Program-made: the position numbers and the translations under genes | In this document: in pieces, positions 1-40,618 of the stretch | Position numbering within the stretch: the stretch's first letter is position 1 | How the letters are laid out: every line of letters begins with the position of its first letter | Assembly: GCA_020723925.1 (NCBI GenBank) | Contig: DYHX01000009.1 | Span: 1-40,618 of the forward strand | From: Nitrospira japonica | GTDB taxonomy: Bacteria; Nitrospirota; Thermodesulfovibrionia; Thermodesulfovibrionales; DYHX01 | Length of the DNA: 40,618 bases | Reading direction: 5' to 3' | The notes under the pieces: generated by a model | Databases searched by the model: none | Told to the model about the DNA's origin: nothing | The model's input: the letters and a program-made list of their open reading frames with translations, nothing else

Positions 1-2
1 AG

Positions 3-194
3 GCATATCCGAGAACGAATATTACCTGCACCGCGTGTCTGGGTAAAGGGGTTATGGGTGTAAGCAGTGAAGATATTGAAACCTGCCCCATCTGTAAAGG
101 GAGAGGCAGAGAAAAAGGTAGCAATCTTCCGTGTTTAAGATGTAGAGGCAAAGGGGTTGTGACTAAAAAAGAGTTCTTCAGGGGAAGTTTGTGA
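3..194 (+). CDS. C-terminal part of a DnaJ-type zinc-finger protein
   Basis: The gene is open at the left edge of the window, and only its last 63 residues are visible. They hold three CxxC-type knuckles of the DnaJ cysteine-rich class: CTACLGKG near residue 9, CPICKGRG near residue 29 and CLRCRGKG near residue 43, followed by a short basic tail and a TGA stop. In DnaJ/Hsp40 proteins such knuckles bind zinc and help hold unfolded clients. No J-domain is visible in this part, but one is fused to a GvpF protein further along the cluster (7209-8324), so the two could share a folding task. The next gene, gvpH, is also chaperone-like. The family call is good; membership of the gvp operon is inferred from strand and proximity. 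Confidence 0.7.
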   Translation, partial: AYPRTNITCTACLGKGVMGVSSEDIETCPICKGRGREKGSNLPCLRCRGKGVVTKKEFFRGSL

Positions 195-215
195 ATAAAA
201 TAATAAATAACCTAA

Positions 216-322
216 CGGGTAGTGGCAGGTCTCCTGTAAGAAAAGGTTTGTGTGATGATATTTTTGGTTATGAATTTTCTGACATTCGACGGTATTTCGG
301 GTCGGGAGACCCGAAACTACCC
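216..322. repeat. Inverted REP-like repeat pair upstream of gvpH
   Basis: The arms GGGTAGTGGCAGGTCTCCTG (217-236) and, on the other strand, GGGTAGTTTCGGGTCTCCCG (322-303) face each other across about 66 bases. The right arm also contains a small palindrome, GGGTC-GGGA-GACCC. The same two arms, in reversed arrangement, form a tight hairpin at 12224-12271. The repeat fills most of the 163-base gap before gvpH. Confidence 0.65.
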
Positions 323-357
323 ACTACTCAATTAAGGTAAAAATAAAGGAGGCATAG

Positions 358-888
358 ATGGCTGAAAAAAAGAAGAAGGAAGAGGAAGGCTTAGATATTG
401 ATTTTGGGATAGGAAAGATTAGACTTGGAGGTTTATTTAAAGGCATTGAGAAGCTGATTGACCTTGCGGCTGAACTAAAAGAAGCAGGTGGGGAAATCAA
501 GAAAGAAGGCGAGATCGACCTAAGCCATCTTAAAGAAGGTATGAAAGGGGTATATGGGTTTTCTATCAAGACAGCAGTTGGTGGAAAGCCGGTTGTCGAG
601 ACATTTGGCAATATCAAAAAGACGCCTGAAGGACCTGTTGTAGAAGAAGAAAGAGAACCATTAACTGATGTTTTTGATGAGAAAGACGAGATTCTGGTAA
701 TAGCCGAGATTCCGGGAGTTCATGAGGAAGGTATATCAGTAGATTTAAAGGGGGATATACTGGAGATTTCAGCAGCAGGTAAGAATAGGAAGTATCGTAA
801 AGAGATACTTCTACCAGTACAGGTCAAGAAGGAAACACTTTCTTATACATATAAGAACGGTATCTTAGAAGTCAGGGGTAAAAAGTGA
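358..888 (+). CDS. gvpH: GvpH-like gas vesicle protein with Hsp20/alpha-crystallin domain
   Basis: This 176-residue protein has a charged start, a glycine-rich middle (residues 18-60) and an alpha-crystallin-like beta domain in the last 75 residues. That domain includes EKDEILVIAEIPGV and the terminal strand YKNGILEVRGKK, which resembles the Hsp20 signature. GvpH proteins are accessory small heat-shock-like factors of gas vesicle clusters, thought to keep GvpA and its partners from aggregating in the cytoplasm. The ATG follows AAAGGAGGC, a strong ribosome binding site. The gene opens the visible run of plus-strand gvp genes. A plain Hsp20 is the alternative, but the N-terminal half and the surroundings favour GvpH. 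Confidence 0.85.
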   Translation: MAEKKKKEEEGLDIDFGIGKIRLGGLFKGIEKLIDLAAELKEAGGEIKKEGEIDLSHLKEGMKGVYGFSIKTAVGGKPVVETFGNIKKTPEGPVVEEEREPLTDVFDEKDEILVIAEIPGVHEEGISVDLKGDILEISAAGKNRKYRKEILLPVQVKKETLSYTYKNGILEVRGKK

Positions 889-959
889 ACCCCGCACCTT
901 TCTGGTCGGGTATTGAACCATGTAAAAAGGTGCGGGATTATGGTAAAAAGGTGCGGGGT
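889..959. repeat. Palindromic GIY-YIG-linked element, solo copy (L-R-R form)
   Basis: The left end CCCCGCACCTTT begins at 890. Two right ends follow in tandem, AAAAAGGTGCGGGAT (924-938) and AAAAAGGTGCGGGG (945-958). The bases flanking the CCCC...GGGG unit are TGAA on both sides (886-889 and 959-962), an exact 4-bp duplication that also overlaps the gvpH stop and the next start codon. Without the element the site reads AGGGGTAAAAAGTGAATGG, which joins a ribosome binding site directly to the ATG of the ArsA-like gene. Confidence 0.8.
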
Positions 960-961
960 GA

Positions 962-1906
962 ATGGCAATAACCGGACTATTAGAGCCATCTTTGAAGCTG
1001 ATCTTATTCGGCGGGAAAGGAGGCGTGGGAAAGACCACCTGTGCCTCATGTGCTGCACTGTATTTAGCAAACAACAATAAGAATACCCTGCTTATCTCCA
1101 CTGACCCAGCACATTCTTTATCGGACAGTCTGGGCAAGGAGATAGGAGACGAGATAAAGCAAATAGAAGGTGTAGATAAATTAAGTGCCATAGAGATAAG
1201 CGCAGAGAAGGCATTATCAAAGTTCAAGATAGAATACGAAGATGAGCTAAGGAGACTCTTTGATACGAGTACTTATTTAGATAAGGAGGATATAGATGCC
1301 ATACTCGGGCTGCCTATACCGGGGATAGACGAGGTAATGGGATTTAAGACGATTGTGGACTTAATTGAAGAGGGTAAATTTGACAAATATGTAGTAGATA
1401 CAGCACCAACAGGCCATGCCCTGAGGCTTTTGACCTTCCCGGAGCTTTTAGATGATTGGGTAAAGGTTATGGCAAAGATGAGATGGAAATACAGATATAT
1501 GGTTACGAGCTTTGCCGGGAAATATAAGCCTGATAGCGCTGATGATTTCCTTATGAGTATGAAAAAGACGGTTAAGAAGATTGAGGGTCTCCTGAAGGAT
1601 CAGAACAGGTGTGAATTCATTGTCGTGACCATACCAGAGGATATGGCAATTAAAGAGACAGAAAGGATGGTAAAAAGTTTGAATCAATACAGAATAAAGG
1701 TAAAGCAAATGGTAATCAATAATGTTATCCCAGAGGAGGGCAGGTGTAGTTTTTGTCAGGCAAGGAGAGAAGGGCAGGATAAATATATCGGAGAGATTAG
1801 AGGCAAATTTAGTGATTTAAATATAACAATTATCCCCCTTCAGCCTCACGAAGTAAAAGGGACAGATGCACTGAAAAACATCGGGAATATGTTCTTTGCG
1901 GGATAA
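962..1906 (+). CDS. Get3/ArsA-family ATPase
   Basis: This 314-residue soluble ATPase has the deviant P-loop GKGGVGKT (residues 18-25), a switch-I-type segment STDPAHSLSD, a switch-II-type DTAPTGHALRLL, and a CSFC pair (C262, C265). The pair matches the zinc-binding CxxC that links Get3 dimers. Get3 carries tail-anchored or hydrophobic proteins, while ArsA drives arsenite export. Here the protein is single-domain with a CxxC and no arsenic genes are nearby, so a Get3-like client-handling role fits better. GvpA-family proteins are short and hydrophobic and could be clients; that is inference. The start codon sits directly after a palindromic element. Four bases separate it from the CDC48 gene, so the two are probably co-transcribed. 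Confidence 0.85.
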   Translation: MAITGLLEPSLKLILFGGKGGVGKTTCASCAALYLANNNKNTLLISTDPAHSLSDSLGKEIGDEIKQIEGVDKLSAIEISAEKALSKFKIEYEDELRRLFDTSTYLDKEDIDAILGLPIPGIDEVMGFKTIVDLIEEGKFDKYVVDTAPTGHALRLLTFPELLDDWVKVMAKMRWKYRYMVTSFAGKYKPDSADDFLMSMKKTVKKIEGLLKDQNRCEFIVVTIPEDMAIKETERMVKSLNQYRIKVKQMVINNVIPEEGRCSFCQARREGQDKYIGEIRGKFSDLNITIIPLQPHEVKGTDALKNIGNMFFAG

Positions 1907-1909
1907 GTT

Positions 1910-4126
1910 ATGAATATGAATAAAAAAGCAGATGCCATTACTTTAAAAGTAAAAGAGGCACTACCCAAGGATGTGGGCAGGGCAATAGCCAGGATAGACC
2001 CTGAAGATATGAAGAGGATTGAAGCTGAAGTGGGCGATATTATAGAGATAAGCGGAAAGAGAAGTGCTCCGGCAAAGGCGATGCCATGTTATATGGAAGA
2101 CAGGGGCAAAGGGATTGTTCAAATAGACGGTATTCTCCGGGAGAATGCTCAGATTGGACTGGACGAGAAGGCCACTATTAAAAAAGTATCTTATAAGCCT
2201 GCTGCAAGAATTACCCTTTCGCCTATAACCATAGGCGGCTTGCGAGGTGAAAGAGACACCCGATACATTGGCCGCCTTTTAGAGGGTCTTCCCCTGATGA
2301 GAGGAGATAGAGTCAGGGCTACCCTGTTTGGGGCAAGATCTTGTGATTTTAAGGTATTAGATACTATACCTGATAAAGAGGTAGTTTTAATTCACCCCAC
2401 TACTGTTATCAAGATGGAAGTAAAGGAGGGGGAGGAAAGACGGGGACTAAAAATATCTTATGAAGATATAGGCGGTTTAAGCAGACAGATACAGAGGATC
2501 AGAGAGATGATAGAATTGCCTCTTAAATATCCAGAGGTATTTGAAAGGTTGGGGATTAATGCACCAAAGGGGGTATTTTTGTATGGACCTCCAGGAACAG
2601 GTAAGACTCTGATTGCTCGAGCAGTGGCTAATGAAACAGAGGCATATTTCACCCACATAAGCGGCCCAGAGATAATGGGCAAGTTCTATGGAGAGTCTGA
2701 AGCCCGATTGAGAGGTGTATTTGAAGACGCGCAAAAACATGCCCCAGCCATAATCTTTATAGATGAGATAGACTCCATTGCACCTAAAAGAGAAGAGATG
2801 GGCGGGGAGAAGCAGGTTGAGCGGAGGGTTGTGGCTCAGCTCTTAGCCTTGATGGATGGATTAGAATCAAGGGGCGAGGTTATAGTGATAGCCGCAACCA
2901 ATATCCCTAATGTCATAGACCCGGCATTGAGGCGGCCGGGAAGATTTGATAGAGAGATTTCTATCCCTATCCCAGATAGAAATGGCCGCTTGGAGATACT
3001 CCATATTCATACGAGGGGAATGCCCCTGGCAGAAGATGCTCGCCCCCACACTAAAGATTTTGGTGGGGGGGTAAATCTTGAAAGGTTAGCAGATATTACA
3101 CATGGATTTGTAGGCGCTGACCTGGAGGCATTAGTTAGAGAGGCAGCGATGTCGGCCTTAAGAAAGATTCTACCTGAGATCGATTTTGAGCTGGCGGATA
3201 TTCCCTATGAAACACTCATGGAGCTTCAAGTAACTATGGATAATTTCTTAGAGGCGATGAAGGAAGTAGAACCCTCTGCTATACGGGAGTTTTTTGTAGA
3301 GGTGCCTGATGTCAAATGGGAGGATGTTGGAGGATTGGAAGAGATAAAGAGAGAGCTGATGGAGGCGATTGAATGGCCACTTAAATATCCTCAGCTTTTC
3401 AAAAAGGCTTATACCCAACCACCTAAGGGGATATTGTTATATGGTGCTCCTGGAACTGGAAAGACTTTATTAGCTAAGGCAGTAGCTAATGAGAGTGGGG
3501 TTAATTTCATTTCAGTCAAAGGGCCGAGTTTGATATCGAAGTATGTGGGGGAAAGCGAGCGTGGAATCCGTGAGGTCTTTAAAAAGGCAAAACAGGCATC
3601 GCCAACAATATTATTCTTTGACGAGATAGATAGTCTTGTGCCGAGAAGGGGCTCAAGTTCCACAGATGCCCATGTAACAGAACGGGTTATAAGCCAGTTT
3701 CTTACAGAGATGGATGGCATAGAGGAACTAAAAGGAGTAGTAGTTTTAGCCGCAACCAACAGGATAGATCTGATAGACCCTGCTCTTCTAAGGAGCGGCA
3801 GGTTTGACCTTTTGCTTGAGTTACCTTTGCCAGATGAGAAGACGAGGCTTAAGATTTTTAAGATACATACAAAAAATAAGCCTCTTGATAAAGATGTAAA
3901 TTTACAGGAATTTGCGAGGCAGACGGAAAATAAGGTTGGCTCTGATATTGAGTTTATCTGCCGAAAGGCATCAATGTTGGCGATAAGGGAATATATAAGT
4001 CGGGAGTCGGGAGTCGGGAGTCGGGAGTCAGAGCTTAAGATTTCAAAGAGGCATTTTGAAGGGGCTCTTGAGTTAGTCAAAGAGCAGCTTAAAGGCATTA
4101 GTAAAGAGGATGCCGGAGATGTTTAA
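1910..4126 (+). CDS. CDC48/p97/VAT-type AAA+ ATPase with two AAA domains
   Basis: This 738-residue unfoldase has an N-terminal CDC48-N-type double-psi barrel region (about 1-185) and two AAA modules. The first has Walker A GPPGTGKT near 226 and Walker B IIFIDEID. The second has Walker A GAPGTGKT near 512 and Walker B ILFFDEID, with an arginine-finger region SGRFD. Such proteins pull apart complexes or feed proteases. Double-AAA CDC48 is typical of archaea and rarer in bacteria, and here it sits within a gas vesicle cluster. Two insertions interrupt the usual sequence: residues about 377-387 ([11 protein letters not shown]) come from a palindromic element, and [12 protein letters not shown] near 697-708 comes from a tandem repeat. 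Both keep the frame. The frame is open throughout, so the protein is probably made. Confidence 0.9.
3038..3070. repeat. Palindromic element inserted in frame in the CDC48 gene
   Basis: CCCCCACACTAAAG (3043-3056) faces TTTTGGTGGGGGG. CDC48 relatives usually read about [17 protein letters not shown] here. This gene reads LAED, then eleven extra residues, then [13 protein letters not shown]. The extra 33 bases match the core of the palindrome family seen throughout the gvp cluster. Confidence 0.7.
3998..4030. repeat. Tandem GGGAGTC repeat read in frame in the CDC48 gene
   Basis: About four copies of a 7-base unit (GGGAGTC) encode [11 protein letters not shown] close to the C-terminus of the CDC48 protein. 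The repeat lies between the second AAA module's last helices and the tail, where an insertion is likely to be tolerated. It belongs to a class of AGT-like near-tandem repeats also present in tsaD, lolA and several gaps. Confidence 0.65.
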
Positions 4127-4146
4127 TTTCATTAAGGCTATAAACC

Positions 4147-6879
4147 ATGCGTCTGAGCATACTTAAAAAGACAACCATAGGCTTCATAGTCATAGCGCTC
4201 CTTTATGCCTTAATGGGTAGTATCACTTACCACAATATATCGTTAATCCATGAGAACGAAAGGAAAATAGAGGAACTTATTAGCCAGCACATATCACTTA
4301 TGAGCATCGAGGCATCCTTTTATAAAGAGATAGTATTCTTAGAGAACTACATAAGAAAAGGGGCTGCAAGGATAAAAGATGATTTTTACAGGGCGAAGTT
4401 TAACGTAGAAGAATCCCTCAAAGTAGTATCAGACACTGATATACATGCTGTTTGTAATAACATGCACCATAAGGCTGAAGAAATATTCTCATCCCCTCTA
4501 CCTATAGAGAAGAGCAGGGCAGAGGCAATGAGCGGATTAATGAATGTCCTTTTAAGGACGATGGATGAGATTACAGATAAACGCATGAGGGAAAATATAA
4601 GTGCGATCAATGAGGCGATATTAAGAGGTAAAGATATAAGAAAAAGAGTTTTGATATATACCATCGGGTGGTTCGGCATCGTAGTTATTGCTGGTGTTCT
4701 CGCCTTTCCCTATATCTACTCCACAGCAGTAAAGCCTATAAGAAGGCTGTATGAATGGGCTGTTGCCGCAGGCAAAGGCGACCTCAGCACGCGGGTTCAA
4801 ATAAAGACAGGCGATGAGTTAGAGGAACTCGCTGATATGGTGAATGCGGCGTCAGAGAGGCTCAGTGAGCATATAGAAAAATTAGGGGATGTGGTCGAGC
4901 AAAGGACAGCGAGTATTGAGAGGGCAAAAAGGCAATGGGAGGACACATTTGATGCTATCACCGACCCTCTTTTTATACACGATGAAGAGTTCAGGATAAT
5001 AAGGGCAAACAGGGCGTATGCAGAGATGGCAGGTATGTCATTTGAGGACATGATAGGCAAACCTTATTATGAAATCTTTCCAAAGAGGGAAAAACCCTCC
5101 AAAAAGTGCGGAGAGGGCTTAGAATTGCATACGGATGAGGAGGAGGTTTTCCTGCCTGATATAAACAAAATCTACAAGATGCGTTTCTATCCTGTATGGG
5201 ATGAACAGAAGAGATACCGTTTCTCTATCCACGTCTTCGAGGATATAACAGAGGCAAGGCAGGCAGCGGAGAAGATAAAGAGAGAGGCTGAGATAAACAG
5301 GGCGCTCCTTAAAGTGGCTGAGGTCCTGAGTGCATCTCTCGGTAGGGATGAGATATTTAAAAGGGTTATGGAGATACTCCCTGAGATTATCAAGGCAGAT
5401 AGGTATGCAGCCTTTTTCTACGACAAAGAGCTTGGTGCATTTGTCCCAATCCACAGTTACGGGATACCAGAGGATTTAAAGCCATATTTTGTGCGGCTAA
5501 GGCTTACGCCCGGGGTGCCGATAGTAGATAAGATAATAAAAGGTGAGATGGTTATTATTGAAGATGTCCATGAAAGCCCTCTATTTCCGAGAAAGATAGC
5601 CGAGACCTTCAATCTTAGGTCTATTATGGCTGTGTCGCTAATAAGCAAACAGAAGGTTATTGGAATGATAGGGATGGGCAGGATCGATAAAAAGGTTCCC
5701 TTTGACGATAGAGAGAAAGTCATTCTTAAGGGGATTGCATACCAGGTCGCAACAGCCTTTGAAAACGCCATACTTTTCAAGGAGACAATGGAAAAGACAA
5801 TCGATCTCAGCCGAAGGATAGAGACCATCTCTGCTATGCACGAGATAGACCGTTCAATCCTCTCAACCCTCGATAGGGATGAGATACTCGAGAGCGCTGT
5901 AATGATGGTCAGCAGGGTTATACCATGTGACAGGGCAACGGTTGCACTGGTTGATAAAGAAAAGAGCGGATTTGTTTACGCAGCAGGATGGGGAATTGAT
6001 CTCCCAAAAGGGACACTTGTCCCCTTTGATAATACAACTGCCACAGAAGTTCTTAAGACGGGGAGTCCAGATTACTGCCATGACATAAGAGAAATTGGGA
6101 CCCCCCTTCCTCTGGAGGAGAGTTTTCTAAAGGCGGGGTTCTTTTCTCACATAAGGGTTCCCCTTGCTGTGAGGGGAGAAGTAGTCGGGGTGTTGAGCGT
6201 GGGTGCAAAGAGGCCAGCCGCCTTTACCTCTGATAACCTCTCGACCCTTGAGAAACTTGCTTCACAGATAGCAGTAGCGCTGGAGAATGCAAGGCTATTG
6301 GCAGACATGAAGGATCTATTTATCGGGACCATAAAGAGTCTTGCTCAGGCGATAGATGCAAAAAGTCCATGGACAAAAGGACATTCAGACAGGATTACTG
6401 AATATGCCATGCAGATAGGAAAGGAGATGGGATTACAGGATAAAGAATTAGAGGATTTGAGGATTGCGGGATTGCTTCACGATATAGGGAAAATAGGGAC
6501 ATACGATATTATTCTCGATAAACCCGGAAAACTGGCCAGCGATGAATACGAGATTGTCAAGAAGCATCCTATAAGAGGTTCAGAACTGCTTTTACCTATA
6601 AAGCAGTTGAGCCATATAATACCGTGGATAAGGGGACACCACGAGAGGTTCGACGGCACAGGCTATCCAGATGGGCGCGAGGGAGAGGAGATACCACTTC
6701 AGGCAAAGATACTCGCTGTTGCAGATTCCTTTGACTCAATGACATCAGAGAGGCCTTACCGTAAGACACCTGGAAGGGAAAAGGCGATAGAAGAGTTAAA
6801 AAAGAACGCTGGCACTCAGTTCGACCCAAAGGTTGTTGAGGCGTTTTTGAAGGTATTAAAAAACGAGGGGAAAAACTGA
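4147..6879 (+). CDS. Membrane sensor with HAMP, PAS, two GAF and HD-GYP domains
   Basis: This 910-residue sensor is a predicted cyclic-di-GMP phosphodiesterase. A transmembrane helix at about 11-32, a periplasmic helical region and a second helix at about 168-192 are followed by HAMP (193-245), PAS (about 260-370), GAF (385-540), GAF (560-715) and a C-terminal HD-GYP domain. The catalytic HD is at 778-779 (LLHDIGKIG), HH at 831-832, and the GYP motif at 839-841 (GTGYPDG). All key residues are present, so hydrolysis of cyclic-di-GMP is expected. It lies 20 bases after the CDC48 gene on the same strand and before four gvpF/L genes. This suggests that gas vesicle formation or buoyancy is tied to second-messenger signalling; that link is inferred. 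Confidence 0.9.
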   Translation: MRLSILKKTTIGFIVIALLYALMGSITYHNISLIHENERKIEELISQHISLMSIEASFYKEIVFLENYIRKGAARIKDDFYRAKFNVEESLKVVSDTDIHAVCNNMHHKAEEIFSSPLPIEKSRAEAMSGLMNVLLRTMDEITDKRMRENISAINEAILRGKDIRKRVLIYTIGWFGIVVIAGVLAFPYIYSTAVKPIRRLYEWAVAAGKGDLSTRVQIKTGDELEELADMVNAASERLSEHIEKLGDVVEQRTASIERAKRQWEDTFDAITDPLFIHDEEFRIIRANRAYAEMAGMSFEDMIGKPYYEIFPKREKPSKKCGEGLELHTDEEEVFLPDINKIYKMRFYPVWDEQKRYRFSIHVFEDITEARQAAEKIKREAEINRALLKVAEVLSASLGRDEIFKRVMEILPEIIKADRYAAFFYDKELGAFVPIHSYGIPEDLKPYFVRLRLTPGVPIVDKIIKGEMVIIEDVHESPLFPRKIAETFNLRSIMAVSLISKQKVIGMIGMGRIDKKVPFDDREKVILKGIAYQVATAFENAILFKETMEKTIDLSRRIETISAMHEIDRSILSTLDRDEILESAVMMVSRVIPCDRATVALVDKEKSGFVYAAGWGIDLPKGTLVPFDNTTATEVLKTGSPDYCHDIREIGTPLPLEESFLKAGFFSHIRVPLAVRGEVVGVLSVGAKRPAAFTSDNLSTLEKLASQIAVALENARLLADMKDLFIGTIKSLAQAIDAKSPWTKGHSDRITEYAMQIGKEMGLQDKELEDLRIAGLLHDIGKIGTYDIILDKPGKLASDEYEIVKKHPIRGSELLLPIKQLSHIIPWIRGHHERFDGTGYPDGREGEEIPLQAKILAVADSFDSMTSERPYRKTPGREKAIEELKKNAGTQFDPKVVEAFLKVLKNEGKN

Positions 6880-6890
6880 AATGGAAGGTA

Positions 6891-7233
6891 TACCCCACAC
6901 CTTTTCTATGTATTACGTCTACATTCTCAAGAATAATAATGATAATGGTGAATTATATATAGGCTCTACCAGTAATTTGAAGAGGAGGTTAGAGGAGCAT
7001 CAGAAAGGGAAGGTGTTTTCAACAAAGAAATTCCCTGTTGCGGGGTTTACCCTGGTTTATTATGAAGCATATGCTTCGGAAAAAGATGCCAGAATGCGTG
7101 AAGCGCGTTTGAAGCAGTTCGGTAAGGCATACCAAGAGTTAAAAAAACGAATTAGGGAGAGTTTAGAAGGTGTGAGAGTAAACCTCACACCTTTTACAGA
7201 AAACTCAAATGAATAATCAAAAGGTGTGGGGTA
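6891..7233 (+). mobile_element. GIY-YIG nuclease element with 15-bp terminal inverted repeats
   Basis: Perfect inverted ends TACCCCACACCTTTT (6891-6905) and AAAAGGTGTGGGGTA (7219-7233) enclose a complete GIY-YIG nuclease gene. Inside the right end is a second inward-facing pair, AAGGTGTGAG (7168-7177) and CTCACACCTTTT (about 7183-7194), so the element may be a nuclease unit abutting a solo palindrome. The left flank is ATGGAAGGTA and the right flank TATATATATC. Joining them across a single TA gives an uninterrupted gvpF start reading MEGIYIYGIVDT. The element therefore separates the original start codon at 6881 from its gene. Confidence 0.75.
6908..7216 (+). CDS. GIY-YIG endonuclease inside a palindrome-ended element
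   Basis: This 102-residue single-domain GIY-YIG protein has the first motif as YYVYIL, the second as LYIGSTSNLKRRLEEH (with the conserved arginine), and the downstream YYEAYASEKDARMREARLKQFG block carrying the likely metal-binding glutamate. Such nucleases cut DNA using one magnesium ion; small free-standing ones are common in bacterial genomes. The open frame can be read from the ATG at 6881, but those first nine residues are the stranded start of the neighbouring gvpF, so ATG 6908 just inside the left terminal repeat is preferred. The last 20 or so residues run through the right-hand repeats and are probably not part of the fold. It overlaps the present gvpF start by 8 bases. It most likely mobilises the flanking palindromes. 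Confidence 0.8.
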   Translation: MYYVYILKNNNDNGELYIGSTSNLKRRLEEHQKGKVFSTKKFPVAGFTLVYYEAYASEKDARMREARLKQFGKAYQELKKRIRESLEGVRVNLTPFTENSNE

Positions 7234-8324
7234 TATATATCTATGGTATTGTTGATACTGCAGAAGAGAAAAGTCTCGGCATTGCTGGAATCACTGCGTA
7301 TGGAGAGGTTTACCCCCACACCAAACCCCAACACCAAAAAACTTTGGTGTCGGGGAAAGATTTTGGTGCGGGGGTATATACAATTCCTTATCAGGATATA
7401 TCTGCAGTAGTAAGTGATTCAGAGATAGTCAACTATACCACTTTAGTTAAGGATGTTGTGGCAAGGTATCTTCTAAGACATCAGCAGGTAATCGAGAAGA
7501 TTATGGATTCTTACACCATTATCCCCATGAGGCTGGGCACCTATGCCTTTAACATAGAAGAGGTTACAGAGATTTTATGTAAGGGATATATGAAGTTTAA
7601 GGATATATTCAGAAAGATTGATAATAAGATTGAGATGGATGTAGTAGCAACATGGAATGATTTGAATTCAGTAATTAAAGAGATTGGCGAAGGACAGGAG
7701 ATTAAAGAGCTTAAAGAAAAACTGATGTCTACGCCCGAAGGCGTATCTTTTGAAGACCAGATAAAGATAGGCAGCTTTATTAAGAATATCTTAGATAAAA
7801 AAAGGGAGAAACTCGCTTCTGGGATAGGGGATGTTTTAGGAAAGGTGGGTACAGATATAAAAGCACATGACCTGATGGACGACAGGATGATTTTTAATGC
7901 CGCCTTTCTTATAGATAAAGACGAAAAGGCTGAATTCGAGAGAAGGTTAGATGAGCTGAATAAGCTTTACAATGAAAAAATAAATTTTAGATGTGTTGGA
8001 CCATTACCCACATATAGTTTTTATACTGCTGAGGTTAAGAAGATACCTTTTGATGAGATAGATCGGGCTAAAAAAAGATTGTGCCTGGATGATGTTATTA
8101 CTAAAGACGAGATAGAAAAGGCATACAGAAATTTAGTTCTTGCGTATCATCCTGATAGAAATCCAGGCAGGTCAGGCACAGAAGGACAATTCGATGAGAT
8201 AAATAAGGCATGTAAGTTACTTCTTGAATACATCATGTCTGCCGAACAGGCAGGCCAGGGGGAGGGATACCCCTTTAAAGAAGAATTTGCTAAGAATGCA
8301 ATTATTGTAAAGGTGAGAGACTGA
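7209..8324 (+). CDS. gvpF: GvpF/GvpL gas vesicle protein fused to a C-terminal J-domain
   Basis: Residues about 8-275 match the GvpL/GvpF family: IYIYGIVDT start, AVVSD block, HQQVIEKIMDSYTIIPMRLGT, and the final FRCVGPLPTYSFYT. Residues about 285-345 form a J-domain with the diagnostic HPD at 314-316 (AYHPDRN). J-domains stimulate Hsp70 ATPase activity, so this protein may bring DnaK to the nascent gas vesicle. GvpF contacts GvpA during assembly and its usual length is about 210-270 residues; here it is 371. Residues about 35-56 (22 extra) come from a palindromic element inserted in frame. The original start codon is at 6881, cut off by the nuclease element. The present start, ATG 7209, lies inside that element and has no clear ribosome binding site, so expression may be reduced or coupled to the nuclease. 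Confidence 0.85.
   Translation: MNNQKVWGIYIYGIVDTAEEKSLGIAGITAYGEVYPHTKPQHQKTLVSGKDFGAGVYTIPYQDISAVVSDSEIVNYTTLVKDVVARYLLRHQQVIEKIMDSYTIIPMRLGTYAFNIEEVTEILCKGYMKFKDIFRKIDNKIEMDVVATWNDLNSVIKEIGEGQEIKELKEKLMSTPEGVSFEDQIKIGSFIKNILDKKREKLASGIGDVLGKVGTDIKAHDLMDDRMIFNAAFLIDKDEKAEFERRLDELNKLYNEKINFRCVGPLPTYSFYTAEVKKIPFDEIDRAKKRLCLDDVITKDEIEKAYRNLVLAYHPDRNPGRSGTEGQFDEINKACKLLLEYIMSAEQAGQGEGYPFKEEFAKNAIIVKVRD
7311..7376. repeat. Nested palindromic element inserted in frame in gvpF
   Basis: The outer pair is TACCCCCACACCAAA (7311-7325) with TTTTGGTGCGGGGGTA (7361-7376). The inner pair is CCCCAACACCAAA (7327-7339) with TTTGGTGTCGGGG (7343-7355). The flanks TTTA and TATA resemble a 4-bp duplication with one change. 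Removing 66 bases restores GEVYTIPYQDI, which aligns with GDEVYTICFRDI and GDEVLTIGYDEL in the paralogues. Confidence 0.8.
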
Positions 8325-8325
8325 C

Positions 8326-9132
8326 ATGGAACAGGAAGGAAAATATATCTATTGTATTATTGGCACAAAACAGGAAAGAAACTTCGGCCCCCTTGGCATC
8401 GGAGGTAGGGGTGATGAGGTCTTAACCATTGGCTACGATGAGCTAAGTATGGTTGTAAGCAATCATCCTATGACCAGATTCGTTGTGAATCGGGAGAATA
8501 TGTTGGCTCATGAAAAGGTGATTGAAGAAGTGATGAAGGAATTTGATAGTGTGCTTCCAGTCAGGTTTGGCACTATTGCCTCTAATGCCGATGAGATAAG
8601 GAATCTCTTAGATAGAAGATACAGAGAATTTAAGAATCTTTTAAGGGATATGGACCATAAAGTGGAATTAGGCGTTAAAGGAATATGGAAAAGTATGGAT
8701 ATTATTTTTAAAGAGATTGTAGAAGAGAACAAAGAAATTAAGGAGTTGAAAGAAAAAATCCAAAAGCCCCCACACCAATTGAGTAACAAATCGGTTAATA
8801 AAACAATTGGTGTGGGGGCAAAGATGGAAGTGGGTAAGATGGTTGAGAGAGCTTTAGTAAATAAAAAAGAGAGGGAGGCTGAAAGATTTGTAGATGTCCT
8901 AAGAAGGACATCTGTTGACTACAGGCTCAATAAGACCATCAGTAATGAGATGTTTATGAATGCCGCCTTCTTAATAGATAAAGGACGAGAGAGAGAGTTT
9001 GATAACCTAATAGGTGATTTAAGCGATGAATATGATGAATATAAGGATAGGATAAGGTTTATGTATGTCGGTCCCTTACCTGTGTTTAACTTTGTCAACA
9101 TCGTTATTTATCCTGAGGAATGGGAAAGGTAG
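8326..9132 (+). CDS. gvpF: GvpF/GvpL family gas vesicle protein
   Basis: This 268-residue GvpL/GvpF protein starts EGKYIYCIIGTKQ, followed by FGPLGIGGRGDEV, MVVSNHP, NMLAHEKVIEEVMKEFDSVLPVRFGT and the C-terminal MYVGPLPVFNFVNI. It is one of four paralogues in this cluster. It starts one base after the previous gene's stop, with AAGGTGAG about nine bases upstream, and no repeat lies at its 5' end, so this is the paralogue with the original start intact. It has an 18-residue insertion near 148-165 (PPHQLSN...GVGA) from a palindromic element. GvpF/L proteins are accessory assembly proteins found with GvpA at vesicle tips or during nucleation. Confidence 0.88.
   Translation: MEQEGKYIYCIIGTKQERNFGPLGIGGRGDEVLTIGYDELSMVVSNHPMTRFVVNRENMLAHEKVIEEVMKEFDSVLPVRFGTIASNADEIRNLLDRRYREFKNLLRDMDHKVELGVKGIWKSMDIIFKEIVEENKEIKELKEKIQKPPHQLSNKSVNKTIGVGAKMEVGKMVERALVNKKEREAERFVDVLRRTSVDYRLNKTISNEMFMNAAFLIDKGREREFDNLIGDLSDEYDEYKDRIRFMYVGPLPVFNFVNIVIYPEEWER
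8766..8819. repeat. Palindromic element inserted in frame in the second gvpF
   Basis: GCCCCCACACCAATT (8766-8780) and AATTGGTGTGGGGGC (8805-8819) form a perfect 15-bp inverted pair around a 24-base AT-rich spacer. Removing the 54 bases leaves IQKKMEVGKMVERAL, close to the third paralogue's TYYQRTEIGRMVEDAL. The insertion keeps the frame and contains no stop in the reading frame used. Confidence 0.8.
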
Positions 9133-9163
9133 AAGATATAAAAGATGTCTATTGAAGGGAAAA

Positions 9164-9269
9164 CCCCACACCTTTTATCATTTTATTATATGTGTGGCGT
9201 TATCAAGAAAAATAATGGACTATATATAAACTTAAAAAACGAATTAGGGAGTGTTTAAAAGGTGTGGGG
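9164..9269 (+). mobile_element. Internally deleted relative of the GIY-YIG element
   Basis: The ends are CCCCACACCTTTT (9164-9176) and AAAAGGTGTGGGG (9257-9269). Between them, FYYMCGVIKKNNGLYI can be read, a decayed form of the nuclease start YYVYILKNNNDNGELYIG. Bases 9232-9262 closely match 7139-7172 near the end of the nuclease gene (shared CGAATTAGGGAG). The middle of the nuclease gene is missing. The flanks are AAAA and TAAA. The element separates ATG 9145 (MSIEGK) from the body of the third gvpF. Confidence 0.8.
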
Positions 9270-10017
9270 TAAATATATTTATTGCATAACAGAGACGGAT
9301 GGTTCGTCGGAGCGGTTTGGTCCTCTGGGTATCGGGGGCAGGGGCGATGAGGTATATACGATATGCTTTCGAGATATAGGAGCAGTGGTTAGTGATTCTC
9401 CGATTAAAAGATATCCTGTATCAAGGGAAAATATGCTTGCCCATGAGAAGGCGATTGAAGAGGTGATGAAGGCTCACACAATTCTACCTGTAAGATTCGC
9501 CACAATTGCCGAAGATGAAGAGAAGGTTAATAAGATATTGAAAAAAGAGCACGATAGATTTGTAGATTCATTAAAAAATATCAAAGGCAAAAAGGAACTC
9601 GGGTTAAAAGTGGTATTTAAAGAGGAGGTTATATATAAAGAGATATTAGAAAAATACGAAGATATAAGGATATTAAAAGAAAAAGTCGCAGCATTGCCTC
9701 CTGAGAAGACATATTATCAACGTACGGAAATAGGAAGGATGGTTGAGGATGCCTTACAAAAAGAGAAAGAGATTTATAAAGAGGATATTTTAAATACCCT
9801 ATCGCCTCTGGCATTAGAAGTGAAGACCAATAATACCTATGGCGAGCGGATGATTATCAATGCTGCCTTTTTGGTAGAGAAAGATAGAGAAGCAGGGTTT
9901 GACCAAAAGGTAAATGACCTTGGCGCAAAATATGGGGAAAAGATAAAATTCAAATATGTGGGGACACTGCCGCTATTTAATTTTATTAATTTAACAATAA
10001 ATGTAGGAGAGTATTAA
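9262..10017 (+). CDS. gvpF: GvpF/GvpL family gas vesicle protein, start altered by an element
   Basis: This 251-residue GvpL/GvpF paralogue shares GKYIYCITETD, FGPLGIGGRGDEVYTI, NMLAHEKAIEEVMKAHTILPVRFAT and the end KYVGTLPLFNFINLTI with its neighbours. The present start is GTG 9262, which lies in the right end of a mobile palindrome and has no convincing ribosome binding site. The likely original start is ATG 9145: ATG TCT ATT GAA GGG AAA, continued across the insertion by TAT ATT TAT TGC, giving MSIEGKYIYCI, which fits the second paralogue. The frame itself is intact, so the protein may be made at lower level from the GTG. It has no insertion in its body and is a good reference for spotting insertions in the others. 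Confidence 0.85.
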   Translation: MWGKYIYCITETDGSSERFGPLGIGGRGDEVYTICFRDIGAVVSDSPIKRYPVSRENMLAHEKAIEEVMKAHTILPVRFATIAEDEEKVNKILKKEHDRFVDSLKNIKGKKELGLKVVFKEEVIYKEILEKYEDIRILKEKVAALPPEKTYYQRTEIGRMVEDALQKEKEIYKEDILNTLSPLALEVKTNNTYGERMIINAAFLVEKDREAGFDQKVNDLGAKYGEKIKFKYVGTLPLFNFINLTINVGEY

Positions 10018-10097
10018 CCCCGCACCTTTTACAGTATTCAAAGATGCAATTTCTTGAATATAAAAGGTTCGGGGTGAAAGTCTCAAAAGGTGCGGGG
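10018..10097. repeat. Palindromic element between gvpF and gvpG (L-R-R form)
   Basis: The left end CCCCGCACCTTTT begins at 10018. Two right ends follow, AAAAGGTTCGGGGT (about 10062-10075) and AAAAGGTGCGGGG (10085-10097). TTAA flanks the unit exactly on both sides (10014-10017 and 10098-10101). Without it the site reads TAGGAGAGTATTAAAAGTG, placing a ribosome binding site before the gvpG GTG. Confidence 0.82.
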
Positions 10098-10103
10098 TTA
10101 AAA

Positions 10104-10340
10104 GTGTTTTTAATAGACGACCTGTTGTTACTGCCAGTTAAGGGATTTATTGGCATTTTCAAAAAGATTCATGAGATGGCTGAGAGGGAATTATCCGACG
10201 AGGATTATATCCGAGAAAGGCTCATGGAACTACAGTTAAGATTTGAGTTAGATGAGATCAGCGAGGAAGAATATAAGAAACAGGAAGAGGAACTTTTAGC
10301 ACGTTTAGATGCTATTAGAAAAGCAAAAGAGGAGGTGTGA
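10104..10340 (+). CDS. gvpG: Gas vesicle protein GvpG
   Basis: This 78-residue protein of the GvpG family begins (M)FLIDDLLLLPVKGFIGIFKKIHEMAERE, followed by a charged helical half with heptad-like EEEYKKQEEELLARLDAIRKAKEEV. GvpG is a small accessory protein normally encoded between or beside gvpF and gvpL, as here. An open frame extends upstream to 10044, but those residues (about twenty, rich in repeat-derived sequence) come from the palindromic element. GTG 10104 gives the usual family start. Its nearest upstream G-rich stretch, GCGGGG, belongs to the element's right end and may now act as the ribosome binding site. Its stop overlaps the region just before gvpO, indicating tight coupling. 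Confidence 0.88.
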   Translation: MFLIDDLLLLPVKGFIGIFKKIHEMAERELSDEDYIRERLMELQLRFELDEISEEEYKKQEEELLARLDAIRKAKEEV

Positions 10341-10342
10341 AG

Positions 10343-10606
10343 ATGGCAAATATAGAAGAAGTCAGGAAGGTGGTCAGCGATTTTTTAAAGAAGACCCTTA
10401 ACGTGAAAGACGCAAAGGTCATTAAGGTTGCAAAGGTCAGTGATGGTTGGGAAACCGAGGCCGAGGTTTATGAGGAGAGCTCATTTATAAAATCTCTTGG
10501 TCTTCCAACGAGAGTGCAGGATAGGAATATCTATGTGGTTAAACTGAACGATAACTTAGAAGTCCAATCCTATGAACGTAGCCAAGGAAGATTACAGGAG
10601 AAATAA
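10343..10606 (+). CDS. gvpO: Gas vesicle protein GvpO
   Basis: This 87-residue protein resembles the GvpO family: VRKVVSDFLKKTLNVKDAKVIKVAKVSDGWETEAEVYEES, then the strand NIYVVKLNDNLEVQSYERSQGRL. In haloarchaea GvpO is required for vesicle formation and affects gvp expression; its exact action is unknown. ATG 10343 is preferred over the in-frame GTG at 10337 because GGAGGTG lies just upstream at correct spacing. That ribosome binding site is inside the end of gvpG, so the two are translationally coupled. The stop codon TAA forms part of the 4-bp duplication (TAAA) flanking the next palindromic element. Confidence 0.85.
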   Translation: MANIEEVRKVVSDFLKKTLNVKDAKVIKVAKVSDGWETEAEVYEESSFIKSLGLPTRVQDRNIYVVKLNDNLEVQSYERSQGRLQEK

Positions 10607-10607
10607 A

Positions 10608-10673
10608 CCCCCAACACCAATTATGATAAAGAAAGCTCATTCTAACAATTGGTGCGGGGGATTGGTGTGGGGG
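10608..10673. repeat. Palindromic element between gvpO and the fourth gvpF/L
   Basis: The left end CCCCCAACACCAATT begins at 10608. Two right ends follow in tandem, AATTGGTGCGGGGG (10647-10660) and ATTGGTGTGGGGG (10661-10673). TAAA flanks exactly on both sides (10604-10607 and 10674-10677). The empty site reads GGAGAAATAAAGGTGGAGGG, putting GGAG nine bases before GTG 10679. Confidence 0.85.
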
Positions 10674-10678
10674 TAAAG

Positions 10679-11536
10679 GTGGAGGGACTATATCTTTATT
10701 GTATAAGAGAGAAAACCGAAGATGCCTCAGCGTTTTCTACAAAGGGTATTGACGGAAAGGGAGAGGTTTTTACCCTTACTTACAGTGAGTTAGAGGCAGT
10801 TGTAAGTAAGGTCTCCCTAAGAGAATTCGCATCTGAAGAGATTCAAAAAAAGTCCCAAGAAGATCTAAACTGGATTAAAGAAAAAGCTGTTGCCCATGAA
10901 GAAGTTATAGAAGAAGCGATGAAAAAGTCGGTACGACTCGCAACCGGGAATGACAAGATTTTGAGCGTGATACCGATGAGATTCGGCACCATTTTTAAAG
11001 AGGAGGCTGGATTAGGAGAGACCTTAAACAAAGACTATCCCAGGATTAAAGAAGTTTTGGACACAATTCGAGGTAAACAGGAATGGAGCGTAAAGGTATA
11101 TCTAAAAGACAGAGAAAAACTTGAGCACGTGATAAAAAAGAAAAACGAAGCAATAAAAGAAAAGGAGAAAGAAATAGCCTCTTTACCTGAGGGTATGGCC
11201 TTTTTTATGGAAGAAGAACTAAAAGAAACTATTTCCAGAGAAGTGGACAAAGAATTAAACAATATTGTAGAGGTTTTATTTGAGAGCTTACGGCAGCACG
11301 CTGTGTCTTCAATCAAAAGTAGAATTTTAGAGAAAGAGCTAACAGGCAGACGAGAACCTATGGTCTTAAATTCTGCCTATTTAATCCCTGAGGAAAAAAT
11401 AGAGAGTTTTAAAAAAGAGGCTGAGGGTCTAAATCAAGAAATACAGGCAAAAGGATTTTATCTTGAATATAGTGGCCCCTGGCCTGCTTATAATTTTACC
11501 GTGTTTGCGGGGTTGGAAAACCCCGCCTATCGATAG
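10679..11536 (+). CDS. gvpL: GvpF/GvpL family gas vesicle protein (fourth paralogue)
   Basis: This 285-residue GvpL/GvpF protein has the start EGLYLYCIREK, then VFTLTYSELEAVVSKV, AHEEVIEEAMKK, ILSVIPMRFGTIF, a long lysine- and glutamate-rich helix (about 145-185) and the family end YLEYSGPWPAYNFTVF. It is the most divergent of the four and may be the GvpL of the set, but F and L cannot be separated by eye. The open frame reaches a TTG at 10649, but the first ten residues would be encoded by the palindromic element. GTG 10679 matches the paralogues and had GGAG upstream before insertion. Now GGGGG of the element lies at about the right distance and could replace it. Confidence 0.85.
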   Translation: MEGLYLYCIREKTEDASAFSTKGIDGKGEVFTLTYSELEAVVSKVSLREFASEEIQKKSQEDLNWIKEKAVAHEEVIEEAMKKSVRLATGNDKILSVIPMRFGTIFKEEAGLGETLNKDYPRIKEVLDTIRGKQEWSVKVYLKDREKLEHVIKKKNEAIKEKEKEIASLPEGMAFFMEEELKETISREVDKELNNIVEVLFESLRQHAVSSIKSRILEKELTGRREPMVLNSAYLIPEEKIESFKKEAEGLNQEIQAKGFYLEYSGPWPAYNFTVFAGLENPAYR

Positions 11537-11565
11537 GCAGGACATTCTTGTCCTGCTGATTTTTA
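11537..11565 (+). terminator. Hairpin with short T-run after gvpL, possible terminator
   Basis: GCAGGACA (11537-11544), loop TTCT, TGTCCTGC (11549-11556), then TGATTTTT. It begins one base after the gvpL stop codon. The T-run is short, so termination may be partial. A second hairpin with AGATGGT/ACCATCT arms follows directly. Confidence 0.45.
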
Positions 11566-11598
11566 GAGATGGTGTTTTAACGCTACCATCTGCAATGT

Positions 11599-11620
11599 CA
11601 TTAGAGAGGATTCTCTAATG
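11599..11620. repeat. Perfect 9-bp hairpin in the gvpL-gvpK gap
   Basis: CATTAGAGA (11599-11607), loop GGAT, TCTCTAATG (11612-11620). It is the third hairpin in a row in the 111-base gap and ends 27 bases before the next start codon. It could be an operator, an RNA structure controlling the downstream gvpJ-K gene, or a small repeat. Confidence 0.4.
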
Positions 11621-11647
11621 GTGTGAATTCCTATTAAGAGGAAGCGT

Positions 11648-12208
11648 ATGATTAGCAAAAACGACAACGTGACATTGGTGGATGCCCTGGATAAGGTCTT
11701 AGAAAAGGGTGCAGTTATTAATGGAGAAATAGCAATAAGAGTAGCTGATGTGGACCTTGTTTTTTTAGGTCTAAGGCTTATCCTTACATCAATTTCCAAG
11801 GCAGAGGAGGTATCAGGTAAAAGTTTTAGTAATCCCGACAGAGAATTTACCCCGCACCAATCTGGTGCGGGGTTTACTCCAGAGGATATAGAATACATAG
11901 AAAGATTACAAAGAGAGATAAGAAAGGCAGAAGAGAATATCCCTAAACTTATTAATCTCAATAGCCCCAGAGAGACAGAGCAAGGTTTAGCTAAATTAAT
12001 TTTGACCCTCGTTGAATTAATAAGAAAACTTTTGGAGAAAGAAGCCTTCAGAAGAATAAAGAGGGGAACACTTTCCCCGGTAGAAATTCAAAAATTAGGA
12101 TTGAGCCTTAAGGCAGTAAAGAAAAAGATAAAAGAGATTCAGGCAATCTTTGGTATCGAGGATGAAGATTTAAATTTAGATTTGGGTCCCTTAGGGAATT
12201 TGATGTAA
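11648..12208 (+). CDS. gvpK: GvpA/J-type domain fused to GvpK
   Basis: The protein is 186 residues. Residues about 8-58 resemble the GvpA/GvpJ/GvpS fold (TLVDALDKVLEKGAVINGEI, then RVADVDLVFLGLRLILTSI), the hydrophobic shell-forming helix-strand unit. Residues about 77-186 match GvpK: YIERLQREIRKAEENIPKLI, then ETEQGLAKLILTLVELIRKLLEKEA and RRIKRGTLSPVEIQKLGL. GvpK is usually a separate protein of about 90-120 residues encoded next to a small GvpA-like protein. Here the junction (residues 68-76) is encoded by a palindromic element with exact TTTA flanks, but the frame without it also runs through, so the fusion may predate the insertion. GAGG eight bases upstream supports ATG 11648. Confidence 0.82.
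   Translation: MISKNDNVTLVDALDKVLEKGAVINGEIAIRVADVDLVFLGLRLILTSISKAEEVSGKSFSNPDREFTPHQSGAGFTPEDIEYIERLQREIRKAEENIPKLINLNSPRETEQGLAKLILTLVELIRKLLEKEAFRRIKRGTLSPVEIQKLGLSLKAVKKKIKEIQAIFGIEDEDLNLDLGPLGNLM
11850..11872. repeat. Minimal palindromic element at the GvpJ-GvpK junction
   Basis: CCCCGCACC, loop AATCT, GGTGCGGGG: 23 bases, the shortest copy. TTTA flanks it exactly (11846-11849 and 11873-11876). The insertion totals 27 bases and encodes PHQSGAGFT. Without it the protein reads DREFTPEDIEYIERL, so the frame stays open. Confidence 0.85.
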
Positions 12209-12209
12209 G

Positions 12210-12560
12210 ATGATGAAAATCGGGTCAGGAGACCCGATTCTACCCACACGGGTAGTGACAGGTCTCCTGACTTGTCACAAAAAGGATTGTGGCTATATGT
12301 ATAAAGAAGAACCCAGGATAAGTTGTAAAACATTCCAAAAGCAGGAGTTGGTAATAAAGGATATTACAGATAAAATTAATCAGGCAAAGGGAGTGGTGGA
12401 AAAGGCAAGATTTGCTGTGGAACTACAAAAAGAGGTAGATGTGCTTCTTTCTTGTCTGGATTATGAGAAAGAAAAGTTGGACTGTAAGAGCTGTCATTTT
12501 ATCGCAAGCTTGCGTAAGGAAACAGCAAATCTGATTATAAAGGCTAAAAAATTAGCATAA
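12210..12560 (+). CDS. Small cysteine-containing protein of unknown function in the gvp cluster
   Basis: I do not recognise this 116-residue protein. It has cysteines in CHKKDCGY (about 22-27), SCKTF (about 38) and a later group, LLSCLDYEKEKLDCKSCHF (near 85-98), so it could bind a metal, separated by a charged helical stretch. The first 22 or so residues are encoded by an inverted repeat (12224-12271) and may not be original. A later start at ATG 12297 (MYKEEPRISC) is possible but lacks a clear ribosome binding site. The gene lies one base after gvpK and 16 bases before gvpJ, both on the same strand, so it is probably co-transcribed with them. Confidence 0.55.
   Translation: MMKIGSGDPILPTRVVTGLLTCHKKDCGYMYKEEPRISCKTFQKQELVIKDITDKINQAKGVVEKARFAVELQKEVDVLLSCLDYEKEKLDCKSCHFIASLRKETANLIIKAKKLA
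12224..12271. repeat. REP-like hairpin at the start of the small cysteine protein gene
   Basis: The left arm (12224-12245, GTCAGGAGACCCG...CTACCC) and right arm (12250-12271, GGGTAGTG...TCTCCTGAC) pair over 22 bases with four mismatches around a 4-base loop, ACAC. The arms match those at 216-322, where they are in reversed order and far apart. It covers codons 5-21 of the overlapping reading frame. Confidence 0.75.
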
Positions 12561-12576
12561 GAAAGGAGAATACATC

Positions 12577-12876
12577 ATGGCTCAACAACAGATAACACAT
12601 GCAATTCAAGCCACTAATCTTGCTGACATCTTAGAGAGGGTCTTAGATAAAGGGATTGTGATCGCCGGGGATATTAAGATTCAAATTGCTGATATTGACC
12701 TTCTTACTATCAAAATAAGGCTCTTGATTGCCTCTGTAGATAAGGCCATGGAGATGGGGATAAATTGGTGGCAGAGTGACCCTTATCTCTCTGTAAAGGC
12801 TGATGCGATAGAGAGAGAAAATAGATCTCTCAGGGAGCGATTATACCGCATAGAGAAAAAGCTAAAGACAAAATAA
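12577..12876 (+). CDS. gvpJ: GvpJ-type gas vesicle protein (GvpA family)
   Basis: This 99-residue GvpA-family protein has NLADILERVLDKGIVIAGDI, then KIQIADIDLLTIKIRLLIASVDKA, which is the GvpA core of helix, two strands and helix. The segment MGINWWQSDPYLS followed by a charged coiled tail (IERENRSLRERLYRIEKKLK) is more typical of the minor GvpJ type than of GvpA, whose usual length is near 70 residues without such a tail. GvpJ-type proteins are thought to help shape or nucleate the cone. AAGGAGAATACATCATG gives a strong start. No standard GvpA is seen in this window, so either it lies upstream or this protein supplies the shell. Confidence 0.85.
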   Translation: MAQQQITHAIQATNLADILERVLDKGIVIAGDIKIQIADIDLLTIKIRLLIASVDKAMEMGINWWQSDPYLSVKADAIERENRSLRERLYRIEKKLKTK

Positions 12877-12882
12877 TTATAC

Positions 12883-13575
12883 ATGAGAACCTTGATTTAT
12901 GTCCCTATAATCCATATGGATGTTGACCTTGGGTCCATCGCCTCAGATGTAACAAAGAGGGGTATTACAGGCTTTGGGGAGGAGGTTTGGGAAAAACACG
13001 TGGAGACAGTGGAAGGCTTTTGGAATTCATTGGTCAGATTTTTTGGTGCATTAGAAGTGTCTGGCTCCAGGGTATATCAAGATGGGTTAGTTGCGGATGG
13101 AGATATGGGCCAAAAAATAGTTAAGGAAGGGTTAAAGAGCGGCAGCAAGAATTATGAGATTGTATATAAGCTTATCCAGGGGGGTGCGGTTTTAGTGAAA
13201 ACCGAAGATTTTGCTCTGGTGGCGAAGGAAAGAGACCACCTCATAGAACTAACTAAGGCCAGGACAAAGATAGAGAGGTTGATCGCCTATCTAAGATATA
13301 GGCTGATAAAGAATCAGTTGCTTAAAAAAAGAGACAGATTTATAGCCGACAGAATAAACCAAACTCTAAGTAGCGGAGAAACAGGGATTTTATTTATTGG
13401 CGCCTATCACAATATAATTCCTATGCTTGATAAGGATATCCAGATAAAAGAAATAAAAGAGATAGAAAAGATAAGGGATTATCAAAAGGCGTTTCTTTAT
13501 AGTAGAAAAGACAAAGAAAGATTTGAGGCATTATCCAGGTATCTCGTTTCGCCAATAGATATTGGGGAGGCTTGA
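12883..13575 (+). CDS. Conserved-looking protein of unknown function at the end of the gvp cluster
   Basis: I cannot name this 230-residue soluble protein with confidence. It starts TLIYVPIIHMDVDLGSIASDV and has a middle block with SGSRVYQDGLVADGD, then KNYEIVYKLIQGGAVLVKTED. A later block, GETGILFIGAYHNIIPMLDKDIQI, has a beta-strand-loop-histidine look reminiscent of TraB/ChaN-like enzymes, with two histidines (in VPIIH and GAYH) that could be catalytic. This is only a resemblance. There is no signal peptide or membrane helix. It starts six bases after gvpJ and is the last plus-strand gene before convergent tsaD, so it probably belongs to the gvp transcript. Confidence 0.6.
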   Translation: MRTLIYVPIIHMDVDLGSIASDVTKRGITGFGEEVWEKHVETVEGFWNSLVRFFGALEVSGSRVYQDGLVADGDMGQKIVKEGLKSGSKNYEIVYKLIQGGAVLVKTEDFALVAKERDHLIELTKARTKIERLIAYLRYRLIKNQLLKKRDRFIADRINQTLSSGETGILFIGAYHNIIPMLDKDIQIKEIKEIEKIRDYQKAFLYSRKDKERFEALSRYLVSPIDIGEA

Positions 13576-13601
13576 ACGATTGACCCTTTAAGACTGCTTG
13601 T

Positions 13602-14624
13602 TTACAGCGGCAGATATGCCTTGGGATTTAAATCCATTCCTGCGATATTTCCTGTAATGAAATGGTGGTATCCGGCTGCTGCTATCATGGCAGCATTGTC
13701 CGTGCATAATGCCATGGATGGGATAAAGACCTCAACGTATCTTTCTTCTCCCATCTCCCTCATCCTCTTCCTCAATTCACTGTTTGCAGCCACTCCACCT
13801 GAAAGCGTTACGCGTCTAACCCTTTCTTTTTTTATAGCCCATTCAGTCTTCCTCACAAGCACGTCAACAACAGCAGCCTGAAATGATGCGGCAATATCAT
13901 TTATGAGTTCGGAGTTAAGGGTTCGGAGTTCGGAGTCTTTGACTGCTGACTGCTGACTGCTAACTGCTATCTTTACTGCTGTTTTTAAACCGCTGAAGCT
14001 GAAGTCAAAGCTCTCAGGAAGATACGCCCTCGGGAAATCTATTGCATCATGGTCGCCGTTCTGTGCGAGCTTATCAATTATTGGCCCGCCAGGATACTCG
14101 AGTCCAAGGAGCTTTGAGACCTTGTCATAAGCCTCACCAGCAGCATCGTCCCTTGTTTTTCCAAGTTCTCTATATCTGCCAAATCCATCAATCCTGTGAA
14201 GGCTTGTATGTCCTCCGGATACAATCAGTGATAGAAACGGAAACTCTGGCCTTGGCTCCTCAAGGAATGAAGAAAATATATGACCCTCAAGGTGATTCAC
14301 TGCAACAAGTGGGATGTTTTTTGAATAGCATATTGCCTTTGCAAAGGAGCATCCAACAAGGAGTGAGCCGATTAATCCAGGCCCATTACATACAGCGATG
14401 GCAGATAGGTCTTGGAGACCCACACCAGCGCCTTTCATTGCCTCATCAACAACAGGCCATATCATCTCAATATGTCTGCGAGATGCAAGCTCAGGGACGA
14501 TGCCCCCATATTTTTCATGTATCTCTGTCTGGCTCGATACAATATTGGAGATGATATTAACGCCGTCTTCAACAACCGAAGCAGTAGTATCATCGCATGA
14601 TGTGTCTATTCCAAGTATAAGCAT
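13602..14624 (-). CDS. tsaD: tRNA threonylcarbamoyladenosine transferase TsaD
   Basis: The 340-residue TsaD (Gcp/Kae1) transfers threonylcarbamoyl from TsaB/TsaC products to A37 of ANN-reading tRNAs. Family marks include LGIDTSCDDTTASVV at the start, the iron- or zinc-binding HxxxH in NHLEGHIFSS, SLIVSGGHTSL, DDAAGEAYDKVSKLLGLEYPGGP and VTLSGGVAANSELR with a final CTDNAAMIAAAG. Residues about 219-236 (VSSQQSAVKDSELRTLNSE) are an in-frame read-through of a tandem repeat. This stretch is not in the usual family and lies in a loop before the NDIAASFQ helix. TATAAT lies only five bases before the ATG on the minus strand, so a very short or absent leader is possible. The gene is convergent with the gvp cluster. 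Confidence 0.95.
   Translation of the reverse strand: MLILGIDTSCDDTTASVVEDGVNIISNIVSSQTEIHEKYGGIVPELASRRHIEMIWPVVDEAMKGAGVGLQDLSAIAVCNGPGLIGSLLVGCSFAKAICYSKNIPLVAVNHLEGHIFSSFLEEPRPEFPFLSLIVSGGHTSLHRIDGFGRYRELGKTRDDAAGEAYDKVSKLLGLEYPGGPIIDKLAQNGDHDAIDFPRAYLPESFDFSFSGLKTAVKIAVSSQQSAVKDSELRTLNSELINDIAASFQAAVVDVLVRKTEWAIKKERVRRVTLSGGVAANSELRKRMREMGEERYVEVFIPSMALCTDNAAMIAAAGYHHFITGNIAGMDLNPKAYLPL
13905..13968. repeat. AGT-type near-tandem repeat in frame in tsaD
   Basis: Units of GAGTTCG and GACTGCT recur across 64 bases on the plus strand. In the tsaD frame on the minus strand they encode SSQQSAVKDSELRTLNSE. The repeat keeps the frame and contains no stop in it. Confidence 0.75.
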
Positions 14625-14719
14625 AAGATATTATATCTTATCTCTTTCTCTGGCTAAAAACTATAAAAATAGTCTTTATTTGCTATAATAAAAACCTTAG
14701 TTTTATAGGCATTGAATTA

Positions 14720-15185
14720 ATGAAAAAGAAAACTTACATTTTTATGCTTTCAGATAAGGACAGAAAGAGGCATGAACATTTAATACCCAAGTTGAGCGAT
14801 TTATTATACAAACCCATGACAGCCGAGACGGCTGTCCTACCCTATGGGTGATGTCGTCAAACAGTAGGACAGGCGTCTCGCCTGTCAAAGAGTGATTTAT
14901 AATCAAAGAATCGCTCAATTTGGGTAATAGATAAGGGTAAAGTCTTTGGATTTGTTGTTCAATGTTCAATACGAAATTTTGCTTGAGAATAAATGGATGC
15001 CTGTTGTGAGATCTGATACTGCTCATAGTTATGCCCACAAAGATTTGATAAACCCTGATGGCACTAAAGAAAAGATATTTATAGGAGTAGTAGACTTAAA
15101 TGAGGCACTAACCTTAGCCGATAAAGATATAAATGAAAATTGGGAGAGATATAAAGAGAGGTATTTTAGGAGGATGAAAATATGA
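14720..15185 (+). pseudogene. DUF7718-like gene broken by a MITE and a 7-base duplication
   Basis: Three pieces make one gene. ATG 14720 starts KKKTYIFMLSDKDRKRHEHLI, interrupted at the 143-bp repeat (14784-14926). After it, in the same frame, GAT at 14930 continues DKGKVFGFVVQ. There a direct duplication TGTTCAATGTTCAA shifts the frame, and reading resumes in the next frame as YEILLENKWMPVVRSDTAHSYAHKDL through to WERYKERYFRRMKI. Joined, it resembles small uncharacterised proteins I recall as DUF7718. The downstream piece has an open frame from TTG 14946 but no likely start. Its stop overlaps the next gene by ATGA, so the pair was an operon. Confidence 0.7.
14784..14926 (-). repeat. 143-bp MITE-like element, copy 1
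   Basis: The terminal repeats are TACCCAAGTTGAGCGATT (14784-14801) and AATCGCTCAATTTGGGTA (14909-14926). Inside are two short palindromes, GACAGCCGAGACGGCTGTC and GACAGGCGTCTCGCCTGTC. No open frame is present, so it is non-autonomous. It is in the opposite orientation to copies 2 and 3 (18007-18149 and 32602-32744), with nearly identical sequence. Confidence 0.9.
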
Positions 15186-15442
15186 CAAGAGAAGAATTAT
15201 TTAAAAAGAATCAACAACTTTCTACAGAATTCGAATTATATCTTCTTGATCACCCCGAGATAGAAGATAAGATTCCTGACAATGCGCTGATTGTATTAGT
15301 GCCTGATTATGACAAGGAACTTGCAGAGAAAAATATTGAGCTTGCTAAAGCTAATAAAGAACCATGGCAAATAATAGTTTATGTCAGAGTTGAAAAATTA
15401 AGGGCATCGAGAATTGAGGGGCTGACCCTTCAGGTAGCGTGA
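15182..15442 (+). CDS. DUF5647-like small protein
   Basis: This 86-residue soluble protein, MTREELFKKNQQLSTEFELY, then HPEIEDKIPDNALIVLVPDYDKELAEKNIELAKANKE, closely fits a short family I recall as DUF5647, of unknown function. It usually sits next to a small partner like the broken gene just upstream, in a toxin-antitoxin-like two-gene arrangement; that role is speculative. The start codon overlaps the upstream stop (ATGA), with AGGAGG nearby. The last ten residues or so differ from what I recall of the family, so the tail may be altered. Base composition is like the surroundings. With its partner inactivated, this gene may be drifting. Confidence 0.65.
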   Translation: MTREELFKKNQQLSTEFELYLLDHPEIEDKIPDNALIVLVPDYDKELAEKNIELAKANKEPWQIIVYVRVEKLRASRIEGLTLQVA

Positions 15443-15527
15443 TTTAACATCAAATCCATCGTTTTTCGCAAAAAGTCTGCAAAGACCAGAGTCCTCATTT
15501 TACACATGATATATCTATTCCATAAAG

Positions 15528-15568
15528 ATAAAGATAAAAAAAATAAAAATGGGACGGCAGGCTGTCCC
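15528..15568 (-). terminator. Rho-independent terminator for the CRISPR-cas transcript
   Basis: Read on the minus strand, GGGACAGCCTGCCGTCCC (15568-15551) forms a hairpin, with one G-T pair, followed by ATTTTTATTTTTTTTATC. It lies downstream of the minus-strand cas1-cas2-array unit. The 318 bases between 15443 and 15760 hold nothing else I can identify. Confidence 0.7.
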
Positions 15569-15760
15569 AAAATGTTTCCTAATTTAACCCTACTTTTATA
15601 GTCAGCCTGACAATTCGTTTTAAAAAGCCCTGATTTCATAGACGATAACAGTTTTCCAAAGAATCCGAGGTGCCAAACATGCCTATCTATGCCTCTATTA
15701 GCCGTAATTGAGGACAGTTGCCTATTCCTGTTAAGTACCCTGCTATCTTTTTTAGATTGT

Positions 15761-15834
15761 GGGGCGACCGAAGAGGAAGCAATGCACTTGAAATTCGAGG
15801 GAGTTTCAATCCACGCCCCTGCGCGAGGGGCGAC
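15761..15834 (-). CRISPR. Minimal type I-C CRISPR array: one repeat, one spacer, one repeat stub
   Basis: One intact 32-base repeat (15803-15834) reads, on the minus strand, GTCGCCCC...GTGGATTGAAAC, with the 8-base dyad CGCCCCTC/GAGGGGCG. This matches the well-known type I-C repeat. On the distal side, 34 bases away, only the last eight bases of a second repeat survive (GGGGCGAC, 15761-15768), leaving one plausible spacer of 34 bases (15769-15802). Repeat orientation and cas gene order put the leader at 15835-16015. The array has either collapsed by deletion or never grew. Confidence 0.85.
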
Positions 15835-16015
15835 GCCTTACTTACAACTTATTGTACATAAACAACTTTTTTACTGATATATGCGAACCTGTCATAAAAC
15901 AATTTATAACTCACCTCGTTGTCAAAGAACATTTCACTAACATCTTTATTTAAAACATCTTAGTGCTACTGCGAACCCTATAAGGAAATCATGTGAACTT
16001 CAGATTCGCAACGTC
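15835..16015 (-). promoter_or_regulatory. Probable CRISPR leader
   Basis: This 181-base AT-rich stretch lies between the single repeat and cas2, without an open frame, on the leader side predicted from the repeat's GAAAC end. It contains several A/T runs on both strands. No clear promoter boxes could be assigned by eye. Confidence 0.6.
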
Positions 16016-16306
16016 TTACACAATCAATGGCCCCTCCTGATCAACAGAAGCTTTTGCGCCGACATGTTCCACGCGATGCTTCCAGTTGGAGCCAAGATAA
16101 TAAAATCTCAGGCTGTCTTTCTTAGGATCAATTTCTGAGATTAACCTCTCTTTAAGCATTGTCCATTGCGCAGGGTCAACAATGCATTCAAACACAGAAT
16201 ACTGAACCCTCTGACCGTAATCCTTACATGCACGAGCAACCCTGCGCAAACGCCTCTGCCCTGCGCTGCCATCGCTTGCGACGTCATAACTAATTATCAC
16301 AAACAT
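16016..16306 (-). CDS. cas2: CRISPR-associated endoribonuclease Cas2 (type I-C)
   Basis: This 96-residue Cas2 has MFVIISYDV with the conserved aspartate at residue 8, RRLRRVARACKDYGQRVQYSVFEC, and a tail with FYYLGSNWKHRVEHVGAK typical of the I-C/I-D branch. Cas2 dimers scaffold two Cas1 dimers for spacer integration; nuclease activity is not needed for that. It is nine bases downstream of cas1, and the array lies just beyond on the same strand. The gene looks complete, with no damage seen. Confidence 0.95.
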   Translation of the reverse strand: MFVIISYDVASDGSAGQRRLRRVARACKDYGQRVQYSVFECIVDPAQWTMLKERLISEIDPKKDSLRFYYLGSNWKHRVEHVGAKASVDQEGPLIV

Positions 16307-16315
16307 ATATCATCC

Positions 16316-17347
16316 TCACTTCCATATAAACGGCGGATAACTGTCCAGATCACCCCGCAAATAACGCGCCATCAGCAAGGCCTGCGTGTGAAAGAGAAGA
16401 CCAATTGTCACCTTCTCTTTCAGAAATGGATGCATTATCTCTTCCTGCTTCCGCTTCTGATAAGCAACCAGAACAGTCTTCCTCGGATCGTCATCCATCC
16501 ATACCGCCCCCGATTCTTTCTTTTGAAATCCCTTGCCCTGCACCTGACAGAGATTAATCAATGAAAAAGCCAGACGGTCGGCAAGAAATGGACGAAATTC
16601 TTCCATCATGTCAAGCGCAAGTCCATATCTTCCCGGACGGTCTCTGTGCAGAAAACCAACAGCAGGGTCAAGACCAACGGTCTCAAGAGAAGAACGCACA
16701 TCGTGCATCACAAGCGTATACAGAAAAGACAGCAGGCAGTTTACATTATCCAGCGGAGGTCTTCTGTTTCTTTCATGAAATTTGAAATCATCTTTCTGCG
16801 AAGTAATGAGATGATCAATGACATTAAAATACGTATATGCCGATTCTCCCTCAATTCCACGCAGGACATCAAGATTCGGTTCGATCTCCAGCCTCCTCAA
16901 ATAATTGGATAATGTTTGTGAAGCACGCATAACAGCTTCTGAGTGAATCTTTTCAGAATGATCCCGTAAGGCGCGCTGAAGCACTGTGCGGCAATTAGCG
17001 ATTTTGCCTGTCAATACTGCCTTTGCTATAGAGCCAGAAGTTTTCAGGTCATCTGCCTGTCTGTACTGCTCACGCCTCAGGAGGACATTGCCTGACACGG
17101 GTCCTTGGACCTTTGCAAGGAAATCACCGTTTTCCGTCATGAAACTGATGGACACACCGCTTTCGGCGCAGAACCCTATCAGGAAGGGACTGCAGCTTAC
17201 CTGCCCGAAACAGACAATCCCGCCGAGAGTGTGCACAGGCAGACGCAGGGATGCTTCTCCGTCAATCTTGACAACAACTGTTTCACCTTCTTTTGAAAGA
17301 TATGTTCCCTGAGTTGTAACAAATAGAGTGTTAAGAAGTTTTTTCAT
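16316..17347 (-). CDS. cas1: CRISPR integrase Cas1 (type I-C)
   Basis: The protein is 343 residues, the usual length for I-C Cas1. It has an N-terminal beta domain (KLLNTLFVTTQGTYLSKEGE) and the alpha domain with metal ligands: the glutamate in GIEGESAYTYF, the histidine in VGFLHRDRPGRYGLALDMMEEFRP and the acidic residues that follow. These bind the divalent ion that drives spacer insertion. All are present and the frame is intact, so the integrase may still work. Its normal neighbour cas4 is about 900 bases away, displaced by a DUF433/DUF5615 pair and a MITE copy. No cas3, cas5, cas7 or cas8c is complete in the window. Confidence 0.95.
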   Translation of the reverse strand: MKKLLNTLFVTTQGTYLSKEGETVVVKIDGEASLRLPVHTLGGIVCFGQVSCSPFLIGFCAESGVSISFMTENGDFLAKVQGPVSGNVLLRREQYRQADDLKTSGSIAKAVLTGKIANCRTVLQRALRDHSEKIHSEAVMRASQTLSNYLRRLEIEPNLDVLRGIEGESAYTYFNVIDHLITSQKDDFKFHERNRRPPLDNVNCLLSFLYTLVMHDVRSSLETVGLDPAVGFLHRDRPGRYGLALDMMEEFRPFLADRLAFSLINLCQVQGKGFQKKESGAVWMDDDPRKTVLVAYQKRKQEEIMHPFLKEKVTIGLLFHTQALLMARYLRGDLDSYPPFIWK

Positions 17348-17353
17348 TATTCC

Positions 17354-17985
<632 letters not shown>

Positions 17986-18006
17986 TCATTATACCAAGAC
18001 ATTTAA

Positions 18007-18149
18007 TACCCAAATTGAGCGATTCTTTGATTATAAATCACTCTTTGACAGGCGAGACGCCTGTCCTACTGTTTGACGACATCACCCATAGGGTAGGACA
18101 GCCGTCTCGGCTGTCATGGGTTTGTATAATAAATCGCTCAACTTGGGTA
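18007..18149 (+). repeat. 143-bp MITE-like element, copy 2
   Basis: Ends TACCCAAATTGAGCGATT and AATCGCTCAACTTGGGTA, same length as copy 1 but inverted. It lies between the DUF433 gene and cas4. Oddly, it shares the flank ACATTTAA on the left and ATAG on the right with copy 1, although the insides point opposite ways. Confidence 0.9.
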
Positions 18150-18167
18150 ATAGTAATGCCTCATACC

Positions 18168-18355
18168 GCGTAATCTGTCATTCCACGGCTTGCCCCGTGT
18201 GAAGCTTCGCTTATATCGGGGCTTGACACGGAATCCAGTCATTCAGATCTGTCATGCCCGAGATTCTTAATCGGGCATCCAGATTCTTTGTATTCTGGTT
18301 CCCCGTTTTCACGAGGACAACGTCTGGATTCCAGCCTGCGCGGGAATGACAATAA
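18168..18355. repeat. Dispersed palindromic repeat cluster at the cas4 3' end
   Basis: A chain of imperfect inverted repeats: CTGTCATTCC near 18177, TCATGCCCGAGATTCTTAAT with ATCGGGCAT (18252-18278), and GTCTGGATTCCAGCC with GCGCGGGAATGACA near 18330-18352. These look like the CATTCC/GGAATCCAG family of dispersed repeats common in bacterial genomes. The repeat now encodes the last 38 or so residues of the cas4 frame. Confidence 0.7.
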
Positions 18356-18967
18356 ATAGAGTCGTTCTCCTTCTACCGCCTTCATCAGATAGTTACTTGC
18401 CTTGCTGCTAACCTTTGGAAGACAAATGTTTAACAGCGAACAGAGCTTGCACTTCTTAGAATATACAGGTTTCGGAGTAATCCCTGATTCAATAAGCTCA
18501 TGCACCCTTTTTGCAGCTTCTTCCGTCTCCACTCGCAAAGCCTCATCGAAAATTACGTCATGCCTGTGCCGTGTTTGCCCGTAAAAAAGAGCGCCTCCCG
18601 GTATCTCAACATTCAGCATTTCTTCCAGACATAATGCCTGTGCGCAAAGTTGGACTTTATCGCAGTTGTCCTTTTTCGGCTTTCCCCTTTTGTATTCCAC
18701 AGGAAAAGGAATCCACGCCCCATCATCTTTCTTATGAAATTCAACTACATCCGCCTTGCCGATTAGACCAAGCCTGAGCGACCGCAACGGCACTCCATAA
18801 TCAATGCGAACCTTGCCCCTCACTTCCCTGTTTGCCGTGTCAACCTTGTCATGCATAATCCTTCCCTCAGCGGTGAACAGGTTCTCAGTCCACAATTGCT
18901 CAATATGTATCAGCGCACACTGCCGCTCGCAGTACATGAAGTGCTGTAAGGAAGACAGTTGAATCAA
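18239..18967 (-). CDS. cas4: Cas4 exonuclease (type I-C), damaged at both ends
   Basis: The Cas4 core is intact: LQHFMYCERQCALIHIEQLW with the first iron-sulphur cysteines, the nuclease residues in LIGKADVVEFH and FPVEYKRGKPK (D-E-K pattern), the QLCAQALCLEEML helix (QxxxxY-like), and the closing cysteine group KCKLCSLLNICLP. Cas4 trims and selects prespacers with Cas1-Cas2. Its beginning is odd. The family usually starts a little earlier, and sequence reading LEYSEDDLIQLS is present, but the start codon is gone, replaced by a broken PIN gene; a TTG (18967) is the only start available in frame. The last 38 or so residues of the 242 come from a dispersed repeat. Function is uncertain. Confidence 0.8.
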   Translation of the reverse strand: MIQLSSLQHFMYCERQCALIHIEQLWTENLFTAEGRIMHDKVDTANREVRGKVRIDYGVPLRSLRLGLIGKADVVEFHKKDDGAWIPFPVEYKRGKPKKDNCDKVQLCAQALCLEEMLNVEIPGGALFYGQTRHRHDVIFDEALRVETEEAAKRVHELIESGITPKPVYSKKCKLCSLLNICLPKVSSKASNYLMKAVEGERLYLLSFPRRLESRRCPRENGEPEYKESGCPIKNLGHDRSE

Positions 18968-18987
18968 ATCGTCTTCGCTGTATTCGA

Positions 18988-19103
18988 GGTGAGACGATCC
19001 ATTCTACATCGGGATGGCTGGCAATAAAAAGAAGGATGGTTTCGGGCTCTTTGTTCTTTAAAATGGCTGAGACAAGAACATTGGTGTCTACAATAACTTT
19101 CAC
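18988..19103 (-). pseudogene. Truncated PIN-domain toxin
   Basis: MKVIVDTNVLVSAILKNKEP, then ETILLFIASHPDVEWIVS, is the first third of a VapC-like PIN toxin with the first catalytic aspartate (D6). After about 39 residues the sequence switches into the upstream part of cas4. The frame continues for 29 meaningless residues, down to 18900, in a different frame of cas4. The other acidic residues of the PIN fold are missing, so it should be inactive. Its start overlaps the stop of the antitoxin-like gene upstream by four bases. Confidence 0.8.
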
Positions 19104-19339
19104 CTGCCGGCTCGATATGCCTTTATTTCTTCAGCAATCTCGTACTCACTTATCGCCTTTGCCTTAGGGAGCCTTTGCGTTTTCTTGAAAAGTTTCTTCA
19201 ATTCCTGAACGCGTGCTTTTTGTTCCTCATCTTCAACGATCATGACAACTTCAACTCGCTGACCTGCGCGAAAAGGAAGGCCTTTTAAAACAAGGTTCTT
19301 GGGGTCCTTAATCGTCACATACTTTTTATAGGCAAGCAT
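19100..19339 (-). CDS. Antitoxin-like protein partner of the truncated PIN toxin
   Basis: This 79-residue protein, MLAYKKYVTIKDPKNLVLKGLPFRAGQRVEVVMIVEDEE, then a charged helical tail with KAISEYEIAEEIKAYRAGR, has an N-terminal half that looks like a short beta-hairpin DNA-binding part and a tail that could wrap a toxin. This layout is common for VapB-type antitoxins encoded directly upstream of PIN toxins with a four-base overlap, as here. The start has AGGAGGTAGC close upstream. With its toxin cut off, the gene is probably a leftover. The family name cannot be fixed by eye. Confidence 0.7.
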   Translation of the reverse strand: MLAYKKYVTIKDPKNLVLKGLPFRAGQRVEVVMIVEDEEQKARVQELKKLFKKTQRLPKAKAISEYEIAEEIKAYRAGR

Positions 19340-19413
19340 TGCTACCTCCTGAACTAATTATGAAATATTATAGCCCAAATCCAGCAATAAATATATCAAT
19401 GTATTATCTTGTA

Positions 19414-19596
19414 TTACCTTAAAAATGCGGGGCGTAATCGCCAAAACCCCGCCAGATACGCCCATTCGCCTGATCCGAATTCACCTGCAAATTTCTTTGC
19501 AAGGTCTGCAACGTTCAACAAATGCTCCTCAAGCCTCTGCCATTCACTAACAAGCTTTCCTTCCACGCTGTGTGCAAAAAATTCCTGAAGCATCAA
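19414..19596 (-). pseudogene. cas3: N-terminal stub of Cas3 (HD nuclease)
   Basis: MLQEFFAHSVEGKLVSEWQR, then LEEHLLNVADLAKKFAGEFG and EWAYLAG, matches the start of the Cas3 HD domain, including the first metal histidine in EEHLLNVADLA. The next motif should read like LWHDLGK. Instead the sequence changes after YLAG into FWRLRPAFLR and stops. The rest of Cas3 and all of cas5, cas8c and cas7 are absent between here and cas4. The stub marks one edge of the deletion that removed the interference genes. Confidence 0.75.
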
Positions 19597-19635
19597 TCCT
19601 CTTTATTCCTCAAAAAAGAATTTATTTCCAGTCAG

Positions 19636-19672
19636 TTTAAGCTCTCAGCCGTCAGCTCTCAGTAATCAGCAG
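19636..19672. repeat. AGT-type repeat in the cas3 stub-TPR gap
   Basis: CAGTTTAAGCTCTCAGCCGT, followed by CAGCTCTCAGTAATCAGC, shows repeated CTCAGC/TCAGC units like those in tsaD. The remaining 19673-19785 is AT-rich and shows nothing I can assign. Confidence 0.5.
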
Positions 19673-19785
19673 GTCAGTTTTTTCTTTAACTCATATCAGT
19701 CGAATTATCAAATAAATCTTTAGGTAGCCATATTTTGAGCAAAAGATTAGTAGGAAACTTCAACTCAAAGAATATGTCTTTAAAA

Positions 19786-20493
19786 TTACTTTTTCAGTCC
19801 CCTCAGCCTCTCCCTGACCTTACTCTTTAGCTCTTCGTCTGATGATAGATTGAGAAAAGTGTGATAGTGGCTCTCTGCCTCAGAGTTATTTCCGATGGCT
19901 TCAAGGAGGAGGGCATAGTTCAGGTGAGCCTCTGCGTATGATGGCTTTATCGAAAGTGCTTTTTTATAGAGGTTCTTTGCCTTCTCTCTGTCTCCAAGCA
20001 TCTCACATGTGACAGCAAGGTTATTCATCGCCTCATAGAAGTCTGGCTTGAGCTGTATTGCCTTCTCATAGGCCAGGGATGCCTCTTTATATTTGCCCTG
20101 GTTTTTCAATGTAAGACCAAGGTTGTTGTTCATGGCTGCATCATCAGGCTTTATCAGGAGTGCCTTTCTGAGAATGGCCTCTGCCCCGGAGTAGTTTTTT
20201 TCTCCAATCAGTTTTATTGCATCCTCGTGGAGTTTGTCTGTGTCTATTTTTTCAACAACCGCTGTGTGTCCTTTCTGCTGTACGCTCTGAGTCGTATTCA
20301 TGGCCTTTGTGGCCTGTTTTGAAACAGGCATGCTGCGAACCACCAGAAATACGAGAGCGGCAATGAGCAGAAGGGCAAATAATATGACCCATGCCCGTTT
20401 CCCCTTACTCAGGAAGACCTGAACTTCTGGCCTGTTTTCTTTTCTGGTCTTTAACTCTTCTGCCTTTTTAAGCGCCTTAAGGATTATGCTCAT
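19786..20493 (-). CDS. Membrane-anchored TPR protein
   Basis: This 235-residue protein starts MSIILKALKKAEE, an N-terminal motif shared with MshN/GspB-like secretion and pilus accessory proteins. One transmembrane helix spans about 33-52 (AWVILFALLLIAALVFLVV). Residues about 88-235 hold four TPR units with typical positions (e.g. NNLGLTLKNQGKYKEASLAYEKAIQL split over two repeats). TPRs bind partner proteins. The short N-terminus is cytoplasmic and the repeats probably face the periplasm. It overlaps lolA by 17 bases and ends the minus-strand run. A pilus or secretion link is only suggested by the N-terminus. Confidence 0.8.
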   Translation of the reverse strand: MSIILKALKKAEELKTRKENRPEVQVFLSKGKRAWVILFALLLIAALVFLVVRSMPVSKQATKAMNTTQSVQQKGHTAVVEKIDTDKLHEDAIKLIGEKNYSGAEAILRKALLIKPDDAAMNNNLGLTLKNQGKYKEASLAYEKAIQLKPDFYEAMNNLAVTCEMLGDREKAKNLYKKALSIKPSYAEAHLNYALLLEAIGNNSEAESHYHTFLNLSSDEELKSKVRERLRGLKK

Positions 20494-21148
20494 AGATGCT
20501 GGCCCCCTTTGGCAGTGAAAAATCGAATATTGAGTCTTTTATTCCTGTATTGATGCTTATGCTCTTAAGTGTAATCTCTATCCTGTTTGAGTGCGAATCG
20601 TTTATGATAAAAGAGCTTATTGGAAATTCTCCGTCAGAAGGTTCGATCTCTATAGAGGCTATACTCCCCATAGGTCTTTTTGGTTTCAGAAGTAGGGTGT
20701 TGTTCTTCTTTGATATGTAGAACTCTTCCTGGATCTCCCCGAAACTGTTCAAGAGGGCTATTGGCGCCTGACCATATGTCACTCTGTCAAACCTTCCCTT
20801 GAACGCCTGTTTTTCATTCTTCTGGTATATGATTATCTCATCATTGTTTATTATAACTTCCTGGGGTTTCTCTCCCCTGTATTCCCATTTCATCTTCATC
20901 GGCTTTTTTATAAGGAAAGTGCCATTATATGTATCAGTCCGCCTCAGGTCCTTTATATGGCTTTTCTGAACAAAACTCCCCCTTATATCCTTTATATTCT
21001 CATATGCCTTCTGAATCCTCGCCGCATCATCATCAGCAAAAGCAGTGAACAGTGAATAGTGAACAGTAAACAGTAAAAAGACTATGATAAAAAATGATCT
21101 TTTGACTGACGGCTGACGACTATCGACTAACGACTGCCTTATTTTCAT
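20477..21148 (-). CDS. lolA: Outer-membrane lipoprotein carrier LolA-like protein
   Basis: This 223-residue LolA/LolB-fold protein has a signal peptide about 1-38 (hydrophobic FFIIVFLLFTVHYSLFTAFA, cut before DDDAARI). It is followed by NIKDIRGSFVQKSHI, TDTYNGTFLIKKPMKMKWEY and VIINNDEIIIYQKNEKQ, the standard half-barrel pattern of periplasmic LolA. LolA ferries lipoproteins from the inner membrane to the outer one. The signal peptide is unusual: both its charged start (SLVDSRQPSVK) and hydrophobic core (TVHYSLFTA) are encoded by AGT-type repeats. ATG overlaps the ftsK stop by four bases. The product implies a diderm cell. Confidence 0.85.
   Translation of the reverse strand: MKIRQSLVDSRQPSVKRSFFIIVFLLFTVHYSLFTAFADDDAARIQKAYENIKDIRGSFVQKSHIKDLRRTDTYNGTFLIKKPMKMKWEYRGEKPQEVIINNDEIIIYQKNEKQAFKGRFDRVTYGQAPIALLNSFGEIQEEFYISKKNNTLLLKPKRPMGSIASIEIEPSDGEFPISSFIINDSHSNRIEITLKSISINTGIKDSIFDFSLPKGASIYEHNP
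21050..21133. repeat. AGT-type repeats coding for the LolA signal peptide
   Basis: GTGAACAGTGAATAGTGAAC followed by AGTAAACAGTAAA (from 21050), and GACGGCTGACGACTATCGAC with further GACTGCC units (to 21133). Both are short near-tandem arrays and both lie in the lolA signal-peptide coding region. Confidence 0.65.
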
Positions 21149-23214
21149 CTTCTTCTCCTCAAAAAATCTCTCGGCTTTCCTGCGCCCTTTGGCGGACCTA
21201 CAAGCCCATCTTCCTCCATGAGTTCCATAATCCTTGCTGCCCTATTATAGCCAATCTTTAACCTCCTCTGAATGGATGATATCGAGACCTCGCCGATAGA
21301 TTCTGCATATTCTATTGCCCTTTGATACATTTCATCCCGCTCTTCAGCAGGCTCATCATCTGTTGGCTCTTCTGTCTGTATGTTCTCGAATATCGAATAG
21401 TCAGGGTTCCCCTGTGCCCTGATAAAGTCTGTAACAGATTTTATCTCGTTTTCTCTGACAAGGGCGCCGTGCACGCGCATTATCCTCACGCCAGGAAGCA
21501 TCAGCAGCATGTCACCTTTGCCGAGTAACTGTTCACCACCCTGTGAATCAAGGATTGTCCTTGAATCAATCTTTGAGGTAACCTGGAATGAGATCCTCGC
21601 TGGAAAGTTTGCTTTTATTACGCCTGTTATGACATCAACAGATGGCCTCTGTGTGGCGAGGATTAGATGTATGCCTGATGCCCTTGCCATCTGCGCAAGC
21701 CTTGCTATGGCATCCTCAACCTCATTCGCAGATGCGAACATCAGATCAGCAAGCTCATCTATAAATATGACAATATAGGGGAGTCGCTCTTCATCAGATG
21801 CTATCCTGTTAAAGCTTTCTATATTTCGTGCCCCTTTTTCAGCAAGTAGCCTGTATCTGCACTCCATCTCAAAGACCATCTTCCGTAATGCCTCTGCTGC
21901 CTCCTTTGGGTTTGTTATCACAGGCGATATGAGGTGTGGGATGTTCTCGTATGCAGAGAGCTCAAGGAGCTTCGGATCAATCATGAGCATCTTCACCTCT
22001 TTTGGAGATGCCTTATACAGAATGCTCATTACCATTGAGTTTATGGACACGCTCTTTCCTGAGCCTGTTGCCCCTGCAACAAGCAGATGGGGCATCTTTG
22101 CAAGGTCGGCAACTATAGGGTTACCGAATATATCCTTGCCGAGTGCGAGTGTAAGCTTTGAATGGCTCTTCTTGAAGCTCTCCGAGGAGATAATCTCCCT
22201 CAGAGATACTGTCTCGCGCTGCCTGTTTGGAACCTCGATTCCTATGGTTGCCTTGCCAGGGATTGGTGATACCCTGACGCCTGGCGCCTTTAATGCAAGT
22301 GCAAGGTCATCCGCGAGCGATACAACTCTATTTATCTTTACCCCCGGCGCAGGCTCTAACTCATACATCGTTACAACAGGCCCCGGATGCACCTGTGTAA
22401 TCTTCCCATCGACGTCGAAGTCAGCGAGCTTTTTCTCGAGCAGAGAAGACCCTGTCAGAAGCTCGTCCTTTGATGGCATCATAGATGTCGAGTCGGATAT
22501 GGTTAGAAATTCTATACGGGGGAGTTCATAGCCATCAGTTTTCCTGACAGAAGGAACCTCTCTTTGAGGTTCTATCGGCAGCTTTGGCTCTATCAGTGGC
22601 AGGTCTCCGTGGATGCCTGCTGGTTCCTCAACAGACTCCTCAGACTCTGTGGGCAGGGCTCGCTCTGCCTCTACACTTATCTTCTGCTCTGATCGTTCCG
22701 TCTTTTTCAGCGCCATGGATATGAGGGATACAGGGCTGAGAAGTATTATGGACGAAAGAAATGCAGCCAGAGAAAAGATGTATGCACCGGGTGTTGAAAG
22801 CAGGCTTTTGATCAAATCTGATATAAAGGAGCCAGTAATACCTCCAGGATTATTATCAAACTTAAAGTCGAAAGTAGTTGTTATGAGAGACGATAGGATT
22901 GACGATGACAGAATGAAGAGCAGTGCGCCGATGAGGTGTATCTTGTGTCTCTCCTTGTCGAGCAGCCTCTTGAGGCCGTAGGCAATTATCAGGACAGGTA
23001 TGACAAATGCAGATATGCCAATAAGTGTAATCAGAGAGTCAGAGATATATGCGCCGATGACTCCACCATAGTTCCTCAGAGGCTGAGTTGTGAACGTGAA
23101 TGGTGAGGGGTCCCATTTTGTATGGGTAATGAGGCTCAGGGCAAGATAGATACTTCCAAGTATTGAGACAACCCCGAGGATCTCTTCTTTTGCTCTTTTT
23201 ATCCTTTCAGCCAT
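21145..23214 (-). CDS. ftsK: DNA translocase FtsK/SpoIIIE
   Basis: The protein is 689 residues. Four transmembrane helices lie in the first 175 residues, followed by a charged linker and a RecA-like motor with Walker A GATGSGKS, Walker B YIVIFIDELADLM and the ATQRPSVDVITG motif. The C-terminal winged-helix gamma domain (SISSIQRRLKIGYNRAARIMELMEEDGLVGPPKG) reads polar KOPS-like sequences. FtsK pumps chromosome ends at the septum and helps dimer resolution. The short linker makes it more like SpoIIIE or the short FtsK forms. It overlaps uppP by 16 bases and lolA by four. The frame and motifs are intact. Confidence 0.96.
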   Translation of the reverse strand: MAERIKRAKEEILGVVSILGSIYLALSLITHTKWDPSPFTFTTQPLRNYGGVIGAYISDSLITLIGISAFVIPVLIIAYGLKRLLDKERHKIHLIGALLFILSSSILSSLITTTFDFKFDNNPGGITGSFISDLIKSLLSTPGAYIFSLAAFLSSIILLSPVSLISMALKKTERSEQKISVEAERALPTESEESVEEPAGIHGDLPLIEPKLPIEPQREVPSVRKTDGYELPRIEFLTISDSTSMMPSKDELLTGSSLLEKKLADFDVDGKITQVHPGPVVTMYELEPAPGVKINRVVSLADDLALALKAPGVRVSPIPGKATIGIEVPNRQRETVSLREIISSESFKKSHSKLTLALGKDIFGNPIVADLAKMPHLLVAGATGSGKSVSINSMVMSILYKASPKEVKMLMIDPKLLELSAYENIPHLISPVITNPKEAAEALRKMVFEMECRYRLLAEKGARNIESFNRIASDEERLPYIVIFIDELADLMFASANEVEDAIARLAQMARASGIHLILATQRPSVDVITGVIKANFPARISFQVTSKIDSRTILDSQGGEQLLGKGDMLLMLPGVRIMRVHGALVRENEIKSVTDFIRAQGNPDYSIFENIQTEEPTDDEPAEERDEMYQRAIEYAESIGEVSISSIQRRLKIGYNRAARIMELMEEDGLVGPPKGAGKPRDFLRRRR

Positions 23215-23978
23215 ATCCCTACGCTGATTATAACAGCAAGAATAAATCTATAATACACAAAAACATTTAATGGATGCCTCTTGAAAAAATGCAGTAGAAA
23301 CTTTATCGCGATGAACCCTGTTATGGCAGATGTGATCATACCTGCGGTGAACAGCCCAAGGTCGTGATTAGCAGGATTAGCTATCAACTTCTTCCCCTCG
23401 AACAGGGTTGCACCCGCAATGATAGGCGTTGAGAGCAGAAAGGAAAACCTTGCAGATAACCCCCGTTCAAACCCTCTAAAAAGGCCCGCTGATATTGTAA
23501 TGCCTGAACGCGACACGCCGGGGATGAGGGCTATTGCCTGTGCAAAGCCTATCACTGCTGCATCCAGAAGGGTTATGTCTTTAATCTCCCTGTCTTTTTT
23601 AAACCTCTCTGAAATCAACATTACCATCCCAAACACAATAAGCGTTATGACTATAATTATAGGACTTCTCAGGGTGTTTTCCACAATATCATTTAACAGA
23701 ACCCCTGCAATTCCTGCCGGCAGTGTTGCAACAATGAGAAGTGCAAGGAGCCTCCTGTTATTCAGAAATATTTCAATCCAGTCTCTCCAGAAGCATACAA
23801 GAAGGGCAATGAGAGTTCCTGCATGAAGTGCTATATCAAATGTGAGGGTGTCAACATCTCCCCTCCAGCCCAAAAACCACGGGAAGAGTATTAAATGTGC
23901 TGTGCTGCTTACAGGGAAGAACTCTGTGGTCCCCTGCACAATGCCCAGTATTATTGCCTTAAAGATTTCTGTATCCAG
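23199..23978 (-). CDS. uppP: Undecaprenyl-diphosphatase UppP
   Basis: This polytopic membrane enzyme (UppP/BacA family) recycles the lipid carrier by removing a phosphate from undecaprenyl pyrophosphate. The signature blocks are QGTTEFFPVSSTAHLIL (the (E/Q)xxxE and PxSSxxH region) and PGVSRSGITISAGL (the PGxSRS loop). About seven membrane segments are seen. A GTG at 23939 lies inside the first helix, so the start must be earlier. The frame continues upstream as LDTEIFKAIILGIV, with only CTG (23978) or ATT (23981) near a GGGAAGG ribosome binding site. A non-standard start is therefore likely. It overlaps ftsK at the 3' end. Confidence 0.93.
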   Translation of the reverse strand: MDTEIFKAIILGIVQGTTEFFPVSSTAHLILFPWFLGWRGDVDTLTFDIALHAGTLIALLVCFWRDWIEIFLNNRRLLALLIVATLPAGIAGVLLNDIVENTLRSPIIIVITLIVFGMVMLISERFKKDREIKDITLLDAAVIGFAQAIALIPGVSRSGITISAGLFRGFERGLSARFSFLLSTPIIAGATLFEGKKLIANPANHDLGLFTAGMITSAITGFIAIKFLLHFFKRHPLNVFVYYRFILAVIISVGIWLKG

Positions 23979-23997
23979 AATAACCTTCCCTGTATGT

Positions 23998-24049
23998 ATC
24001 AGTGTTTAGTGTCAGTGATAGTAAACACGGACAGTGAACTGATACTAAA
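23998..24049. repeat. AGT-type repeat between uppP and rnj
   Basis: AGTGTTTAGTGTCAGTGATA, then GTAAACACGGACAGTGAACTG: repeated AGTG/GACAG units fill the short gap, the same type as in tsaD and lolA. Confidence 0.5.
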
Positions 24050-25705
24050 CTATACTTCCATGATTATTGGCATTATCATTGGTTTTCTGTCCATTGTGTT
24101 TCTGAGATATTTTTTGAGGATGCTTCTTAACCTGGCCTGAAGAAGCGACGAATCAGAGATTACTTCTTTATCGAGAGCCTTTATTGCGCCAGACACAAGC
24201 TCTCTCACATCGTTTATTACTTCCTGAGATGCGTCCTCAAAGACAAAGCCCCTGGAGATTATGTCAGGGCCTGAGACAATCCTGCCTGTGAGTTTCTCTA
24301 CTGCTATGAGTATAAGGACTATGCCGTCATGTGCAAGCCTGCGCCTGTCACGAAGGACCATATCCTCAACATCACCGATACCCTTTCCATCGATGAATAT
24401 CCTGCCAGCATTAACTCTCCCATTTCTCCTTGCCTCTGTATCGGAGATTTCAAGAATCTCTCCATTTTCAAGAATAAATATGTTCTCTTTTGGTATGTCG
24501 AGTTTTTCAGCGAGTTTTGAGTGATAAACGAGATGTCTGTACTCACCGTGTATCGGCATGAAATACTTTGGTCTGACAAGGTTAAGCATGAGTTTCAGCT
24601 CTTCCTTTGAAGCATGGCCTGAGACATGAACCTCTGAGACCTTTTCGTAAATGACATTCGCCCCGCGTTTGAAGAGGTGGTTGATAATCCTGCCGATCGA
24701 GCGCTCGTTTCCTGGTATCGCCTTTGCTGAGAGTATCACCGTGTCTCCATCCTTGATCTTTATGTGCTTGTGCTCATCTGTTGCAATCCTCGATAGCACG
24801 CTCATCGGTTCGCCCTGACTTCCTGTCGTTATAATCACGACCTCATCATCTCTTAACTTGTTCATATCCTCGAGCCTGAGCCATGTCTCTTTTGGTATCT
24901 TCAAATAACCTAAATCCAATGCGATCTCTGCATTCGAGACAATACTCCTGCCGCAGAGGATTACTTTTTTTCTATGCATCACAGCCACATCAATAGCCTG
25001 CTGAATTCTGTGGATGTTGGATGCGAATGTGGAGATTATTATCCTGCCAATGGCCTTTGAAAAGATGTCCTCAAAGGCACGCCTCACCTCTTTTTCAGAG
25101 AAGGTGAATCCCCCCTTCTCAGCATTTGTGCTATCAGAAAGGAGGAGTAATGTGCCCTTTTCACCGTATTCCGCGAATTTATGGAAGTCCATCAACTGAC
25201 CATCAACAGGCGTTGGGTCAAGCTTGAAATCTCCTGTATGCACAACCCTTCCAACAGGCGTCTGAATTCCAAGACCAACGCCGTCAACAATGCTGTGTGT
25301 TACTCTCACAAATTCGATAGAGAATACGCCGAGATTTATCACGTCCCGCGGCTTTACAGGTATGAGCATTGCACCTTCAAGTCGGTGCTCACGAAGCTTT
25401 TCTCTGACAAGTCCGAGGGTGAGCGGAGTGCCATAGATTGGGACATCTATCTCTTTTAATAGAAAAGGCAGGGCACCTGTGTGGTCTTCGTGACCATGTG
25501 TGAGGATTATCCCCCGCACCTTCTCTTTATTTTCAATTACGTATGAGAAATCAGGTATGACAAAATCGACCCCGAGCATATTTTCTTCAGGGAACATCAG
25601 GCCTGCATCCACGATAATCAGGTCGTTTTCATATTCTACGACTGTCATGTTGAGGCCAATCTCCTCAACGCCGCCGAGGGGGATTATGGAAAGGGTGTTA
25701 TTCAA
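24050..25705 (-). CDS. rnj: Ribonuclease J
   Basis: The 551-residue RNase J is a metallo-beta-lactamase/beta-CASP enzyme with 5'-exo- and endoribonuclease activity in mRNA decay and rRNA maturation. It shows the start NNTLSIIPLGGVEEIGLNMTVVEY, the zinc motif THGHEDHTGALP, DSTNAEKGG, the beta-CASP parts STFASNIHRIQQ and TTGSQGEP, and SGHASKEELKLML near the end. A C-terminal domain of about 100 residues follows. The start is TTG 25705, one base after the argF stop. It gives the usual family N-terminus although no strong ribosome binding site is seen, so translation may depend on coupling with argF. Confidence 0.95.
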   Translation of the reverse strand: MNNTLSIIPLGGVEEIGLNMTVVEYENDLIIVDAGLMFPEENMLGVDFVIPDFSYVIENKEKVRGIILTHGHEDHTGALPFLLKEIDVPIYGTPLTLGLVREKLREHRLEGAMLIPVKPRDVINLGVFSIEFVRVTHSIVDGVGLGIQTPVGRVVHTGDFKLDPTPVDGQLMDFHKFAEYGEKGTLLLLSDSTNAEKGGFTFSEKEVRRAFEDIFSKAIGRIIISTFASNIHRIQQAIDVAVMHRKKVILCGRSIVSNAEIALDLGYLKIPKETWLRLEDMNKLRDDEVVIITTGSQGEPMSVLSRIATDEHKHIKIKDGDTVILSAKAIPGNERSIGRIINHLFKRGANVIYEKVSEVHVSGHASKEELKLMLNLVRPKYFMPIHGEYRHLVYHSKLAEKLDIPKENIFILENGEILEISDTEARRNGRVNAGRIFIDGKGIGDVEDMVLRDRRRLAHDGIVLILIAVEKLTGRIVSGPDIISRGFVFEDASQEVINDVRELVSGAIKALDKEVISDSSLLQARLRSILKKYLRNTMDRKPMIMPIIMEV

Positions 25706-25706
25706 T

Positions 25707-26612
25707 TTATGTCAGCAAAAACTCGAGGAGTGCCTTCTGCGTATGCAGTCTGTTTTCCGCCTGATCAAAGACAGCGCTCTGAGGGCCATCCATTACATCA
25801 TCAGTAATCTCCTCACCCCTGTGTGCAGGCAGACAGTGGAGCACTATGGCGTCCTTCTTTGCGCATGGAAGAAGGGCGCTGTTTATCTGATAATTTTTGA
25901 ACTTTCTCTTTTTCTCTTCTGCCTTATCTTCCTGCCCCATGCTCACCCATATGTCTGTGTAAATGGCATCAGCCCGGCCAGCAGCCTCGCGCGGGTCTCT
26001 CAGAATAATTATCTCGCTCTTTGCAGATGACCTTGCCCTCTCAAGCAGATCAGGGTCTGGCTCATAGCCTTCAGGGCATGCGATGGTAAGGTTCATCTCC
26101 ATCCTTGATGCAGCCTCAATCAGGGAGTTGGAGACGTTGTTACCGTCACCTATATATGCAAGATGGATACCTTTCAGCTTCCCTTTCTTTTCGAGTATTG
26201 TCATTAAATCTGCAAGTGCCTGACATGGATGATGCAGGTCAGTAAGACCGTTAATCACAGGTATCGATGAATGTGATGCGAACTCTTCAAGGGTGCTGTG
26301 GGCATATGTCCTGATAACTATCGCATTTAAATATCGTGATAGAACCTTTGCAGTGTCTCCTATGGTCTCTCCCCTGCCAAGCTGTATCTCCCTTGGGTTC
26401 AGGTATATGGACTGTGCGCCAAGCTGGTATATCCCAACCTCAAATGAAACCCTTGTCCTTGTTGATGCCTTCTCAAAGAGGAGGCCGACACTCCTCCCGA
26501 TTAGAGGACATCTATTAGCATCCATGCCAGATTTCAGCTCTATTGCCCTTTTGAGCAGGGCAGTAATCTCATCTGATGACAAATCCCATAATGTTAAAAA
26601 ATCCCTTTTCAT
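25707..26612 (-). CDS. argF: Ornithine carbamoyltransferase
   Basis: The 301-residue enzyme catalyses carbamoyl phosphate plus ornithine to citrulline in arginine synthesis. It carries the carbamoyl-phosphate site STRTR (in EKASTRTRVSFEVG), HPCQALAD, the ornithine loop DIWVSMGQE and HCLPAHRGEEI, whose HCLP distinguishes it from aspartate carbamoyltransferase. Length and order are normal. AGGAGG precedes the ATG. It follows argD on the same strand, with 204 bases of palindromic repeats in between, and is followed directly by rnj. Confidence 0.96.
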   Translation of the reverse strand: MKRDFLTLWDLSSDEITALLKRAIELKSGMDANRCPLIGRSVGLLFEKASTRTRVSFEVGIYQLGAQSIYLNPREIQLGRGETIGDTAKVLSRYLNAIVIRTYAHSTLEEFASHSSIPVINGLTDLHHPCQALADLMTILEKKGKLKGIHLAYIGDGNNVSNSLIEAASRMEMNLTIACPEGYEPDPDLLERARSSAKSEIIILRDPREAAGRADAIYTDIWVSMGQEDKAEEKKRKFKNYQINSALLPCAKKDAIVLHCLPAHRGEEITDDVMDGPQSAVFDQAENRLHTQKALLEFLLT

Positions 26613-26670
26613 CTGAAACCTCCTCCATAACCCCTACGACTCACCAACATACACCCAAATAATGCAGTTG

Positions 26671-26733
26671 AAAGATGCAGATATGGTGAACCCCACACCA
26701 CGTTGGTGTGGGGTTCACCATGTCTGCATCTTT
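26671..26733. repeat. 63-base near-perfect palindrome with the gvp-element core
   Basis: Two 30-base arms (26671-26700 and 26704-26733) pair with one mismatch around the loop CGT. The centre, CCCCACACCA...TGGTGTGGGG, is the same core as the elements in the gvp cluster over 14 kb away. The arms extend beyond the usual core (GATGCAGATATGGTGAA). It lies between argD and argF. Confidence 0.8.
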
Positions 26734-26750
26734 TGGGTACATGAAAATAG

Positions 26751-26788
26751 TCGAGGCGCCTCGCCTCGAATGCCAGGCAAGATGCCTG
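26751..26788. repeat. Two adjacent small hairpins between argD and argF
   Basis: TCGAGGCG-CCT-CGCCTCGA (26751-26769) and CAGGCA-AGA-TGCCTG (26774-26788). The cores resemble the palindromes inside the 143-bp MITE (GACAGGCGAGACGCCTGTC). They might also act as a weak terminator for argD, but no T-run follows on the minus strand. Confidence 0.5.
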
Positions 26789-26816
26789 ACCTATAAGAGA
26801 ATTTATTTCATTTTGA

Positions 26817-28016
26817 TTACAAGAGCATCCCCATTACCTCATCAAGTATATCAATCATATGGTCTATGTCCTTCTCCTGCACAATCAATGGTGGAGTGAA
26901 ACGCAATACATTCCCTGATGTGCAGTTCACAATGACCCCTCTTTCCATGCATGCCTTTACAATGGGGTCGCAGTCTCTTATCAGTTCCATCCCGATAAGA
27001 AGCCCCATCCCCCTTATATCAACTATCACGCCTGGGAACTCCCCATGAAGACCTCTGAGGCTTTTTTTAAGATACTCGCCCATCCTGTTACACTGGTCAA
27101 TGATGAATCCGTCCTCAAGGAGTGTCTCTATGGTGGCTATTGCTGCTGTGCATACGAGGGGGTTGCCTCCAAAGGTTGATGCATGGGAGCCTGGCTGAAA
27201 TGCGGATGCAACTTTATCAGTGGTAAGCATTGCGCCTATCGGCACACCACCGCCAAGCCCTTTTGCGAGTGTCATTATGTCAGGTGTAATACCAAAATGT
27301 TCATGGGCAAATAATTTTCCTGTACGGCCCATTCCTGTCTGAACCTCATCGAGGATGAGTAAAAGTCCATGTTTGTTGCATAGCTCGCGCACGCTCTTTA
27401 AATAATCAGCATCAGGAATCTTTACACCTCCTTCACCCTGTATTGGCTCAAGCATTATCGCACACGTATCTTTTGTTATGGACCTCTCGATTGCAGGAAT
27501 GTCGTTAAACGGTACATATCTGAAGCCAGGTACAAGGGGCTCAAAGCCCTTCTGAAACTTCTCCTGGCCTGTGGCTGTCAGTGTCGCAAGCGTCCGCCCA
27601 TGAAAGGAGTTGAAAGCGGTTATTATCTCAAATTTGTTTGTGCCCATCTGCTCCTTTGCATATTTCCTTGCAAGCTTTATTGCAGCCTCATTTGCCTCAG
27701 CACCTGAGTTGCAGAAAAAGACCTTGTCTGCAAAGGAACGCTCCACAAGCAGTTTTGCGAGTTTTATCTGCGGCTCCATATGATATAGGTTCGAGGCGTG
27801 CAGCAGACGCTGTGCCTGTTTCTGGATGGCGATGACAACCTTTGGGTGGCAGTGGCCGAGGATATTCACAGCAATTCCGCCGACAAAATCCAGATATTCT
27901 TTGCCATCAGAGCTCCATACTTTCATCCCCCGTCCTTTTCTCAGGACTATAGGAAACCTGCTGTAGGTGTTCATTATGTAGTGGTTTGAATCATCAAGGA
28001 GTTTCTTGATTTCCAT
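26817..28016 (-). CDS. argD: Acetylornithine aminotransferase
   Basis: This 399-residue class III PLP aminotransferase has RKGRGMKVWSSDGKEYLDFVGGIAVNILGHCHP at the start (read in short blocks), NSGAEANEAAIKLARKYA for phosphate and PLP binding, FHGRTLATLTATGQ, LILDEVQTGMGRTG with the PLP aspartate, and TLAKGLGGGVPIGAM with the Schiff-base lysine. It converts N-acetylglutamate semialdehyde to N-acetylornithine, and related enzymes also act on succinyldiaminopimelate. With argF downstream it supplies arginine synthesis. It is divergent from cooC across a 180-base gap, where the promoter should lie. Confidence 0.95.
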   Translation of the reverse strand: MEIKKLLDDSNHYIMNTYSRFPIVLRKGRGMKVWSSDGKEYLDFVGGIAVNILGHCHPKVVIAIQKQAQRLLHASNLYHMEPQIKLAKLLVERSFADKVFFCNSGAEANEAAIKLARKYAKEQMGTNKFEIITAFNSFHGRTLATLTATGQEKFQKGFEPLVPGFRYVPFNDIPAIERSITKDTCAIMLEPIQGEGGVKIPDADYLKSVRELCNKHGLLLILDEVQTGMGRTGKLFAHEHFGITPDIMTLAKGLGGGVPIGAMLTTDKVASAFQPGSHASTFGGNPLVCTAAIATIETLLEDGFIIDQCNRMGEYLKKSLRGLHGEFPGVIVDIRGMGLLIGMELIRDCDPIVKACMERGVIVNCTSGNVLRFTPPLIVQEKDIDHMIDILDEVMGMLL

Positions 28017-28070
28017 GAGGTGATAATAACGAAATTTTCGAGAAAAATCAAATAAATGGACAGCGAGTGT

Positions 28071-28096
28071 ATTCCCTGCAGCTTGCTGCTGGGAAT
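28071..28096. repeat. Hairpin ATTCCC...GGGAAT in the argD-cooC gap
   Basis: ATTCCCTGCAGC and GCTGCTGGGAAT pair around TT with one mismatch. It is followed by CTTCAATCGGCTTTTCC. It lies between two divergent genes, so it is more likely a dispersed repeat or operator than a terminator. Confidence 0.45.
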
Positions 28097-28196
28097 CTTC
28101 AATCGGCTTTTCCTTGTCGTAGTTTTATCTCTATTTTTTGGCCGTCATGATGCCTTTGCGTAAATTTAGGTTAAAATGTTAAAATTTCAGACCATT

Positions 28197-28979
28197 ATGA
28201 AGTTAGCTATAACAGGCAAGGGGGGCGTTGGTAAGACCACACTGTCTGCGGTTTTATGCCATATCTTTGCATTAGAAGGGAAAAAGGTGATTGCTGTTGA
28301 TGCGGACCCTGATGCAAACCTCGCATCAGCGTTGGGCATAAAAAGAGAAGATGCGGAAAAGATAATGCCCATAGCAGACATGGCAGAGCTTATAGAGGAG
28401 AGGACCGGTGCAAGGCCAGGGAGCATTGGTGGTGTTTTCAAGTTAAACCCGCGAGTAGACGACCTGCCCGAAGGCATCGGATATAAACACAATGACATAA
28501 CACTCCTTGTCATGGGAAAATCAAAGGCTGCTCTGTCAGGTTGCTACTGCCCTGAGAATGTGCTTCTGAGGAGACTTTTGAGGCATATTGTTGTTGAAAG
28601 AGATGAGGCGGTGATTGTTGACATGGAGGCAGGGATAGAGCACCTCACAAGGGGTACTGCAGGGGCAGTCGATGCGTTCATAGTCGTTGTTGAGCCCGGC
28701 CAGAGGAGCATACAGACAGCAAATACAGTCAAAGAGATGGCCAAAGGGCTTGGCGTTAAAAAGGTTCTTGTTATTGCAAACAAGGTCAGGAGTGAGGCGG
28801 ATTTAAATTTCCTGAAAGACAATCTTAAGGGGATGGAGCTTATAGGGTCCATAAAGTTTGACCACTCCTTAATGGAGGCGGATATAAGGGGTGCCTCATC
28901 CTATAGCAATTCCCCTGATACTGTCAGTGAGATAAGGGAGATAAAGAACACAATTGAGAAGCACCTATATGTCAGATAA
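28197..28979 (+). CDS. cooC: CooC-type nickel-insertion ATPase
   Basis: This 260-residue ATPase of the MinD/CooC class has the P-loop GKGGVGKTT (residues 8-15), AVDADPDANLASALG, and the cysteine pair in SGCYCPENVLLRRLL that binds nickel in CooC. It ends with a MinD-like fold and IVVVEPGQRSIQTA. CooC loads nickel into the C-cluster of carbon monoxide dehydrogenase. Its place beside folD and metVF fits a Wood-Ljungdahl gene set, with the CODH/ACS genes presumably elsewhere. ATG 28197 is preferred over 28176 because family members begin MKLAITGKGG. The stop overlaps the next gene by 11 bases. Confidence 0.92.
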   Translation: MKLAITGKGGVGKTTLSAVLCHIFALEGKKVIAVDADPDANLASALGIKREDAEKIMPIADMAELIEERTGARPGSIGGVFKLNPRVDDLPEGIGYKHNDITLLVMGKSKAALSGCYCPENVLLRRLLRHIVVERDEAVIVDMEAGIEHLTRGTAGAVDAFIVVVEPGQRSIQTANTVKEMAKGLGVKKVLVIANKVRSEADLNFLKDNLKGMELIGSIKFDHSLMEADIRGASSYSNSPDTVSEIREIKNTIEKHLYVR

Positions 28980-29556
28980 CGAGATTAAGAAATCTATTAG
29001 AAAAGAAGTCCTCAAGAAGAGGGATTCTATAAGTACTGCCCTGCGAAAGGTCAAAGATTTATTTATAAGACAGAGGCTTTTCAGCCTGCCCGAATTCATC
29101 AATGCAAAAACTATATTTTTTTATGCGTCGTTCAGGTCTGAGGTCGAAACGCTTGGAATGATAAGGGCTTCTCTCGAATGGGGCAAGAAGATTGTGCTGC
29201 CCAAAGTTGATACGGAGAACCACAGATTAAAACTCTATGAGATAAGAGATGTAAATGAGCTTATGCCGGGGTGTATGGGAATACCAGAGCCATCAGTGCC
29301 TGAAGAAAGGCTGAGAGGACTTGATGATATTGACCTTGTTGTAATACCTGTCGCTGGCTTTGATGTATATGGCAACAGGTTGGGATACGGTGCAGGATAC
29401 TATGATATTCTACTTGCTCAGATGAAGAAAAAGATTCCGATAGTAGCCCCTGCATATGAGGAACAGATCGTGGAAAGAATCCCTGCAGCGGAGCATGACG
29501 TGAGGATTGACAAGATTGTCACAGATGAAAGGGTGGTTGAGTGTGATGGATATTAA
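28969..29556 (+). CDS. fthC: 5-formyltetrahydrofolate cyclo-ligase
   Basis: This 195-residue enzyme converts 5-formyl-THF to 5,10-methenyl-THF with ATP. It has [16 protein letters not shown] at the start, [56 protein letters not shown] with the family's GYGAGYYD nucleotide motif, and a final [24 protein letters not shown] 28969 (MSDNEIKK), inside the end of cooC, is taken as the start. It feeds one-carbon units back into the folate pool used by folD. It overlaps folE by 11 bases, so cooC-fthC-folE form a tightly coupled set. Confidence 0.94.
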
Positions 29557-30109
29557 GAAGATAGAGAAGGGCGTAAGGCTTATCCTTGAAGGAATTGGTG
29601 AAAACCCTGAAAGGGCAGGGCTCAAGGAGACGCCAAGGCGTGTTGCTGATATGTATGCAGAGATTTTCGCCGGACTCGAGACACCGACCGAGGAGATACT
29701 AAAACCGATCGAGGGCGAAAGCCATGATGAGATGGTCTTATTGAAAGACATTCCATTTTACTCTGTCTGCGAGCATCATCTTCTTCCTTTTATAGGCCGC
29801 GCCCATGTTGCATATATTCCAGGGGCTGGAAGGATTGTCGGCATAAGTGGTCTGGCAAAGACCCTTGAGATCCTTGCTAAAAGGCCGCAGATGCAGGAGC
29901 GCCTGACAGCCCAGCTCGCAGACATGATAATGGAAAAGCTAAAGCCAAAAGGCGCAATGGTTATAATTGATGCCGAACATCTCTGTATGAGCATGCGGGG
30001 GATAAAGAAGCCAGGCTCAAGGACAGTTACATCAGCAGTCCGCGGCATATTCAGGAGTAAAGATTCAACAAGGGAAGAACTGTTGGAATTGATAAAAAAA
30101 CGGGATTAA
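29546..30109 (+). CDS. folE: GTP cyclohydrolase I
   Basis: The 187-residue FolE makes dihydroneopterin triphosphate from GTP, the first step to folate. It has the zinc-site [60 protein letters not shown] (second cysteine and GTP contacts), and ends [16 protein letters not shown] 29546 gives the family start [18 protein letters not shown]; an upstream open frame to 29507 lies inside fthC. Folate synthesis beside folD and metF matches high folate demand in a Wood-Ljungdahl organism. Confidence 0.96.
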
Positions 30110-30114
30110 AAGAT

Positions 30115-30135
30115 AGTAGTTGCTAACTACTTTTT
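30115..30135 (+). terminator. Weak hairpin with T-run between folE and folD
   Basis: AGTAGTT-GCT-AACTACT followed by TTTTTA. The stem is AT-rich, so termination is probably partial. The hairpin lies 18 bases before folD. Confidence 0.4.
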
Positions 30136-30152
30136 AAAAAAAAGGAGGAACA

Positions 30153-31019
30153 ATGGCAGCAGAGTTAATCGATGGAAAGAAAGTAGCAGCAAACATCAGG
30201 GAGAATCTAAAAAAGGAGATTGCAGAATTAAAGACGAAGGGAATTAACCCAGGCCTTGCAGTTGTTCTCGTGGGAGAAAACCCGGCATCCAAAAAGTATG
30301 TTGCATCAAAGGAAAAGGCATGCGAGGAGATAGGCATTGCGAGCTTTGCCTACAAGATTCCTGAGACAACAACCCATGAGGAACTTTTAAACCTCATTGA
30401 CCAGCTCAACAATGATCCAAAGGTGAATGGAATTCTTGTTCAGCTTCCGCTTCCAAAGGGGCTTAACGAAAAGGAGGTCATGAACAGGATTGCACAGGAG
30501 AAAGACGTGGATGGCTTTGGCCCTGATGCCCTCGGTAAACTCGTTCTTGATGAACCTGGCTTTATCCCCTGCACACCGCATGGTGCAATGAAGATGCTTG
30601 AGGCATATGGAATCAACCCTTCAGGCAAACATGCTGTTGTGGTCGGAAGAAGTGTTATTGTTGGCAAACCCTTAGCACTCTTACTGCTCAGGAAGAATGC
30701 AACTGTGACCATATGCCATAGCAAAACTCCGAATCTCAAAGAGGAATGTCTCAAGGCCGATATACTCTGTGTTGCTGTTGGAAGGGCAAAGATGATAACA
30801 GGGGATATGGTGAAAGAAGGCGCTGCTGTTATCGACATAGGGATAAACGTCACACCAGAGGGCAAGATAGTAGGAGATGTTGATTTTGAGGCTGCAAAAG
30901 AGCGCGCAGCACACATCACACCTGTTCCTGGTGGTGCAGGGCCGATGACAATTGCGATGCTCATGTATAATACAGTACAGGCTGCAAAGATGGCAGCAGG
31001 GATGAAGGTAGAAGTGTAA
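30153..31019 (+). CDS. folD: Methylenetetrahydrofolate dehydrogenase/cyclohydrolase FolD
   Basis: The 288-residue bifunctional enzyme interconverts 10-formyl-, methenyl- and methylene-THF. It shows KKYVASKEKACEEIG with the catalytic lysine, GILVQLPLPKGLNEKEV, the NADP loop VVVGRSVIVGKPLALLLL, and PVPGGAGPMTIAMLMYNTV near the end. AAGGAGGAACAATG gives a strong start. In this setting it provides the middle step of the methyl branch, ahead of metV-metF directly downstream. Confidence 0.97.
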   Translation: MAAELIDGKKVAANIRENLKKEIAELKTKGINPGLAVVLVGENPASKKYVASKEKACEEIGIASFAYKIPETTTHEELLNLIDQLNNDPKVNGILVQLPLPKGLNEKEVMNRIAQEKDVDGFGPDALGKLVLDEPGFIPCTPHGAMKMLEAYGINPSGKHAVVVGRSVIVGKPLALLLLRKNATVTICHSKTPNLKEECLKADILCVAVGRAKMITGDMVKEGAAVIDIGINVTPEGKIVGDVDFEAAKERAAHITPVPGGAGPMTIAMLMYNTVQAAKMAAGMKVEV

Positions 31020-31050
31020 AGTTAAGAGTGAAAAGTTAGAAGTTAAGGAG
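31020..31050. repeat. AGTTAAGAG-type repeat supplying the metV ribosome binding site
   Basis: AGTTAAGAGTGAAAAGTTAG followed by AAGTTAAGGAG. The last unit's AAGGAG is at correct distance from the metV ATG, so a repeat of the AGT class also acts as the Shine-Dalgarno site. Confidence 0.5.
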
Positions 31051-31056
31051 TAAACG

Positions 31057-31725
31057 ATGATAATTACTAAGAAACGGGATTTTCAGGAATTGATGGAAAA
31101 CATCAAAAACTATAAGAGCTTCTTCCTGATCGGCTGCTCTGAGTGTGCTGCATTGTGTGGCACTGGCGGCGAGCCTGAAATAAAGACAATGACAGAGGCA
31201 TTGGAGGCCGCGGGTAAAGAAGTCACAGGCGCCTTTGTTGCAAAGACAGGTTGTCAGGTGCTTGGTACAAAGGTGGAATTAAAGCCATTTAATATGGCCA
31301 TTGATAAGGCAGAATGTATTCTTGTTATGTCATGTGGTGCAGGGACCCAGGCTGCTGTAGAGATATTCGAGGACAAACCTGTGTATCCAGTCAATGACAG
31401 CATGTTTCTTGGCAATATGACAAGGTTTCAGATGTTTGATGAGAGATGTTCGCTCTGCGGTAAATGTATCCTTGATAAAACCGGCGGGATCTGCCCAATT
31501 ACTGCATGCCCGAAAGGGCTTCTCAATGGCCCATGTGGGGGGTGCAAAGACGGGTACTGTGAGATAAGTCCAGATATAAAATGCGCATGGGTACGCATAT
31601 ACGAGAGGCTTAAAAAGCTTGACAGGCTTGATGATATGTCAGAGGCGCTTCCAGCAAAAGACTGGTCGCACAGCCAGAAGCCGCGGAATCTATATGCAAA
31701 GGAAAAGGAGGGCGCAAAAAAGTGA
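31057..31725 (+). CDS. metV: MetV: iron-sulphur partner of methylenetetrahydrofolate reductase
   Basis: This 222-residue protein matches the MetV family, the zinc/iron-sulphur partner of MetF in acetogens and related anaerobes. A fold with CSECAALCGTGG sits near residue 28, KTGCQVLGTKVEL in the middle, and a cysteine-rich end CSLCGKCILDKTGGICPITACPKG, then LLNGPCGGCKDGYCEI, which can hold Fe-S clusters. MetVF reduces methylene-THF to methyl-THF, with electrons from ferredoxin or another donor rather than directly from NADH. It overlaps metF by four bases (GTGA), giving a tightly coupled pair. Confidence 0.93.
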   Translation: MIITKKRDFQELMENIKNYKSFFLIGCSECAALCGTGGEPEIKTMTEALEAAGKEVTGAFVAKTGCQVLGTKVELKPFNMAIDKAECILVMSCGAGTQAAVEIFEDKPVYPVNDSMFLGNMTRFQMFDERCSLCGKCILDKTGGICPITACPKGLLNGPCGGCKDGYCEISPDIKCAWVRIYERLKKLDRLDDMSEALPAKDWSHSQKPRNLYAKEKEGAKK

Positions 31726-32603
31726 GCTTCAGGGATATTCTTAATTCAGGGAAATTCGTTGTTACGGCAGAGGTCGGACCTCCAAAAGGCACCGATATAA
31801 AAGAGATGATTCATCATATGGAGCTTCTTAAAGGAAAGGTTGATGCAGTAAATATAACAGATAATCAGTCAGCAGTTATGCGCATATGCTCTCTTGCGGT
31901 ATGCAAGCTCGCCGTGGAGCACGGCCTTGAGCCGATCCTTCAGATGACATGCCGTGATAGAAACCGGATTGGGCTTCAGTCAGACCTTCTCGGAGCAAGC
32001 GTCCTCGGGATAAAAAATGTCCTATGTATGACAGGAGACCATGTATCAGCAGGAGACCACAAACAGGCAAGGCCGGTCTATGATGTCGAATCAGTGCAAC
32101 TTCTTGGCATAGTTAATTCTCTTAACAGGGGTAAAGATATGTCTGGTAATGAACTTAAGGGACCAACAGATTTTTTCCAGGGTGCAGTAGTAACCCCAGA
32201 GGCAAACCCAATTGAACCGCAGCTCATGAAGTTTGAGAAGAAGGTGAAGGCAGGTGCAAAGTTTTTCCAGACCCAGGCGATATATGACATTAAGAAATTT
32301 AAGGAGTTTATGAAATATGCACGGAGATTTCCTGTAAAAATACTTGCAGGGTTTGTTGTGCTCAAAAGCGCTGGGATGGCAAACTTCCTTAATAGCAATG
32401 TCCCCGGCATCAGGGTTCCACAGGAGCTTATAGATGAACTCAAGGCAGCAGGCAAGGAAAAGGCACTTGATACAGGCATGAATATCACAGCAAGGCACAT
32501 CAGGCAACTCAAGGATGAGAACATCTGTGACGGTGTCCACATCATGGCGATAGGGATGGAGGAGAAGGTGCCCACCATTATGGAAAGGGCAGGATTATTA
32601 TAA
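31722..32603 (+). CDS. metF: Methylenetetrahydrofolate reductase MetF
   Basis: This 293-residue flavin-containing TIM-barrel enzyme has FVVTAEVGPPKGTD at the start, DAVNITDNQSAVMRICSLA, LQMTCRDRNRIGLQSDLLGA, a middle VTPEANPIEPQLMKFEKKVKAGAKFFQTQAIYD (shown in parts) and GVHIMAIGMEEKVPTIMERAGLL at the end. It forms methyl-THF for the corrinoid protein of CO2 fixation or for methionine. GTG 31722 is the start, with AAGGAGGG upstream inside metV. Its TAA stop falls exactly at the left end of MITE copy 3. Confidence 0.95.
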   Translation: MSFRDILNSGKFVVTAEVGPPKGTDIKEMIHHMELLKGKVDAVNITDNQSAVMRICSLAVCKLAVEHGLEPILQMTCRDRNRIGLQSDLLGASVLGIKNVLCMTGDHVSAGDHKQARPVYDVESVQLLGIVNSLNRGKDMSGNELKGPTDFFQGAVVTPEANPIEPQLMKFEKKVKAGAKFFQTQAIYDIKKFKEFMKYARRFPVKILAGFVVLKSAGMANFLNSNVPGIRVPQELIDELKAAGKEKALDTGMNITARHIRQLKDENICDGVHIMAIGMEEKVPTIMERAGLL

Positions 32604-32744
32604 CCCAAATTGAGCGATTCTTTGATTATAAATCACTCTTTGACAGGCGAGACGCCTGTCCTACTGTTTAACGACATCACCCATAGGGTAGGACAGCCGT
32701 CTCGGCTGTCATGGGTTTGTATAATAAATCGCTCAACTTGGGTA
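32602..32744 (+). repeat. 143-bp MITE-like element, copy 3
   Basis: Same orientation and nearly the same sequence as copy 2. It begins at the metF stop (TAACCCAAATTGAG) and ends CTCAACTTGGGTA. Its insertion separates metF from a hairpin further on that looks like metF's original terminator. Confidence 0.9.
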
Positions 32745-32746
32745 TA

Positions 32747-32787
32747 AAAAGGGCGTGATTTATCATGCCCCTTTAGATTTTATATTT
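32747..32787 (+). terminator. Terminator-like hairpin between MITE copy 3 and panB
   Basis: AAAGGGCGTGAT and ATCATGCCCCTTT pair with one wobble and one bulge, followed by TAGATTTTATATTTT. It lies directly before the panB start codon, which leaves panB without a visible ribosome binding site. Confidence 0.6.
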
Positions 32788-32788
32788 T

Positions 32789-33589
32789 ATGCCAAAGACA
32801 ACAATCCAGGATTTTTTTAAGAAAAAGGCCGCGAGGCAAAAAATCACGATGCTGACTGCATACGACTATACATTTGCACAGATAGTGGATGAGGCGGGGA
32901 TTGACGCGATACTCGTAGGAGATTCCCTTGGAATGGTTGTGCAGGGGCTTGAAAACACGCTTCCTGTGACGATGGATGAGATGATATACCATACAAAGAT
33001 GGTATCGAGGGCTTCAAAGAATGCAATGGTTATCGGCGATATGCCTTTTATGTCATATCAGGCAAGTATTGAAGATGCTGTGAGGAATGCAGGGAGATTT
33101 ATTAAAGAGGCAGGGGCGTCAGCCATAAAGCTTGAGGGTGGCGCGGAAGTTGCCGAGCACATAAAGGCTATGACAAAGTCTGATATTCCAGTGATGGCTC
33201 ATATCGGCCTCACCCCTCAATCGATCCATAGGATGGGTGGATACAAGGTTCAGGGAAAGACCGAGGAGGCTGCAAAACAATTGATCGAAGAGGCGCATAT
33301 TGTGGAAGATGCAGGTGCCTTCTCATTAATCCTTGAGGCAATACCAATGGAACTTGCAAGAAGGATAACAGAGGAGCTTTCAATACCAACTATCGGCATA
33401 GGTGCTGGTACTCACTGCGATGGACAGGTGCTTGTAATCCATGATGTCATAGGACTCTTCGAAAGGTTTGTTCCAAAATTTGTAAAGCGATATGCGAACC
33501 TGAAAGAAGAAGCACTGAAGGCGATCGAGGCATATAAAGAAGAAGTAGAAAAAGGCATATTCCCTTCAGAAGAACAGAGCTTTAAATAA
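32789..33589 (+). CDS. panB: 3-methyl-2-oxobutanoate hydroxymethyltransferase PanB
   Basis: The 266-residue TIM-barrel enzyme makes ketopantoate from ketoisovalerate and methylene-THF in pantothenate synthesis. Blocks seen are [33 protein letters not shown] with the magnesium aspartate, [46 protein letters not shown] and [21 protein letters not shown]. Use of methylene-THF links it to the upstream folate genes. The ATG has no ribosome binding site in TTTATATTTTATG; if transcription starts at this T-rich stretch, translation could be leaderless. Confidence 0.96.
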
Positions 33590-33701
33590 GTTAGTCCTAC
33601 CATGAATAGCTGCTCAGTGCGTTAAAAAAGATACTTGATACAGCACTTTCTGGAGTCGTTCTAATAACAAAGAAAACATAGGCTGTGCAAGCAACAAGAC
33701 A

Positions 33702-33734
33702 AACACAGATGGGAGGATGTCTCCCATCTGTGTT
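33702..33734. terminator. Strong hairpin between convergent panB and rhodanese genes
   Basis: The 14-base arms AACACAGATGGGAG and CTCCCATCTGTGTT pair perfectly around GATGT. No T-run follows on either strand, so it may pause or protect transcripts, or be a small palindromic repeat. The gap 33590-33758 shows nothing else. Confidence 0.5.
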
Positions 33735-33758
33735 ATCACTTAAGCAATTAATAGTAAG

Positions 33759-34787
33759 TTATTTCTTTTCGCCTTCGGGTTTCTCTATTTTCTCCTTGAG
33801 TTTCTTCATATCCTTCTCAAGTTTATCAATCCTCGAGAGGTCAATCCACTGCTCATTCTCGATAGGGTAACCCTTTGTGAGAGCAGAACCCCATACGATC
33901 CACGATTCATCCCAGTTTGCAGGTTCCTTAAATCCGAGGAGTCTGAGTTCTAAATAGGTGGCTGTTGAACGTGTCCCTGTCTGGCAGTAGCCTATAGTGC
34001 GCTTGCTTTTATCAAGTTTTTCATATGCCTTTGCTACTGTATCAGGGGAGAGGAAGCCTGTAGGTTTATCTTTCCCTGTCATGGGGTCTTTCACCTTATC
34101 AAAGGTATCAAGATGGGGTATACTGACCGTTGTATTGGGAACATGTCCTCCTCTGAGTGCCCGAATATCTTCGCCTTCATTCTCCTTTTTTGTCCTTGCA
34201 TCAATAAGCTGTACGTCTTTTTTCTGACCCTTGGCTATCTTTAAGATCTCATCTGTTGTTGCAAACTTGCTATGTACTACTTTTGCTTTGAAGGTTGCGG
34301 GCTGTTTCATTGTAGGCTGCGTATCGAGCTTTTTGCCTGCCTTAGTCCACGCATCAAGACCGCCATTAAGGACATGGGCCTTGTCATGGCCGAGGTACTC
34401 AAGGATCCAGAAACCAACAGTCGTAGATTCCACTGTCTCAGACTTCATATCACCATAAAAGACGACATGGGTATTGTTTCCGATTCCTACTTTACCGAGT
34501 ATCTTCTCATACTTTGAGACATCATGAAAGGCTCTCGATGTCCCGTCTCTGAGTGCCTTTTTACGGTCCTTGCCAAGGCTGATGGCGCCAGGGATATGCC
34601 CCTTTGCATAATCTTCAAGGCTCCTGCAGTCAACCACCACCCAGTCAGGGTTTGTGATATTCTTTTCTACCATCTCTGGAGTTACAAGTAAATCGGGATT
34701 TGCCCACTGAGCAGCATGGGCCATTCCTATGAATGCCAGCAGAAAAGCGCCTGATACAAATACTGAAACTAAACTTTTCCTCATCAC
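33759..34787 (-). CDS. Exported two-domain rhodanese (sulphurtransferase)
   Basis: This 342-residue protein has a signal peptide (FVSGAFLLAFIGMAHA, cut near residue 25). The first rhodanese domain (about 30-155) holds VVVDCRSLEDYAKGHIPGAI. The second (about 170-310) has an active loop YCQTGTRSTATY near residue 265 and a charged tail ending EKIEKPEGEKK. The first domain also has a cysteine, unlike many double rhodaneses where it is inactive. It probably moves sulphur in the periplasm. GGGAGG precedes the start. A candidate sigma-54 promoter with two upstream dyads lies at 34910-35013. Substrate is unknown. Confidence 0.9.
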   Translation of the reverse strand: MMRKSLVSVFVSGAFLLAFIGMAHAAQWANPDLLVTPEMVEKNITNPDWVVVDCRSLEDYAKGHIPGAISLGKDRKKALRDGTSRAFHDVSKYEKILGKVGIGNNTHVVFYGDMKSETVESTTVGFWILEYLGHDKAHVLNGGLDAWTKAGKKLDTQPTMKQPATFKAKVVHSKFATTDEILKIAKGQKKDVQLIDARTKKENEGEDIRALRGGHVPNTTVSIPHLDTFDKVKDPMTGKDKPTGFLSPDTVAKAYEKLDKSKRTIGYCQTGTRSTATYLELRLLGFKEPANWDESWIVWGSALTKGYPIENEQWIDLSRIDKLEKDMKKLKEKIEKPEGEKK

Positions 34788-34909
34788 GTTACCTCCCTTT
34801 TACGGTTAAGTTGATCTCTCAATAAAGAGAATACTGCTAAACGACACCTCCTTTCACCTGAACTTCATAGGTGGGAAACCCCACTAAAACTCATCACTAT
34901 ATGAGATAA

Positions 34910-34925
34910 AGCAAAATCTATACCA
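34910..34925 (-). promoter_or_regulatory. Candidate sigma-54 promoter for the rhodanese gene
   Basis: On the minus strand TGGTATAGATTTTGCT has GG and GC exactly ten bases apart, with matches at TGG, A and TTGC of the -24/-12 consensus (TGGCACG-N4-TTGCW). It is about 120 bases upstream of the rhodanese start codon. Confidence 0.45.
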
Positions 34926-34966
34926 TTGTTAACTTGCTGTTTTTCAATATCTCCGCAATACAATGT

Positions 34967-35013
34967 TGTCCTAAAAGGGACAGGTGTCTTCTTAAGATGT
35001 CCTGAACAGGACA
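34967..35013. promoter_or_regulatory. Pair of TGTCCT-N4-RGGACA dyads, likely activator sites
   Basis: TGTCCTAAAAGGGACA (34967-34982) and TGTCCTGAACAGGACA (34998-35013) are two near-identical 16-base dyads, 31 bases apart, about three helical turns. They lie some 50-100 bases upstream of the candidate sigma-54 promoter, where enhancer-binding activators usually sit. They could also serve the plus-strand glycosyltransferase gene at 35087. Confidence 0.55.
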
Positions 35014-35086
35014 ATAACCTTTTGCGATAGATAGAAGTAGGTGTTATTATGATTTTATTTTCCTTAGAGGTTTCTTATAATAAATC

Positions 35087-36067
35087 GTGGATAGTCTTAT
35101 ATCTATCATTATTCCAAACCGTAATGGAAGTGCTACCATCGGAATGTGTCTTGAGGCAGTTTTTTCATCCGGATATGATAATTTTGAGGTTACAGTAGTT
35201 GATGACTGCTCTGAGGATAATTCCATTGAGATAATAAAGAGATTTCCCTGCAGACTTATCAGATTAGAAAAACACTCTGGTGCTTCAAAGGCAAGGAACA
35301 TCGGTGCATTTAACAGCAATGGTGATATTTTTTTCTTTACAGATGCTGATTGTCTCCTTAGAGAAGACACTCTCTCAGTTGCAAGCAAGACTATCACTGA
35401 AAGAGGCCCAGGTATTATTGTAGGCGGGACATATACAAGAGAGCCCTATGATAGGGGCTTTTTTAGCCTTTTTCAGTCTGTATTTATCAATTACTCCGAG
35501 ACAAAGAAGGCAGCCAATCCTGATTATATTGCAACCCATGCTATGGCTATTCGTGCTGAGACTTTTAAGGAAAGCGGTGGCTTTTCAGAAGACTTTCTCC
35601 CTATCCTTGAAGATGTTGAGTTCAGTCACCGGTTACGGCGGAAAGGATACAGACTCATCGTAAACCCATATATGCTTGTTCAACATATATTTAACTATTC
35701 TCTGATCGGCTCAATGCGAAACGCTATAAGAAAATCAATGTACTGGACAGTGTATTCTATAAAAAACAAAGATTTACTCAGTGACTCTGGTACTGCCTCT
35801 GTAGAGCTGAAGGTTAATGTTATTTCATACTTCCTAAACCTTATCATCTTAACCTTGTGGGTAGTTTTTCAGAAATCTTTTCTCTTTTATCTCCTACCCC
35901 AAATTTTTGCCTTTAATTTCTTTATAAATAGAAAACTACTAAAGGCTTTTTATGAAACAGGAGGCATACTTTTTGCTTTCTTTGCTTCTATATACTACAC
36001 ACTACTCTACCCCCTCGCAGTAGGGACAGGGGTTATATCAGGGATGATGAAATATTTATTAAAATGA
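35087..36067 (+). CDS. Family 2 glycosyltransferase with C-terminal membrane helices
   Basis: This 326-residue GT-A enzyme has SIIIPNRNGSATIGMCLEAV, VTVVDDCSEDNSIEII, the DXD-type FFTDADCLLRED, and SGGFSEDFLPILEDVEFSHRLRRKGYRL in place of the usual ED-W/RR block. Hydrophobic stretches at about 245-285 and 295-320 anchor it in the inner membrane. It would add a sugar to a lipid or polysaccharide carrier. The start is GTG 35087. The nearest GAGG is 17 bases away, so the ribosome binding site is weak. The 3' end overlaps the radical SAM gene by four bases, suggesting a joint role in a glycan or glycolipid pathway. Confidence 0.85.
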   Translation: MDSLISIIIPNRNGSATIGMCLEAVFSSGYDNFEVTVVDDCSEDNSIEIIKRFPCRLIRLEKHSGASKARNIGAFNSNGDIFFFTDADCLLREDTLSVASKTITERGPGIIVGGTYTREPYDRGFFSLFQSVFINYSETKKAANPDYIATHAMAIRAETFKESGGFSEDFLPILEDVEFSHRLRRKGYRLIVNPYMLVQHIFNYSLIGSMRNAIRKSMYWTVYSIKNKDLLSDSGTASVELKVNVISYFLNLIILTLWVVFQKSFLFYLLPQIFAFNFFINRKLLKAFYETGGILFAFFASIYYTLLYPLAVGTGVISGMMKYLLK

Positions 36068-37149
36068 CATATTCACCATTTCGACATATAGGCTCTGTAT
36101 TATGGAAACGCAGCCCCATACAACTGACATTCTTTCTGACCAGAAGGTGCAATGCAAGATGCCCTTTCTGCTTTTATCTCTCTAACAATAATAATAGCTC
36201 AGGTAAAAATCTGCCTGAACTCTCCCTTGAAGAGATAGAGAATATATCTGCCTCGATGGGGCGATTACTCTGGCTTGCATTCTCAGGTGGAGAGATATTT
36301 CTGAGAGATGACCTTGTCGAGGTAGTCAAAGTATTTTATGAAAGGAACAAACCTGCCATAATACTTCTTCCAACAAACGGTTTACTTGTAGATGTAATAA
36401 CAGAGAAGACAGAGGCAATCCTTAGGCATTGCAAAAAGAGTATCATAGTCGTAAAACTCTCTCTGGACGGCTCTGAAGACTTACATGACTCAATAAGGGG
36501 TGTCAAAGGTGCATTTCAGAAGACAATAGAGACATACAAAAAACTCGGAGAACTCCTCGATAAATACCAAAATTTTGAACTTGGGATTAATTCGGTCTTC
36601 TGTTCTGCAAATCAGGGTCATATGGATGAACTTATCGAGTTCGTTCATGGACTTAATAGGATAAGGACCCATTCCGTTTCACTGATAAGAGGGGATGTTT
36701 CAGATGCAACACTGAAGAAGATTGCTATTGAAAGATATCATGAGACTATTAAAATGATGGAGTCAAATCTTAAGAAGAGATTATCATATACCTATCGTTT
36801 CAGGGGGGCAAGGCTCAAGGCAGCTCAGGATATCATTCAGCGCCGGTTAATCTATGAAACCTTCCTTAAAGGGAGAAGATTAATCCCCTGTTATGCAGGA
36901 AGATTAACACTTGTCCTCACAGAATCAGGCGATCTTTATCCCTGTGAATCCTTCACAACAAAGATTGGAAATGTAAAAGAAAGGGGGTATGATATACAGA
37001 GGCTGTTAAAGACTGATGAAGCCCGTAAAATGATTCATTCAATTAAAGATAATGGATGCTACTGCACACATGAGTGTTATTTCATGATAAACATATTGTT
37101 TAATCCCTTTATGTATCCAGCCCTCTTGAGAGAATACATGCAACTTTGA
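36064..37149 (+). CDS. Radical SAM protein with a SPASM-like C-terminus
   Basis: In this 361-residue protein the radical SAM cluster ligands are C29, C33 and C36 in RRCNARCPFCFYL. LAFSGGEIFLRDDL provides the SAM-binding GGE, followed by LPTNGLLVDV. The end has cysteines in LIPCYAGRLTLVLTESGDLYPCESF and NGCYCTHECYFMIN, like the SPASM-type auxiliary cluster sites. Such enzymes modify peptides or small carbon compounds; no precursor peptide is seen here. Overlap with the glycosyltransferase gene suggests a glycan- or lipid-linked product. The last gene on this strand, it converges with the B12 radical SAM gene, one base apart. Confidence 0.85.
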   Translation: MTYSPFRHIGSVLWKRSPIQLTFFLTRRCNARCPFCFYLSNNNNSSGKNLPELSLEEIENISASMGRLLWLAFSGGEIFLRDDLVEVVKVFYERNKPAIILLPTNGLLVDVITEKTEAILRHCKKSIIVVKLSLDGSEDLHDSIRGVKGAFQKTIETYKKLGELLDKYQNFELGINSVFCSANQGHMDELIEFVHGLNRIRTHSVSLIRGDVSDATLKKIAIERYHETIKMMESNLKKRLSYTYRFRGARLKAAQDIIQRRLIYETFLKGRRLIPCYAGRLTLVLTESGDLYPCESFTTKIGNVKERGYDIQRLLKTDEARKMIHSIKDNGCYCTHECYFMINILFNPFMYPALLREYMQL

Positions 37150-37150
37150 T

Positions 37151-38593
37151 TCAGGTATAGCTCTCACCTCTTCTGAAGACATCCTTCTTTACCCAGAGCC
37201 AGAATAGACTTTTAAAACCCCTTAGAGCAGCCCTTATATCATGGATATTTCTCAGCCCCAGTATCCTCCTCAAGATAAATCGTGGTCTTGAATAAAACCT
37301 TTTGAAGGCGATCTGTCTGAGTTGTGTTATCTCCTTTCTCTTCATAGAATAAGGGATAAATGCTGCTCCCTGATAAGTAAAGTCTGTAAGGTCATCTGAC
37401 ATGGTGCCGTATTTTTCGATATTATCATAGAGTTCTGTGCCAGGAAATGGTGTTAGGGAATGGAAATTGGCAACGTCTGGGTCTAACTCGCAGGCAAACT
37501 CGATGGTCTTCAGCCCTTCCTCATAGGTCTCCCCTGGTATACCGAAAAGAAAAGGGGTAAAGACCTTCAATCCAACATCCTTTGCAGCCCTGACGGCCTT
37601 ACGGATCTGCTCAAGGGTTATCCCTTTTTTTAGCGTATTCAGGTTCTTCTGGACACCGCTTTCAGCACCAAAGAGTATTGCCCAGCAACCCACATCCTTG
37701 AAGGCCTTAAGAAGATGTTTGTCTATCTGATTAACACAGGCAGAGGCAAACCATGTGAAATCAAGTCTTCGAGCCTTTATCTCTTCTGCTAACTGCATAG
37801 CCCTGTCATAATCAGCAGCAAGGGTATCGTCTATAAACTTTATCTCCCTGTATCCCTGACGTAAGCACAACTCTATCTCCTCCAGAACATTTTCTATACT
37901 TCGATATCTAATACCACTCTTTCTCTCTTTATCAATCTGGAAGCAGAAGATGCATCTCCTGTTACAGCCTCTCGAGGTCATTATTACAGCCACTGGTTTC
38001 CTCTTGTATGTGGCAGGAGGGGGAATATAGTTATTTTCATCACCAAGGAGTTTCCGTGCAGGAAATGGTAGAGAATCGAGGTCTGTAATGAGCACTCTTG
38101 GTGGGTTTTTTATGATTCGCATATCCTTTCTGAAGATCACACCCTCAACACCCAGAAGACTCTTACCCTGAGACAATCTCTCTAATATCTCAACCACGGT
38201 TATTTCACCCTCTCCAGTGACCACTGCATCAATACATGCAGATTTCTCCAGGCATTTCTCCTGCATTGCAATTGGATAAGGACCACCAAGAGCTATGAAT
38301 ACATCTTTAAGGGTTCCTTTTATATCTGATGCCGTCTGTACAGCCTTTTTCCAGCCAAAAGCTGTCGAATAGATGCCAATAAAGTCAGGCCTGTAGTCTG
38401 AAACCTCACTTAATATATCAGTATGTGTCATAAATGCTCCGTTGAGAAACTTAACATCATGACCTGCCTTCAGCAGAGAAGAGGCAACATAAAGAGTTCC
38501 CAGTGGCTGCCAGTAGTTTATCTGAGAGCTTGCAGTCTTTGCGGGGAAGATATCCTCCGGTACCCACGAAGGTATGATAAGGGTACATTTCAT
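37151..38593 (-). CDS. B12-binding-domain radical SAM protein
   Basis: This 480-residue protein has an N-terminal cobalamin-binding-like domain about 1-150 (SSLLKAGHDVKFLNGAF, VTGEGEITVVEILERLSQGK), a radical SAM core with the cysteines of TSRGCNRRCIFCFQ near 207-214, IKFIDDTLAADYDRAM, LFGAESGVQKNL and FLFGIPGETYEEGLKTIEF. This class includes methyltransferases and ring-forming enzymes of lipid and antibiotic pathways (for example hopanoid methylation). The exact reaction cannot be told. It overlaps nothing but starts four bases before the flavoprotein's stop, so the two are likely co-transcribed. Confidence 0.87.
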   Translation of the reverse strand: MKCTLIIPSWVPEDIFPAKTASSQINYWQPLGTLYVASSLLKAGHDVKFLNGAFMTHTDILSEVSDYRPDFIGIYSTAFGWKKAVQTASDIKGTLKDVFIALGGPYPIAMQEKCLEKSACIDAVVTGEGEITVVEILERLSQGKSLLGVEGVIFRKDMRIIKNPPRVLITDLDSLPFPARKLLGDENNYIPPPATYKRKPVAVIMTSRGCNRRCIFCFQIDKERKSGIRYRSIENVLEEIELCLRQGYREIKFIDDTLAADYDRAMQLAEEIKARRLDFTWFASACVNQIDKHLLKAFKDVGCWAILFGAESGVQKNLNTLKKGITLEQIRKAVRAAKDVGLKVFTPFLFGIPGETYEEGLKTIEFACELDPDVANFHSLTPFPGTELYDNIEKYGTMSDDLTDFTYQGAAFIPYSMKRKEITQLRQIAFKRFYSRPRFILRRILGLRNIHDIRAALRGFKSLFWLWVKKDVFRRGESYT

Positions 38594-38597
38594 AAAT

Positions 38598-40001
38598 TTA
38601 TGCTCCTACGAGCAGAGGTTCACTCTCTTTTTCTGGTAGCGGCTTTCTCAGGATATCCTCAGCCACCTCAATCCCTGATTCCATTGCATGATCCATATTA
38701 TAATACCTGAACTTCCCACCCCTGCCGATAATGTGCAGGTTTCTAAAGTTCTTCAAGTAATTCATAATCTTGTTATAGTGTTCCCAATACCCAACATCAA
38801 AGAGAGGATAGGCATTGGGCACCCTTACGATACAAGAGTCAATAACATCACTTTCATTGATAAACCCCAATTTGCCCAGATGTTTCACGGTAATAGATGT
38901 GAGTTCTTCGTCACTTGAGTTCCATAGCGTATCGCCCTTAAAACAGAAAAATTCAGCCACAATATGTGTATTACCTTCAGGTGCCATTTTCGGACTCCAG
39001 TTTTTCGGCTCATGTATCCTCCCGAGGGGAATACCCTTCTCCGGGAAATACATCCATGTAAGGTCAGTGACCCTTTCACGATCGAGCATGACAGCCACTA
39101 TAATAAGGTCTCTATATTTTAGTTGAGAGGCTGCCTCGAGTATATCATCAGGGGCAGCAGGTTGGAGCAACAGTACAAGATTCGTTAAAGGCATACTGGA
39201 GATAAATTCGCTGCCTTTAACATCGTAAAGGTATTTACAATTTTTTGCAATTACATCCCTGATAGAAAAATCTTCATGATATATTTGCATAACCCTTGTA
39301 TTTGTCAATACAGGGTTTCCCTCTTCTATTTCCTCTCTCAGCCTATCAGCAATCTGTCCGATTCCATTTGGAGGATAGATAAACTTATCAGATAGTGTAG
39401 CTATCTCCTTTCCGCTGAATTTTAAAAAGGCATTTTTGATCGCTGACCACAGAGAAAGGCCCTCTATCCTCCTGGCAACCCATTCTTTGCTTATATTTCT
39501 GCAATCTACACCCCATACCTTCTCACTGTATTCCCTGAAATAGAGGTTAAACATCTTGCGCCCAAACAGGGTTACAACCCAGTCTTCAAGGGAGATGATG
39601 TTAGCTGGTTTCAAACTATTTTTTACCCGTTCCTTACAATAGTCCGAGATTATTTTTAGGGTTGTATGTAACCCTAAACCGAAGAGTGCATTTATAGGTC
39701 TCAGGGGGTAGTAAAAATATCTGTTAAGCATATATATCTTGCTTTTCCTCGGCACCACGAGGAAATCTCCCTTGAGAATATCCATCACGAAATGTTCTAT
39801 CTTCTTGCTTCTGGTTATGAATCTGTGACCGCCCAAATCAAACCTGAAGCCGCGGTGATTAACAGTCTTTGAGAGGCCTCCTACGGTAGGGTCTTTTTCG
39901 ATAATGGTGATCTGCCTGCCTGCCCTTGATAATATAAAGCCAGCCGAAAGCCCGGCAAGCCCGGCACCTATGATTACAATTTCTCTGTTTCTACGATACA
40001 T
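38598..40001 (-). CDS. FAD-dependent oxidoreductase related to UDP-galactopyranose mutase
   Basis: This 467-residue flavoprotein has the dinucleotide fold VIIGAGLAGLSAGFILSRAG, EKDPTVGGLSKTV, FDLGGHRFITRSKKIEHF, and a mid part with FREYSEKVWGVDCRNISKEW, typical of the Glf/amine-oxidase-like group next to polysaccharide genes. Its end FRYYNMDHAMESGIEVAEDIL closes the FAD site. It might rearrange or oxidise a nucleotide sugar or a polyprenyl intermediate. It is too long and divergent for a firm Glf call. With the glycosyltransferase and radical SAM genes it suggests a small glycan or glycolipid module. Confidence 0.82.
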   Translation of the reverse strand: MYRRNREIVIIGAGLAGLSAGFILSRAGRQITIIEKDPTVGGLSKTVNHRGFRFDLGGHRFITRSKKIEHFVMDILKGDFLVVPRKSKIYMLNRYFYYPLRPINALFGLGLHTTLKIISDYCKERVKNSLKPANIISLEDWVVTLFGRKMFNLYFREYSEKVWGVDCRNISKEWVARRIEGLSLWSAIKNAFLKFSGKEIATLSDKFIYPPNGIGQIADRLREEIEEGNPVLTNTRVMQIYHEDFSIRDVIAKNCKYLYDVKGSEFISSMPLTNLVLLLQPAAPDDILEAASQLKYRDLIIVAVMLDRERVTDLTWMYFPEKGIPLGRIHEPKNWSPKMAPEGNTHIVAEFFCFKGDTLWNSSDEELTSITVKHLGKLGFINESDVIDSCIVRVPNAYPLFDVGYWEHYNKIMNYLKNFRNLHIIGRGGKFRYYNMDHAMESGIEVAEDILRKPLPEKESEPLLVGA

Positions 40002-40095
40002 GTCCAGAGAACCTCTCTTGTTAATGCGTTGACAATGCAGCGAGATTACAAGAACTAAAATAGCATTTTATAGTCTGGAGGGTATAATTCAATCA

Positions 40096-40557
40096 TCATC
40101 TTGCTATCAAAACGGGTATCTCAGCCCTGTTTGCAACCTCTCTACTCACGCTGCCCATCAGCAATGTGTGTAATCTTTTACCCCTTGAACCAATGATGAT
40201 CATCTCAACCCCCTCTTCTTTTGCAGTTTGAAGAATCTCATCCGCAGGGTGACCTACTTTAACCACAGTTTTTATACCCGTTACACCCTTATCTTCCATG
40301 CTCTTTTTGTAATAATTGAGAATTGCGTTTGCCTTTTTATCCAGCGTCTCCTGATACGCTGTTCCCTGCAATTGTTCCTTTAAAGTAGACATTTCTGCAA
40401 TACCAAGCATTTCATCCATTAAAGACCTGCCTTCTATCTTTTCTACATAGAGCAGCACCACTGTTTCAGGACGGACGCATGAAAAGAGAGGAGCAAAAGT
40501 TTCAATAGTAGCATTAGAGCCTTTGCTGTCATCAACTGCAATTAATATCTTTTTCAT
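40096..40557 (-). CDS. Universal stress protein (UspA family)
   Basis: This 153-residue UspA-fold protein has KILIAVDDSKGSNATIETF at the start, TVVLLYVEKIEG, and a C-terminal EEGVEMIIIGSRGKRLHTLLMGSVSREV, then VANRAEIPVLIAR. The GSRG-x9-GS pattern is the ATP-binding form of the family. These proteins help survival under starvation or other stress in ways poorly understood. AGGAG lies six bases before the ATG. A short palindrome at 40581-40596 could be an operator. The 40002-40095 gap before the flavoprotein gene shows nothing notable. Confidence 0.92.
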   Translation of the reverse strand: MKKILIAVDDSKGSNATIETFAPLFSCVRPETVVLLYVEKIEGRSLMDEMLGIAEMSTLKEQLQGTAYQETLDKKANAILNYYKKSMEDKGVTGIKTVVKVGHPADEILQTAKEEGVEMIIIGSRGKRLHTLLMGSVSREVANRAEIPVLIAR

Positions 40558-40580
40558 CTTTAACTCCTGGTATAATCCTC

Positions 40581-40596
40581 ACCCATAGATATGGGT
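40581..40596. promoter_or_regulatory. Palindrome upstream of the universal stress protein gene
   Basis: ACCCATAGATATGGGT, two 7-base arms around GA, lies 24 bases before the start codon, in the promoter region. GATTATA close by on the minus strand could be a -10 box. It is a possible operator. Confidence 0.4.
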
Positions 40597-40618
40597 AAAG
40601 AAGTTTATAATAGTTTAT

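Follow-up and report, generated by a model that had tools for sequence, protein, structure and literature searches.

A 106-bp insert at a gvpF start as a probable deletion derivative of a small insertion-sequence-like element with a GIY-YIG nuclease gene

The start of the third gvpF gene (gvpF3) in the window, by which we mean the whole 40,618-nt stretch of DNA analysed here, is separated from the gene body by 106 bp at 9164-9269, and the locus raises the question of what this insert is and from what it descended. The original prediction had placed it between the ATG at 9145 and the gvpF3 body, a placement borne out by relatives in which EGKYIYCI is unbroken, and had taken it for an internally deleted offspring of the nuclease element at gvpF1. 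We regard the insert, with a probability of about 0.8, as an internally deleted, non-autonomous member of an insertion-sequence-like family whose full form is about 290 bp and contains a single standalone GIY-YIG gene.

The inverted ends of the full-length unit are CCCCNCACC(TTTT)/(AAAA)GGTGNGGGG. The insert shares its 13-nt inverted ends with the nuclease element, and these ends give a unit of exactly 106 bp as predicted, and the 14-nt extended end ACCCCRCACCTTTT occurs in seven exact copies in the 1.87-Mb genome, every one of them in the contig of the window. When the ends were stripped, the 23-nt block at 9234-9256 was identical to 7142-7164 of the nuclease element at 22 of 23 positions, and the collinear score of the two units was 34.3, whereas 2000 dinucleotide shuffles reached at most 26.4. 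In a BLAST search at the DNA level the region 9234-9273 was matched by the nuclease element with an E value of 4.6e-8, its own genome otherwise giving the element itself alone, and a search with the nuclease element DNA through 177 genomes of the order returned only itself, its orthologue in genome G714 and 9234-9273. Of the traces of both nuclease parts that had been claimed, the 5' one is weak alone (p ~0.05) but collinear, and the frame opened by the host ATG runs into it in phase (MSIEGK..FYYMCGVIKKNNGLYI); the nuclease element is likewise read in phase from the host ATG (MEGIPHTFSMYYVYILK). It could be argued that the two units have only their ends in common, the interior likeness being due to chance or to convergent selection of a ribosome-binding site, as GGGAG, a putative site of this kind for GTG 9262, precedes that GTG in the 3' block and the 5' trace is marginal. 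The E value of the 3' block, a collinear score beyond all shuffles and the longer nuclease sequence that is retained at the gvpF2 orthologue by an independent derivative make this very improbable, and taken together the shared blocks are better than chance.

The best reading of these findings, which they support, is that the 106-bp sequence stems from the nuclease element and became non-autonomous by internal deletion, although its direct parent may be a sister copy since lost. As in miniature inverted-repeat transposable elements (MITEs), the unit is short and gene-less, has terminal inverted repeats (13/13 nt) and derives, on the above evidence, from a longer coding element of its own genome that lost its interior; the coding partner here is a GIY-YIG element of about 290 bp and not an insertion sequence with a DDE or HUH transposase. 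The target duplication expected of a MITE is imperfect at this unit (AAAA/TAAA), which speaks against the reading, and exact at sister units. The left AAAA is probably a decayed copy of TAAA; one substitution and one insertion separate this flank, taken with one further base, from the TAAA found in the empty site.

The right border of the nuclease element had been predicted at 7233. This was dropped in favour of 7178, because the 106-bp unit aligns at its right end to an inner, decayed end (GGTGTGAGAG) at 7169-7178, and the element therefore spans 6893-7178 (Table 1). This 286-bp element is presumed to be autonomous. In G714, gvpF1 shows the same tandem order, with TAAA, nuclease element, TAAA, 49-bp unit and TAAA. 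The sole ORF of the element is a PF01541 GIY-YIG protein, its fold being settled by Pfam and PDB sequence matches, and the element encodes no DDE, HUH, serine or tyrosine transposase; dN/dS between the window and G714 is 0.18, which indicates purifying selection. Inverted ends, a target duplication of fixed length and sharp borders were found in the element family, as in insertion sequences.

Table 1. Coordinates of the features at the gvpF starts and of related units in the window
Feature	Position	Strand	Remarks
Related unit	890..958	+	Duplication TGAA/TGAA
Target duplication TATA, left copy	6889..6892	+	Right copy 7232-7235; empty site GAAGGTATATATATC in G074
GIY-YIG element	6893..7178	+	286 bp; ends CCCCACACCTTTT / AAGGTGTGAGAG; length typical of 51 relatives
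GIY-YIG nuclease ORF	6908..7216	+	PF01541 E 2.2e-16; open also from host ATG 6881 (MEGIPHTFSMYYVY..)
TAAA between the two tandem units	7179..7182	+	Same in G714
Second unit, 49 bp	7183..7231	+	Last 44 nt identical in G714
Related unit, 62 bp, in frame inside gvpF1	7313..7374	+	Flanks TTTA/TATA; 22 aa absent in G074
Original start codon of gvpF3	9145..9147	+	Reads MSIEGKTPHLLSFYYMCGVIKKNNGLYINLKNELGSV*KVWGKYIYCI
Left flank of 106-bp unit, AAAA	9160..9163	+	Right copy TAAA; empty sites in relatives GAAGG-TAAA-TATA
Probable non-autonomous unit	9164..9269	+	106 bp; ends CCCCACACCTTTT / AAAAGGTGTGGGG; collinear with nuclease element
Left terminal inverted repeat of 106-bp unit	9164..9176	+	13/13 complementary to 9257-9269
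Putative remnant of nuclease 5' part (..YYMCGVIKKNNGLYI..)	9177..9233	+	Collinear alignment; weak alone, p ~0.05
Putative remnant of nuclease 3' part (AAAAAACGAATTAGGGAGTGTTT)	9234..9256	+	22/23 to 7142-7164
Right terminal inverted repeat of 106-bp unit	9257..9269	+	Holds GTG 9262
gvpF3 from restart GTG in right end	9262..10017	+	Pfam PF06386 E 8.5e-69
Target duplication TAAA, right copy, 106-bp unit	9270..9273	+	
Related unit before gvpG	10018..10097	+	Duplication TTAA/TTAA
Minimal palindrome, 23 bp, in frame in gvpA/K gene	11850..11872	+	TTTA/TTTA; absent in G638, present in G714
gvpF-start target sequence			GAAGGTAAATATAT

The empty sites were provided by G074, in which the gvpF1 start GAAGGTATATATATC and the gvpF2 start GAAGGTAAATATATC are uninterrupted. 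The gvpF1 of the window equals the G074 site with TATA duplicated, and the gvpF2 start is occupied by a 115-bp unit in G638 and by a 79-bp unit in G714, with TAAA duplicated; the borders of the units and their target duplications are thus established by sequence comparison, which also showed that gvpF starts (GAAGG-TNNA-TATAT) have been struck repeatedly. The 115-bp unit reads DARMREGHMKQLGKTSQELEQCLKESLKGVG and retains the final ~35 nuclease codons (core score 43 versus a shuffle maximum of 27.9), while no significant nuclease interior was found by the core score in the 79-bp unit. Judged by its sequence, the 115-bp unit is an intermediate deletion form of the kind that the original prediction had proposed to look for, and full units together with many units of 67-165 bp that have identical ends were found in genomes of Patescibacteria.

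These occupied starts could also be explained by a homing endonuclease gene, in which the nuclease would cut empty gvpF starts and be copied in by recombination, the inverted ends being incidental. GIY-YIG is a homing nuclease fold, and in the order of the window the element is found at gvpF1 only, in two genomes with different duplications (TAAA versus TATA), as if it had been inserted independently at orthologous sites. Homing, however, neither duplicates its target nor requires inverted ends, and both features are found here. The copies in one Patescibacteria genome lie at unrelated sites, and units that have these ends but no gene are scattered, which renders this explanation improbable. 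A group I or group II intron, or another intervening sequence spliced from the gvpF RNA, was considered as well, since the joined sequence restores EGKYIYCI and the 106-bp unit folds stably as RNA, its ends pairing in a stem that holds GTG 9262 (z -5.7). Rfam returned no family at the gathering score, no intron RNA structure was recognised, and splicing need not be invoked given the TNNA duplication and the other starts available in phase, so that such an origin is scarcely credible.

The inserts may alter how gvpF is translated. The old start of gvpF3 reads MSIEGK..GSV up to a stop at 9256-9258, and the GTG at 9262 leads in the same phase into WGKYIYCI. The gene need not be dead, because this GTG inside the right end can restart translation in the same phase, and the host may retain gvpF function because the right end gives a new start (GTG 9262 in gvpF3 and ATG 7209 in gvpF1). 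The ATG at 7209 is provided by the 49-bp unit and overlaps the nuclease stop (ATGAATAA). From the old gvpF1 start the open frame continues into the nuclease (MEGIPHTFSMYYVY; in G714 MEAKPHTFYYVYV, without a further ATG), and the old start codon could drive the nuclease frame. Two gene fusions were also noticed in this region, of GvpF1 with a DnaJ domain (7209-8324) and of a GvpA-like domain with GvpK (11648-12208).

The nearest homologues of the nuclease among named records are from Patescibacteria, and when a class was sampled around one such homologue, at least one homologue was found in 205 of 286 genomes. The window nuclease grouped with 49 Patescibacteria sequences (group of 51, support 90/95), a placement that fits horizontal transfer. 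Inverted ends of this type, such as ACCCCGCACCTTTT, lie close on either side of the nuclease genes in these genomes, and the family unit can be described as CCCCNCACC...GGTGNGGGG flanking one GIY-YIG gene over about 260-320 bp. Inverted ends at a score of 12 or more bracketed 37/55 and 28/39 nuclease loci, mostly in Patescibacteria, as against ~2% for cross-pairs. Among 51 distinct elements with ends starting in CCC, the length was mostly 258-320 bp and an exact 4-bp flank duplication was present in 23 (null mean 2.4, maximum 9 in 20,000 shuffles), with T as the first base in 91% and a purine as the fourth in 100% of the duplications. Comparison of the sequences shows that the unit inserts beside a tetranucleotide and duplicates it, the duplicated bases being TNNR in nearly all cases. 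Mobility is seen by comparison in G159, where two copies are identical at 290 of 307 positions inside and at ~30% outside, with the duplications TGTG and TAAG. The nucleases of the family are under purifying selection (dN/dS mostly 0.03-0.12), and ends and nuclease diverge together (Mantel r 0.48; maximum 0.16 in 5000 permutations), which simple linkage would explain too. GIY-YIG proteins were found in the viral contigs searched, none of them with CCCC ends. A subfamily with CCCCTCAC ends has 7-bp duplications ending in TAG and lies beside tRNA genes in the cases checked; at seven loci the elements adjoin the 5' end of tRNA genes, and the GGGG end of such elements appears to rebuild the tRNA start.

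Full and miniature copies were found by comparison to have common ends within a genome. The 0.6-Mb genome G243 contains 12 paired units, of which two are full (310 and 286 bp) and 10 short (110-165 bp), and every end but one has a partner; G312 contains one full unit (305 bp) and five short ones (67-134 bp). The inner arms match their own partner at 84% and those of other units at 31%, as expected of hairpin-forming DNA. At five loci of G243, full and short units have differing interiors and identical outer flanks, as if the interiors had been exchanged inside one larger repeat. The many units without any gene would also be accounted for if a transposase of some known class, encoded elsewhere, mobilised all the units in trans as MITEs and the GIY-YIG gene were cargo, and DDE elements do typically have terminal inverted repeats and fixed 4-bp duplications. 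Against this, the units delimited by such end pairs range from 67 to 310 bp in G243 and G312, none being longer, and are too short for a known transposase; among the paired ends of these two genomes none enclosed a long autonomous transposase, and the only ORF of the family that recurs across distant phyla is the nuclease, which is kept by purifying selection. We therefore consider an unlinked transposase rather unlikely.

Dispersal of the ends was also evident in the genome of the window, where CCCCRCACC occurs in 128 copies as against 16 for the reversed control. A 4-bp duplication was found at 18 of 28 distinct short palindromes of this genome (null 3.5, maximum 12), some of which share flanks and are not independent; the shortest unit is the 23-bp palindrome at 11850-11872. 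In-frame palindromes were further seen at 3040-3075 in a Cdc48-like AAA ATPase gene, where the insert is missing from G074, and at 8764-8821 in a stretch of gvpF2 that is variable among relatives. A longer dispersed palindromic repeat (AAAGATGCAGATATGGTGAACCCCACACC-ACGTT-GGTGTGGGG..) was noted at 26691-26713 of the window and at seven further loci, its right half being symmetric in some copies and different in others. Nine contigs of G000 terminate in CCCCACACC palindromes; the assembly is therefore broken at this repeat, and the count of its copies is too low.

A second nuclease clade, marked by GFT(K/E)(K/R)Y, has other palindromes on its flanks. We collected 29 GFT-type genes from the order of the window and from records of Azospirillum, Neorhizobium, Shinella and Aeromonas, and 14 of them had facing C/TGTC-tagged palindromes on both sides where background density predicts 0.005, although the loci share ancestry and the probability figure therefore overstates their independence. 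Some genes of the clade have no bracketing palindromes; the observation comes from loci L022-L042, L317, L320, L326 and L329. These palindromes, in distinction to the window unit, have the features of CGTC-REPs, namely a C/TGTC tag, a stem of 8-9 bp beginning with AT and a CCA tail, and they are scattered through the same genomes, often as facing pairs. In Azospirillum lipoferum 4B AZO_p3 (L320) a GIY-YIG gene with identical flanking CGTC-REPs lies between sufB and sufC. According to a 2013 survey, CGTC-REPs lack a dedicated transposase (PMC3733652). CGTC-tagged REPs, including the Rickettsia RPEs (PMC3733652), resemble the window family in forming in-frame palindromes within genes and they bracket the sister nuclease clade, but the window family has CCCCNCACC ends in place of CGTC tags.

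We infer that the GIY-YIG protein is the mobilising enzyme, because it is encoded by the only gene of the unit, the ends diverge with this gene and such ends were not found around any longer unit. The paired ends that it would recognise probably take the form of a hairpin or cruciform, which is plausible given the Slx1-like kinship of the protein and the fact that Slx1 cuts branched DNA. The nuclease would then cut the target with a 4-nt stagger, and host repair would seal a copy of the element into it; the miniatures may be moved in trans by the nuclease or formed in place by deletion and gap repair. No GIY-YIG enzyme is known to join DNA, and known examples leave overhangs of 1-2 nt and not 4, so that the chemistry would need the help of the host and host repair would have to finish the insertion. 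The wider proposal is that Slx1-like standalone GIY-YIG nucleases mobilise a new minimal class of transposons, with one clade serving CCCCNCACC units of ~290 bp and miniatures of 23-165 bp at TNNR and the sister clade serving CGTC-REPs, and we lean towards it with limited confidence.

REP/REPIN sequences with RAYT (TnpA-REP) tyrosine transposases (PMC3733652; PMC2817692) are likewise dispersed palindromes that also bracket a single-copy nuclease gene, but they have a GTAG tag and an HUH tyrosine enzyme where the present units have CCCCNCACC ends, a 4-bp duplication and a GIY-YIG protein, and the units do not belong with them. Prokaryotic standalone GIY-YIG proteins have been classed as Slx1-like (PMC1564403) and share with the present nuclease a minimal single domain of ~100 aa (PDB 1zg2), although the papers searched did not link them earlier to inverted ends, duplications or miniatures. 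Non-intron insertions in rRNA genes of CPR bacteria carry GIY-YIG ORFs, inverted repeats not being mentioned in the text of that paper (PMC11270868), and a survey of horizontal transfer reported GIY-YIG genes passed from Patescibacteria to other bacteria (PMC12455944); both are compatible with the element family. In the open-access literature searched, no link of GIY-YIG genes to REPs or to bacterial inverted ends with duplications was found. The results suggest an undescribed and exceptionally small transposon class. If the nuclease moves the units, this class would lie outside the known enzyme families and, at ~290 bp, below the 0.8-2 kb of insertion sequences (PMC3733652). Widespread palindromic repeats, CGTC-REPs included, would then have their first candidate for an enzyme; in-frame palindromic inserts in bacterial genes and short inserts that replace start codons would be explained, and all of this could be tested with a single small protein and short DNAs as substrates. 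A second GIY-YIG gene in the genome of the window (L002:1418-1811, contig C83) is flanked by a different palindrome, TTGTCATTGCGAGG..GAAGCAATCTC.

Follow-up and report, generated by a model that had tools for sequence, protein, structure and literature searches.

An interrupted DUF7718 gene in Nitrospira japonica

The window analyzed here is the whole stretch of 40,618 nucleotides at positions 1 to 40,618 of contig DYHX01000009.1 of Nitrospira japonica (assembly GCA_020723925.1), whose genome is available as a 1.87 Mb draft assembly of 106 contigs. Between positions 14720 and 15185, the window carries two parts of a DUF7718 gene separated by a MITE, followed by a DUF5647 gene. The following features were defined:

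14720..14785, plus strand: DUF7718 5' fragment, 22 codons, MKKKTYIFMLSDKDRKRHEHLI (alignment to intact homologues)
14781..14785: target duplication TAATA, left copy (flank comparison)
14786..14924, plus strand: 139-bp MITE, IS1380-type ends around a REP-pair core (repeat search, end mapping)
14786..14805, plus strand: left terminal inverted repeat CCCAAGTTGAGCGATTTATT, identical over 16 bases from its start to the left end of the IS1380-family element in L126/L159
14818..14840, minus strand: REP palindrome 1, GTAG foot at the inner end (sequence, repeat search)
14864..14886, plus strand: REP palindrome 2, GTAGGACAGGCGTCTCGCCTGTC (sequence; brackets a RAYT gene in L231)
14905..14924, minus strand: right terminal inverted repeat, inward reading CCCAAATTGAGCGATTCTTT; its 20 bases are the right ends in L131/L166 and L133
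14925..14929: target duplication TAATA, right copy (flank comparison)
14946..15185, plus strand: DUF7718 3' fragment in a shifted frame (PF24839 positions 30-101, E 7.3e-25); the listed TTG start at 14946 is mechanical
14957..14970, plus strand: 7-bp tandem duplication of GTTCAAT (14957-14963, 14964-14970), a frame-shifting second lesion (sequence, alignment)
15182..15442, plus strand: DUF5647 gene, with an ATGA overlap with the DUF7718 end (ORF list, profile)
18009..18147, minus strand: second MITE copy within the window, 100% identical
32604..32742, minus strand: third MITE copy within the window, 99% identical

The part downstream of the element matched the DUF7718 profile (PF24839) with 87.3 bits against a cut-off of 25, and the match covers positions 30-101 of 104, which corresponds to the 3' fragment only. 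The 22-residue upstream piece was compared to a set of 42 homologue rows representing 35 distinct homologues: its best score was 97, whereas none of 300 shuffled pieces scored above 46, and 16 of 21 residues are identical to homologue L186 (counted on the printed alignment). Profile and alignment together indicate that the two flanks of the element derive from a single DUF7718 gene. The best-scoring homologues, L186 and L192, are intact ORFs of 104 amino acids including the N-terminus, and aligning the window to both of them with MAFFT yielded gaps of exactly 144 bp (139 + 5) at the element and 7 bp at the repeated GTTCAAT. The initial annotation described a MITE inserted in a DUF7718-like gene, and this reading is supported: homologues with an intact N-terminus exist, rather than homologues starting only after the element, and in their alignment to the window the site shows a clean gap of 144 bp.

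Alternatively, the 79-aa downstream ORF might be a genuine gene that starts after the element, such that nothing was interrupted. This ORF is open from the TTG at 14946 to 15185 and holds most of the DUF7718 domain, and some DUF7718 matches in other genomes likewise span only later positions of the profile. However, the 22-residue upstream piece constitutes the missing N-terminus and the MAFFT alignment restores the register, which makes this alternative very unlikely. A start located within the element and rescuing the 3' fragment was also considered and rejected: the first start listed in this frame is the TTG at 14946, which lies in gene-derived sequence.

The upstream frame ends with ...KRHEHLI and DKGKVFGFVVQ follows from position 14930 in the phase of the ATG at 14720. 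The shared frame reported initially is thus correct, but the single continuous protein proposed across the join is not, because the 7-bp tandem duplication shifts the frame: beyond FVVQ, the joined frame reads CSIRNFA followed by a stop (read from the sequence). The remaining DUF7718 domain continues in another frame (ORF 14946-15185). GTTCAAT is found once in both aligned homologues (L186 and L192) and twice in the window; this duplication could be an assembly error, the assembly being a draft of 106 contigs.

Boundaries and copies of the element

The element proper measures 139 bp (14786-14924, plus strand) and terminal inverted repeats are present at both of its edges. The insertion of an element of about 140 bp had been correctly recognized, but the size of 143 bp given initially must be revised to 139 bp. 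Searching the N. japonica genome with the element returned 47 match rows, seven of which were opposite-strand duplicates of listed places; these were removed, leaving 40 places. A pattern search of the same genome added four further copies, which were fetched, as well as half-copies at contig ends. The element is short (139 bp), non-coding, bounded by inverted ends and present at 40 places, as expected of a MITE.

We then removed the element from each of the 40 sites and searched the joined sequences for spanning ORFs of at least 80 amino acids. None was found at 34 of these sites, although this test is weak since insertions into decayed genes can escape detection: it missed the DUF7718 gene of the window because of the 7-bp lesion, the longest spanning ORF being 50 amino acids long and on the other strand. 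Spanning ORFs were detected at the six remaining sites, namely L005 (129 aa), L022 (130 aa), L172 (88 aa), L017 (85 aa), L171 and L181. At L171 and L181, the first start is located 14 and 13 codons before the site, respectively, and these two insertion sites look upstream of genes.

Ten copies of the same genome (L005, L017, L020, L026, L030, L055, L061, L064, L168 and L177) are located at nearly one point of another repeat, ...ATAATAAATACGTCGCATTGAAGAAATTTTGAATCCATG...; these loci were picked via the MITE.

Target duplication

We analyzed the sequences flanking the element in 44 loci of the N. japonica genome, 40 of which present both ends (L020, L025, L027 and L180 lack an end pair). An exact 5-bp duplication was found beside the ends in 31 of the 40 copies, against a mean of 2.4 (maximum 7) when left and right flanks were re-paired 500 times; the nine other copies present no exact 5-bp duplication. 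In contrast, 2-bp flank matches were found in 10 of the 40 copies, which is close to the re-paired flanks (mean 7.3, maximum 13). The duplicated pentamers start with T in 29 of 31 cases and end with A in 26 of 31, and their A+T content is 88%, relative to 57% in the flanks. The element therefore generates a target duplication of fixed length, 5 bp in 31/40 copies.

The spacing of conserved residues in DUF7718 homologues provides a second line of evidence. Excising the element with a 5-bp duplication predicts 13 residues from the H-x-H motif to the end of F-x-VQ, and excising it with a TA duplication predicts 14. The H-x-H ... F-x-VQ expression matched 15 of the 42 homologue rows, representing 12 distinct sequences, and this distance was 13 residues in every one of them; the other 27 rows did not match it and were left out of the count.

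The initial annotation had proposed a TA-type target, which corresponds to a MITE of the IS630/Tc1 type inserted at a TA dinucleotide. A TA does adjoin the CCC and GGG ends on both sides at the window site. However, 2-bp matches are near chance (10/40, control mean 7.3) and 5-bp duplications are not (31/40, control mean 2.4), joining at TA yields an interval of 14 residues instead of the 13 observed in 12 distinct homologues, and the transposases found with these ends belong to IS1380 rather than IS630 (see below). The excess of exact 5-bp duplications over the control indicates that the target is not of the TA type, and we rejected the IS630/Tc1 class based on both the duplication statistics and the homologue spacing; this origin has next to no chance of being correct.

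Origin of the ends

The end motif CCYAARTTGAGCGATT was found in 37 of the 176 genomes of the order, including N. japonica, and the reversed-pattern control yielded none among the rows listed. ORFs located beside end motifs in relatives were evaluated as possible autonomous elements, and all nine that were tested are ordinary genes. The autonomous element was found through a search for PF13701, which matched 59 of the 176 genomes of the order (49 over the cut-off).

A 459-aa transposase reading that runs up to the contig end was identified in genome G053 (L159; contig 6, CALGPO010000006.1). It matched the IS1380 equivalog NF033539 with 207.5 bits (cut-off 180), and the left end of its element is identical to the first 16 bp of the MITE. 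L161, L162 and L163 also passed the NF033539 cut-off, and L165 (338 aa translated) fell under it (140 vs 180 bits). A complete element is present in L163, a Phycisphaerae record (1704-3607), with both 16-bp ends intact and TCGAA on each side; for the insertion sequences of L161 and L165, no matching duplication was seen by eye. Finally, the right ends of IS1380-type elements in L131/L166 (one locus) and in L133 are identical to the right 20 bp of the MITE. These identical left and right ends imply that the MITE keeps the asymmetry of the two ends of the insertion sequence. An equivalog IS1380 transposase is thus found between the same ends as those of the MITE, which points to this family as their source.

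In the draft genome of N. japonica, neither PF13701 nor the L159-type transposase yielded a match. The missing IS1380 transposase may lie in contig breaks, may have been lost or may act only transiently. A type I MITE is described as sharing its genome with an insertion sequence that carries the same ends (from the part of PMC3542288 consulted). The partner transposase was not found in this draft genome and the autonomous elements were found in other genomes, so we did not assign the element to type I in the strict sense and refer to it as a MITE with IS1380-type ends. No relatives of the transposase with solved structures were found at E values up to 1.

In genome G129 (L147 and other contigs), at least nine matches correspond to only the first 27 residues of an IS1380-type transposase, and four of the matches listed begin at base 2 of their contig. 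Instead of deletion derivatives, these short matches may represent complete copies that are truncated by contig breaks.

A GTAG-type REP pair in the core

The MITE is a mosaic in which an inverted pair of GTAG-type REPs is enclosed between IS1380-type ends. The 19-base pattern GACAGSCGAGACGSCTGTC occurs 106 times in the N. japonica genome (both strands; control 0), and a sample of 295 genomes of the phylum contained it in 13 cases, N. japonica included. Some REP copies of this genome stand without MITE ends, in other repeat contexts. In another genome (G030, L231), copies of the same REP at 841 (GCAG foot, one mismatch) and 1314 (exact) bracket an ORF at 778-1311, whose 178-aa reading matched the REP-associated tyrosine transposase NF047646 with 99.8 bits (cut-off 80). 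The core of the MITE therefore presents both the foot and the palindrome of a GTAG REP, and a RAYT gene is bracketed by this same REP in L231.

The only RAYT of the N. japonica genome is a remnant scoring 59.6 bits, below the NF047646 cut-off of 80, and no REP was found near the four Y1_Tnp matches of this genome within the stretches fetched. The frame of the remnant (L232:1523-2044, contig 11) runs through four REPs, and the middle of the protein is apparently replaced by a REP pair.

These observations raise the possibility that a tyrosine transposase, and not IS1380, mobilizes the element as a REP/REPIN-type unit, given that the REPs of its core form an inverted pair with GTAG feet and that the same REP flanks a RAYT gene in another genome and also occurs outside MITE ends in N. 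japonica. However, the copies terminate at the CCC...GGG repeats, where the 5-bp duplications are located, and not at the REP; the elements with the same ends in other genomes have unrelated cores; and the four Y1_Tnp matches of the genome are devoid of REPs in the stretches fetched. We consider this possibility quite unlikely.

At L212 and L216 (also L062), the REP pair or part of it was found within another candidate inverted-repeat element, whose ends resemble CCGAAAAATAGACATAGG. Rfam yielded two sub-threshold matches over 14000-16500, one of which is on the REP pair (mir-6096, 26.4 vs a gathering threshold of 100) and was taken as a chance match.

Same ends and different cores in other genomes

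The end pair was found within 420 bp in 45 of the 87 loci tested. Elements with the same ends are present in other genomes of the order; their cores are unrelated between several genomes, as judged by eye, and are often hairpin-rich. We folded a set of 42 elements, composed of these 45 loci minus L069, L094 and L270 (whose ends were poor or paired by chance) and L070 (N. japonica itself), plus the window copy. Folding was more than three standard deviations better than shuffled sequences for 27 of the 42 cores, the other 15 falling below this mark, relative to 1 of 60 flank windows, which could not be cut for every locus; many of these 42 elements are copies of a few families, 12 of them being of the short G053 type, and they are not 42 independent cases.

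These patterns tentatively suggest that the IS1380-type MITEs of this order might be modular, with constant CCYAARTTGAGCGATT ends and genome-specific, often hairpin-rich cores, at least one of which is a palindromic repeat living outside the element. The core in the window is a REP pair normally serviced by a RAYT, and two unrelated transposition systems would then co-amplify one DNA. It is conceivable that a hairpin core is favored, for instance by bringing the ends together. If this pattern of same ends, varied hairpin cores and a REP passenger holds, it would explain the spread of REP-like palindromes without a transposase of their own, and the role of hairpin cores in the success of MITEs would become testable.

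Interpretation and comparison to known systems

The boundaries of the element, the 5-bp duplication, the identity of the gene and the clean gap relative to intact homologues were shown directly. Overall, this is an ordinary MITE insertion, and the DUF7718 gene is now doubly broken. We propose, with a probability of roughly 0.88, that the 5' part of the gene received a non-autonomous miniature element bearing IS1380-family ends, mobilized by an IS1380-type DDE transposase. This insertion would have duplicated 5 bp of an AT-rich target (approximately T-W-W-W-A) and left a DUF7718 pseudogene. The separate 7-bp tandem duplication would also break the gene, and either lesion may be the first. The IS1380 transposase is a mover that we infer from the ends, because none was found in the draft assembly. 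With the REP pair forming the core of the MITE, the REP would be copied with each jump. These results establish to which family a numerous mobile element of this lineage belongs, and it is the combination of the 5-bp duplication and the intact homologues that reveals the empty site.

The element resembles members of the IS1380 family in its inverted repeats of about 16 bp and its 5-bp target duplication: the accounts consulted report a 5-bp duplication and 16/13 bp repeats for IS1247 (PMC3281130) and a duplication of TATGA for ISEcp1 (PMC2887853). Unlike IS1380 insertion sequences, it is 139 bp long and does not encode a transposase. The portions of PMC3281130 and PMC3542288 consulted describe no IS1380-derived MITE, which is no proof of absence.

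GTAG-type REPs are described as a foot and an imperfect palindrome, arranged in inverted pairs, with inverted REPs flanking RAYT genes (PMC2817692, in the part consulted). The inverted GTAG pair of the window and the RAYT-bracketing arrangement of L231 conform to this description, but the REP pair of the window is enclosed in a DDE-type MITE, with which it moves. Published cases of nesting include QMITE2 of Coxiella burnetii, a MITE containing a GTAG REP, which differs from the window MITE by direct repeats of 7-9 bp and terminal repeats of 23-29 bp; the review describing it (PMC10969869) does not mention IS1380. GTAG-15 dimers of Anabaena variabilis are similarly nested inside long palindromes, but section 7 of PMC3733652 names no insertion-sequence family for the outer palindrome. 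Together with the description of REPs as known insertion-sequence targets (PMC1525189, consulted in part), these nested REPs (PMC3733652, PMC10969869) indicate that nesting as such is not new. The Chunjie MITE of Geobacter uraniireducens, with one copy within an operon and 37 others in intergenic regions according to the part of PMC10969869 consulted, also presents tens of copies and conserved ends, but it is a different element of 178-235 bp.

Genomic context of DUF7718 and DUF5647

The DUF7718 profile matched 42 of the 176 genomes of the order, N. japonica included. The two upstream neighbours of the gene in the window were found near none of 42 DUF7718 loci (flanks of about 1.5 kb), and no empty allele of the window locus was seen among the relatives, all of the same order. 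A DUF5647 reading is located at most 400 bp downstream on the same strand in 37 of the 42 homologue rows, some of which represent one locus fetched twice. The same arrangement is found in the window, where the DUF5647 gene is an open frame of 86 amino acids. The loss of DUF7718 from this pair also provides a natural case of a partner gene persisting alone.

No PADLOC match linking the pair to defence was obtained for the two proteins tested, and no literature on DUF7718 or DUF5647 was found. DUF7718 and DUF5647 form a recurring gene pair. Eight DUF7718 matches elsewhere contain in-frame stops, and one genome harbors eight DUF7718 matches, a pattern resembling that of a mobile two-gene module. 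Finally, a CRISPR-repeat-like sequence (15803-15836; sub-threshold Rfam match) is present in the window near cas2 and cas1 genes (16016-17347).
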